This document shows positions 1-46,281 of a stretch of 46,281 nt of DNA, piece by piece. The position numbers and the translations under genes were made by a program. This DNA comes from Paenibacillaceae bacterium ZCTH02-B3 (lineage in GTDB: Bacteria; Bacillota; Bacilli; Paenibacillales; Paenibacillaceae). How positions within the stretch are numbered: the stretch's first letter is position 1; every line of letters begins with the position of its first letter. The notes beneath the pieces were generated by a model that was not told where the DNA came from, ran no database searches, and worked only from the letters and a program-made list of their open reading frames with translations. The DNA lies in assembly GCA_002159065.1 (NCBI GenBank), contig LZRV01000157.1:1-46281 (forward strand), written 5' to 3'.

Positions 1-184
1 TGTTGACGCTGGTTTCCCGTTCCGCCTTGACGCGAAAACGCTGGCGATCCCTTTGCTCAAGGATGATCTGATCCAACATCTCCAACGCTGTCTTCATCGC
101 GCTGGCGAACGCTTCCTGCATCTCCCGGAACATCCACTGCTCAAGCTCTTTCATTGTGGGAATGATTGTGGTAAAGTGCTGCAC
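1..184 (-). CDS. ISLre2-type (UPF0236) transposase, N-terminal part only
   Basis: A reading frame runs leftwards off the window. Its first 61 residues begin V-Q-H-F-T-T-I-I-P-T-M-K-E-L-E-Q-W-M-F and continue with an amphipathic helix and the R-D-R-Q-R-F-R-V-K-A-E-R segment. This resembles the amino end of ISLre2/UPF0236 transposases, which start with a K-E-L-E-x-W helix and an R-R-D-R-K-R-Y-like segment before the first beta-strand. The GTG start at 184 has a GAGGAGG ribosome site eight bases upstream; an in-frame ATG lies at 160 without one. The family assignment rests on remembered similarity to a short stretch, so the family name is moderately sure and the coding call is firmer. Confidence 0.6.
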   Translation of the reverse strand, partial: MQHFTTIIPTMKELEQWMFREMQEAFASAMKTALEMLDQIILEQRDRQRFRVKAERETSVN

Positions 185-295
185 AGGAGCTTCCTCCTCT
201 TGGTGTGTGTTTTGTACCAAATTCACTTTACCAAGGGAGAAGCTCTTTTTTCTATGTTCGCTTTTTCCAGACTTTACCCCCACGCAAATTTTACT
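1..295 (-). mobile_element. Terminal part of an ISLre2-like insertion sequence
   Basis: The transposase fragment is preceded by about 110 bases of comparatively A/T-rich, non-coding DNA (185-295) holding two copies of GGTAAAGT on the minus strand. This segment abuts the stop codon of the GH43 gene (296-298). An IS end at about 290-300 would explain the lack of any terminator after that gene. The exact terminal inverted repeat and target duplication cannot be seen because the other end lies outside the window. Confidence 0.4.
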
Positions 296-1276
296 CTAAC
301 CATACGGATCAATGGTCCGAATGGTGCCGTCGTCGTTGTAATGCAGCTCCGTATACTTGACGCAGCGCAGGTGATCCACGCCTCCGGACAGGGACGCGTC
401 ATGGTAGAACAGATACCATTTGCCCCGGAATTCCACGATGGAATGATGCGTCGTCCACCCGATGACCGGCGTGAGAATTTTCCCCTTGAAAACGAAGGGC
501 CCTTCCGGTTTCTTGCTCATGGCGTACACGATGCTGTGCGTCGTGCCCGTGGAATAGGACAGATAATAATACCCGTTGTACTTGTGCACCCACGGTCCTT
601 CGAAATAGCGGCGTTCCTCGTCGCCGGCGAGAATCGGACGGCCGTCCTCGTCCACAATCGAAATTTCCCTGGGCGGCGCCTTGAACGCCAGCATGTCGTC
701 GGTCAGTTCGGCGAAGCGCGGCCCGAGCGCCGGTTCGTGCGGCGCCGGTCCTTTCGCGTCCGGGTTGAAGGTGCCCGTTTGCCATTTCTCCAGTTGGCCG
801 CCCCACAGCCCGCCGAAATACATATAGGCCCGGCCGTCCTCGTCCACCAGCACCGCCGGGTCGATGCTGAAGCTGCCCGGGATGTAATGGGGCTGCGGCT
901 TGAACGGTCCGGCCGGCGAGGAGCCGGTGGCGACGCCGATCCGAAAAATGCCGTCATGATCCCTGGCCGGAAAGTACAGATAATAGGTGCCGTTCTTGTA
1001 CGCCGCGTCGGGCGCCCACATCTGTTTCGAGGCCCAAGGCACGTCCCGGACATGCAGCACCCGGCCGTGATCGACGCAGGGCGAATCGAAGTCGTCCAGG
1101 GACAGCACATGATAGTCTTCCATCGCATACTGGTCGCCGTTGTCGTTGCTCGGCCCGTCGTGGTCGATGTCGTGGGACGGATAAATGTAGATCTTGCCCT
1201 CAAACACGTGCGCCGACGGATCCGCCGTATAAATATGCGTCACCAACGGCTTGTTCGGTTCAACGGGTTTGCTCAT
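296..1276 (-). CDS. Glycoside hydrolase family 43 protein (beta-xylosidase / arabinofuranosidase type)
   Basis: A 326-residue cytoplasmic five-bladed beta-propeller enzyme expected to remove xylose or arabinose units from hemicellulose oligosaccharides. The three GH43 catalytic acids are recognisable: the base Asp19 in T-A-D-P-S-A-H-V-F, the pKa-modulating Asp in S-I-D-P-A-V-L-V-D-E-D-G, and the acid Glu in F-E-G-P-W-V-H-K-Y-N. The single-domain length fits intracellular GH43 enzymes; there is no signal peptide and no CBM. The ATG at 1276 is preceded by AAGGAGAG; a longer in-frame extension to 1951 overlaps the upstream gene and is not real. The gene is monocistronic, between the DUF4395 terminator and an IS end directly after its stop. 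Substrate is not determinable from sequence. Confidence 0.88.
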   Translation of the reverse strand: MSKPVEPNKPLVTHIYTADPSAHVFEGKIYIYPSHDIDHDGPSNDNGDQYAMEDYHVLSLDDFDSPCVDHGRVLHVRDVPWASKQMWAPDAAYKNGTYYLYFPARDHDGIFRIGVATGSSPAGPFKPQPHYIPGSFSIDPAVLVDEDGRAYMYFGGLWGGQLEKWQTGTFNPDAKGPAPHEPALGPRFAELTDDMLAFKAPPREISIVDEDGRPILAGDEERRYFEGPWVHKYNGYYYLSYSTGTTHSIVYAMSKKPEGPFVFKGKILTPVIGWTTHHSIVEFRGKWYLFYHDASLSGGVDHLRCVKYTELHYNDDGTIRTIDPYG

Positions 1277-1303
1277 GGCATGCTCTCCTTTTTCCAAACA
1301 TCC

Positions 1304-1328
1304 TACCAAAATATTAAAAAAGTTGGTA
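1304..1328. promoter_or_regulatory. Inverted repeat, possible operator of the GH43 gene
   Basis: TACCAA and TTGGTA face each other across 13 A/T-rich bases, 28 bases upstream of the GH43 start. In a 65 percent GC background this A/T-rich dyad looks like an operator, perhaps for a sugar-responsive repressor. No regulator gene lies next to it, and no consensus is recognised. Confidence 0.35.
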
Positions 1329-1360
1329 ATCCTCGTCCACCCCGAATTCCATGCCACAAA

Positions 1361-1408
1361 CGGAACAAACCCGCCCGGGCTTTCGCCATGAAAGGCCGGG
1401 GCGGGTTT
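1361..1408 (-). terminator. Intrinsic terminator after the DUF4395 gene
   Basis: A ten-base-pair stem (AAACCCGCCC at 1367-1376 with GGGCGGGTTT at 1399-1408) is extended by CTTTC/GAAAG. On the minus strand it is followed by GTTTGTT. It separates the DUF4395 gene from GH43. Confidence 0.6.
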
Positions 1409-1464
1409 CATTTCGGCCGATAACGTTGCTTTAGAACGGCCTGACGGGACGTTCGGTCCGGCTG

Positions 1465-1905
1465 TCAGGAGGGCCGGGTGCGAAGTCCTTTCCACTTTTT
1501 GTACTGGTAATAGATCGTGCAACCGACACAATATCCGAGCACCGCCACGAAGGCGGCCAGCGCCACCATCCCGGCGAACACGTGCCCGGCAATCGTCAGG
1601 CCGAAAGCGTGGAAAACGGACGCAAGGCCGAGCAGCGCCACGGCGATGGTCTGGTTGAACCGGGCCAGCTCCGCCGCCTGCTTCTCCGCTTTCTCCAGCC
1701 GGTTTCGGCTGACAAAGAGGCGGGCGATGCCCATGAACAGGTTCCATTGCGGTCCGGCGAACCACCCGATCAGCTGGATCACAAACGCGGCGTAGACGAA
1801 CAGATGGCTCCGGAACCCGTAGTCCAGCGGCAAGTACGACAACACCACCAACAAGACCATGCCGAGCTGGTTGGCCTTGATCAGCGGCATTGGGATTTCC
1901 TTCAT
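1465..1905 (-). CDS. DUF4395 family integral membrane protein
   Basis: A 146-residue protein with about four hydrophobic segments: two near residues 12-55 (L-G-M-V-L-L-V-V-L-S-Y-L and V-Y-A-A-F-V-I-Q-L-I-G-W) and two in the C-terminal half. It ends with the conserved small-residue/cysteine motif G-Y-C-V-G-C-T-I-Y-Y followed by a basic tail, typical of DUF4395. Members are found near thiol-redox or sulfur-transfer genes in other bacteria, and the C-V-G-C pair could be redox active; neither is shown here. The ATG at 1905 has AGGAGGG nine bases upstream; a longer start at 1947 lacks support. It stands alone with its own promoter and terminator. Confidence 0.75.
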   Translation of the reverse strand: MKEIPMPLIKANQLGMVLLVVLSYLPLDYGFRSHLFVYAAFVIQLIGWFAGPQWNLFMGIARLFVSRNRLEKAEKQAAELARFNQTIAVALLGLASVFHAFGLTIAGHVFAGMVALAAFVAVLGYCVGCTIYYQYKKWKGLRTRPS

Positions 1906-1971
1906 TCCACTGTCCCTCCTCTTGCGATTTTCCCGACGGCGCGTCAAGCATCGCAGATGTTCTTGAAACCC

Positions 1972-1988
1972 GATTAATCAGACTAATC
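1972..1988. promoter_or_regulatory. GATTA-N7-TAATC dyad in the DUF4395 leader
   Basis: A 17-bp imperfect palindrome lies just downstream of the predicted transcription start of the DUF4395 gene, where a repressor could block initiation. No matching regulator is identified. Confidence 0.3.
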
Positions 1989-2013
1989 CAACCAACTTAC
2001 TGGAATTAATGAC

Positions 2014-2043
2014 AATGTATCACCCGTTCGCGCTTGTTGTCAA
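2014..2043 (-). promoter_or_regulatory. Sigma-A type promoter for the DUF4395 gene
   Basis: On the minus strand TTGACA (2038-2043) and TACATT (2014-2019) are separated by 18 bases. The predicted start falls near 2007, about 100 bases before the start codon. Confidence 0.6.
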
Positions 2044-2078
2044 TTGGTCCTTTTTCAATATTTTTTCGATAACACGAG

Positions 2079-2285
2079 TCAAGAAATGAACAGTGTGGAA
2101 CACATGAGGGAAAGCAAAATGATCACGGCTTGTTTGGCTTCGATGTCGAGAATCCCAAGATCCGACAACCACCACAGGACGCCACCGTAAATGGTGGTCA
2201 GGATGGCGGTAACGAGAGCGCCTTTCTGGCGAATGAACCTGATTCTTTCGTCTTTTCGCTGGAAGCGGGGAACCAAATGAGCCAT
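2079..2285 (-). CDS. Small two-helix membrane protein, function unknown
   Basis: The frame encodes 68 residues from the ATG at 2285: a charged start (P-R-F-Q-R-K-D-E-R-I-R-F-I-R-Q-K-G), then two hydrophobic helices (A-L-V-T-A-I-L-T-T-I-Y-G-G-V-L-W-W and A-V-I-I-L-L-S-L-M-C-S-T-L). The K-D-E-R-I-R-x-I-R-x-K-G pattern followed by helices resembles short DUF2178-like membrane proteins. No ribosome site is visible before this ATG, and the residues just upstream are hydrophobic, so the true start may lie further upstream at a non-ATG codon or the gene may be a decayed remnant. The lower GC content and good hydrophobic periodicity argue that it is or was coding. Confidence 0.45.
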   Translation of the reverse strand: MAHLVPRFQRKDERIRFIRQKGALVTAILTTIYGGVLWWLSDLGILDIEAKQAVIILLSLMCSTLFIS

Positions 2286-2631
2286 GGAAAAGCTGATGAT
2301 CGCCAAAGCCGCGATTGCAAAACAGGGCTTAACACTTACAGCGGCTTTTGGACCGCATCCTGGCCGGATCATCGTGCCCGCGCTGATCATCCGCATCATT
2401 TTCAACCGGCATTTCGTAAAAGGCGTGACGTTCACGGGCATCAAACAGGCGGGCGGCGGAGACGGCGGGTGCCGGGGCGTAAAACCGGCGCCGGGGCGGA
2501 GACGGCGGAGGCCGGCGCATGACACCGGCGCCGCGGCGGACGGCAGGTGCCGGCGAATAAAACCGGTGCGGAGAGCGGACAATAGGCGGGCGGAAAAACC
2601 ATGGGCGCTTTTCCCAAAAGGAGGCTCGCCG
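2286..2631. other. Intergenic stretch with a degenerate 80-bp GC repeat
   Basis: No gene is supported here. Between 2460 and 2575 two related blocks occur about 80 bases apart, each reading roughly CGGCrGGTGCCGGsG followed by TAAAACCGGyGC. The first starts at 2462 and the second at 2542. This is probably a decayed tandem duplication. A clear ribosome site (AAAAGGAGG, 2616-2624) closes the stretch. Confidence 0.4.
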
Positions 2632-2775
2632 ATGCCCGGAAGCGAGAAACGGACCGAAGCCGGAAGCGAATCCGCCGCCGGCGCGAAAAAGGACACCCGC
2701 CATGCCCTCCGCGTTCCGCACCGCAATCCCGGATACGGCAAGAAGCTGGACGGCCCCGACCGTCCCGCCGAATAG
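2632..2775 (+). CDS. Small basic 47-residue protein, probably sporulation-associated, unknown function
   Basis: The ATG at 2632 has an almost perfect ribosome site, AAAAGGAGG, seven bases upstream. The 47-residue product is hydrophilic and begins M-P-G-S-E-K-R-T-E-A. Its second half carries H-A-L-R-V-P-H-R-N-P-G-Y-G-K-K-L-D-G-P-D-R-P, a motif-like stretch free of low complexity. The stop is 35 bases before the DUF3905 gene, so the two are likely co-transcribed. No family is firmly recognised; its size, charge and partner suggest a spore or forespore protein, which is inference. Confidence 0.55.
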   Translation: MPGSEKRTEAGSESAAGAKKDTRHALRVPHRNPGYGKKLDGPDRPAE

Positions 2776-2810
2776 GCCGGAGGCAAAGGCCGGAGCGAAG
2801 GAACGCCAAA

Positions 2811-3386
2811 ATGGACAAAAAGCGTGAAATTCAAAGCGGCGGGCGGGACGGACGGAACGGAGCGGACGCGGAAAAACGGGAACGGAAACGGCCCGGCGGC
2901 GGGAACCGGGACGCGGAATTCGCGGATATTCCCGAAAATACCTACGAATCGGTAAGACCGGCGCCGGGTTTTGACGACCGGGTGCCGGACCCGTTCGAGA
3001 TCGATTTTCGGCCGGAGCACCGGGGCGGCGCGCGGGGGCCGGAACAGCCCTTCGTGAACGATTACGGCGTGGTGATCGGGGATCACGAGTACGCGTCGCC
3101 GAATTCGCCCCTCGAACAGTGGAGCCGGGATACCGAGCCGGCGGTCATGGCGGGGGAGCAATGGGTGCACCCGTACAAGGACATCGGCTTTTGGACGGCG
3201 GAAAACCGCGATCTGTTCGAAAAAGGCATCCCGCCTTCGGGCGGCGTGTTCATGCACCCCGTCCGGCAAACCTCGCGTCCGGAAGGGTCCAAGCACGATC
3301 CCCGGCGCGGCGGATCGGGGGCGGGAGAAGAGGCGGAAAGCGCCGGGGCGGATCGGACGGAAGGAGACACCGAAGACAGGCGATAG
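2811..3386 (+). CDS. DUF3905 domain-containing protein
   Basis: A 191-residue soluble protein. The central part (about residues 55-130) contains D-P-F-E-I-D-F, P-F-V-N-D-Y-G-V-V-I-G-D-H-E-Y, S-P-L-E-Q-W-S, A-V-M-A-G-E-Q-W-V-H-P-Y-K-D and T-A-E-N-R-D-L-F-E, the conserved blocks of DUF3905, which is found in spore-forming Bacillales. Both ends are charged and low in complexity. The ATG at 2811 has GAAGGA eight bases upstream; an in-frame start at 2601 would overlap the small gene and is rejected. It is the second gene of a two-gene unit ended by a strong terminator. Function is unknown. Confidence 0.72.
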   Translation: MDKKREIQSGGRDGRNGADAEKRERKRPGGGNRDAEFADIPENTYESVRPAPGFDDRVPDPFEIDFRPEHRGGARGPEQPFVNDYGVVIGDHEYASPNSPLEQWSRDTEPAVMAGEQWVHPYKDIGFWTAENRDLFEKGIPPSGGVFMHPVRQTSRPEGSKHDPRRGGSGAGEEAESAGADRTEGDTEDRR

Positions 3387-3424
3387 AGCGTCGCCGAGCG
3401 GGGGACGTTTCCCGCGGCGCTCGC

Positions 3425-3475
3425 AACCCACCGTCAGGCTGGCGGAAAGGCCGCGGTGGGTTTCGTCTTTTTTTC
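3425..3475 (+). terminator. Intrinsic terminator after the DUF3905 gene
   Basis: AACCCACCG (3425-3433) pairs with CGGTGGGTT (3454-3462), followed by TCGTCTTTTTTT. Confidence 0.85.
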
Positions 3476-3600
3476 GTGTCTTGCCAGGGGCGTTTTTTCA
3501 TGATCATTCCTTATCTGACCGGGTCGTTTTCCCGAAACATTTTTTACGCTAAAATAAAACAAGATGCAGAAAATCGTTTAGATGAAAGGAGTCGGACGAG

Positions 3601-4551
3601 ATGCGCTATCGGAAGTTGGGAAGGTCCGGGCTCAAGGTCAGCGAAATCAGCCTTGGCAGCTGGCTCACCTACGGCGGCTACGTGGAACGGCAAAACGCGA
3701 TTCGCTCCATTGAAATCGCTTATGATCTGGGCATCAACTTTTTCGATACGGCCAACGTGTACGAACGGGGGGCGGCGGAGAAGCTGGTCGGCGAAGTGCT
3801 CCGCAATTATCCGCGCGATTCCTACGTGCTGGCGACGAAAGTGTTCTGGCCGATGGGCGACGGCCCGAACGACCGAGGGCTGTCCCGCAAGCACGTCATG
3901 GAGCAGTGCCATGCCAGCCTGAAGCGGCTTGGCGTGGATTATGTGGACATTTACTACTGCCACCGGTTCGACCCGGAAACGCCGGTGGAGGAAACGATGC
4001 GCGCCTTCGACGATCTGGTCCGCCAGGGCAAGGTGCTGTACATAGGGGTCAGCGAATGGACGGCCGCCAACATGGCGGAAGCGCTGGCGTTCGCCGACCG
4101 CTACCTGCTGGACCGGATCGTCGTCAACCAGCCGATTTACAACATGTTCAACCGGTATATCGAAAAGGAAGTCATCCCGTTCTGCGAGCGCCACGGCATC
4201 GGACAGGTGGTGTTTTCGCCGCTGGCCCAGGGGCTCTTGACGGGCAAATACAAGTCGGCTACGGAATACCCGCCGGACAGCCGCGCGGCCAAGGTGGGCG
4301 GAACGCTGCGGCAAAACATCACCGAAGAGCGCATCGCCCAGGTCGAGAAGCTCAAGGGCGTCGCCGACGATCTGGGCATTACGCTGCCCCAGCTGGCCCT
4401 GGCCTGGACCCTGCGGCAGCCGATCGTCGCCAGCGCGCTGATCGGCGCCAGCCGGCCGGAGCAGGTGGAGGAGAACGTCAAGGCGTCCGGCATCGAGCTG
4501 AGCCAGGATGTGCTGGACCGGATCGAGGAGATTCTGGGGTCCAATCCGTGA
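3601..4551 (+). CDS. Aldo/keto reductase (voltage-gated K-channel beta-subunit type)
   Basis: A 316-residue NADPH-dependent TIM-barrel oxidoreductase. The AKR catalytic tetrad is complete: Asp49 and Tyr54 (F-F-D-T-A-N-V-Y), Lys80 (L-A-T-K-V-F) and His121 (Y-Y-C-H-R-F-D). The cofactor end is seen in S-A-L-I-G-A-S-R-P-E-Q-V-E-E-N. The opening R-Y-R-K-L-G-R-S-G-L-K-V-S and the D-R-G-L-S-R-K-H-V segment are typical of the KCNAB/YghZ group that reduces aldehydes and methylglyoxal. The ATG at 3601 follows AAAGGAG. It is a single-gene unit between two terminators. Physiological substrate unknown. Confidence 0.92.
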   Translation: MRYRKLGRSGLKVSEISLGSWLTYGGYVERQNAIRSIEIAYDLGINFFDTANVYERGAAEKLVGEVLRNYPRDSYVLATKVFWPMGDGPNDRGLSRKHVMEQCHASLKRLGVDYVDIYYCHRFDPETPVEETMRAFDDLVRQGKVLYIGVSEWTAANMAEALAFADRYLLDRIVVNQPIYNMFNRYIEKEVIPFCERHGIGQVVFSPLAQGLLTGKYKSATEYPPDSRAAKVGGTLRQNITEERIAQVEKLKGVADDLGITLPQLALAWTLRQPIVASALIGASRPEQVEENVKASGIELSQDVLDRIEEILGSNP

Positions 4552-4591
4552 CGGGCGGGATTGGACCGGGCATTTTGCCCTGCCGCCATGC

Positions 4592-4645
4592 GGGCTTCGC
4601 GCGTCCCGGCCGACGTGTCGTCCGGGATGCGCGGGCCCTTTTTGG
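4592..4645 (+). terminator. Intrinsic terminator after the aldo/keto reductase gene
   Basis: CGCGCGTCCCGG and CCGGGATGCGCG form a long stem with a 12-base loop. CCCTTTTTGGTTTT follows. Confidence 0.75.
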
Positions 4646-4771
4646 TTTTAAAAAGTGTTCCTTTTGCCTTGACGGAGCTTGCTTTTTGTTTTGACGGTGC
4701 ATCGGGGAGAAGGATATAATGAATGGAAACGGAAACTGGACATACTCCGATCCGGGAAGGAGGCGGTTAGC

Positions 4772-5209
4772 GTGGCGATCACGTCGCTGGAGCAATATAT
4801 GCTGGACTATGTGCAGGCCATCCGGGACGAAACGAAACGGCTCGGCTTCGAGGAACTCCGCACGCCCGAGGAAGTCGAGGCGAAGCTGCCCACGGCCAAG
4901 GGCACGGCCCTCGTCCTCGTCAATTCCGTCTGCGGCTGCGCCGGCGGCCTGTGCCGTCCGGCCCTGGCGGAGGCGCTGAAGCACGACGCGAAGCCGGATC
5001 ATCTGTTCACGGTGTTCGCCGGACAGGACAAGGAGGCAACCGCGAAGGCGCGGGAGTATTTCGCGCCGTATCCGCCTTCGTCGCCGTCCATCGCCCTGAT
5101 GCAGGACGGCGAGCTGGTCCACTTCATCGAGCGGTATCAGATCGAAATCCGCACCGTGGAGGAAATCGCCGACGAACTGAAGTCCGTGTTCGACCAATAC
5201 TGCAGATGA
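4772..5209 (+). CDS. brxA: BrxA/BrxB family bacilliredoxin
   Basis: A 145-residue thioredoxin-like protein of the YphP/YqiW family, which removes bacillithiol from S-bacillithiolated proteins after oxidative stress. The active-site motif C-G-C is at residues 54-56 inside V-L-V-N-S-V-C-G-C-A-G-G, as in the characterised bacilliredoxins, and the opening Y-M-x-D-Y-V-Q-A-I-R-D-E and R-T-P-E-E-V blocks match. Length equals that of the Bacillus proteins (about 144). The GTG at 4772 follows AAGGAGG by eight bases; a longer frame starting at 4679 has no ribosome site. BrxA and BrxB cannot be told apart with certainty. It is followed by a hairpin and then nadE. Confidence 0.87.
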   Translation: MAITSLEQYMLDYVQAIRDETKRLGFEELRTPEEVEAKLPTAKGTALVLVNSVCGCAGGLCRPALAEALKHDAKPDHLFTVFAGQDKEATAKAREYFAPYPPSSPSIALMQDGELVHFIERYQIEIRTVEEIADELKSVFDQYCR

Positions 5210-5215
5210 CCAGCG

Positions 5216-5257
5216 GGCATCCCGGCGGGCGCGGAAAAGCCGGGATGCCTTGCTTTT
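5216..5257 (+). terminator. Hairpin between brxA and nadE
   Basis: GGCATCCCGGC (5216-5226) pairs perfectly with GCCGGGATGCC (5239-5249) and is followed by TTGCTTTTG. It lies only 15 bases before the nadE start codon, so it may only partly terminate, letting nadE be read through from brxA. Confidence 0.6.
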
Positions 5258-5271
5258 GCGGGGGAAGGGAA

Positions 5272-6090
5272 ATGAGCGTTTCGAATCTGCAAAAGGAAAT
5301 CATCGCCAGGCTGGGCGTGAAGCCGAACATTGACCCCGACGAGGAAATCAGGCGGCGGGTGGACTTTCTGAAAGAAAAGGTGCTGGAAGCCGGAGCGTCG
5401 GGGCTTCTCATCGCCATCAGCGGCGGCGTGGACAGCGCGGTGACCGCCGGCCTGTGCAAGCGCGCCACCGACGAACTGGCGGCGGAGACGGGACGGCCCT
5501 ACATCACCGTCGGACTGTTCCAGCCCTATGGCGAGCAGCCGGACATCGCCGATGCCTATGCGGTGGCGGAAGCGTTCGGCCTGAAGTACACCGCCGAGAC
5601 GAACATCCGGGACGCGGTGGACGAAATCGCCCTGGAAGCGGAATACGCGCTGAAAAAACTCGGTTTTCCCCGCCACCTGAACAAGGGCAGCAAAGGCAAC
5701 GTGAAAGCGCGCACCCGCATGGTGGTCCAATACGCCCTCGCCAACGAGCTGAACCTGCTGGTGGTCGGCACCGACCACGCGTCGGAGGCGCTCACCGGAT
5801 TTTTCACCAAATGGGGAGACGGCGCCGTGGACGTGACGCCCCTCAGCACGCTCAACAAGCGGCAGATCCGCCAGATCGCGCGGCGCCTCGGCGTGCCGGC
5901 GCAGGTGATCGACAAGGCGCCCACGGCCGGGCTCTGGGAAGGCCAGACGGACGAAGGCGAGCTCGGGGTGTCCTACGAGGACAACAGCGACTACCTGGAG
6001 GGCAAGGAGATCGATCCGAAGGCTAGGGAACTCCTGGAGCGCCACTACCTCCGTACCGAGCACAAGCGCCGGCCGATTCCCGGCATCTGA
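5272..6090 (+). CDS. nadE: Ammonia-dependent NAD+ synthetase
   Basis: A 272-residue enzyme that amidates nicotinic acid adenine dinucleotide to NAD+ using ATP and ammonia. The N-type ATP pyrophosphatase P-loop S-G-G-V-D-S-A is near residue 49. G-T-D-H-A-S-E-A-L-T-G-F-F-T-K-W-G-D-G and K-A-P-T-A-G-L-W-E-G-Q-T-D-E carry the family's ATP- and substrate-binding residues. It lacks a glutaminase domain, so free ammonia is the donor; the length equals Bacillus NadE. The ATG at 5272 follows GGGGAAGGGA. It is three bases upstream of acpS, so the two form a unit. Confidence 0.95.
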   Translation: MSVSNLQKEIIARLGVKPNIDPDEEIRRRVDFLKEKVLEAGASGLLIAISGGVDSAVTAGLCKRATDELAAETGRPYITVGLFQPYGEQPDIADAYAVAEAFGLKYTAETNIRDAVDEIALEAEYALKKLGFPRHLNKGSKGNVKARTRMVVQYALANELNLLVVGTDHASEALTGFFTKWGDGAVDVTPLSTLNKRQIRQIARRLGVPAQVIDKAPTAGLWEGQTDEGELGVSYEDNSDYLEGKEIDPKARELLERHYLRTEHKRRPIPGI

Positions 6091-6093
6091 GCC

Positions 6094-6486
6094 ATGATCG
6101 TCGGCATCGGTCTGGACGTCGTCGGGCTGGAGCGGGTGGCCCGGCGGCTGTCCGAAGGCGACGGGGAGCGGATCGTCCGGCGGCTCTTGACGGACGTGGA
6201 GAGGCGGATCTGGGAGGGCCTTTCGGAAAAGCGCAGGGTTGAGTTTCTGGCCGGGCGCTTTGCCGCCAAGGAAGCCGTTGCCAAAGCCTTCGGCTGCGGC
6301 ATCGGCGGCGTGATGGGCTTTCGCGACATTGAAGTGGTGCCCGGCGAGCGGGGAACACCCGTCTGCCGCCTGTCGGCGGAAGCGTGGAAACGGCTCGGGC
6401 TGTCGGAGCGCGAGCACGCGATCCACGTCTCCGTCACGCATGAAAAAACGACGGCCGCGGCCATGGCCGTCGTGGAACGGAAATAG
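6094..6486 (+). CDS. acpS: Holo-[acyl-carrier-protein] synthase
   Basis: A 130-residue enzyme that transfers 4'-phosphopantetheine from CoA to acyl carrier protein, needed for fatty acid synthesis. Magnesium ligands are Asp8 in G-I-G-L-D-V-V and Glu60 in R-F-A-A-K-E-A-V-A-K-A-F-G. The C-terminal H-V-S-V-T-H-E-K-T-T-A-A-A-M-A-V-V-E is characteristic. The ATG starts three bases after the nadE stop, indicating co-translation. In Bacillus acpS sits near nnrD, alr and lipoprotein genes, which are absent here. Confidence 0.93.
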   Translation: MIVGIGLDVVGLERVARRLSEGDGERIVRRLLTDVERRIWEGLSEKRRVEFLAGRFAAKEAVAKAFGCGIGGVMGFRDIEVVPGERGTPVCRLSAEAWKRLGLSEREHAIHVSVTHEKTTAAAMAVVERK

Positions 6487-6496
6487 GAACCGGCCG

Positions 6497-6868
6497 TCAG
6501 TTTTGCGCGGCCAGCCAGTCGGTCAGGGCGTCGATGTCTTCGGCGCTCAGTTTGTCGCCGAACGCGGGCATCGAGCCTCCGCCTTCCACGATGCGCTGGC
6601 GGATGGCGTCCCGGTCCAGTCTGGCGCCGACTTTGGTGAGGTCCGTCGAGGGCCCCATATTGCCCGAAAGGTCGGGGCCGTGGCAGACCAGGCAATTGCT
6701 CCGGTACAGTTCGATCGTTTCCGCCGGTCCGTCCGGCAGCCCGCCGCTTGCGGACTTGCCGCCTGACGCGCCGCTTCCGCCGGAACCGCCGCAGGCCGCG
6801 ACGCCCGTTGCGAGGACGGCCAGCGCCAGCAAGGCCGCCGCCTTGGAAACGAAGGTTTTCTTGCGCAT
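6497..6868 (-). CDS. Cytochrome c-551 type lipoprotein
   Basis: A 123-residue membrane-anchored electron carrier. The precursor has a basic start (M-R-K-K-T-F), a hydrophobic segment and a lipobox V-A-A-C at about residue 26, followed by a Gly/Ser linker. The cytochrome domain has one haem-binding C-L-V-C-H and an axial Met in G-G-S-M-P-A-F. This matches CccB-like small cytochromes of Bacillales, which pass electrons between the bc complex and oxidase. The ATG at 6868 follows GAGGTGA; a longer in-frame start at 6994 would place residues before the signal peptide. The gene converges with acpS (10 bases apart) and diverges from mutY. Confidence 0.88.
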   Translation of the reverse strand: MRKKTFVSKAAALLALAVLATGVAACGGSGGSGASGGKSASGGLPDGPAETIELYRSNCLVCHGPDLSGNMGPSTDLTKVGARLDRDAIRQRIVEGGGSMPAFGDKLSAEDIDALTDWLAAQN

Positions 6869-6914
6869 GGTGCTCACCTCTTGTCCGCCCGGATTGAACG
6901 GCGGTTTTTCTTTT

Positions 6915-6940
6915 ATCATACCCCATTCCGTATCTTGGTC
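6915..6940 (-). promoter_or_regulatory. Possible promoter of the cytochrome c gene
   Basis: On the minus strand the -10 element TATGAT (6915-6920) lies 47 bases before the start codon. The -35 side is poor (CTGACC at about 16 bases), so an activator may be needed. Confidence 0.4.
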
Positions 6941-6952
6941 AGGTGAAGAAAG

Positions 6953-6968
6953 TGTGAAAAAAATCACG
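6953..6968. promoter_or_regulatory. Near-consensus FNR/CRP-like box, overlapping the mutY start
   Basis: TGTGA-N6-TCACG differs by one base from TGTGA-N6-TCACA. It lies in the cytochrome c / mutY divergent region and covers the GTG start of mutY. Its distance to the cytochrome -10 (centre near -52) is not a standard activating position, and the spacer is a run of A, so chance is a real possibility. Confidence 0.25.
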
Positions 6969-8228
6969 CATGCCAAGGCCGCATTCAGCCGCAAGCTGCT
7001 GGAATGGTATCTGGCGAACCGCCGGGATCTGCCGTGGCGGCGGACGCGGGACCCTTACCACATCTGGGTGTCGGAAATCATGCTGCAGCAGACGCGGGTG
7101 GATACGGTGATTCCGTATTTCAACCGCTTCGTGGAGCGGTTTCCCACCGTCCGCGATCTGGCGGAAGCGCCCGAGGCCGAGGTGCTGAAACTGTGGGAAG
7201 GCCTCGGATATTATTCCCGCGCCCGGAATCTGCAGGCGGCCGCCCGGCAGGTGATGGAACGGCACGGCGGGCGGCTGCCGGCCGAGCGGGAAGCGCTGGC
7301 CCGCCTGAAGGGGATCGGCCCGTACACGGTGGGGGCGATTCTGAGCATTGCGTTCAACGTGCCGGAACCGGCCGTGGACGGCAATGTGATGCGGGTGCTG
7401 TCGCGGTTTTTCGGTCTGGAGGACGACGTGGCCAGGCCCGCGACCCGCGTCCGCATGGAAGCGCTGGCGCGGGAGCTCATCCCGGAGGGGCATGCGGGGG
7501 ACTTCAACCAGGGCCTGATGGAGCTGGGGGCGCTGGTGTGCACGCCCAGGGCGCCGCAATGCGCCGTATGCCCTGTGGCGGCGGAATGCGAAGCAAGGAG
7601 AAGCGGCCGGCAGGAATCGCTGCCCGTGAAGGCGAAGGCGAAAGCTCCCCGCCCGGAATACCGGCTGGCCGTTCTGGTGGAAGGCGCCGGACCGCTGGCC
7701 GGGCGCGTGCTCGTCCGGCAGCGTCCGGCGGAAGGCCTGCTTGCCCGGCTGTGGGAACTGCCCCATGTGGAGGTGCCGGACCCGGAGGTGTGGGAATCGC
7801 CCGAAGCGGCGCCGGCGTGGCTGGCCGGGGCGCTGGAGGCCGAAGGCCTGCGGATCAAGCCGAAGCGTTTCGCCGGAGAAGCGGAACATACCTTTTCCCA
7901 TCTCCGCTGGCGCATCCGGCTGTGGACGGCGGAAGCCGCGGAAGGCGGCCTGTTTTCGTCCGCCGGGACGACTCCGGCAGCCGCATCCGGGCTGCGGCTG
8001 GCGGAGACGGCCGGAGCGTCCGCCTATTCGGCCGCGCATTCGGCTGCACCTTCGGATTTACAATTGGGCTCCCGTTCGGCCGCACGTTCGGCCCAACCCG
8101 CTTTCTCCGCCGCACAGGACGGCGCCTGCACCTATAGGTGGATCACGCGGGAAGAATTCGCGGAGATGGCTTGGCCGAACGTGTTCCGCAGGCTGCTGGC
8201 GTCGTATTTTGAGGGAGAGCGGGTTTGA
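6954..8228 (+). CDS. mutY: A/G-specific adenine DNA glycosylase MutY
   Basis: A 424-residue base-excision enzyme that removes adenine opposite 8-oxoguanine. The catalytic Glu is in W-V-S-E-I-M-L-Q-Q-T-R-V, the helix-hairpin-helix is L-K-G-I-G-P-Y-T-V-G-A-I, the catalytic Asp is in V-D-G-N-V-M-R-V, and the 4Fe-4S cluster ligands are C-T-P-R-A-P-Q-C-A-V-C-P-V-A-A-E-C. A MutT-like C-terminal domain follows. Unusual: about 60 Ala/Ser/Gly-rich residues (about 325-390) interrupt that domain just before Y-R-W-I-T-R-E-E-F; the DNA there (about 7960-8120) has repeating TTCGGCC motifs. The GTG at 6954 follows AGGTGA; an upstream extension overlaps the cytochrome gene. Confidence 0.93.
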   Translation: MKKITHAKAAFSRKLLEWYLANRRDLPWRRTRDPYHIWVSEIMLQQTRVDTVIPYFNRFVERFPTVRDLAEAPEAEVLKLWEGLGYYSRARNLQAAARQVMERHGGRLPAEREALARLKGIGPYTVGAILSIAFNVPEPAVDGNVMRVLSRFFGLEDDVARPATRVRMEALARELIPEGHAGDFNQGLMELGALVCTPRAPQCAVCPVAAECEARRSGRQESLPVKAKAKAPRPEYRLAVLVEGAGPLAGRVLVRQRPAEGLLARLWELPHVEVPDPEVWESPEAAPAWLAGALEAEGLRIKPKRFAGEAEHTFSHLRWRIRLWTAEAAEGGLFSSAGTTPAAASGLRLAETAGASAYSAAHSAAPSDLQLGSRSAARSAQPAFSAAQDGACTYRWITREEFAEMAWPNVFRRLLASYFEGERV

Positions 8229-8332
8229 GAGGAACAGCGTATTTGGAAAGATCGTGCTTGACGGACACGGGTGACGCTGCAGCGTGGTGTGGCGGGTCAT
8301 GGGCGATTCGCGGGCCGGCATGGATTTGCGGC

Positions 8333-8363
8333 AAAAATGAAAAATGCCCGGCTTACGCCGGGC
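8333..8363 (-). terminator. Intrinsic terminator after sodA
   Basis: GCCCGGC/GCCGGGC with a TTAC loop, followed on the minus strand by ATTTTTCATTTTT. It lies 19 bases after the sodA stop and may also slow mutY transcripts from the other side. Confidence 0.85.
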
Positions 8364-8381
8364 GCGGGGCGCATCCCCGGA

Positions 8382-8999
<618 letters not shown>

Positions 9000-9089
9000 C
9001 ACGGTTACCTCCTCGAATCGGAATTTCGGGACTGCCATCCATGAAGCGCCGCCGGCTCGGCGCGCGCTATGTACTGTCATCCCGCTACT

Positions 9090-9118
9090 ATTATTGTCCA
9101 CTTTCCATAATAAATCAA
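9090..9118 (-). promoter_or_regulatory. Probable sodA promoter
   Basis: On the minus strand TTGATT (9113-9118) and AATAAT (9090-9095) are 17 bases apart in an A/T-rich pocket. The predicted start is about 85 bases before the sodA ATG. Confidence 0.5.
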
Positions 9119-9385
9119 CAATTTAGTTTGTTTATTCCCCCGTCCTCCCCCAGAACCGGGAATACCGGGTTCAACCGACAAAAAACGCCAGCATCGGAGG
9201 CATAAGGCCGCGAAATTCGATGCCATCTCCGCAATAAAGTGGGTTTTTCGGCGGTTTTTTGCGTCTCACGCTTTTTCCTGGGCGAATATCGCCGTGAAAG
9301 CGGGGAAGATTTTTTCGCAAGTTTGTCGTAAAATTAAAAATGCTTTTTTCGGCTTGTCCAATTCCCGGCCCAAGGAGATGACTTC
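9119..9385. other. Intergenic region between sodA and the GNAT gene
   Basis: No gene is supported. GCATCG at about 9192 can pair with CGATGC at about 9218, giving a modest hairpin. Several T runs follow (9243-9263 and 9311-9317). A -10-like TAAAAT occurs near 9331 before the GNAT gene, without a convincing -35. Confidence 0.4.
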
Positions 9386-9808
9386 ATGCTCGTTCGTCCC
9401 ATTCAACTCGCGGATTACCTGTCCGTGGAAGCGCTGCTGGAGACGGCGCTGTGCGGCGAATGCTTCGAGGAGACCCGAGAAGCGCTGATCCGCCAGCTCT
9501 CCATGGACAGCGAACTGGTGCAGGTGGCGGAAAAGGATGGCAGGATCGTCGGATTGTTGATCGGGACGATAGAGGGCAAGCAGGGATTCGTGTACCGCAT
9601 TTGCGTGCATGAGGACTACCGCCGGCAGGGCGTCGGCGGCGCGTTGATCCGGGCGGTGGGCGCCCGTTTCCGCAGCCGCAATGTCCGCGAGGTCGTGGCC
9701 GTGGTGGACGGCCATCGCCGGCATATCGCCCCGTTTTTCGAATCGGTCGGCCTCGCGCCGGTGGAACTTGCCGAAAGTTCCCGCCAGCTCGCCATTGCGG
9801 CGGGATGA
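9386..9808 (+). CDS. GNAT family N-acetyltransferase
   Basis: A 140-residue single-domain acetyltransferase. Motif A, which binds acetyl-CoA pyrophosphate, is I-C-V-H-E-D-Y-R-R-Q-G-V-G-G-A-L-I. The segment after it (V-V-A-V-V-D-G-H-R-R-H-I-A-P-F-F-E-S-V-G-L) is the usual motif B. The ATG at 9386 follows AAGGAG. It is not in an evident operon; signal peptidase I follows after 130 bases. Acceptor substrate is unknown. Confidence 0.85.
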   Translation: MLVRPIQLADYLSVEALLETALCGECFEETREALIRQLSMDSELVQVAEKDGRIVGLLIGTIEGKQGFVYRICVHEDYRRQGVGGALIRAVGARFRSRNVREVVAVVDGHRRHIAPFFESVGLAPVELAESSRQLAIAAG

Positions 9809-9939
9809 GAAAGAGATCGATGGCGGACCGCATTTTCCAAAGCATGTCGGAAGGCCGTAAAGACGCCGTTCGGTTGCGTTCGGCCTGAAGATATGCTTTT
9901 CTATTTGTGACAGAAATATTCCGCATTGGGGAATGTGCC

Positions 9940-10536
9940 ATGCCCAGATTCACGGCCGATGCGGAGAAGTCCGGCGACGTGCGGAGACACCGGGGCCGGC
10001 GGAACCGTACAGCCTGGCTCAAGGGATTCGGAAGACGCGTTCTCATCCTTGCCATCGCGGCGGCCGCCGCGCTTTTTGTGCGCGTGTACGTGATGCATTT
10101 TGCGGTGGTCCGCGGGATTTCCATGGAGCCGACGCTGCACGAGGGCGAATGGTTGCTCGTCAACAAGATCGTTTACGCATTCGGGGAGCCCGGGAGGGGC
10201 GACATCGTCATCCTGCGAAATCCGTCGGAACTTCCGGACAGCCCGGAGCTGATCGTCAAGCGCATCGTCGGGGAACCGGGGGACACGCTGGAGATACGGG
10301 ACGGCCGCCTGTACGTGGACGGCGTGCGGCTGATCGAACCCTACACGGACGCCGAGATCGCGGGTGTCGGCATGGCTCCGGTGCGGATTGGCGGCGGACA
10401 CTATTTCGTAATGGGGGACAACCGCCGACTGGCGGCCAGCATGGACAGCCGGTCGTTCCAGGCCGTGGAGAAGGAACGGATCGTCGGCAAGGCGGAGCTG
10501 GTCATCTGGCCGATCCCGGGCTGGAGACGGCTGTAG
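9940..10536 (+). CDS. Type I signal peptidase
   Basis: A 198-residue membrane protease that cleaves Sec and Tat signal peptides on the outer face. A basic N-terminus is followed by one transmembrane helix (V-L-I-L-A-I-A-A-A-A-A-L-F-V-R). The catalytic Ser61 is in V-R-G-I-S-M-E-P-T-L and the general base Lys107 in V-K-R-I-V-G-E-P-G-D. Box E, V-M-G-D-N-R-R-L-A-A-S-M-D-S-R, follows. In this box the usual N-S-x-D-S-R is changed to L-A-A-S-M-D-S-R, as in some Bacillales paralogues. The ATG at 9940 is preferred; a GTG at 9907 is also possible and neither has a strong ribosome site. Confidence 0.9.
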   Translation: MPRFTADAEKSGDVRRHRGRRNRTAWLKGFGRRVLILAIAAAAALFVRVYVMHFAVVRGISMEPTLHEGEWLLVNKIVYAFGEPGRGDIVILRNPSELPDSPELIVKRIVGEPGDTLEIRDGRLYVDGVRLIEPYTDAEIAGVGMAPVRIGGGHYFVMGDNRRLAASMDSRSFQAVEKERIVGKAELVIWPIPGWRRL

Positions 10537-10681
10537 GGGACGGTCCCGCCGGGATGACTTACGGGACGGTCTCCAAGAGAGGCTTTCACAGGCGCCGAAT
10601 GGGAGCGCCGGCGGGTTCAAGCCGAGCGGGACCGGCCGCGGGGAAGCGGCTGATCGGCAGTAAGGAGGGCGGCGCCGCGGG

Positions 10682-11116
10682 ATGAAGGAAGTGACCATCT
10701 ACACGGACGGCGCCTGTTCGGGCAATCCGGGGCCCGGAGGCTGGGGCGCCGTGCTGATCTACGGGAACCGGCGGAAGGAAATTTCCGGAGCGGAAGCGTC
10801 GACCACCAACAACCGGATGGAGCTGACGGCGGCGGTGGAGGCGCTGGGCCGGCTGAAGGAGCCCTGCCGGGTGAAGCTGTACAGCGATTCCGCCTATCTT
10901 GTCAACGGCCTGCGCCAGGGCTGGCTGGACAAATGGGTGCGGAACGGCTGGCGCACGAGCCGCGGGCGGCCGGTGGAAAACCGGGATTTGTGGGAAAGGC
11001 TGCACGGGCTGCTGAACGTGCATGAAGTGGAATTCGTCAAGGTGAAAGGCCACGCCGACGACGAACTCAACAATCATTGCGACCGGCTGGCGCGCGAGGC
11101 GATCGCCAGGCTTTAG
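10682..11116 (+). CDS. rnhA: Ribonuclease HI
   Basis: A 144-residue endonuclease that degrades the RNA of RNA-DNA hybrids. The active-site acids are Asp9 (I-Y-T-D-G-A-C), Glu47 (N-N-R-M-E-L), Asp69 (Y-S-D-S-A-Y) and Asp134, with His124 in V-K-G-H-A-D-D. A basic handle (W-V-R-N-G-W-R-T-S-R-G-R) like that of E. coli RNase HI is present. AAGGAGG lies 13 bases before the ATG, a long spacing. The stop is 26 bases before the start of queG. Confidence 0.94.
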   Translation: MKEVTIYTDGACSGNPGPGGWGAVLIYGNRRKEISGAEASTTNNRMELTAAVEALGRLKEPCRVKLYSDSAYLVNGLRQGWLDKWVRNGWRTSRGRPVENRDLWERLHGLLNVHEVEFVKVKGHADDELNNHCDRLAREAIARL

Positions 11117-11142
11117 CCGGACGCAAGCGGGGAGGGACGCGG

Positions 11143-12540
11143 ATGGCCGAAGCGGCCGGCGGACGGTACGCCGAGCGGGACGACGGTTTCTGGCGGCGGC
11201 TCAAGGAAGAGATGAAATCCGCCGCGCCTTCCCTCGGGATTGACAAAATCGGCGTCGCTTCGGCGGAACCGTTCCGCGAATTGAAAGAGAGACTGGCGCG
11301 CCGCAGGGAACTGGGGCGCGATTCCGGCTTCGAGGAGCCGGATTTGGACAAGCGCACCGATCCGGCGCGCGTGTTTCCGGAAGCCCGCTCCATCATCGCC
11401 GTGGCCGTCGCGTATCCGGCGAAGCTGCGCGGCGCTCCGGCATCGGCGCCCGGCGCGCGGCGGGGGATTTTTTCCCGGTCGTCCTGGGGCGAGGATTACC
11501 ACCGCGTCGTCGGACGAAGGTTGGAGCGCCTTGCGGGATGGCTGGCGGAGCGGGTGCCGGAGACGCGGACCCTGGCGATGACCGACACCGGCGCCCTGGT
11601 GGACCGGGCCGTGGCGGAGCGGGCGGGGATCGGCTGGAGCGGCAAAAACTGCTCCATCATCACCCCGGAGTTCGGCTCCTGGGTGTACCTGGGCGAGCTG
11701 ATCACCAATTTGCCCCTGCCGCCGGACCGGCCGATCGAGGACGCGTGCGGGTCGTGCGCCCGCTGCCTGGAAGCGTGTCCGACGGGGGCGCTGGTCGGCC
11801 CGGGCGAACTGGATTCGCGCCGCTGCATTTCGTGGCTGACGCAGTCGAAGGACGCGATTGACGAGCCGCTCATGGAGAAAATGGGCAACCGCCTGTACGG
11901 CTGCGATACCTGCCAGGTGGTCTGCCCTTACAATCGCGGGCTGGACGCGCGGCATCACGAAGAATTTTGGCCCGATCCGGAAATCGTCAAGCCTCTGCTT
12001 CGCCCGATTCTGGCGATGGGCAACCGTGAATTCAAGGAAAAGTTCGGCCGCAGCGCGGGGGCCTGGCGGGGCCGCAAACCGATCCAGCGCAACGCGCTGA
12101 TCGCCCTCGGGCATTTTCGCGACCGGGAATCGGCGCCGGATGTCGTCCGTGTGCTCCGGGAAGACCCGCGGCCGGTGCTGCGGATGACCGCGGCCTGGGC
12201 GTTGGGCCGGATCGGCGGCGCCGAAGCGGAGGCGGCCCTGCGGGAAGCGGCGGCCGGCGACGCGGAACCGGAGGTGCGGGCGGCCGCGCGGCGGGCGCTC
12301 GGCCGGCTGGCGCAGGCGCCGGCCTCGGGCCGGGAACGGGCGGAAGAAGACCGGGAAAGGTCGAAGGAAGCCCGACAGACGGAAGAAGTCCGGGAACCGG
12401 ATGAGGCCCGGGAAAGGACGCAGGAGGCCCAAGAACAGGCGGAAGAAGTCCGGGAACATTCGGAGAAAGCCCATGGGCAAATGGAAAAAGTCCAATTACG
12501 GTGGGAGGCCGCGGCGGAAAAAGGAGGGCGCGTTCCGTGA
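11143..12540 (+). CDS. queG: Epoxyqueuosine reductase with extended C-terminal tail
   Basis: A 465-residue cobalamin- and iron-sulfur-dependent enzyme for the last step of queuosine synthesis in tRNA. The conserved M-T-D-T-G-A-L-V-D-R and G-W-S-G-K-N precede two 4Fe-4S motifs: C-x2-C-x2-C-x3-C from Cys202 and C-x2-C-x3-C from Cys254. HEAT-like repeats cover about residues 330-390. A 70-residue Glu/Arg-rich tail follows that Bacillus QueG (386 residues) lacks. It is coded by DNA in which CGGAAGAAGTCCGGGAAC occurs twice 60 bases apart, and it is predicted to be helical or coiled-coil. The ATG at 11143 follows GGGGAGGG. The stop overlaps the start of ogt. Confidence 0.92.
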   Translation: MAEAAGGRYAERDDGFWRRLKEEMKSAAPSLGIDKIGVASAEPFRELKERLARRRELGRDSGFEEPDLDKRTDPARVFPEARSIIAVAVAYPAKLRGAPASAPGARRGIFSRSSWGEDYHRVVGRRLERLAGWLAERVPETRTLAMTDTGALVDRAVAERAGIGWSGKNCSIITPEFGSWVYLGELITNLPLPPDRPIEDACGSCARCLEACPTGALVGPGELDSRRCISWLTQSKDAIDEPLMEKMGNRLYGCDTCQVVCPYNRGLDARHHEEFWPDPEIVKPLLRPILAMGNREFKEKFGRSAGAWRGRKPIQRNALIALGHFRDRESAPDVVRVLREDPRPVLRMTAAWALGRIGGAEAEAALREAAAGDAEPEVRAAARRALGRLAQAPASGRERAEEDRERSKEARQTEEVREPDEARERTQEAQEQAEEVREHSEKAHGQMEKVQLRWEAAAEKGGRVP

Positions 12541-13163
12541 CGGAAAGAACCATAAAACCTGACGGACAGGCCGACGGACAAGTCCGGGATGACGACCGGC
12601 TGTACTGGCGGGAAACGGCTTCCCCCCTTGGGACGCTGACGCTGGTCGCGTCGGAACGGGGACTGTGCAGCGTGGAGTTTGGCGCCTTCGCGGATGTCGC
12701 CGGCCGGCTGGCCGAGTGGGCCGGGCGGTGGTGGCGGGAGCCCGTGCTGGCGCCGGCGCCGGAAGGCCACCCGCTGCTTGCGGCGGCGCAACGCCAGCTG
12801 GACGCTTATTTCCGCGGCGAGCTGACCGCCTTCACGATTCCCCTGGACCTGCGCGGGACGCCGTTCCAGCTGAAGGTGTGGGAAGCCTTGTGCCGCGTGC
12901 CTTACGGGGCAACGGCGTCCTACGGCGAAATCGCCGCCGCCGTCGGCCGGCCCAAGGCGTCGCGGGCCGTAGGAGGGGCCAACAACCGCAACCCCGTGCC
13001 GATCATCGTGCCGTGCCACCGGATCATCGGCGCCGACGGATCGCTCGTCGGCTACGGCGGCGGGCTGTGGATCAAGGAGCATTTGCTGGCCCTGGAAGGA
13101 GCCTTGCCGATTTCCTCCGCGCGGCCTTCGGCGGAGAAACCCGCCGCCGCGGCAGGGGCTTGA
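12537..13163 (+). CDS. ogt: Methylated-DNA--[protein]-cysteine S-methyltransferase
   Basis: A 208-residue suicide repair protein that takes the alkyl group from O6-methylguanine. The acceptor cysteine lies in I-V-P-C-H-R-I-I, preceded by the recognition helix with S-Y-G-E-I-A-A-A-V-G-R-P-K-A-S-R-A-V-G. The DNA-binding F-Q-L-K-V-W-E-A-L segment is also present. The GTG start at 12537 overlaps the queG stop (GTGA) and has AAGGAGG seven bases upstream, so translation is coupled. A short Ala/Pro-rich tail ends the protein. Confidence 0.94.
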   Translation: MTERTIKPDGQADGQVRDDDRLYWRETASPLGTLTLVASERGLCSVEFGAFADVAGRLAEWAGRWWREPVLAPAPEGHPLLAAAQRQLDAYFRGELTAFTIPLDLRGTPFQLKVWEALCRVPYGATASYGEIAAAVGRPKASRAVGGANNRNPVPIIVPCHRIIGADGSLVGYGGGLWIKEHLLALEGALPISSARPSAEKPAAAAGA

Positions 13164-13238
13164 AACAAGGAATTCGGTCCGCTGCGGCGAATCGATATTT
13201 CGACAGCGGCCATCTCGACAGACGGGGTGGGAACGGCC

Positions 13239-14255
13239 ATGCGACTTGTGGACATTGAATCGGTGGAACCTGGACAGGTGCTGGGCAAAACCATCTATTC
13301 TTCCAACGGCACCGTCATGCTGGCGCAGGGCGTGCAGCTGACGGTCTACATGATCAGCCAGCTCAAGCGCCTCGGCGTGACCATGCTCTACATCAAGGAT
13401 CCGAACTTTGAGGACGTGTCCGTGGAAGACCCCTTGTCCGACGAGACGAAGCAGATGGTCATCCGCCAGCTGTCGGAGACGTTCGATTCGCTCCGGTCGG
13501 GCAAGCCGTTCAGCGCGAAGGCGATTTCCAATGCCGTCGACCAGCTGCTCATGGACATCATGGAAAACCAGGACGTGCAGCTCCATCTGTCCGACATCCG
13601 CACCCACGACAACGCCGCCTATCTGCACGCCATCAACGTGTGCGCCGCGTCCGTGATGATCGGCCTGAACCTGGGCTACAACATGCAGCAGCTCAAGGAA
13701 CTGGCCATCGGAGCGCTGCTCCACGACATCGGCAAAATCGACGCTCCCGACGACGAGGAAGGCAGGCACCACCACACCTGGCGCGGGTTCGAAACGCTGA
13801 AGAACAATCATGAATTCAGCCTGCTCATTGCCCATGTCGCGCTTCAGCACCACGAGCACGTCGACGGCTCCGGGCAGCCGCGCGGGCTCGCCAGCGACCA
13901 GATCCACCCGTACGCCAAGATCACGGCGGTTGCCAATACCTACGACAACCTGCTGCATCCGGCGGACGGCGGGCGCGTCCTGCCCCATGAAGCGGTGGAG
14001 ACGCTGAACGCGATGTCCGGCACGAAACTGGACCACGAAATCCTGGTGCAGTTCAACCGCTTCGTGTCCATTTATCCCAACGGGATATCCGTTCGCCTGT
14101 CGAACCGCCAGACCGGCGTGGTCGTCGGCCAGCACCGCGGCCTGCCCTGCCGGCCCGTCGTGCGGGTGCTGGCGAGGGAAGATGGCGACGTCCGGGCGGA
14201 GGAAATCGACCTGGCCCGCCATCCGACGCTGTTCATCGAAGCGGTGCTCAGCTGA
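13239..14255 (+). CDS. HD-GYP domain protein, probable cyclic-di-GMP phosphodiesterase
   Basis: A 338-residue cytoplasmic signalling protein. The N-terminal 110 residues resemble the DUF3391-like region often preceding HD-GYP (V-D-I-E-S-V-E-P-G-Q-V-L-G-K-T-I-Y). The domain has H-D-N-A-A-Y-L-H, the metal-binding L-L-H-D-I-G-K-I, and H-H-E-H-V-D-G-S-G-Q-P-R-G-L. The hallmark G-Y-P is G-Q-P here, while the metal-binding His and Asp remain, so activity is likely but not certain. The ATG at 13239 was chosen over a GTG four codons upstream; the ribosome site is weak. It stands alone before the yneF-folE unit. Confidence 0.85.
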   Translation: MRLVDIESVEPGQVLGKTIYSSNGTVMLAQGVQLTVYMISQLKRLGVTMLYIKDPNFEDVSVEDPLSDETKQMVIRQLSETFDSLRSGKPFSAKAISNAVDQLLMDIMENQDVQLHLSDIRTHDNAAYLHAINVCAASVMIGLNLGYNMQQLKELAIGALLHDIGKIDAPDDEEGRHHHTWRGFETLKNNHEFSLLIAHVALQHHEHVDGSGQPRGLASDQIHPYAKITAVANTYDNLLHPADGGRVLPHEAVETLNAMSGTKLDHEILVQFNRFVSIYPNGISVRLSNRQTGVVVGQHRGLPCRPVVRVLAREDGDVRAEEIDLARHPTLFIEAVLS

Positions 14256-14401
14256 CTCTGCGGGATGTGCGGGTTGTGCAACGGCTTGTGATGCCGGTTA
14301 TCCTTCCGGTCACGCTCCTCTCGAGACGAGCTCTTATTGTTTGTAAATTTCCCTTATGGCGTCTTCAAATGCCGGCATTTCGCGAAACGTCCCCGGAGCG
14401 A

Positions 14402-14431
14402 TTGCGGGACCCGGGAAAAACGTGGTATGAT
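14402..14431 (+). promoter_or_regulatory. Promoter for yneF-folE
   Basis: TTGCGG (14402-14407) and TATGAT (14426-14431) are 18 bases apart. The predicted start near 14438 is at the foot of a terminator-like hairpin. Confidence 0.5.
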
Positions 14432-14438
14432 GATTAGC

Positions 14439-14480
14439 AGCCCCGCGGACGGCGGCCTGTCGCGCGGGGCTTTATTCTTA
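14439..14480 (+). terminator. Terminator-like hairpin at the 5' end of the yneF leader
   Basis: AGCCCCGCG (14439-14447) pairs with CGCGGGGCT (14463-14471) across a 15-base loop, followed by TTATTCTTA. Because it begins at the predicted transcription start, it could act as an attenuator or as a 5' stabilising hairpin. It may also end read-through from the HD-GYP gene. Confidence 0.55.
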
Positions 14481-14498
14481 CGGCGGAGGGATGCGCGC

Positions 14499-14732
14499 GT
14501 GAATGCGTGGGATATCGTCATTCCGGTCGTGACGCTCGTCGTCGGTTTCGTGGCCGGATTTGCCGGAGGCGTTTTCTATTTGCGCAGCCAGATCGCCAAA
14601 ATGCAAAAAGACCCCGAGGCGCTGGCGAAAATGGCCAAACAGATGGGGTACAATCTGAACCGGCAGCAATTGCAGCAGGCGCAGCAGATGCTCAAGAAAC
14701 AGGCGCAGCCCAAGAAGCGCTCGCGCCGGTAG
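14499..14732 (+). CDS. yneF: YneF family (UPF0154) membrane protein
   Basis: A 77-residue protein with one N-terminal transmembrane helix ([19 protein letters not shown]) and a cytoplasmic basic tail. The [14 protein letters not shown] segment matches the conserved part of UPF0154. The GTG at 14499 follows GGAGGG by eight bases. Its stop TAG overlaps the ribosome site of folE (TAGGAGGTG), so the pair is translationally coupled. Function is unknown in the family. Confidence 0.85.
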
Positions 14733-14746
14733 GAGGTGCGGACGGA

Positions 14747-15340
14747 TTGTCGGGAATCAAGGAATACCGCAACGGATCGATTGAACGCCACCGGGGCGAG
14801 CTCGAGCTGCATATCCGCGAAATTCTCCGCCTGGTCGGGGAAGACCCGGAACGGGAAGGGCTGCGGGACACCCCGTCGCGTGTGGTGAACTGGTACGCCG
14901 AGATGCTTTCCGGCTACGGGGTGGACCCGCGGGACGTGCTGGGCGACACGTTTGACGAGCGGCACGAGGAATTGGTGATCGTCAAGGACATCATGTACTA
15001 CAGCCTGTGCGAGCACCATCTGGTGCCGTTTTTCGGCAAGGCGCACATCGGGTACATCCCGAGCGGAAAAATCGCGGGACTCAGCAAGCTGGCCCGTCTG
15101 GTGGACGCGGTGACGAAGCGGCTGCAGGTGCAGGAACGGCTGACGTCGCAAATCGCCGACACGCTGGAGGAAGTGCTCAAGCCCCATGGCGTGATGGTCG
15201 TCGTGGAAGGGGAGCATCTGTGCATGTGCGCGCGCGGCGTGAAAAAATACGGCAGCAAAACGGTCACGTCCGCCGTGCGGGGGCAGTTCCTGCGCAGCGC
15301 GGCGGCGCGTTCGGAGTTTTTGTCGCTGATCCGGGAATGA
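14747..15340 (+). CDS. folE: GTP cyclohydrolase I
   Basis: A 197-residue enzyme that converts GTP to dihydroneopterin triphosphate, the first step of folate (and queuosine precursor) synthesis. The zinc site is Cys88 and His91 in L-C-E-H-H-L-V-P-F, with Cys159 in [16 protein letters not shown] and Q-E-R-L-T-S-Q-I are also conserved. Start: TTG at 14747, nine bases after AGGAGGT; no ATG gives a full-length protein. A strong terminator follows. Its presence a few genes after queG is noted, since FolE feeds both pathways. Confidence 0.94.
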
Positions 15341-15350
15341 ACGAAAAAGC

Positions 15351-15397
15351 GCCCGCGCCGGCGTTTCGCGGGGCGAAACGCGGCGCGGGCCTTTTTT
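15351..15397 (+). terminator. Intrinsic terminator after folE
   Basis: GCCCGCGCC/GGCGCGGGC stacked on CGTTTCG/CGAAACG, followed by CTTTTTT. Ends folE and faces the end of fnr. Confidence 0.9.
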
Positions 15398-15437
15398 ATG
15401 TGAAATGGGGGAGACCCGATCGGACGGCCCGGCCCAA

Positions 15438-16163
15438 TCAGAGACGGCAGATGTCGTTCGGGCAAAATTCGCACCGGCACGTATTGCGCAGATAGTTCAT
15501 GTTTTTGATGACGATGTGGCCGTTTTTGACGTCGATGGCGCCGTCCCGCTTCAGCTGGCCGAAGATCCGGCTGACGCATTCCCGCGTGGCGCCGATCATG
15601 TCGGCCATCTCGGCGTGGTTCAGCCGCAGGCCGATGCGGAGGCCCCCCTCTTCCGGTTCGCCGTACGTGTTGGCCAGCCGGATGAGCAGGGAGCAGAGGG
15701 CGCCCTGTTTGCCGAAGGTGAGAAAATCCCGGAATTTCATCTGCGTCATCCGGTTCATCATGCCCATCCATTGCACGAATTCGATGGCGAAATCGCCGTG
15801 CTGCCACAGCAGGACCTCCAGGTCCTTCCGCTGGATGACGCCCGCGTGGGTGCGCTCCATGGCCTCGGCGGTGAAAATGTGCGTCGAATCCTTGAACGGA
15901 TCGATCTGGCCGAAAAGATCCCCGTCGCGGAACAGGTGGAAGGTGAACGACCTGCCGCCTTCCGTCGTCTTGGTCAGGCGTACAAGTCCCGACCGGACAA
16001 AAAACAGCTTGTCGGCCGGATCGCCTTCCCAGAACAGCACGGCTCCTTTTTCGAACGTTTTGTCGTACATGATGCTTTTCAGTTTGTCGAAGTTGTCGGG
16101 GCTGAGCACGCTGGCGATTCCCGATACCTTCGGATTGGCCGGTTTTTCCGCTGCCTGGATCAT
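15438..16163 (-). CDS. fnr: Fnr-type oxygen-responsive transcription factor
   Basis: A 241-residue Crp/Fnr regulator. An N-terminal cyclic-nucleotide-binding-like barrel (A-V-L-F-W-E-G-D-P-A-D-K-L-F-F-V) is followed by a winged helix whose recognition helix is G-A-T-R-E-C-V-S-R-I-F-G-Q-L. The key feature is the C-terminus: Cys231-x2-Cys234-x4-Cys239 (with Cys229 just before), the arrangement that holds the 4Fe-4S cluster of Bacillus subtilis Fnr, unlike the N-terminal cluster of E. coli FNR. Thus this is an anaerobic activator. The ATG at 16163 follows AAGGAGG. It diverges from mobA, and a consensus FNR box lies between them. Confidence 0.9.
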   Translation of the reverse strand: MIQAAEKPANPKVSGIASVLSPDNFDKLKSIMYDKTFEKGAVLFWEGDPADKLFFVRSGLVRLTKTTEGGRSFTFHLFRDGDLFGQIDPFKDSTHIFTAEAMERTHAGVIQRKDLEVLLWQHGDFAIEFVQWMGMMNRMTQMKFRDFLTFGKQGALCSLLIRLANTYGEPEEGGLRIGLRLNHAEMADMIGATRECVSRIFGQLKRDGAIDVKNGHIVIKNMNYLRNTCRCEFCPNDICRL

Positions 16164-16199
16164 GCCGGAGCCCTCCTTCGGTTTGAAAAACCTGATTTT

Positions 16200-16228
16200 A
16201 TTATAGGGCTCAGTGACCGTTTCCCTAA
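16200..16228 (-). promoter_or_regulatory. Probable fnr promoter
   Basis: On the minus strand a perfect -10 TATAAT (16200-16205) is 17 bases from a weak -35, TTAGGG. The start would be close to 16193, just upstream of the ribosome site. Confidence 0.5.
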
Positions 16229-16254
16229 TCGGGAGATTGTCGGGTTTTTGGGGA

Positions 16255-16266
16255 GGGAATTCCCTG
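16255..16266. promoter_or_regulatory. Perfect 12-bp palindrome AGGGAATTCCCT in the fnr-mobA spacer
   Basis: The palindrome lies about 30 bases upstream of the fnr -35 region. It may be an operator for another factor; no known consensus is claimed. Confidence 0.25.
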
Positions 16267-16308
16267 ATTTGCGGCTCGGGAAAATGCCGGGAAAAGGATC
16301 GGGGAATT

Positions 16309-16351
16309 TGTGAGATAGTTCACAGCGCGCGGAGGGCGGAAAGGTTAAAGT
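16309..16351 (+). promoter_or_regulatory. FNR box and class II FNR-dependent promoter of mobA
   Basis: TGTGA-GATAGT-TCACA (16309-16324) is a perfect match to the FNR/CRP-type consensus. A -10 element TAAAGT lies at 16346-16351, giving a predicted start near 16358. The box centre is then at about -41.5, the exact position for class II activation, and no -35 hexamer is seen because the box occupies it. Confidence 0.7.
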
Positions 16352-16395
16352 TTTAGGAGAACGGGGGAACCATACCTGGAAAGGATGTGATCCGG

Positions 16396-17016
16396 TTGCT
16401 GACGGGCATCATTCTGGCCGGCGGGCAGAACCGGAGGATGGGGGGGCACGCGAAAGCGCTCTTGCCTTTCGGGGAAAGCACGCTCATCCAGCATCAGATC
16501 GGAAGGATGCGGGAAATCTGCAGCGAGGTTATGGTGGTGACCAACGAGCCGCGACCGCTCCTGGCGTATGTCGACCGCTCGGTTCGCGTGATCACGGACT
16601 ACGTGACGGGACTCGGGCCGCTGGGCGGCATGCACGCGGGGCTGTCCCTTGCCCGGAACCAGAAGGCGTGGATCGTCGGCTGCGACATGCCGTTTTTGTC
16701 GCCGGAGGCGGCAAAACTGATGCTGGAACGCTCCGAAGGCGTCGATGCGGTGCTGCCCGCGGACGTAAGCGGCCCCTATCCCCTGCACGGCGTGTACGAC
16801 ACCGGCTGCGTCCGCGTGATCGCCGAGCTCGCCGAGCGGCGCGAATCCTCGCTTTTCCGCATGCTGGCGATGATCGACTGGATTTCGCTGACGAAGCAGG
16901 AGTGCGAAAAGCACGGGATTCCCTTCGATTTCGTGTTCGAGATCAACACGCCGGAGGATCACCGGAAAGCGCAGGAAATGTGGGCGGAAAAGATGCGCTA
17001 CCCGACACGGCCGTGA
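16396..17016 (+). CDS. mobA: Molybdenum cofactor guanylyltransferase
   Basis: About 206 residues. It joins GMP to molybdopterin to make the bis-MGD cofactor of nitrate reductase and formate dehydrogenase. The nucleotide-binding start is L-T-G-I-I-L-A-G-G-Q-N-R-R-M-G-G, with later D-Y-V-T-G-L-G-P-L-G-G-M and G-C-D-M-P-F-L-S-P. AAAGGA is ten bases before the TTG at 16396; the GTG at 16387 would begin one base after that ribosome site and is less likely. No other molybdenum genes are adjacent. The FNR box upstream links it to anaerobic respiration. A short terminator follows. Confidence 0.85.
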   Translation: MLTGIILAGGQNRRMGGHAKALLPFGESTLIQHQIGRMREICSEVMVVTNEPRPLLAYVDRSVRVITDYVTGLGPLGGMHAGLSLARNQKAWIVGCDMPFLSPEAAKLMLERSEGVDAVLPADVSGPYPLHGVYDTGCVRVIAELAERRESSLFRMLAMIDWISLTKQECEKHGIPFDFVFEINTPEDHRKAQEMWAEKMRYPTRP

Positions 17017-17105
17017 AGCGGCGGAGACGAAGGCGGGCGGCGGAATCGCCCGGGACGCCGGACCGCCGGGTTCCGGACAAAAGACCATAAGAATCGGGCC
17101 AAATT

Positions 17106-17131
17106 GAAGCTCCCGCGGCTTCTTTTTTTTT
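17106..17131 (+). terminator. Intrinsic terminator after mobA
   Basis: GAAGC/GCTTC stem with a GC loop, followed by nine T residues. The stem is short, but the T run is strong. Confidence 0.6.
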
Positions 17132-17190
17132 ACTAAGATGTTGGCTATGATGTTATCCAGTACATTTTGCGATTTGGAGGGCTGCGTCAG

Positions 17191-18270
17191 ATGACCACGC
17201 ATGGGCGTCCGATCCGGATCGGCCTGATCGGGGCGGGCGGCATTGGTTCGGTTCACCTGCAGGTATTGGGCCGGCTTCGCGGGGAGTGCGAAATCGTGGC
17301 CGTCACGGACACGGCGCTTTCCCTGGCGGAGCAGAGGGCGAAGGAATACGGGGTGCCGGTGGTGCCCGCCGATCCGGAGAAGCTGATCGCGATGCCGGAA
17401 GTGGACGCGGTCATCATTGCCGTGCCGAACAAATACCATAAAGCGTACACCCTGGCCGCGCTGCAAAGCGGAAAACACGTCCTGGTGGAGAAACCGATGG
17501 GCCTGAACGCCGAGGATGCCAAGGAAATCGTGCGGGCCGAGCGGAAATACGGCAAAGTGGTGATGGTCGGCCACCAGATGCGGTGGGACTGGGTGCCGCT
17601 GCGCATCCGGGAGCAAATCGAGCGCGGGGAGCTCGGACACATCTACAGCGCCAAGACCGGCTGGTTCCGGCGCCAGGGCATTCCCGGCTGGGGGTCCTGG
17701 TTTACGCGGAAAAGCGAGGCGGGCGGCGGCCCGCTGATCGACATCGGCGTGCACATGATCGATCTGGCGTTCTTCCTGCTCGGCGAGCCGAAACCGGTCG
17801 CGGTGTCCGGGGCGGTGTACGCCGAGTTCGGGCCGAGGAAAAGAGGACTCGGCGGGTGGGGCGTCCCCGACTGGAACGGGTATTTTGACGTGGAAGATTT
17901 CGCGACGGCCCTCATCCGGATGGAAGACGGACGGACGCTTACCCTGGAAGTCAGCTGGGCCGCCCATGTGGACGGCGACAGCCTGCCGTTCGTGCATTTG
18001 TTTGGCACCGAGGGCGGCGCGGTCATCCGCGGGGAGACCGGCAAGTTTCTGACCGAGCGGGACGGAAAACCGGTCGACATTCCCCTCGATCCGCCGGCGG
18101 ACGACGAAGGCAGCCGCGTGCGGCTCGCCCGCCACTTCCTCGAATGCATCCGCACCGGGCGCAAGCCTGCGACTTCCGTGGAAACGGGGCTGCGCAGCAA
18201 CCTGATCATCGAGGGGATTTACGAATCGTCGCGGACCGGGCGGGAAGTCGTGCTGGACTGGAGCATTTAG
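17191..18270 (+). CDS. Gfo/Idh/MocA family NAD(P)-dependent oxidoreductase
   Basis: A 359-residue two-domain dehydrogenase acting on sugars or inositols. The Rossmann motif is G-L-I-G-A-G-G-I-G-S-V-H. The family lysine is in V-E-K-P-M-G-L-N, and the substrate-side Asp/His are in D-I-G-V-H-M-I-D-L-A. A Trp-rich insert (Q-G-I-P-G-W-G-S-W-F-T-R) occurs in a subgroup. The ATG at 17191 follows GGAGG; a longer frame to 17167 overlaps the ribosome site. It forms a single-gene unit; substrate unknown. Confidence 0.9.
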   Translation: MTTHGRPIRIGLIGAGGIGSVHLQVLGRLRGECEIVAVTDTALSLAEQRAKEYGVPVVPADPEKLIAMPEVDAVIIAVPNKYHKAYTLAALQSGKHVLVEKPMGLNAEDAKEIVRAERKYGKVVMVGHQMRWDWVPLRIREQIERGELGHIYSAKTGWFRRQGIPGWGSWFTRKSEAGGGPLIDIGVHMIDLAFFLLGEPKPVAVSGAVYAEFGPRKRGLGGWGVPDWNGYFDVEDFATALIRMEDGRTLTLEVSWAAHVDGDSLPFVHLFGTEGGAVIRGETGKFLTERDGKPVDIPLDPPADDEGSRVRLARHFLECIRTGRKPATSVETGLRSNLIIEGIYESSRTGREVVLDWSI

Positions 18271-18490
18271 GCCGGGCGGGATGGATTTGAGCGTGCAGGC
18301 CGGGCGGACTCGCGGGTCGGGCCGTCGGCCGTTGGCGCTGCCCGGATGCGTGTCCGGTGCGGCTCCGTTAAGGTGCGGCGGCTTGTCCGTCGCGATGCCG
18401 TGTTTGGCATGGCGCCGTGTCCGATGACCGGGCGGCGTGTCCGCGGCCGGCGGAACGTCCGGATGTGGGCTCGCCATCCGGGACCGGCGG

Positions 18491-19744
18491 TCAGGCCGGG
18501 GGACTCCAGCGCAGGCCCTGCGCCCGGGCGAAGCGCTTCTCCACGGCCGGCCAGTTGACCACGTGCCACCAGTCGCGGATGTAGGCGGCCCGGTTGTTCT
18601 GGTGTTTCAAATAATAGGCGTGTTCCCACACATCGAGGGGAAGCAGCGGCACCACGTCCCACTGGGACAGGTTCTGGTGCTTCTCCGCGGTGAGAATCTC
18701 GAGGCGGCGGCTGCGCGGGCTCCAGACGAGGATGGCCCAGCCGCCGCCTTCCACTTTCTCGGCGGCCGCGGAGAACTGGCGGCGAAAGGCGTCGAAGCCG
18801 CCGAAATCGCGTTCGATATGCCGGGCCAGCTCTCCTTTCGGCCTGCCGCCGCCGTTCGGCGACATCGTTTCCCAGAACAGCGTGTGCAGGTAGTGGCCGG
18901 CTCCGTTGAACGCCAGTTCGCGTTCCCAATGCTTGACCAGATCGAAATGACCGGTCCGCCGCGCTTCCTCGAGCTTTTGTTCCGCCAGGTTGAGGCCTTC
19001 CACATACGCCCGGTGGTGCCGGTCGTGGTGGATGCGCATCGTTCGTTCGTCGATGTAGGGTTCCAGCGCGTTGTAGGGGTACGGCAGCGGAGGCAGGGTA
19101 TGCCCGCCGACGGGCACGAAGACGGCGTCGCCGGGTTCGCGCGGCGACCGGAGGGAATGGGGCTCCTCTTCAGGGGCGCCGCGATAGGACCGGAATTCCT
19201 CGATCCAGCGATCCGCCTCTTCCTGGAACCGTTCCGATTCTTCCCCGATGTGGCGCACGGCGGCGTCCGCGGCCGGCCAGCCTCGCAAAGCGGCGCTGCC
19301 CGCCCGCAGCAGCTCCAGTTGCCGCACGAATTCCCGCGACTGGTAAAGGGCGGCGCGGGCAAGATGGAAGGCGTCATCGGCCGCGTCCGCAGGCGGATTT
19401 GCCGGATCTTGCGGGCTGGCCGGATCTGCCGGGACTGCCGGATTTGCCGGGTCTGCCGGGTCTGTCCCCGCTAAAGAAGCCGAATCTTCCTCCGCCGGTT
19501 CCGCCCGCGTTTCGGGCCCGCCCGCCGGAACCGGTCCCGCGCCGCGGCCCGCCAGGATCGTCCGGGCGGTATCCGCCGTGCGCGCAAACAGGGCCTCCCA
19601 TCCCCGAAGCGTCCGGACGAAGCCGGGTTCCAGCCCGGGAACCAGCCCGCGGATCAAGGCGGCGCCGGCGGCTTCCCGGCTTTTCCAGACGGCCACGAAT
19701 TCCAACGCGCGAAGCGGCGTCCGATCGCCACGCCAAAGCATCAT
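18491..19744 (-). CDS. sodF: SodF-type superoxide dismutase with enlarged N-terminal region
   Basis: A 417-residue protein. Residues about 213-417 form an Fe/Mn dismutase: ligands in M-R-I-H-H-D-R-H-H, L-H-T-L-F-W and [10 protein letters not shown]. The stretches G-A-G-H-Y-L-H and K-V-E-G-G-G-W-A-I-L-V-W with R-L-E-I-L-T-A-E-K-H-Q match the SodF branch of Bacillus subtilis (281 residues). The N-terminal half is longer than in SodF. It has two predicted helical parts separated by a linker (about residues 85-122) of repeated D-P-A-D-P-A-N-P, coded by a 9-bp tandem repeat at 19399-19470. Start ATG at 19744 follows GGAGGGAGG. There is no signal peptide. Confidence 0.87.
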   Translation of the reverse strand: MMLWRGDRTPLRALEFVAVWKSREAAGAALIRGLVPGLEPGFVRTLRGWEALFARTADTARTILAGRGAGPVPAGGPETRAEPAEEDSASLAGTDPADPANPAVPADPASPQDPANPPADAADDAFHLARAALYQSREFVRQLELLRAGSAALRGWPAADAAVRHIGEESERFQEEADRWIEEFRSYRGAPEEEPHSLRSPREPGDAVFVPVGGHTLPPLPYPYNALEPYIDERTMRIHHDRHHRAYVEGLNLAEQKLEEARRTGHFDLVKHWERELAFNGAGHYLHTLFWETMSPNGGGRPKGELARHIERDFGGFDAFRRQFSAAAEKVEGGGWAILVWSPRSRRLEILTAEKHQNLSQWDVVPLLPLDVWEHAYYLKHQNNRAAYIRDWWHVVNWPAVEKRFARAQGLRWSPPA

Positions 19745-19819
19745 AAAAAAATCCTCCCTCCATCCGCTGTGGTCAATGTATGCGGGAGAGAGGCCGGCCT
19801 ATGACGCGGAGGGGGTTCG

Positions 19820-20899
19820 TCATGCCCCGGGATTTTCCGCAACTTGCTCCGCGATGACAGCTTCGACGGATCCGGCCGGAACGGGAACGCCCCCGGGAGT
19901 GGCCGCCACGCGTTGGAGAAAATCCGCCACCCGCCGTTTGTATTCCGCCGTGTGGGTGCGGAAGATCATTTCGTGATCCGCCCCTTCCACGATCCACAAC
20001 GCGGAGTCGGGATGCCGCTGGGCTGTGGCCACCCGTTCCGCCAGTTCCGGGGAAGCCTTGGCGTCGCCGGTGCCGTGGATGAGGAGAATCGGAAACGGAT
20101 AAGCCGTCGTCCGGATTGCCTCTGCGGGGATATCCTCCAGGCGCACGCCGCTCCACATCGGCAGGAACAGGCGGACGAGCTCCGCCGACGTCCGGAGCAC
20201 GGCCGCGTGGCGGGCAAGGTTGTCGCGGATGGCTTCCGCCGTCGGCACGAACGTGCTGTCCAGAATCATCCCGCCGATGTCGCGGGGATCGCTCAGCAGC
20301 GCCGCCTGCAGCGCGGTTCCCGCGCCCATCGAGAACCCCCACACGATCGTTTTCTCCGTGCCGGATTCGCGGGCAAAGCGGATCGCCCCGAGAAGCTCCC
20401 GGGATTCGCGCACCCCGCCCGTCGCCGGCCGTCGCCGGGACGGATCGGCAAAACCGTAATCGAACATGAGCACGTTGTACCCCAGCTCGTGCAGCCAGCC
20501 GGCCGCCTCGTACATGGGCACCCAGAGTTCCTCGCGGTTGGTGCCGTATCCGTGGCTGAGCACGACGGTTTGGCTTGCGCCGGCATGGGGAGCCGGAATC
20601 CACCAGCCGTTCACCAGGGATCGTCCGTCCGAACTGGGAAACGTAACGTCCCGGTAGGGCAGCTGTTTGGCGGCCAACGGGTTGGATTTCAGCGAAACGA
20701 TGGGGGGATGCGCGAGCAGCCAGGCCACCATCGCGTGGAAGCCGGCAATGACCGTCAGCGCGATTGTCGCGAGCGTGAGCGCGAGAAACGCCGGATACGC
20801 GGCGCGCCGCAGCGCCGGGTTTCGCCGGCCGGGCGCGGCGGGCACAGGAGCGGGGCGGGCGCTTCCTTCCACATGGGGACGCGAAACCGTGATGTCCAT
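19820..20899 (-). CDS. Membrane-anchored alpha/beta hydrolase
   Basis: A 359-residue protein with one N-terminal transmembrane segment (about residues 36-62) and an extracytoplasmic or membrane-facing alpha/beta hydrolase domain. The nucleophile Ser is in V-W-G-F-S-M-G-A-G-T. The acid Asp is in I-H-G-T-G-D-A-K-A-S and His in E-G-A-D-H-E-M. The oxyanion region is V-L-S-H-G-Y-G-T-N-R-E. This is the pattern of YqkD/BEM46-like hydrolases in Bacillales. Start ATG at 20899 follows GGGAGGGG. Substrate unknown. Confidence 0.87.
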   Translation of the reverse strand: MDITVSRPHVEGSARPAPVPAAPGRRNPALRRAAYPAFLALTLATIALTVIAGFHAMVAWLLAHPPIVSLKSNPLAAKQLPYRDVTFPSSDGRSLVNGWWIPAPHAGASQTVVLSHGYGTNREELWVPMYEAAGWLHELGYNVLMFDYGFADPSRRRPATGGVRESRELLGAIRFARESGTEKTIVWGFSMGAGTALQAALLSDPRDIGGMILDSTFVPTAEAIRDNLARHAAVLRTSAELVRLFLPMWSGVRLEDIPAEAIRTTAYPFPILLIHGTGDAKASPELAERVATAQRHPDSALWIVEGADHEMIFRTHTAEYKRRVADFLQRVAATPGGVPVPAGSVEAVIAEQVAENPGA

Positions 20900-21020
20900 G
20901 AGAAGCCCCTCCCGACGGGGATGTAAGCGCTTTTCCTCTATTCCTATCGTAACGGCTGCCCGGGAATTTCGTCAATCGTGCCTGCGGGTGGCAAAATCGG
21001 GAAATCCGCCGGACAACCGT

Positions 21021-21050
21021 TTGTCATGCGGAGACGGGATGCGCTATACT
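21021..21050 (+). promoter_or_regulatory. Promoter of the iclR-family gene
   Basis: TTGTCA (21021-21026) and TATACT (21045-21050) with an 18-base spacer. The predicted start near 21057 falls within the adjacent palindrome. Confidence 0.65.
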
Positions 21051-21051
21051 G

Positions 21052-21068
21052 GTTTCACAGAGTGAAAC
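21052..21068. promoter_or_regulatory. 17-bp palindromic operator GTTTCAC-AGA-GTGAAAC at the iclR start site
   Basis: Seven-base perfect arms with a three-base centre cover the predicted transcription start. The same palindrome, with one symmetric base change per arm, lies in the aconitase leader at 28717-28733. Likely an autoregulatory site of the IclR-family protein coded just downstream. Confidence 0.65.
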
Positions 21069-21162
21069 TCCTTTTCGGGTTCCGCCGTCCGCGCCGCAGG
21101 CGGCGGGTTTGACCGCCAATGCCAAAGACGGAATGTATTTTCGCAGGAGGGGAGAGCCTTTT

Positions 21163-21900
21163 ATGGAGGAAAAGCGCACGGTCCGCGCGGTGGAAAGGGC
21201 GCTGGACCTGTTGCTTTGTTTTCGCCACGGACGGGAGTGGGGGCTCACGGAGCTGTCGCAGCGCGTCGGCCTCCACAAAAGCACCGCGCACCGGCTTCTC
21301 GCCACGCTGGAGGACAAGGGTTTCGTCGTGCGGGACGAGGCCACGGAAAAGTACCGGCTCGGCCTCAGCCTGCTGGAGCTTTCCGCCAATCTGACGCTGG
21401 ACGACCTGTCGGCGGTCCTGCTCGGCGAAATGGAGAAGCTGCGCGACCGGCTGGGAGAGACGGTCAGCCTGTATGTGCGGGACGGCAACGAGCGGGTGCG
21501 CATCCAGGCGGTGCAGAGCACGCAGGCCATCCGCCGCGTGGCTCCGGTGGGCGCGAGGATGCCGCTGTTCGTGGGGGCGTCCAGCAAGGTGCTGCTGGCC
21601 TATGCGGAACCGGAAGTGCGGGAAGCGGTGCTGAACGACCCGGCCTGGCCGGCTTCGCTGGACCGGGAGGCTTTCGTCCGGCAGCTCGAGGAAATCGCCA
21701 AAGCCGGTTACGCCACCAGCATCGAGGAGCGGGAGCCGGGCGCGGCCGCTGTCGCCGCGCCGATCTTCAACCGGTCGGGCCGGCTGGTGGCGGCCCTTGC
21801 GGTCTCCGGCCCGTCCAACCGGCTGAAGCCGGGCGTCATGCGCAAGTACGCGCCGGTGGTCATGGAAGCGGCCAGACGCATGGGAACGATGCTGGGGTAA
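21163..21900 (+). CDS. IclR family transcriptional regulator
   Basis: A 245-residue one-component regulator. The N-terminal winged helix-turn-helix is L-T-E-L-S-Q-R-V-G-L-H-K-S-T-A-H-R-L-L-A-T-L followed by F-V-V-R-D-E-A-T-E-K-Y-R-L-G-L. The C-terminal effector domain has V-A-P-V-G-A-R-M-P-L-F-V-G-A-S-S-K-V-L-L-A and R-E-P-G-A-A-A-V-A-A-P-I-F. Such domains bind small carboxylates or aromatic acids. Start ATG at 21163 is downstream of AGGAGGGGAG; in-frame ATG at 21133 or 21109 lack one. The gene is monocistronic. The shared operator suggests it represses itself and aconitase, so its ligand may be a TCA or glyoxylate-type acid; this is inference. Confidence 0.9.
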   Translation: MEEKRTVRAVERALDLLLCFRHGREWGLTELSQRVGLHKSTAHRLLATLEDKGFVVRDEATEKYRLGLSLLELSANLTLDDLSAVLLGEMEKLRDRLGETVSLYVRDGNERVRIQAVQSTQAIRRVAPVGARMPLFVGASSKVLLAYAEPEVREAVLNDPAWPASLDREAFVRQLEEIAKAGYATSIEEREPGAAAVAAPIFNRSGRLVAALAVSGPSNRLKPGVMRKYAPVVMEAARRMGTMLG

Positions 21901-21920
21901 TTCGCGAAAGAAGCGATCCT

Positions 21921-22055
21921 CGCCGGGGTGAACCGTGCCGGAGCGATCCGCGCCGGGGTAAACCGTGCCGGAGCGAACCGCGCCTGGGCGAAAAGTGCCG
22001 GAGCGAACCGCACCGGGGCGAACCACGCCAGGGAGAACCGCGCCGGGGCGAACAG
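21921..22055. repeat. Tandem array of nine 15-bp units after the iclR gene
   Basis: Units such as CGCCGGGGTGAACCG and TGCCGGAGCGAACCG alternate, giving a 30-bp higher order. Both strands stay open in a frame that reads as pentapeptides (N-R-A-G-A or A-P-A-R-F), but no start with a ribosome site supports translation. The array fills the space between two convergent genes. Confidence 0.8.
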
Positions 22056-22096
22056 CGCGCCAAGGCGAACCGCTTTGACGAGCGTGCCGCGCGTGT

Positions 22097-23158
22097 TCAC
22101 TCTCCGGCGGATTCCGTCTTGGGCGGCAGACTCCGCAGGAAACCGATCGCCTCCTGAAGGCTGGACACCGGGACGAGACGGGGCGACAGGTTGAATTCCC
22201 GCGCGGCGGCTTCGGCCTCCTTCCAGTTGCCGTACCCTTCCGCTTCCACGTAAGGAACGAGGAAATAATCCGCTTTTTCCCGATGGGCCGCCATCAGCTT
22301 GTAACGCAGCCAGCCCACCGGCCCCACCGATCCGTCCGCCGAGATGGTGCCCGAACCGGCAATGCGGTACCCCCGCGTCAGGTCTTCCCCGGTCAGATGG
22401 GCGACCAGTTCGAGGGTCATCATCAGTCCCGCGGACGGGCCGCCCATGTGGGAAAAGTTCATTTCCACCGGGTCGGGCGGCGTCACTTTGATGACCGGCC
22501 TGTAAAGAAAGCCGATGCCGGTCCTTCCGTCGGACAGCCGGACGAGCGGCACCTCGGCCTCGAACGGCCTGCCGCCGCGGGTGCCGGATACGCGTGCGAT
22601 GTCGCCCGGCGATTTGTCCCGCAAAATCTCCGCCAACTCCTCCGCCGAGCGGGTCGGCCTGCCGTCGACGGCGGTGATGATGTCGCCTTCCTGCAGGCCG
22701 TTTCCCCGGGCTCTGGACATCTCCAGGAAATGGTGGATGATGATTCCGGTCTGTTCCACCTGTACGGGAATGCCCGCGGCGCTGTAGGCCGCGATGAGCG
22801 CTTCCGCCTCCGCGTTTTCGCGCAGCCACAGGTCCCAGTTGCGGTACGCCTCGTAATTCACCGTTCCGCCCGTCGCTTCCCGCTGCCCGCGGACCTCCAT
22901 GCGCGGATGAAGCCAGCCGTACAGCAGAGAAAACGTGTCGGGCCGCGGATAGGTCGTCACGGTGGTGAAGAGGAAGGCGCCTTTTTCCTCGAGCGGCTTG
23001 CCGGTCTCGATCCGGTCATGCACCGGTTCCGCCGTTCCGACGCCGTACATGACGTACGGCCAGCGCCAGCTGCCGGCGACGGCGCCCAGGACGGCGGCGG
23101 CAAGAGCGGTTGCCACCAAGGGGTTGCGAAGAAGCCTGAAAAGTCTTGCCGCGGGCAA
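22097..23158 (-). CDS. ylbL: YlbL/SepM-type PDZ and Lon-like membrane protease
   Basis: A 353-residue protein with one N-terminal transmembrane helix (L-V-A-T-A-L-A-A-A-V-L-G-A-V-A-G). A PDZ domain follows at about 130-215 (G-L-Q-E-G-D-I-I-T-A-V-D-G-R-P), then a Lon-type S16 peptidase. The catalytic Ser is in M-G-G-P-S-A-G-L-M, and the Lys is in G-S-V-G-P-V-G-W-L-R-Y-K-L. YlbL contributes to DNA damage checkpoint recovery and SepM to pheromone processing in other Firmicutes. The TTG start at 23158 follows GGAGGTGA by six bases. It is convergent with iclR and divergent from the MFS gene. Confidence 0.9.
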   Translation of the reverse strand: MPAARLFRLLRNPLVATALAAAVLGAVAGSWRWPYVMYGVGTAEPVHDRIETGKPLEEKGAFLFTTVTTYPRPDTFSLLYGWLHPRMEVRGQREATGGTVNYEAYRNWDLWLRENAEAEALIAAYSAAGIPVQVEQTGIIIHHFLEMSRARGNGLQEGDIITAVDGRPTRSAEELAEILRDKSPGDIARVSGTRGGRPFEAEVPLVRLSDGRTGIGFLYRPVIKVTPPDPVEMNFSHMGGPSAGLMMTLELVAHLTGEDLTRGYRIAGSGTISADGSVGPVGWLRYKLMAAHREKADYFLVPYVEAEGYGNWKEAEAAAREFNLSPRLVPVSSLQEAIGFLRSLPPKTESAGE

Positions 23159-23265
23159 AGCCGCTCACCTCCAGATTCCCATTATAGCGCAATCGCGCCG
23201 GCGAAAAAAAACAGGGGGATCCCGCATCTCGCGCATGGCGCATCCGCGGGAGGCGGGCCGGAATA

Positions 23266-23295
23266 TTTACAACGTTTGCACGGCGATCATATAAT
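23266..23295 (+). promoter_or_regulatory. Promoter of the MFS gene
   Basis: TTTACA (23266-23271) and TATAAT (23290-23295) with an 18-base spacer. A leader of about 130 bases follows, in which GCTCC-TTCA-GGGGC plus CTTTTTGCTTTT could form a weak terminator. Confidence 0.65.
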
Positions 23296-23432
23296 AGCTG
23301 ATAGTCATAGATTGGTTGTGGTCGGAACGTTGGCTCCTTCAGGGGGCTTTTTGCTTTTCTTCGGTCGAGGCCAACATCAGGCGGCACCCGGCGGCGGGAT
23401 GCAGCCGCGAATAGAGCGGACGTGAACGCAAC

Positions 23433-24654
23433 ATGGAATCATGGAAACGAACAATGTGGATTTTGTGGGTCGGCGTCTTGTTGTGCGGCTCGAGCTACAC
23501 GATGTCGATCCCGTTTTTGCCGCTGTTTCTGGTCGACCTTGGCGTCGGCGAACAATCGGTTCATTTGTGGGCGGGCGTAGTCCATTCGTCCGCTTTTTTC
23601 GTCGGAGCCATCATGGCGCCGCTGTGGGGGGGCGATCGCCGACAGATACGGCAAGCGGAAAATGGTGATCCGGGCCGGATTCAGTCTGGCGGTCACCTAC
23701 GCGCTCTTCGCGGTCGTCCGCAGCCCGTGGGAGCTGGTGGCCGCCCGGCTGGTGCACGGGTTCGCGGGCGGGTTCATCCCGGCGGCGATGTCGATCGTGG
23801 CGAGCGTTTCGCCGAAAGAACGGATGAGCTGGAGTCTGGGGGTCATGCAATCGGCGACGATGACGGGCGGCATCCTGGGACCGCTGTTCGGCGGAGCGCT
23901 GGCGGAATGGTTCGGGTTCAGGATGTCGTTCGTCGTGGCCGCGGCCGTCATTTTTCTCGCCGCCCTCGCCGTCGTCGCCTGGGTGAAAGAAGATTCGGCT
24001 TCGCCGGCGGAAGCGCCGGCTAAGCCCGTTCGCCTGATGACGGCGCTGTCCAACAAACCGCTCCTGTTCCTGCTGATGCTGCTGGTTGTTTTTCAGGCGT
24101 CCTACAACATGATCCAGCCGCTCATGACGCTGCATATCGCGGATTTGCAAGGCGGCATGGAGGACGCGGCGCTTTCGTCGGGGATCGTGTTCGCCCTCAT
24201 CGGCATCGCGGGCATTGTCGGATCGCCGCTGTGGGGCAACGTGGGGGCGAAGCGCGGTCTTCTGCGCACGCTCATCCTGTGTCTGCTGGCCGCCGGAGGC
24301 TTTATGTCGCTGCAGCTGTTCGTGCAACAGCTGTGGCTGTTTGCGGCGGTGCAGTTCGCGTTCGGTTTGTTCATGGCGGGCGTCGTTCCGATGGTCAATA
24401 CGCTGGTCGTGCAAAATACGCCGGACGTGTTTCGGGGACGTTCGCTCGGCTTGACGGCAAGCGCCAACCAGCTTGGCTCGATGATCGGCCCGCTGATCGG
24501 CGGTTTCGTCGGGATGGCGCTGAACGTGCATTGGACGTTCTTCCTTGCGGGCTTGATGATGCTGGCGTTGGGCGGCGCCGTCTGGAACCGGTCGGCCTGG
24601 TTGAGCCGGGGTTCGGCAAAAGAGCGGGCGTCCGGCCGCAGCGTCCCCGGATGA
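23433..24654 (+). pseudogene. MFS efflux transporter with a frameshift at a G7 run
   Basis: Two overlapping frames together encode one 406-residue, 12-helix major facilitator protein similar to MdtG/TetA-type drug exporters. The first frame covers helices 1-2 up to F-F-V-G-A-I-M-A-P-L-W-G. The second resumes with D-R-Y-G-K-R-K-M-V, the typical loop 2-3 motif A. The shift falls at seven G residues (23626-23632); six would restore G-A-I-A-D-R-Y-G-K-R-K exactly, and the total length is then a multiple of three. It may be a sequencing error, a true mutation or a slippage switch. The rest of the gene is intact. The start ATG at 23433 has no strong ribosome site. Confidence 0.85.
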
Positions 24655-24700
24655 CAAGGCGCCGATCGGCACCATATGCCGCCGTCGCGGGCCGGTTCGG

Positions 24701-24729
24701 TTGACGGTGATGGGAAGTTTGGCTAGAAT
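24701..24729 (+). promoter_or_regulatory. Promoter upstream of the 2-hydroxyacid dehydrogenase gene
   Basis: TTGACG (24701-24706) and TAGAAT (24724-24729) are 17 bases apart. The start is near 24736, leaving a 5' leader of about 230 nucleotides. Confidence 0.6.
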
Positions 24730-24735
24730 TCGCGT

Positions 24736-24965
24736 ACAGCGAAACGTTCGGCAGATGACCGTTTGCGCAAGCAGGGAAGATGATGGGCGGGGACGACGCA
24801 CGCTCCTCACCGGTATCGGCGTTGGAGACAATCCGGCGGGCGTCCGCAACGGCGCGGCGTTCCGAAATAACGCGCCGTGCGTGAACCTCTGCCGCAAGCC
24901 ATTGACGGAGCGCGGACAGGAGGCGTCCATGTTCCGGCCTGTACAGAAAAGGAGATGTTCTGGGC
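24736..24965 (+). promoter_or_regulatory. Long structured 5' leader of unknown type
   Basis: No gene is supported in this stretch. It can form a hairpin GCGAAACG/CGTTTGCGC (about 24738-24772) and another around GGCGTT-CCGAAAT-AACGC (about 24865-24885). No T-box, SAM, purine, guanidine or other known aptamer core is recognised, and no clear terminator precedes the gene. It may be a new leader element or simply untranslated DNA. Confidence 0.35.
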
Positions 24966-25916
24966 ATGCCTGCGATTGCGGTATTGGTGGAAAACATGAA
25001 GGAACACCAGCTGGAGCGAATCCGGAACGCCTTGCCCGGCTGGGAGCTGTTGTACGGCGAAGACTTGACCGGCGATGAGGTGCGGCGCGCCGAAATCGTG
25101 GCCGGGTGGCGGGAGTGGGCGGAAAAGGCGGTGCTGGATCCGGCTTCCCGTTGCAAATGGGTGCAAACCTGGAGCGCGGGCGTCGATCGCCTGCCGCTCG
25201 GGCAAATGCTGGAGCGGGGCATCGTGGTGACGACCGCCAGCGGCGTGCACGCCTATCCGATTTCGGAAACGATTTTTGCGATGCTGCTGGCGCTGACCCG
25301 GAATTTGCACGTGTGTATCCGGAACCAATTGAAGCGGACGTGGGACCGCGGCGGCCTGAGGCTGGAAATGCACGGAAAGACGATCGGCATCGTCGGCGTC
25401 GGCGACATCGGCGAGGAGACGGCTCGCATCGCGAAAGCGTTCGGCATGACCGTTATCGGCGTCCGCCGCTCCGCGCTTCCGTCGCCGCACGTGGACCGGA
25501 TGGTGGGTCCCGGCGCGCTGCGCGAAGTGCTGCCGCTGTGCGATTATGTCGTCGTGACCGTGCCGGCCACCCCCGAAACGCGCCACATGTTCGACGAGCC
25601 GGAATTTTCCGCGATGAAACCGGGCGCGTTTTTCGTCAATATCGGGCGGGGGGCGACCGTGCGCACGGAGGCGCTGCTGGCGGCGCTGCGCAGCGGCCGG
25701 CTGGCGGGAGCCGGGCTGGACGTGTTCGAAGAAGAGCCGCTGCCGCCGGACCATCCGCTCTGGCAAATGGACAACGTTATCATTACGCCCCATTCATCGG
25801 GCTTCACCGAACATTACAATGACCGCGCGCTCGACATCTTTGTGGAAAACGCCGCGGCGTATTTGGCCGGCAAGCCGTTGCCGCTGAACGTCGTCGAGGC
25901 GTCGAAGCTGTATTGA
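24966..25916 (+). CDS. D-isomer specific 2-hydroxyacid dehydrogenase
   Basis: A 316-residue NAD(P)-dependent dehydrogenase that interconverts 2-oxo and D-2-hydroxy acids. The Rossmann motif is G-V-G-D-I-G (residues 144-149). The catalytic residues are Arg228 (N-I-G-R-G), Glu257 (F-E-E-E-P-L-P) and His276 (I-T-P-H-S-S-G). The V-R-R-S after the second strand suggests NADP preference, as in glyoxylate/hydroxypyruvate reductases. The ATG follows AAAGGAG by 11 bases. It converges with aconitase, separated by a strong terminator. Confidence 0.9.
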   Translation: MPAIAVLVENMKEHQLERIRNALPGWELLYGEDLTGDEVRRAEIVAGWREWAEKAVLDPASRCKWVQTWSAGVDRLPLGQMLERGIVVTTASGVHAYPISETIFAMLLALTRNLHVCIRNQLKRTWDRGGLRLEMHGKTIGIVGVGDIGEETARIAKAFGMTVIGVRRSALPSPHVDRMVGPGALREVLPLCDYVVVTVPATPETRHMFDEPEFSAMKPGAFFVNIGRGATVRTEALLAALRSGRLAGAGLDVFEEEPLPPDHPLWQMDNVIITPHSSGFTEHYNDRALDIFVENAAAYLAGKPLPLNVVEASKLY

Positions 25917-25928
25917 ACCCGTGATAGA

Positions 25929-25963
25929 GGGAGGGGGCTGGCCGCCCCCTCCCGTTTCATTTA
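25929..25963 (+). terminator. Intrinsic terminator after the dehydrogenase gene
   Basis: GGGAGGGGGC and GCCCCCTCCC form a perfect ten-pair stem with a TGGCC loop, followed by GTTTCATTTATT. Confidence 0.9.
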
Positions 25964-25984
25964 TTCGCCTGCAATATTTCCGGC

Positions 25985-28693
<2,709 letters not shown>

Positions 28694-28716
28694 GATGGCG
28701 TACCCCCTGCCTCGTT

Positions 28717-28733
28717 GTTTCATAGAATGAAAC
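28717..28733. promoter_or_regulatory. 17-bp palindromic operator GTTTCAT-AGA-ATGAAAC in the aconitase leader
   Basis: Seven-base perfect arms, at about +25 to +41 of the predicted acnA transcript. It matches the iclR site at 21052-21068 at 15 of 17 positions, including the centre AGA, with the two differences symmetric. A further half site, GTTTCAT (28773-28779), is in the promoter spacer. Confidence 0.65.
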
Positions 28734-28764
28734 TCGATTTCAAAAATGACCACAGTACACTACC

Positions 28765-28793
28765 AGTATATTGTTTCATCCCGTTTATGTAAA
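28765..28793 (-). promoter_or_regulatory. Promoter of acnA
   Basis: On the minus strand TTTACA (28788-28793) and TATACT (28765-28770) with a 17-base spacer. The predicted start is near 28758. The operator half site lies inside the spacer. Confidence 0.7.
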
Positions 28794-29001
28794 GATGCGG
28801 GAAGTTCCAGCGTCCGGCGGGACGGCGGGAAAATGGGGCGGAGTACCGGCGGGCGGAACGGCGGATCGGGCGGAGGTCCCGGGTGTTTGCCGCCGCTGCC
28901 GCTTCCGCCGGCGCCGCCGCGGACGGCGCAGGTTTTAACGGGATAACCGCCGGCATAAATCTGGAATGTAGGGCGGATTTTCGGTGCCGGGAGTGGGGGC
29001 G
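28794..29001. other. GC-rich spacer between acnA and the amidase gene
   Basis: The stretch is GC-rich and contains no supported gene or clear promoter. It is rich in CCGCCG/GGCGGG motifs. Confidence 0.35.
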
Positions 29002-30057
29002 ATGGCGGAGCGTGAACCGTGGAAGCAGGCGCTGGCCGATTATGTGAACGCGCTGAATGAAGCCTGCGTGCGGGAAGATCCGCGGCCGCTGGAGGCGGTG
29101 CGGGATCCGGAACACCGCCGGCGGCTCGTTCGCCGGCTGGAGGCGTCCGCGCGGCGGAACCGGACGGAAGGCATCGCGCCGGTGCGCAGCGAACTGCGGG
29201 CCCGGATCGTCCGGCAGGCGGCCGGAGACCGGGAAGCCCTGGCCGATGTGGAGTTGCACCACCTCCGTTCCTGGAAGCAGCGGGAGCAGCCGTGGCTGGA
29301 AGAACGCGTCGAACGCGAGCGCCTCCGGTTCGTCCGAATGGGCAGGGTTTGGCGCCTGGACCGGGTCGAACCGCTTTTTGCGGAAACGGAGGCGGTATGG
29401 CTGGAAACGGGCGCGGAGGAGGAGGCGGAGGGCGGCGCGGTCTTTCCGGTTTACGGGCGCGGTCCCGGCGTGGCGCCGGCGCCGTACTTCAACCCGGAGG
29501 CGGTGGGCAAATTCCGGCTCTACACGGGGGAGTGGGACGCGTACCGGGGCGTTCCCTACCGGCGCGAAGAGGCGGTCGCCTACGCCGATCTGTGGTGGAA
29601 CAAGAGCAACCCGGAATACGAAACCTTCGAGGTCAACTGCACGAATTACGTCTCGCAATGTCTCTTTGCGGGCGGCGCGCCGATGAACTATACTGGGAGG
29701 AGGGAATCGGGCTGGTGGTACAAGGGCCGGCAGAACGGCAGGGAATGGTGGAGCTACAGCTGGGCGGTCGCCAACGCCCTGACGGGTTACCTGTCCCGGC
29801 CGCGCGCCTTCGGCCTGCGGGCGGAGCGCGTCTCGTCTCCCTATGAACTGGCGCTCGGCGACGTCATCTGCTACGACTGGGACGGGTCGGGCACCTACCG
29901 GCACACGACGGTGGTGACCGGTTTTACGACCGACGGCGCGCCGCTCGTCAACGCCAACACGGTGAACAGCCGGCGGCGCTACTGGGACTACCGGGATTCC
30001 TACGCCTGGACGGAAGCGACGAGATACGCTTTCTTCCACGTGGCGGACGAGTTTTGA
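29002..30057 (+). CDS. Putative amidase-domain (Amidase_6) protein
   Basis: A 351-residue protein. The first 180 residues are charged and helical without a recognised domain. Residues about 185-351 match the Amidase_6 domain: Y-A-D-L-W-W-N, the nucleophile Cys in F-E-V-N-C-T-N-Y-V-S-Q-C, W-W-Y-K, S-W-A-V-A-N, G-D-V-I-C-Y-D-W and the His in Y-R-H-T-T-V-V-T-G. Spore-forming Bacillales often have such proteins (for example YhbB), thought to act on the cell wall. No signal peptide is seen, so it would be cytoplasmic or forespore-located. The ATG at 29002 follows GGGAG; a GTG at 28984 is possible. Confidence 0.85.
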   Translation: MAEREPWKQALADYVNALNEACVREDPRPLEAVRDPEHRRRLVRRLEASARRNRTEGIAPVRSELRARIVRQAAGDREALADVELHHLRSWKQREQPWLEERVERERLRFVRMGRVWRLDRVEPLFAETEAVWLETGAEEEAEGGAVFPVYGRGPGVAPAPYFNPEAVGKFRLYTGEWDAYRGVPYRREEAVAYADLWWNKSNPEYETFEVNCTNYVSQCLFAGGAPMNYTGRRESGWWYKGRQNGREWWSYSWAVANALTGYLSRPRAFGLRAERVSSPYELALGDVICYDWDGSGTYRHTTVVTGFTTDGAPLVNANTVNSRRRYWDYRDSYAWTEATRYAFFHVADEF

Positions 30058-30140
30058 GGGGCGGTCTCCGCCGGCGGGGACGACCGCCGGCGGCTTGGAG
30101 GCCCGGAGTGTTTTCACTATGGACATTCGGAGGTTGGGGA

Positions 30141-31283
30141 ATGGGGCGGAAAATTCGCGTCGGTCTCGTTTACGGAGGGCGTTCGGGGGAACACGAGGTC
30201 TCGCTGCAGACCGCGTTGTCGGTGGCCCGGGCTTTTGATTACGGACGCTACGAATTGATTCCTTTTTTTATTGACAAGCAGGGAAAATGGCGCTCCGGCC
30301 CTCCGCTGACGGCGCCGCCGGAATCGGTGGAACGGCTGGCGCTCGGGGCCGGCGGCACCGGCGAAACCTCCGGCGGCGATGCGCTGCCGGCGACGGGCGC
30401 TTCCGCCATCGTTCCTTTCGTGCGGGGCATGCTGGCCGAGCCGGAGCGGGAAGGGGACGGTCCGGCCATTGACGTGATGTTTCCGCTCCTGCACGGCACC
30501 TTTGGCGAGGACGGCACGATCCAGGGGCTGTTCGAGATGGCGGGCGTGCCGTACGTGGGAGCCGGCGTGCTCGCCTCCGCGGCCGGGATGGACAAGGTGA
30601 TCATGAAGCAGCTGTTCCGGCAGGCGGGTCTGCCGGTGGCGAATTTCATCCATTTTACAAAGTACGAATGGAACAGGGACCGGGACGGCATTCTCGCCGA
30701 AGCGGAAGAGCGGCTGGGCTATCCCAGTTTCGTCAAGCCGGCCAATCTCGGCTCCAGCGTCGGCGTCTCCAAGGCGCGCAATCGGGAGGAACTCGCGGCG
30801 GCCGTGGAAAAGGCGCTGCAGTTCGACCGCAAGGTGCTGGTGGAGGAATTCGTCGACGCCCGCGAGCTCGAGGTGAGCGTGCTGGGCAACGACGAACCGC
30901 GCACGTCCGTGGTCGGCGAGATTGTCAGCTCCAATGAGTATTACGATTACAACGCCAAGTATGTGGACGGCAAGTCCGTCATGATCATTCCGGCGGACAT
31001 TCCGCCGGAGACCGCCGAGGAAGCGCGCGACATGGCCGTCCGGGCGTTCCGCGCCATCGACGGCTCCGGGCTGTGCCGGGCGGATTTCTTTCTGAGGCGC
31101 GGCGACGGGAAGCTCCTGATCAACGAGGTCAACACGATGCCGGGCTTTACGCAGTTCAGCATGTATCCCCAGCTGTGGAAGGCGTCCGGCCTGTCGTATC
31201 CGGAACTGCTCGACGAGCTGATCCGGCTGGCGCTCGAACGGTTCCGGGAACGGCAGTCGCTGAAGTACGGCGAGAGGGAATGA
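30141..31283 (+). CDS. ddl: D-alanine--D-alanine ligase
   Basis: A 380-residue ATP-grasp enzyme that makes the D-Ala-D-Ala dipeptide of peptidoglycan. Landmarks are G-G-R-S-G-E-H-E-V-S, H-G-T-F-G-E-D-G-T-I-Q-G, V-K-P-A-N-L-G-S-S-V-G-V and N-E-V-N-T-M-P-G-F-T. The omega-loop Y-Y-D-Y-N-A-K-Y has the Tyr of dipeptide-forming enzymes rather than D-Ala-D-Lac ligases. The ATG at 30141 follows CGGAGGT. A G/A-rich insert at about residues 72-92 is not conserved. The next gene starts ten bases after the stop. Confidence 0.95.
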   Translation: MGRKIRVGLVYGGRSGEHEVSLQTALSVARAFDYGRYELIPFFIDKQGKWRSGPPLTAPPESVERLALGAGGTGETSGGDALPATGASAIVPFVRGMLAEPEREGDGPAIDVMFPLLHGTFGEDGTIQGLFEMAGVPYVGAGVLASAAGMDKVIMKQLFRQAGLPVANFIHFTKYEWNRDRDGILAEAEERLGYPSFVKPANLGSSVGVSKARNREELAAAVEKALQFDRKVLVEEFVDARELEVSVLGNDEPRTSVVGEIVSSNEYYDYNAKYVDGKSVMIIPADIPPETAEEARDMAVRAFRAIDGSGLCRADFFLRRGDGKLLINEVNTMPGFTQFSMYPQLWKASGLSYPELLDELIRLALERFRERQSLKYGERE

Positions 31284-31293
31284 GGGATCGGAT

Positions 31294-32601
31294 TTGGACT
31301 CCCTGCGGATCGCCATTCTCGCGGACGATTTGACCGGAGCGTGCGATACGGGCGTACAGATGGCAAGATACGGGTTTGTCGCGACCGTCTTGCTGGATGC
31401 CGGGAAGCGGCCGGGCATGCCGTCCGGCGTGGTCGCGGTCGACACCGACAGCCGCTCCCTGCCCGCGGACGAAGCTTTTGGCCGCGTCGCGGAAGCGTGC
31501 GATCTGCTCCTGAGGGAAAAATTTGAAATCTTCTATAAAAAAATCGATTCCACCATGCGGGGAAACATCGGCGCGGAGCTGGAGGCGGTATATCGGCATG
31601 TCCGGCCGGATTTCATCGTGATCGCGCCGTCCTTTCCCGAGGCCGGAAGGGTGGTCCGGGGAGGGCGTCTCTACGTGCACGGCGTTCCGCTGCACGAAAC
31701 GGAGGCGGGCCGCGATCCGAAGCGCCCGGTCACCCTTTCATATTTGCCGGATCTGTTACGCCGGCAATCGGATCAACCGGTGGCGTTGGTGACGGCGGAG
31801 GAACTCAGGGGAGACGCCGGGGCGCTGGCGGAAAAAATCCGCGGATGCCGCGGGGAGCGGATCCCGTACCTGGTGTTCGACGCGGAAACGGACGCCGACC
31901 TGGCGCGCATCGTATCGGCGGTCGGGCGATCGGGATGCCGCGCCGTGTGGGCGGGATCGGCGGGGCTGGCGCGCGCGCTCGCCGCAAGCTGGTCCCGGGC
32001 CCATGAAATGGACAAGCCCGTTTCCGTTCCGGATGGCGGCGGCACGGTGTGCATGGCGGTGGGCAGCGTCAACGCCCGGTCCCGGCGCCAGCTGGATGCG
32101 GTCCTGCGGCTGCCGGGCGTCACCGGCCTTGAAATGCGTTCCGAACAGGTGCTGGAAGAAGATTCCCGGAGGCGGGAGCTGGACCGTCTCCGGAAGGCGG
32201 CGGAGGAAGCGATGCGCCTTTCGCCGCGGGCGCTGGTGCTGTATTCGTCCGGCGGCGCGGAAGACGTGGAACGGGCGCGGTTCAAGGGGGCCGGTCTGGG
32301 CATGGACGTTTCGGCCGTCAGCGACGCCGTCAGCCGTGCGCTGGGCGAGCTTGCGGCCGGGATCATTGACGGATTCGGCATCCGCCATCTGGTGCTGACG
32401 GGCGGGGAAACGGCCAGACAGGTATGCTTCCGACTGGGGGCGCGGGCGATCAGGCTGACCGGCGAGCTGGAGCCCGGCGTGCCCATCGGAAGGCTTGACG
32501 ATGCGGGGGAACGGTGGGTGGTCACCAAAGCGGGCGGATTCGGAAGCGATCAGGTGCTGTGCGATGCCTTGCGCTTTTTCCGGAAGGAGGAAGAGTCGTG
32601 A
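31294..32601 (+). CDS. Four-carbon acid sugar kinase (DUF1537), D-threonate/D-erythronate kinase type
   Basis: A 435-residue two-domain kinase. The N-terminal domain has the signature I-L-A-D-D-L-T-G-A-C-D-T-G-V and K-K-I-D-S-T-M-R-G-N-I-G-A-E. The C-terminal nucleotide-binding domain has L-V-L-T-G-G-E-T-A-R-Q-V. Enzymes of this family paired with a PdxA2 phosphorylate D-threonate or D-erythronate at C4. Start: TTG at 31294, after GAGGGATCGGA; no in-frame ATG precedes the signature. The stop overlaps the start of the dehydrogenase gene. Substrate assignment rests on the gene pair. Confidence 0.85.
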   Translation: MDSLRIAILADDLTGACDTGVQMARYGFVATVLLDAGKRPGMPSGVVAVDTDSRSLPADEAFGRVAEACDLLLREKFEIFYKKIDSTMRGNIGAELEAVYRHVRPDFIVIAPSFPEAGRVVRGGRLYVHGVPLHETEAGRDPKRPVTLSYLPDLLRRQSDQPVALVTAEELRGDAGALAEKIRGCRGERIPYLVFDAETDADLARIVSAVGRSGCRAVWAGSAGLARALAASWSRAHEMDKPVSVPDGGGTVCMAVGSVNARSRRQLDAVLRLPGVTGLEMRSEQVLEEDSRRRELDRLRKAAEEAMRLSPRALVLYSSGGAEDVERARFKGAGLGMDVSAVSDAVSRALGELAAGIIDGFGIRHLVLTGGETARQVCFRLGARAIRLTGELEPGVPIGRLDDAGERWVVTKAGGFGSDQVLCDALRFFRKEEES

Positions 32602-33608
32602 AACCGGTGGTCGGCATCACGATGGGGGACGCGGCGGGAATCGGCCCCGAGGTGATCGTCAAGGCTCTGCGGCATGAATCGGTGTACGGGTGGTGCCGGC
32701 CCCTGGTCATCGGCGACGCCAAAATCCTGCGCCGGGCGGCCGGCGTCGTCGGCGCGGAGGAAATCGCGGTCCGGGCGATTCGCGACGTCGGGGAGGCCCG
32801 ATTCGTCCACGGCGAAATCGACTGTCTCGATCTGGATCTTCTGCCGGAGGATCTGCCGTTCGGGAGGCTCAGCGCGGCGGCCGGGGATGCGGCGTTCCGT
32901 TTTGTCGAGAAAGCCGTGGAACTGGCCGGGCGGGGAGACATCGACGCCATCTGCACCGCCCCCCTGAACAAGGAAGCGCTGCACCTGGCGGGTCACCGGT
33001 ATCCGGGACATACGGAAATTCTGGCGGAGCTCACCGGCACGACCGATTACGCGATGATGCTGGCCACGGGCAATTTGAAAGTGATTCACCTGACCACCCA
33101 TGTGGGGCTCATCCGGGCGATCGAAATGATCGATCCGGAGCGGACCTACCGGGTCATCAAGCTGGCCCACGAAACCCTGCAACGGGCGGGGGTGAGCCGT
33201 CCGCGCATCGCGGTGTGCGGCATCAACCCGCATGCGGGAGAGAACGGGCTGTTCGGCGAAGGGGAAGAGGAAACCAAGCTGGCCCCCGGCATCCGCCGCG
33301 CCGCGGAGGAAGGCATCGACGTCTCCGGCCCGCATCCCGCGGATACCCTGTTTTACCGGGCCGTGCGCGGCGAATTCGACGTCGTCGTCGCCTGTTACCA
33401 CGACCAGGGACATGCGCCCGTGAAGGTGCTAGGCATCGAGGAAGGGGTCAACATCACGGTGGGCCTGAAAGGCGGCATCGTCCGCACCTCCGTGGACCAT
33501 GGCACCGCCTTCGACATCGCCGGCAAAAATCTCGCGGACGAACGGAGCATGCTCGCCGCTTTGCGCGCGGCCGCCGAGCTTGCTCCCGGGCGGAATCCCC
33601 GGAATTAG
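32598..33608 (+). CDS. pdxA2: PdxA2-type 4-phospho-D-threonate/D-erythronate dehydrogenase
   Basis: A 336-residue NAD-dependent oxidative decarboxylase. Metal ligands are His168 (L-T-T-H-V-G), His212 (N-P-H-A-G-E) and His268 (C-Y-H-D-Q-G-H). G-D-A-A-G-I-G-P-E-V and C-T-A-P-L-N-K-E are conserved. True PdxA of vitamin B6 synthesis has the same fold. Translational coupling to a DUF1537 kinase (GTGA overlap) and the absence of pyridoxal genes favour the catabolic role: 4-phospho-D-threonate to dihydroxyacetone phosphate and carbon dioxide. The GTG at 32598 has GGAGG seven bases upstream. Confidence 0.88.
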   Translation: MKPVVGITMGDAAGIGPEVIVKALRHESVYGWCRPLVIGDAKILRRAAGVVGAEEIAVRAIRDVGEARFVHGEIDCLDLDLLPEDLPFGRLSAAAGDAAFRFVEKAVELAGRGDIDAICTAPLNKEALHLAGHRYPGHTEILAELTGTTDYAMMLATGNLKVIHLTTHVGLIRAIEMIDPERTYRVIKLAHETLQRAGVSRPRIAVCGINPHAGENGLFGEGEEETKLAPGIRRAAEEGIDVSGPHPADTLFYRAVRGEFDVVVACYHDQGHAPVKVLGIEEGVNITVGLKGGIVRTSVDHGTAFDIAGKNLADERSMLAALRAAAELAPGRNPRN

Positions 33609-33699
33609 ACCGGGGCGGTGTCCGCGTCAAGACGTTCGCCGCGCGGAAATGGCCGCGGAAAGCGGACGCGTAAAGCGGACAAGGGTTAGGATTTCCCGC

Positions 33700-33728
33700 T
33701 TGCAAATCCCCTTCGATTGGGTTACCTT
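33700..33728 (+). promoter_or_regulatory. Possible fabI promoter
   Basis: TTGCAA (33700-33705) and TACCTT (33723-33728), 17 bases apart, about 115 bases before the ribosome site. No FapR operator (TTAGTACC type) is visible. Confidence 0.45.
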
Positions 33729-33849
33729 GGCAAAAGGGAAAAATTCACGATTTCATTGGCCCTCACGGCCATGCGGCTTTTCCGGCCGGCACGCGCCGAC
33801 CGTTCGCCGGCCGATGGCCGGACGGTCAATAAGGAGGCAACGGTAAACC

Positions 33850-34620
33850 ATGAGCGGACTTTTGGACGGCAAAAACATGCTGGTCATGGGCGTGGCCAAC
33901 GAGCGCAGCATCGCCTGGGCGATCGCGAAGTCGCTGTTGTCCCAGGGCGCGCGGCTGATCATTACGTATGAAAACGAGCGGGTGGAAGAGCGCGTCCGGC
34001 GCCTGACGGAGACGATCCCCGGCGCGCTGGTGCTCCCCTGCAACGTCGCCAGCGACGCGGAAATCGAGGCTTTGGCGGCGCGGCTGAAGGACGAGGGCAT
34101 CGTGCTCCACGGCATCGCCCACTGCATCGCCTTCGCCAAAACCGAGGAACTGGAAGGCGAGTATGTACATACTTCCCGCGAAGGGTTCGCCCTGGCCCAC
34201 GACATCAGCGTCTACTCGCTGACGGCGGTGGTCCAGCGGTTGTACCCGCTGATGACGGAAGGCGGCAGCATCGTGACCATGACCTACCTCGGATCTCAGC
34301 GGGCGGTTCGCAATTACAACGTCATGGGCGTGGCCAAGGCGGCCCTGGAAGCGTCCGTGCGGTATCTGGCCGCCGACCTCGGGCCCCGGGGCATCCGCGT
34401 GAACGCCATTTCCGCGGGCCCGATCCGCACCCTCGCGGCGAAAGGAATCAAGGATTTCAACGCGATCCTGAAGCAGGTGGAAGAAAAGGCGCCGCTTCGC
34501 CGCAATACCGAAGCGTCCGAGGTGGGCGACACGGCCCTGTTCCTCATGAGCGACTGGGCGCGCGGCATCACCGGCGAAGTGATCTACGTGGACAGCGGAT
34601 ACCATATTCTGGGAGTGTGA
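33850..34620 (+). CDS. fabI: Enoyl-[acyl-carrier-protein] reductase (NADH)
   Basis: A 256-residue short-chain reductase completing each fatty acid elongation cycle; the target of triclosan. The cofactor motif is G-V-A-N-E-R-S-I-A-W-A-I-A. The catalytic pair is Tyr156 and Lys163 (Y-N-V-M-G-V-A-K), with Tyr146 in M-T-Y-L-G-S. I-S-A-G-P-I-R-T-L-A is the flexible substrate loop. AAGGAGG lies 12 bases before the ATG. The TSUP permease starts 15 bases after the stop. Confidence 0.96.
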   Translation: MSGLLDGKNMLVMGVANERSIAWAIAKSLLSQGARLIITYENERVEERVRRLTETIPGALVLPCNVASDAEIEALAARLKDEGIVLHGIAHCIAFAKTEELEGEYVHTSREGFALAHDISVYSLTAVVQRLYPLMTEGGSIVTMTYLGSQRAVRNYNVMGVAKAALEASVRYLAADLGPRGIRVNAISAGPIRTLAAKGIKDFNAILKQVEEKAPLRRNTEASEVGDTALFLMSDWARGITGEVIYVDSGYHILGV

Positions 34621-34635
34621 CGGGCCGGGACAGCC

Positions 34636-35463
34636 ATGGACATCGCAAGCGTCGCGGCGCTGCTCCTTGTCGGGATGGCGTCCGCCATATTCGGCAGCAT
34701 CGTCGGTTTGGGCGGCGGCGTTATCATCGTGCCGACGCTCATGCTTGCCGGCCAATGGCTGACGGGGGAAACGGTGAACGCCCCGACGGCGGTCGGCACC
34801 TCGCTGGCCGTGCTGATTTTCACGGCTCTCTCTTCCACGATGACGTATGCGCGGCACGGAACGGTGGACTGGAAGAGCGGATGGCTCTTTTTCGCCACCA
34901 GCGGCCCGGCGGCCATCTTTGGCGCCAGATGGGCGAATGCGGTGTCCGACGGCCCGTTTCAACTTGCCTTCGGCTGTTTCGTCCTCCTCATGTTCGGGCT
35001 CATGGTGGCCAGAGAACGGCTGAAACCGGCGAACATCCGGTGGCCTGTTCAACGGAGTTTCCGCGACCGTACCGGCCGCGTCTACACTTACGGCTATAAC
35101 GTCTGGTCCGCCCTGTTGGTCGGCGCGGGCGTCGGGTTCGTTTCGGGGCTGTTCGGGATCGGCGGCGGTTCGCTGTTCGTTCCGCTCATGGTGCTTTTGT
35201 ACGGGTTTCCGCCCCATGTGGCCACCGCCACTTCGATGTTCGTCATTTTGCTATCCTCTGTGTCGGGCAGCGCCATGCATTTTTTCCACGGCAACATCGA
35301 ACCGGTCGCGCTCTTGGCGCTGGCGCCCGGCGCGCTCCTGGGAGGCCGTCTCGGCGCGCGCATCGCCGCCCGGCTGAGCGGATCGCAGCTCATGTGGCTG
35401 CTCCGGATGACGCTGCTGGCGATGGCCGGATTCCTGATCTACCAGGGAATTCGGACGATGTGA
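34636..35463 (+). CDS. TSUP family (TauE/SafE-like) membrane permease
   Basis: A 275-residue protein with about eight hydrophobic helices in two homologous halves. Each half carries the family motif: G-S-I-V-G-L-G-G-G-V-I-I-V-P near the start and S-G-L-F-G-I-G-G-G-S-L-F-V-P in the second half. Members export sulfite, sulfoacetate or similar organosulfur anions. It is 15 bases behind fabI and probably co-transcribed, but no functional link is evident. The ribosome site (GGGACAG) is weak. Confidence 0.88.
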   Translation: MDIASVAALLLVGMASAIFGSIVGLGGGVIIVPTLMLAGQWLTGETVNAPTAVGTSLAVLIFTALSSTMTYARHGTVDWKSGWLFFATSGPAAIFGARWANAVSDGPFQLAFGCFVLLMFGLMVARERLKPANIRWPVQRSFRDRTGRVYTYGYNVWSALLVGAGVGFVSGLFGIGGGSLFVPLMVLLYGFPPHVATATSMFVILLSSVSGSAMHFFHGNIEPVALLALAPGALLGGRLGARIAARLSGSQLMWLLRMTLLAMAGFLIYQGIRTM

Positions 35464-35604
35464 CGGCCGGCGGGGGACGACCGCGCAACCTTGGCGGAGC
35501 CCGCACGTATATTCTGCAAGAAGAACGCCGCAACGATCTTGCGTCCTTGCGGCACAACAGCCGGCGGGAATCCGGCATGACAGACGAAGGAGGTCGCCAC
35601 GGTC

Positions 35605-36447
35605 ATGGACGAGAGCCGTCCGGAAACGGTGGTCGGCAGCAAGAGCTTCACGGCGGTCGCCGTCAACTGTGCGGCCAAAGCCGGCGAATATATCAAAATG
35701 AAACTGGGGACGACGGGACAGCCCGATTTCAAATATTCGCGGCAGGATCTGGTGACCGAAGCGGACAAGGGGGCCGAGCGACTCGTCCGCAATCTGATCG
35801 CCACCCATTTTCCCGACCATTCTTTTCTTGGGGAGGAAGGCGTCGAGCCGGGGCCCGAAGCCTCTGCCGCGGCGCTCCGGGAGGCGCTCGAAGCCGAGTA
35901 TCTGTGGATTGTCGATCCCATTGACGGCACGACCAATTTCGTGCACGGTTTTCCCTTTTTCGCGGTGTCCATCGCGCTGGCGAGGAACGGGCGGGTGATC
36001 GTCGGCGTCGTCTATGACCCCGTCCGGGACGAGCTCTTCGTGGCCGAACGCGGCAAAGGAGCCTATGTCCGGGGCAAGCGGCTGAAGGTGTCCGCCGAAC
36101 GGACGCTGGGCGAAAGCCTCCTGGCCACCGGGTTCAGCGCCAATCCGGCGGTGATGCGGATCAATGCCCGGGAGGCGTCGGCCTTGGTGCAGAAAGCCCG
36201 CAACCTGCGCGTCTGCGGTTCCGCGGCGCTGCATCTGGCCTATGTGGCGGCCGGCAGGCTGAGCGGGTTCTGGGAGCACGGGCTGAACGCGTGGGATCTG
36301 GCCGCGGGCTCCCTGCTCGTCGAAGAAGCGGGCGGCCGCATGAGCGGCGTGAACGGCGAGCCGTTCGATCTGCGGGTGCGGGACGTGGCGGCGTCGAACG
36401 GCCTGATCCACGACGAACTGCTGGCGGCGTTGCGCGAGGTGGAGTAA
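35605..36447 (+). CDS. Inositol monophosphatase family protein
   Basis: A 280-residue Mg-dependent, Li-sensitive-type phosphatase. Metal-binding motifs are L-G-E-E-G (Glu77/78), W-I-V-D-P-I-D-G-T-T-N-F (Asp104, Asp107) and W-D-L-A-A-G-S-L-L-V-E-E-A-G-G. It may act on inositol phosphate, other sugar phosphates or 3'-phosphoadenosine compounds; sequence does not decide. The ATG at 35605 follows AAGGAGGT. It is the last gene before a repeat-rich spacer. Confidence 0.92.
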   Translation: MDESRPETVVGSKSFTAVAVNCAAKAGEYIKMKLGTTGQPDFKYSRQDLVTEADKGAERLVRNLIATHFPDHSFLGEEGVEPGPEASAAALREALEAEYLWIVDPIDGTTNFVHGFPFFAVSIALARNGRVIVGVVYDPVRDELFVAERGKGAYVRGKRLKVSAERTLGESLLATGFSANPAVMRINAREASALVQKARNLRVCGSAALHLAYVAAGRLSGFWEHGLNAWDLAAGSLLVEEAGGRMSGVNGEPFDLRVRDVAASNGLIHDELLAALREVE

Positions 36448-36490
36448 GGACGCCGCCTTGCGCGGCGGCCGGCGGGGGAGCGCCGGCGAA

Positions 36491-36610
36491 GGGTGACGGG
36501 ATCGCCAACTGGGTGACGGGATGGCCAACAGGGCGACGGGGTCGCCAACAGGGTGACGGGATGGCCGACAGAGTGACGGGATGGCCAACTGAATGACGGA
36601 ATCGCCAAGG
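36491..36610. repeat. Six tandem 20-bp repeats
   Basis: The unit is close to GGGTGACGGGATGGCCAACA and starts at 36491, 36511, 36531, 36551, 36571 and 36591, with a seventh partial copy. Because 20 is not a multiple of three and copies are adjacent without spacers, it is neither coding nor a CRISPR array. It may be a slippage-prone array or a binding platform. Confidence 0.9.
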
Positions 36611-36642
36611 AGTGACAGGCGGGCCGGCAAATGGCGGAGTCT

Positions 36643-36835
36643 CCAACAACGACAAAAATGCCATTATTTTGGTCTGAAAGTGGGGTTCCAGCCAGAATAA
36701 TGGCATTTTGTGTTTTTAATTTGGAAAAATCTGTGTGAACTCTGGAGAATCGGCCGAAAATAATAGCACGAATGTCGCAAAATGACCCGAACCGCATTGA
36801 AAACGGGAAAATAACTGCATTTTTGTCGCAATTGC
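36643..36835. repeat. Four copies of a ~30-bp A/T-rich intergenic unit
   Basis: A core close to AATAATGGCATTTTTGTCG occurs four times: inverted at 36643-36672, then direct at 36692-36721, 36755-36784 and 36806-36835. The copies share the start AAAATAAy, then GCA, then TGTCGC in three of them. The region is strikingly low in GC relative to all neighbours. Similar intergenic elements are remembered from other Paenibacillaceae, but that needs a search. Confidence 0.6.
36650..36717 (+). terminator. Large hairpin formed by two inverted copies of the A/T-rich unit
   Basis: CAAAAATGCCATTATT (36653-36668) pairs with AATAATGGCATTTTG, followed by TGTTTTTAATTT. It probably ends transcripts of the inositol phosphatase gene and perhaps, on the other strand, hemL. 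Confidence 0.65.
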
Positions 36836-36900
36836 AAAACTGCCCCGCTTGGCGAAGGTTTTCGGCTGCCCGCGGCGGGGAAAGCGGCCGGGGAGGCGTT

Positions 36901-38235
36901 TTACGCCCGCTCCCGGCCCAGCAGACGGAACGCCTCCTCCGCGGCGAGGAGCGTATCGTCGATGTCCTGCTCCGTGTGCGCCACGGTCAGGAACCATGCT
37001 TCGAACTTGGAGGGCGCGATGTACACGCCGCGTTCCAGCATGAGGCGGAAAAACCGCGCGAACGCTTCGCCGTCCGTATCCTGCGCCTCCGCGTAGTTGG
37101 TGACCGGATGATCGCAGAAATGGGTGGAAAACGCCCCGCCGATCCGGTTGACGGTGAGCGGCACGCCGTTCTCCGCGGCGAACTTGGCCAGGCCGTCCGT
37201 CAGGCGTTCGGCCAGGGCCGACATTCGTTCGTAGACGCCGGGTTCGCGCAGCACCTCCAGGCACGCCAGTCCCGCAGCCACGGAAGCCGGGTTGCCGGCC
37301 ATCGTGCCGGCCTGGTAGGCGGGGCCGAGGGGCGCGACCAGCTCCATCAGGTCGGCGCGTCCGCCGTAGGCGCCGATGGGCAGGCCGCCGCCGATGATTT
37401 TGCCGAGGGCGGTCAGGTCCGGCCGGATGGCCGCGTGGTCGGGGAACGCCGCGTAGTTCTGCGCGGCGCCGTAATGGAAGCGGAACGCCGTGATCACCTC
37501 GTCGTAGATGACCAGCGCGCCCGCGTCGCGGGCCACGCGGCACACGCCCTCCAGAAAGCCGGGCTTCGGCATGACCATGCCGAAATTGCCGACGATGGGT
37601 TCCACCAGCACCGCTGCCGTCTCGTCTCCCCAGCGTTCGAGAGCCTGCCGCAGCCCGTCCAGGTCGTTGAACGGGACCGTGACCACTTCCTGCGCGATGC
37701 TCGCCGGCACCCCGGCGCTGTCTGGAACGCCGAGGGTGGACGGGCCGGAGCCCGCGGCGACCAGCACCAAATCCGAATGGCCGTGATAGCAGCCGGCGAA
37801 CTTGATGATCCTGCTGCGGCCGGTGGCGGCGCGGGCGACGCGGATGGCGCTCATCACCGCTTCCGTTCCGGAGTTGACGAAGCGCACCTTTTCCAGCGAA
37901 GGGATCGCTTCTTTCAGGCGGCGGGCGAGTTCGATTTCCCCTTCCGTGGGGGTGCCGTACAGCGTGCCGTTTTGCGCCGCCCGCACGATGGCTTCCGTCA
38001 CATGGGGATGCGCGTGGCCGGTGATGATCGGGCCGAAGGCGGCCAGGTAGTCGATGTAGCGGTTGCCGTCCACGTCCCAGAAATAGGCGCCCTGCGCGCG
38101 CCGCATGAACACGGGGGCGCCTCCACCCACCGCCTTGAAGGAGCGGGACGGGCTGTTCACGCCGCCGGCGATGTGCCGCAGCGCTTCCCGGTACAGCCTT
38201 TCGGATTCGTCGTGTTTGGTGATCCGGTTCAACAT
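36901..38235 (-). CDS. hemL: Glutamate-1-semialdehyde 2,1-aminomutase
   Basis: A 444-residue PLP enzyme making 5-aminolevulinate, the tetrapyrrole precursor. The PLP-binding lysine is Lys279 ([17 protein letters not shown]). [11 protein letters not shown] and Y-H-G-H-S-D are also typical. It is slightly longer than usual (about 430) and lies apart from the other hem genes, as does the second copy (gsaB) of Bacillus; it may be that paralogue. The ATG at 38235 follows GGAGGGACAA; upstream in-frame sequence overlaps the ABC promoter region. It diverges from the ABC transporter. Confidence 0.93.
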
Positions 38236-38494
38236 TTGTCCCTCCGAATGAAGCGGTCGCCGGCAGGCGGACGGTGTGCGCGGCTTTGGTGTGACGCGCC
38301 TGGCAGGCGGTTGCCGGTTTTTTCGTTTTTCGCCGCTCGAGCCCCGTCTGTTCAGGCGGCCCCCGGTTTTCCCGTCCTCCGTTTGTCTCCGACCGCCCGC
38401 CCGGCCGCCGGCGCATTCCGCTTTTCTTGTCACGTTCCATTGTAAATTGTAAGATGAACGCGTAAAGAAAGAAAAATGGAATTCGGAGGACGAC

Positions 38495-39700
38495 ATGGCG
38501 GCCATCGAAGTCGAGCGCTTGCGCAAAACGTTCAGGGTGCCCGAACACCGCGAAAGCCTGAGGGGCGCGCTGATGGACCTGTTCCTGCGGCGGTACAAGG
38601 AAATCGTCGCGGTCCGGGACATCAGTTTCCGGATTCCGGAAGGGGAAATCTGCGGCTACATCGGGGAAAACGGAGCGGGCAAATCGACCACCATCAAGAT
38701 GCTGGCCGGCATTTTGGTCCCGACGTCCGGGCGGGTGGAAGTGGCGGGCTATGTGCCCTGGCGCGACCGCGAAACCTTCGTCCGCCGCATCGGCGTTGTG
38801 TTCGGCCAGCGCAGCCAGCTGTGGTGGGACATCGGCGTCATCGAATCGTTCCGCCTGCTCCGCAAGGTGTACCGGGTAAGCGAGACGGATTTCCGCCGGC
38901 GGCTGGACGAGCTGACGGAAACGCTGCAGCTCGGGGATCTGTTGCACCGCCCCGTGCGCAAGCTCAGCCTCGGCCAGCGCATGCGGTGCGAGCTGGCGGC
39001 GGCGCTTTTGCACAATCCGTCCATCCTGTTTCTGGACGAACCCACCATCGGCCTGGACATCGTGGTCAAGACGCAAATCCGCGAGTTTCTGAAAAAACTG
39101 AACCGCGAACACGGCACCACGATTTTGCTCACCACCCACGACCTGCAGGACATCGAAGCCCTCTGCTCCCGGGTCATCATGCTGGACGAAGGGATGATCA
39201 TCTATGACGGCAGTCTGGAAGAGCTGAAGGAACGCTGGAGCAGGGGCCGGGAGATCCGGTTCCGTTTCTCCGAGCCGGTGGAACCGTCCGGATTGGCCGC
39301 CCTGACGGATGGGCTGCCCGTCCGCTGGACCGCCGCGGACGAGGAGTCGGCCCGGCTGTGGGTGCCCCGCGAAATCCAGGTGGCCGATGTGCTGGCCCGG
39401 CTCGTGGGCGCGCTGCCCATCCTGGACATGAGCTTCAAGGAGACGGGCACGGACGAGATCGTCCGCGCCATCTACCAGTCGGGGAGCGCCTCGGTTCCGG
39501 CGGCGGGTCCGGCGGGGAACGCGTCGGTGCCGGGTGTGGAGGCTGCAGGGGGCAAGCCGGTGCCTGCGGCGGGCACGGCGGAAGCCGCGCCGGTGTCCGT
39601 CAAGGCGGCGGGAGACGCCGCGGCGTCCGCCGGGCCGGAGGAAGCCGCCGAAGGGGAGCCGGGCGAAGAGAAGCGGACGGAGGCGCAGGTCCGTGGCTAG
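38495..39700 (+). CDS. ABC-2 type exporter, ATP-binding subunit
   Basis: A 401-residue ATPase. Walker A is G-E-N-G-A-G-K-S-T (57-65), Q-loop F-G-Q-R-S-Q-L-W-W, signature L-S-L-G-Q-R-M-R, Walker B I-L-F-L-D-E-P, and switch His in T-T-H-D-L. It resembles ATPases that partner DUF990 (ABC2_membrane_6) permeases, as the next two genes do. The last ~75 residues are Ala/Gly/Pro/Glu rich with repeated P-A-A-G or E-A-A elements and have no counterpart in the family. The ATG at 38495 follows CGGAGGA. Its stop overlaps the start of the first permease. The substrate is unknown. Confidence 0.92.
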
Positions 39701-40487
39701 CGCGTATCTGGAATTCATCCGCATCCGTTTTCTGACCATGCTCGCCTACCGGGTCAACTACTACAGCGGCATCGTCATCTATTCGCTCAACATCGGGGTT
39801 TACTATTTCCTGTGGAAGGCGATCTACGGAGACGCTTCGCAGCTCGGCGGTTTTTCCGCCGCCCAGATCACCACCTATGTCGCGGTGTCGTGGATGGCCC
39901 GTTCCTTTTATTTCAACAACCTGGACCGGGAAATCGCCAACGAGATCCGGGACGGCAGCGTCGCCATCCAGATGGTCCGCCCCTACTCCTACCTGCTGGT
40001 GAAGTTCATGCAGGGCTTCGGCGAAGGGCTGTTTCGCCTCGTCATGTTCATGCTGCCGGGTCTCGTCGTGGTCATGCTGCTTTTTCCCCTGGATCTGCCG
40101 GAGGAGCCGTGGCGGTGGGCGGTCTTTTTCCTCATGATCCTGTTCAGCTTCCTCATCAATTCGCAGATCAACCTGCTGACGGGCATGATCGCGTTCTGGC
40201 TGGAAAACAACCAGGGCGTCATGAGCTTCAAACGGGTGTTGGTGGACCTGCTTTCCGGCGTGGTGCTGCCGATTTCCTTTTTCCCGGGATGGGCCCGGAC
40301 CGTGCTGGAGTGGCTGCCGTTCCAGGCCATCGCGTATTTGCCGGGCTCCGCGTTCACGGGCACGCTGAACGGGTCCGAGGTCGCCTATGCCATCGGCGTG
40401 CAGGCCGCCTGGAGCCTTGCGCTGATCCTGGCGATCATGCTGATGTGGCGGGCGGCGCGGCGGCGGATGTTCGTGCAGGGGGGATGA
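39693..40487 (+). CDS. ABC-2 family transporter permease (ABC2_membrane_6), first subunit
   Basis: A 264-residue protein with six predicted transmembrane helices. The N-terminal Y-L-E-F-I-R-I-R-F-L-T-M-L-A-Y-R-V-N-Y and the V-R-P-Y-S-Y-L segment after helix 2 are typical of DUF990 proteins. The GTG at 39693 overlaps the end of the ATPase gene by eight bases and has GGAGG nine bases upstream. It works as a heterodimer with the next subunit. Confidence 0.88.
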   Translation: MASAYLEFIRIRFLTMLAYRVNYYSGIVIYSLNIGVYYFLWKAIYGDASQLGGFSAAQITTYVAVSWMARSFYFNNLDREIANEIRDGSVAIQMVRPYSYLLVKFMQGFGEGLFRLVMFMLPGLVVVMLLFPLDLPEEPWRWAVFFLMILFSFLINSQINLLTGMIAFWLENNQGVMSFKRVLVDLLSGVVLPISFFPGWARTVLEWLPFQAIAYLPGSAFTGTLNGSEVAYAIGVQAAWSLALILAIMLMWRAARRRMFVQGG

Positions 40488-40490
40488 TCG

Positions 40491-41306
40491 GTGGCGGCGG
40501 GCGGCTTTTTTTCCAAAGTGTCGTTTGTGCTGTCGCTGTTCCGGGAATACCTGGCCAACTACCTGAAAACCAAGCTGGCTTACCGCGCCGACTTCTGGGC
40601 GGAAGTGATCTCCGACCTCATGTTCAACGCCGCGAATCTCGTCTTCATCTTCGTGGTGTTCCGCCACACGGCGGCGCTGGGCGATTGGAGCGAGGCGGAA
40701 ATTCTCTTCGTATACGGGTATTACATGATTCCGTACGGGATATTCTCGTGCTTTTTCAGCCTGTGGGATTTCAGCGAGCGGTACATCGTCAGGGGGGAAA
40801 TGGACCGTGTGCTCACCCGGCCGGCCAATTCCTTCGTTCAGGTCATGCTGGAAAACGTCGATCCTTCGCAACTCGTCGGCTCCGTCGTCGGGTTCGTCAT
40901 TCTGGTGTCCGCCTGGGCGTCCCTGGGACTGCCGGTGGACTGGTACGACCCGCTGGTGCTGATCGTGATGGTGATCGGATCGGTGATGGTTTACGCAGGC
41001 ATTTACGCGGCGTTGTCCGCCGTGTCGTTTTTCACCGATTCCCCCATCGGGATCACCCCGCTGCTCTGGAACATCCAGAATTACGGGCGGTACCCCGTCG
41101 AGATCTACAACCGCGCCATCCGCTTTTTCCTGACCTGGGTGCTGCCGTTCGCCTTCGTCGGGGTGTATCCGGCGTCGTTCTTCCTCGAGCGGCACCAGAA
41201 CCTTGGGATGGCCTGGCTGACGCCGGTGGTCGGGGCGGCGGTCATGTTTGCCGGCCTGAAGATCTGGAATTTCGGTGTGCGGCGTTATCGCGGGGCGGGA
41301 TCGTAA
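40491..41306 (+). CDS. ABC-2 family transporter permease (ABC2_membrane_6), second subunit
   Basis: A 271-residue protein with six predicted helices. Its Y-L-A-N-Y-L-K-T-K-L-A-Y-R-A-D-F and G-E-M-D-R-V-L-T-R-P match the DUF990 family and parallel the first subunit, so the two derive from an old duplication. The GTG at 40491 is three bases after the previous stop, behind GGGGGGAT. It ends the three-gene operon; no clear terminator follows. Confidence 0.88.
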   Translation: MAAGGFFSKVSFVLSLFREYLANYLKTKLAYRADFWAEVISDLMFNAANLVFIFVVFRHTAALGDWSEAEILFVYGYYMIPYGIFSCFFSLWDFSERYIVRGEMDRVLTRPANSFVQVMLENVDPSQLVGSVVGFVILVSAWASLGLPVDWYDPLVLIVMVIGSVMVYAGIYAALSAVSFFTDSPIGITPLLWNIQNYGRYPVEIYNRAIRFFLTWVLPFAFVGVYPASFFLERHQNLGMAWLTPVVGAAVMFAGLKIWNFGVRRYRGAGS

Positions 41307-41429
41307 GCGGAGGCGATCCGAGGCCGGTCCCGCAGGAGGGTCCGGCCGGCGATCTTCCGGGCATGATGTAAGACGGGCTTTTTTCAGATAGAATGATGGA
41401 GAAAACCAGGACAGAAAGAAGGGATTGCC

Positions 41430-41912
41430 ATGACCGTTCCCGCCGTTGGGCGGCCCGCGCCGGATTTCGAGCTGGTGTCGGGCGACGGGAAAAAGATCCG
41501 CCTGAGCGATTTCCGCGGAAAGAAAGTCGTGCTGTATTTCTATCCCCGCGACATGACGCCGGGCTGCACCGAGCAGGCTTGCGCGTTCCGCGACGCCTGG
41601 GAGGAGTTCAAGCGGCTGAACGCGGTGGTGCTGGGCGTCAGCGCCGACTCGGCGGAGTCCCACGCGAAATTTGCGGCCAAGCATGATCTGCCGTTTCCGC
41701 TTTTGTCCGATCCGGACCACAAGGTGTGCGAAATGTACGGCGTCTGGAAGGAGAAAAGCATGTACGGCAAAACGTTCATGGGCATCGAGCGCTCCACGTT
41801 CCTGATCGGCGAAGACGGCACATTGCTGCGGGAATGGCGGGGCGTCCAGGTGAAAGGACACATCGAGGAGACCCTGGCCGCCGTGGCGGAGGCGTCCGGC
41901 GGGGGAGCGTAA
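41430..41912 (+). CDS. bcp: Thioredoxin-dependent thiol peroxidase (Bcp/PrxQ)
   Basis: A 160-residue peroxiredoxin that reduces hydrogen peroxide and organic peroxides. The peroxidatic Cys46 and resolving Cys51 are in D-M-T-P-G-C-T-E-Q-A-C, and F-Y-P-R precedes them. The G-V-W-K-E-K-S-M-Y-G-K-T-F-M-G-I-E-R-S-T-F segment is specific to this group. The ATG at 41430 follows GAAGGGA. It adds to the oxidative stress set of this window (two dismutases, bacilliredoxin, MutY). Confidence 0.94.
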   Translation: MTVPAVGRPAPDFELVSGDGKKIRLSDFRGKKVVLYFYPRDMTPGCTEQACAFRDAWEEFKRLNAVVLGVSADSAESHAKFAAKHDLPFPLLSDPDHKVCEMYGVWKEKSMYGKTFMGIERSTFLIGEDGTLLREWRGVQVKGHIEETLAAVAEASGGGA

Positions 41913-42020
41913 GAGTGTCCTGGGCGCCGACGACGGGGACCGGAACGGGCTGTTTCGGAAACGGCAGACCCACGCGTCGGCCGGCCGGCGTGTCTGGTTG
42001 CGCCCGAAGCCGCTTGCGCC

Positions 42021-42050
42021 TTGACGCTCGGAACATGTCGCGTCTATAAT
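42021..42050 (+). promoter_or_regulatory. Strong promoter of guaA
   Basis: TTGACG (42021-42026) and TATAAT (42045-42050), 18-base spacer. The leader is only about 28 bases, so there is no room for a guanine riboswitch. Confidence 0.75.
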
Positions 42051-42084
42051 AGCTTCATTCCTGGACCGGGAGGGTTCGGTTTCC

Positions 42085-43626
42085 TTGGAACGAACGCACC
42101 ACGAATGGATCGCCGTGCTGGATTTCGGCGGCCAGTACAACCAGCTGATCGCCCGGCGCATCCGCGATCTGGGCGTTTACAGCGAGCTTTTGCCGTACAA
42201 TGTGTCCGCGGAGCGGCTGCGTGAAAACCCGCCGAAGGGCATCGTGTTCTCCGGCGGACCTGCCAGCGTCTACGCGGAAGGCGCGCCGATGCCCGATCCG
42301 CGGGTGTACGGGCTGGGCGTGCCGATCCTTGGCATCTGCTACGGCATGCAGCTCATGGCGCACCAGCTGGGGGGGAGCGTCGAGCCGTCGGACAAGCGGG
42401 GGTACGGCAGAGCCGACATCGAATTTGCCGCGGACTGCGATCTGGTGCACGGCCTTGACCGGGTGCAGACCGTATGGATGAGCCACGGAGACCGCGTCGC
42501 CTCCCTGCCGCCGGGTTTTGCCGTCACGGCCAGCACGGCCCACGCGCCCGCCGCGGCGATGCGGGATCCGGTGCGGCGTTTCTACGGGGTGCAGTTCCAT
42601 CCGGAGGTCCGCAACACGGTTTACGGCAACGAGATGCTCCGCAATTTCCTGTACCGCGTCTGCGGCTGCCGGGGCGACTGGACGATGGAGTCGTTCATCG
42701 ACGAAGCGGCGCGGGACATCCGCGAGACGACGGCCGGACAGAAGGTGCTGTGCGCCCTTTCCGGCGGCGTCGATTCCTCCGTCGTCGCCGCGCTGGTGCA
42801 CCGGGCCATCGGCGACCGGCTGACGTGCATGTTCATCGACCACGGGCTGCTCCGCAAGGGCGAAGCGGACAGCGTCATGGCCACCTTCGCCGGCCGGTTT
42901 GACATGAACGTGGTGCGGATCGACGCAAGCGAAAGGTTTTTGTCCAGGCTGAAAGGCGTCACCGATCCGGAACGGAAGCGGAAAATCATCGGCGAGGAGT
43001 TCATCCGCGTTTTCGAGGAAGAGTCGGCGAAGTTTGCGGATTTCGCCTTCCTGGCGCAGGGCACCCTCTATACCGACGTCATCGAAAGCGGCACCGCCAC
43101 GGCGCAGACCATCAAATCCCACCACAACGTGGGCGGCCTGCCGGAAAAGATGAAGTTCAGGCTCCTGGAACCGCTGCGCACGCTGTTCAAGGACGAGGTG
43201 CGCAGGGTGGGCGAGGAGCTCGGCCTGCCGGAGGAAATCGTCTGGCGCCAGCCGTTCCCGGGGCCGGGCCTGGCCGTCCGCGTGCTCGGCGAGGTCACGG
43301 AGGACAAGCTGGCCATCGTGCGCGAATCCGACGCCATTCTCCGGGAGGAAATCGCCAGAGCGGGCCTTGCGCGGGAGATCTGGCAATATTTCACGGCCCT
43401 GCCCGACATCCGGAGCGTGGGCGTGATGGGGGACGGCCGCACCTATGCCCATACGGTCGCCGTGCGCGCCGTCACTTCCGTCGACGGCATGACCGCCGAC
43501 TGGGCGCGCATTCCGTACGATGTACTGGAACGCATTTCGACCCGCATCGTGAACGAGGTGCCGGGCGTGAACCGGGTCGTGTACGACATCACCTCGAAAC
43601 CCCCGGCCACCATCGAGTGGGAGTGA
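42085..43626 (+). CDS. guaA: GMP synthase (glutamine-hydrolysing)
   Basis: A 513-residue enzyme converting XMP to GMP. The class I glutaminase part has the nucleophile Cys85 (G-I-C-Y-G-M-Q) and the H-P-E of V-Q-F-H-P-E-V. The ATP pyrophosphatase part has S-G-G-V-D-S-S, and the C-terminal dimerisation part ends [11 protein letters not shown]. The TTG at 42085 follows GGGAGGG by ten bases; no ATG precedes the first conserved strand. It heads a purine cluster with an NCS2 permease and purEK. Confidence 0.96.
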
Positions 43627-43667
43627 CCAGGCGGAAAAGACCATCCCGAATGACGGATCGGAACGTT

Positions 43668-43710
43668 CCGGGCGGGACCGGCCGGACGGAAGAGGCCGCG
43701 TCCCGCCCGG
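43668..43710 (+). terminator. GC hairpin after guaA
   Basis: CCGGGCGGGAC (43668-43678) pairs perfectly with GTCCCGCCCGG (43700-43710). There is no T run, so termination may need a factor or be incomplete. Confidence 0.45.
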
Positions 43711-43732
43711 CGTCTGCCGTCGAAAAATTTCG

Positions 43733-43762
43733 TTGACACGGTTTGAAGGGTGCCACTAGAAT
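43733..43762 (+). promoter_or_regulatory. Promoter of the purine permease gene
   Basis: TTGACA (43733-43738) and TAGAAT (43757-43762), 18-base spacer. The 83-base leader lacks a purine riboswitch core and a PurBox. Confidence 0.75.
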
Positions 43763-43852
43763 GATGTTGTGAGTTTGAAAGCGTTTTACATCCGGGATTG
43801 GCAGCTTTATCCAAACCACATTTTTTGGCCAAAAGGAGGATTTCGTTCACAA

Positions 43853-45193
43853 ATGGATCGGTTCTTTAGGCTGAAAGAGCTGGGAACCAACGTCCGCACC
43901 GAAATCATGGCGGGCATCACCACCTTCATGACCATGGCGTACATACTTGCGGTGAACCCGGCCATTCTCGGCGGGACGGGACTCGGGGAATACAGCGTGT
44001 TCCTGGCGACGGCGCTGGCGGCCGGCATTTTCACGATCGCCATGGGGCTGTTCGTCAATTTCCCGGTCGCGCTGGCTCCCGGGATGGGGCTGAACGCCTA
44101 CTTCCTCACGGTGGTCCTTTCGTCGAACGGGGAGATCACGCCGCAGATGGCGCTGACCGCGGTGTTCATCTCCGGCTTGATCTTCATCGTGCTGACCATC
44201 ACGAAAATCCGCCAGCTGCTGGTCGAGGCGGTGCCGGATGCGCTCAAGCACGCGATCACCGTCGGGATCGGGCTGTTCATTACCATCATCGGTCTCAAGA
44301 ACAGCGGCGTGATGTCGATCGTCACCCTGGACGACGGCAGCACGCTGATCACCATGGGGCATCTGTCCGACCCCTCCGTCTGGCTGACCCTGCTCGGCCT
44401 GGCGCTCATCGCCATCCTGATGGTGCTGAAAGTGAAGGGCGCCATTTTGATCGGCATCCTGATCACGGCGCTCATCGGCGCCATCCCCGGCGTGGGCGTC
44501 ACCGATTTCTCCACGCTTCGGTCGGGGCAATGGGTGCCCGATTTCACGCAGCTCAACTTCTGGCACTTCGACTTCACCGGTCTGCTCACCGTCGGCATCC
44601 TGACGGCGATCGCCACGTTCACCTTCGTGGAATTGTTTGACACCTTCGGCACCCTGGTCGGGACCGCCAACCGCGCCGGGCTGCTGAAGGACAAGGAAAC
44701 GGGCCAAAAACGCATCGGCAAGGCCATGCTGGTCGACGCGGTGTCCGTCAGCGGCGGCGCCATGCTGGGCACCAGCACGGTGACGGCCTACATCGAAAGC
44801 AGCGCCGGCATCGCCGAAGGCGGCCGCTCCGGTCTCACCGCGGTGACCACCGGCGTGCTGTTCCTGCTGGCCCTGTTCCTGGCGCCCATCGCGCTGCTCG
44901 TTCCCTCGCCGGCGACCAGCGCCGCGCTGATCATCGTCGGCGTGCTGATGGTGCAGATGATCCGGGAAATCGACTGGTCCGACCTGGTGATCGCCATCCC
45001 GGCGTTCCTGACCATCGTGATGATGCCGCTGACCTACAACATCGCCAACGGGATTTCGTTCGGCATCGTGTCCTACGTCTTGTTGGCCCTCGTGGGCAAC
45101 CTGGTGTCCGGCAAGAAGCACAAGATCCACTGGCTGATGTGGGTGCTGTTCGTGCTGGTCATCCTGCGCTACGTGTTCCTCGGCGGGGAATGA
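43853..45193 (+). CDS. NCS2 family (AzgA/PbuG-type) adenine/guanine/hypoxanthine permease
   Basis: A 446-residue protein with about 12-14 hydrophobic segments. The opening R-T-E-I-M-A-G-I-T-T-F-M-T-M-A-Y-I-L-A-V-N-P is diagnostic of AzgA-type purine permeases. A-P-G-M-G-L-N-A-Y-F, F-V-E-L-F-D-T-F-G-T-L-V-G and G-T-S-T-V-T-A-Y-I-E-S-S-A-G hold transport residues. AAAAGGAGG is 13 bases before the ATG, a long gap. The position between guaA and purE supports purine uptake; which base is carried is unknown. Confidence 0.92.
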   Translation: MDRFFRLKELGTNVRTEIMAGITTFMTMAYILAVNPAILGGTGLGEYSVFLATALAAGIFTIAMGLFVNFPVALAPGMGLNAYFLTVVLSSNGEITPQMALTAVFISGLIFIVLTITKIRQLLVEAVPDALKHAITVGIGLFITIIGLKNSGVMSIVTLDDGSTLITMGHLSDPSVWLTLLGLALIAILMVLKVKGAILIGILITALIGAIPGVGVTDFSTLRSGQWVPDFTQLNFWHFDFTGLLTVGILTAIATFTFVELFDTFGTLVGTANRAGLLKDKETGQKRIGKAMLVDAVSVSGGAMLGTSTVTAYIESSAGIAEGGRSGLTAVTTGVLFLLALFLAPIALLVPSPATSAALIIVGVLMVQMIREIDWSDLVIAIPAFLTIVMMPLTYNIANGISFGIVSYVLLALVGNLVSGKKHKIHWLMWVLFVLVILRYVFLGGE

Positions 45194-45240
45194 TCCCGTC
45201 CGGGGCGTGCGGAGGAAATTTTGGCGAAGCATCGGAATCG

Positions 45241-45274
45241 GCCCGTCTCCTGTATGGAGGCGGGCGATTTTTTT
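45241..45274 (+). terminator. Intrinsic terminator after the permease gene
   Basis: GCCCGTCTCC (45241-45250) pairs with GGAGGCGGGC (45256-45265), with one G-T pair, followed by GATTTTTTT. Confidence 0.88.
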
Positions 45275-45390
45275 GCAATGGCGAAAAGGGATTTGTGCGA
45301 AAATAGGATTGGCGGGTTGCCGGGTAGGCGGGTGATAAAAAGGCTGGAACGTTTGAAGGAACGGGGAAAGGTACGGGAGAGGATGGGCGA

Positions 45391-45435
45391 AAATCCGAAC
45401 ATTTTTTTATCATAAAACCAGAAGCGTTCGTCTTT
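45391..45435. promoter_or_regulatory. PurBox pair upstream of purE
   Basis: AAATCCGAACATT (45391-45403) fits the Bacillus PurBox AWWWCCGAACWWT at all 13 positions. An inverted second box with the CGAAC core (complement of 45423-45435) lies 19 bases further, weaker as is common. It is just upstream of the purE -35. PurR bound here would repress the pur operon until PRPP rises. Confidence 0.7.
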
Positions 45436-45437
45436 GT

Positions 45438-45466
45438 TTGACAGATGGAGAGGATTGCAGTACACT
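45438..45466 (+). promoter_or_regulatory. Promoter of the purEK operon
   Basis: TTGACA (45438-45443) and TACACT (45461-45466), 17-base spacer. It gives a leader of about 118 bases before purE. Confidence 0.75.
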
Positions 45467-45513
45467 TTATTCGTAAAGTTAAATGACAAGGTGAAATTGC
45501 CGAATGATCGTTC

Positions 45514-45552
45514 CGGAGGGCGCCGGCGCCGCGCCGGGTCCGCTTGTTTTTT
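45514..45552 (+). terminator. Terminator-like hairpin within the purE leader
   Basis: CGGA/TCCG and GGCGC/GCGCC stems with a small internal bulge, followed by CTTGTTTTTTG. It is 38 bases before the purE start. Only about 40 bases precede it, too few for a purine aptamer. Confidence 0.5.
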
Positions 45553-45590
45553 GATGGAGAGCGGTTCGCGCACAAAGGAAGGGTGAAGCC

Positions 45591-46076
45591 ATGTCGGCAC
45601 TCGTCGGCGTCATCATGGGCAGCCAGTCCGACTGGGAAACGATGAAGCACGCGTGCGACGTGCTCGACGAGCTGGGGATTCCGTACGAGAAGAAGATCGT
45701 TTCGGCGCACCGGACGCCGGATTACATGTTTGAATACGCGGCCACCGCCGCGGCGCGCGGGCTGAAGGTCATCATCGCCGGCGCCGGCGGCGCGGCCCAT
45801 CTGCCGGGCATGACGGCGGCCAAGACCGTCCTGCCCGTCATCGGCGTGCCCGTCAGGTCGCAAGCCCTGAACGGGCTCGATTCGCTTTTGTCCATCGTGC
45901 AGATGCCGGGCGGCGTGCCCGTGGCCACGATGGCCATCGGCCCCGCGGGCGCGGTGAACGCCGGGCTTATGGCGGCGCAGATCATCGGCGCCTTCGATCC
46001 CGCGGTGCGGGAACGCGTCGCCGCAAGGCGCGAGCGGATCGCCAGAGCGGTGCTGGAAAGCGGGGAGCCGTCGTGA
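45591..46076 (+). CDS. purE: 5-(carboxyamino)imidazole ribonucleotide mutase
   Basis: A 161-residue class I PurE that shifts the carboxyl group of N5-CAIR to give CAIR in de novo purine synthesis. [11 protein letters not shown] binds the substrate phosphate; S-A-H-R-T-P has the active-site His, and [13 protein letters not shown] the second binding loop. The ATG at 45591 follows GGAAGGGTGA. The stop overlaps a GTG that opens the next frame, as expected for purEK. Confidence 0.96.
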
Positions 46077-46281
46077 GCGGCGGTGCGTCACATGCCGGAC
46101 CGTCGCAGGTCGGACCGACGCAGGCCGGATCGTCACAGGCCGGATCGTCGCAGGCCGGACCGGTGCAGGCCGGACCGGGCGGGACCGGGCCGGTGCGGAC
46201 GGGAGACGGCGTTGCCGGAGGCGGCACCGGCGGGAACGGCGCGTCGGGCGCCGGCAGGGCGACGGCGGCACGCCCTTCTCG
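46073..46281 (+). CDS. purK: Probable purK (N5-CAIR synthetase), N-terminal part only
   Basis: From GTG at 46073, overlapping the purE stop, a frame stays open to the window end (69 codons). It starts [18 protein letters not shown] and continues Gly/Thr/Ala-rich to R-A-T-A-A-R-P-S. The first part is coded by six 15-bp units close to GCCGGACCGTCGCAG (46094-46183). PurK proteins normally begin within a few residues of the ATP-grasp fold, so this would be an added low-complexity leader of at least 60 residues. The assignment rests on operon position. No conserved PurK residue is reached. Alternatively purK may start further downstream and this stretch be a spacer. Confidence 0.45.

Follow-up and report, generated by a model that had tools for sequence, protein, structure and literature searches.

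The window, by which we mean the whole 46,281-nt stretch of DNA analysed, contains an fnr gene and a MobA-like gene in divergent orientation, with an intergenic box that both genes share. The features of this locus are as follows:

15438-16163, minus strand: fnr, encoding a Crp/Fnr regulator with a C-terminal C-x-C-x2-C-x4-C motif (domain matches and alignment)
16309-16324, unstranded: Fnr-type box TGTGAGATAGTTCACA, a perfect TGTGA-N6-TCACA
16346-16351, plus strand: -10-like hexamer TAAAGT, starting 21 nt past the box, with no -35
16358, plus strand: predicted transcription start (+1), from the -10 position and class II geometry
16396-17016, plus strand: MobA-like NTP transferase paralogue (NTP_transf_3, paralogue clade, MobA fold)
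17106-17122, plus strand: terminator-like hairpin with T tail, 3' of the MobA-like gene (consensus match alone)

A sequence-only reading of this DNA had described a perfect TGTGA-N6-TCACA box placed for class II activation of a promoter with a -10 but no -35, and both parts of that description agree with the sequence. The box is the sole perfect match in the window. TAAAGT shares four of six positions with TATAAT; taken as -12 to -7, it places +1 near 16358 and the centre of the box at -41.5, and a search for sigma-70 promoters turned up no -35/-10 pair. The predicted promoter therefore combines the two-fold TGTGA-N6-TCAC(A/T) motif, the spacing to the -10, and the poor -35 of the class II type. 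Three terminator-like hairpins were found, as compared with 2.3 expected in shuffles; given the one at 17106-17122, the transcript may carry the MobA-like gene alone and be monocistronic. An Rfam scan of the window gave no match, and hence no Moco riboswitch.

When the 220-base upstream region was shuffled 300 times with its dinucleotide composition preserved, no perfect box arose (p = 0.003, the floor of the test). A pattern search of the genome identified six perfect boxes in 3.12 Mb; sites with at most one mismatch numbered 27, only mildly commoner than the 21 matches to a reversed control pattern, so that a box by itself is weak evidence and its position is what counts. Elsewhere in the window, positions 6953-6968 hold a one-mismatch box, TGTGAAAAAAATCACG.

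Position was assessed among relatives. Orthologues of fnr are present in 169 of the 197 family genomes sampled, and 63 of the 197 contain MobA-like genes that match at E 1e-25 or better; about 14 of the genomes inspected have the pair side by side in divergent orientation. In the 220 bases upstream of 42 paralogue genes and eight canonical mobA genes, a perfect or one-mismatch box was found before 22 of the paralogues and none of the canonical genes (Fisher p 0.006). Thirty promoters whose box departs from the motif at no more than two positions were picked blind to the -10; 26 of them have a hexamer with at least four TATAAT matches at an offset of 20-22, and 19 have it at exactly 21, whereas in 2000 shuffles the 20-22 count averaged 3.5 and never exceeded 10; these promoters share descent and are non-independent samples, which inflates the counts. 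Identity between the relatives' MobA-like proteins and the window protein is mostly 34-60%, and by eye their spacers show little likeness outside the box/-10 unit. Conservation of the box in orthologous fnr-mobA spacers, which had been proposed as a check, was found, and extends to loci where the gene has left fnr: L050, L051, L060, L066, and L078 all retain the box with no fnr directly upstream, and in L050 and L051 an identical TAAAGT lies at the same offset. Upstream of a perfect box in L048 there is only a partial fnr match of about 95 residues. Since the box/-10 unit is kept without fnr directly upstream, the promoter belongs to the MobA-like gene; comparison among these sequences shows the class II geometry to be tied to that gene, and, because the box and its exact -10 spacing are conserved in relatives, a predicted class II Fnr-type promoter before it is strongly supported.

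Some of these loci hold further arrangements. The partial match in L048 and L093 (G142) is to a second fnr, and an intact fnr is found about 8 kb away. In L089 and L090 (G050 and G061), the fnr-mobA-like spacer contains two boxes, the promoter-proximal one with a -10 at 21 nt; the distal box may serve fnr. The order in L060, annotated by eye, is adhE-mobA-like-pflB-pflA-fnr, and L066 and L078 look alike. An obligate partnership with PFL was considered and rejected despite this arrangement, as a search of the host's own genome found no PFL.

The divergent neighbour was previously read as an Fnr with a C-terminal C-x2-C-x4-C, and this is confirmed: the protein has the Crp/Fnr domains and the C-terminal motif of Bacillus-type Fnr, and its cysteines (C229, C231, C234, and C239) are invariant in all 30 aligned orthologues. 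D146, invariant or nearly so in the orthologue alignment, is a candidate for the aspartate that acts as fourth cluster ligand in Bacillus-type Fnr. Crp-type proteins read TGTGA with an arginine and a glutamate of the recognition helix, which in this Fnr is R194-E195-x-V-S-R, and the B. subtilis Fnr box is of the TGTGA-N6-TCAC type. Fnr itself is the likely binder of the box at 16309-16324.

Three other accounts of the box were weighed. As an intergenic element shared by both genes, it could serve autoregulation of fnr, and some relatives do have boxes before fnr without a mobA neighbour; however, no -10 lies at 20-22 nt in the direction of fnr (the best candidate, CATTTT, has 3/6 matches), 153 bp separate the centre of the box from the start of fnr, and the box survives where an intact fnr is not directly upstream. 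We rejected this account as highly improbable. Alternatively, the redox repressor Rex could use the box as its operator; Rex is encoded in the genome and in Staphylococcus binds TGTGAn6TCACA sites (PMC2883068); the left flank here, TTGTGA, fits. The right end, however, is CACAG rather than CACAA, so the symmetric TTGTG-N8-CACAA is absent, whereas several other sites in the genome have it in full, before etf, ndh, and related genes. In relatives the boxes often end in TCACT or start with CGTGA, and a strict 21-22 nt to a -10 without a -35 suits an activator, not a repressor. Position, flank, and the form of the boxes in relatives argue against Rex as the main binder, and we regard its chances as very slim. 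A third account keeps the class II box and assigns it to a different activator, a second Crp/Fnr protein (L002, G000 C57) that is without the cysteines and may respond to a signal other than oxygen. Its recognition helix, STRETVNR, is close to the Fnr consensus, such that it could, by its sequence, bind the same sites, and its own neighbourhood contains two class II-like boxes; because the helices are nearly the same, Fnr is a likely rather than a certain binder. Against this stands the adjacent, divergent pairing of fnr and the MobA-like gene in the genomes noted above, and we consider activation by L002 unlikely.

Elsewhere in the genome, boxes followed after 20-22 nt by a -10 hexamer that matches at five or more positions precede a cupredoxin-ba3-type oxidase operon, a DUF2249/NnrS-like cluster, a nitroreductase, and a Dps-like gene (loci L133, G000 C35; L131, G000 C57; L011, G000 C38), the names being a reading of the sequences rather than the result of a family search. 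These class II-like boxes look like the outline of a coherent low-oxygen regulon, for which the genes listed would be candidates. Rex-type TTGTG-N8-CACAA sites in the same genome, at L132, L130, L010, and L124, precede etf-fix genes, an FMN-binding lipoprotein/NDH-2 pair, ndh, and a quinolinate-synthase-like gene. A second conserved element lies upstream of fnr: in fnr orientation it reads AATCAGGGAATTCCCC-N6-ATTCAGTCAATCCCCTCAT, at about 16247-16275 of the window on the minus strand, and it also occurs in L018, L019, L026, L029, L033, and others. Its core, CAGGGAATTCCC, is present with at most two mismatches in 21 of 31 upstream regions tested; the element may be bound by a protein that regulates fnr.

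The longest listed frame of the MobA-like gene starts at GTG 16387. Translation more probably begins at TTG 16396, judging by the family N-terminus MLTGIILAGG (relatives' proteins begin MLTG or MLSG) and by a workable ribosome-binding distance, with AAAGGA 10 nt before the TTG. The protein matches Pfam NTP_transf_3, while the curated MobA models match below their cut-offs (TIGR02665, 85.2 bits against 151.85; NF011056, 117.9 against 379). An AlphaFold model (pLDDT 95) predicts the fold of MobA, with Z 24.2 to A. fulgidus 3ngw and Z 22 to E. coli MobA 1e5k, and every MobA catalytic residue tested is intact in the window protein, including R19, K25, and D101 (E. coli MobA numbering). A scan of genome contigs with the MobA-like protein gave only three named loci, in Cohnella and Paenibacillus. 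Cohnella lubricantis has an fnr-mobA-like pair (L055/L118); a Cohnella protein of the clade has lost R19, and another clade protein carries H at position 101.

Phylogenetic analysis separates 43 paralogue sequences from 22 canonical ones with support of 97/83 and places the window protein outside the Moco-linked canonical MobA clade of the family. Of the 43 paralogues, 16 retain R19, 27 retain K25, and 25 retain D101, as compared with 22/22 for each in canonical MobA. Conversely, P55, R67, and L88 are invariant in the paralogues, and a position that is arginine in 21 of the 22 canonical sequences is mostly aspartate in them; the window protein has all of these clade-specific residues, with the aspartate at D138. 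Across ten pairs, whose synonymous sites are near saturation, dN/dS is 0.05-0.25 (0.12-0.25 for pairs such as G050/G061 and G051/G116), indicating that the compared paralogue genes are under purifying selection. Several genomes hold a paralogue together with a second MobA beside moeA or a molybdoenzyme; paralogues were collected at a cut-off of E 1e-25, so a further, more distant MobA may be present in genomes that gave one match. The clade members in G056 and G066 adjoin moeA and may still make bis-MGD. Searches of open-access papers recovered none on a MobA-like paralogue of the type found here in Paenibacillaceae, and none tying an Fnr box to mobA in Bacillus.

Searches of the host genome, a draft of 187 contigs that is 97.7% complete, detected no MoaC, MoaE, or MoeA and no molybdopterin oxidoreductase (PF00384); positive controls in each of these searches gave matches in 11 of 14 reference genomes. 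Across the 197 genomes, MoeA is found in 168, PF00384 in 157, and MoaC in 183. Six genomes that carry the paralogue, G000, G013, G050, G051, G061, and G116, lack both MoeA and PF00384; MoaC is present in G013, G051, and G116 despite the missing MoeA and PF00384, and is also absent from G061, which consists of one contig and is listed as 100% complete. The suggestion that Fnr control of mobA couples bis-MGD synthesis to anaerobiosis is therefore not supported in this organism: the rest of the pathway and the client enzymes were not detected, so a bis-MGD role fails here, and the gene lies outside the canonical clade.

That the gene is nonetheless a true MobA, induced by Fnr for bis-MGD at low oxygen, would accord with the fold and the intact catalytic motif, and has a parallel in E. 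coli, in which FNR activates moaABCDE (PMC10845959). Beyond the missing pathway, the placement outside the canonical clade and the scores beneath the curated cut-offs speak against this interpretation, and we think it very unlikely. Alternatively, the gene may be a relict of a Moco pathway that was lost recently, with gene and promoter still undecayed. The whole catalytic motif in the window protein would fit such a history; however, the gene is retained in six genomes that lack MoeA and PF00384, the G050/G061 and G051/G116 pairs evolve under the constraint given above, and the paralogue split spans the whole family. We consider a relict unlikely.

The explanation that we favor, and consider probable overall, is a class II Fnr-type promoter firing an oxygen-regulated, MobA-derived paralogue with a non-Moco role in this host. 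At low oxygen, Fnr carrying its C-terminal iron-sulfur cluster would bind 16309-16324 and touch RNA polymerase from -41.5, standing in for the absent -35, and the plus-strand MobA-like gene would then be transcribed from 16358; we infer the binding, the low-oxygen switch, and the start site from the arrangement described. The product would be a MobA-fold nucleotidyltransferase of the Paenibacillaceae paralogue clade that acts outside Moco in this host, as we infer from the missing pathway, and that has some other role at low oxygen. It may act as a nucleotidyltransferase on another substrate; in members missing catalytic residues it could alternatively be a binding or regulatory protein. The intact catalytic residues and MobA fold mean that the window protein has possibly retained MobA chemistry of its own, which counts against this explanation. 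Whether the clade more broadly represents a molybdenum-independent, MobA-derived member of the Fnr regulon that has acquired a new substrate or works other than as an enzyme, and that is kept where Moco has been wholly lost, we regard as evenly balanced. If the favored explanation is correct, the name "mobA" is wrong for genes in many Paenibacillaceae, and an annotation of this kind is no sign that Moco is made; the recruitment of a cofactor enzyme to a different use could be tested directly on a small oxygen-controlled protein that is encoded by a single gene and whose fold is known; and Gram-positive Fnr would gain a predicted target outside nitrate respiration.

Among known systems, a close regulatory parallel is B. 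subtilis, in which an Fnr that likewise has a C-terminal cluster controls the narGHJI and narK-fnr promoters (PMC8139620). The target here, however, is not a nitrate-respiration gene, and the host has no detectable molybdopterin oxidoreductase, and so no nitrate reductase of that kind. As at E. coli moaABCDE, an oxygen-responsive Crp/Fnr site appears to lie before a Moco-type gene, but the gene here is MobA-like and its host lacks the Moco pathway. Rex operators (TTGTGAAW4TTCACAA; PMC2883068) have a similar palindromic core, whereas the window box has an asymmetric flank and an activator-like position. With the MobA structures 1e5k and 3ngw, the window protein shares the predicted fold (Z 22-24) and the catalytic residues; it differs in having only 22-25% identity to them, in belonging to a paralogue clade with conserved residues of its own and many eroded members, and in being encoded by a genome without Moco.
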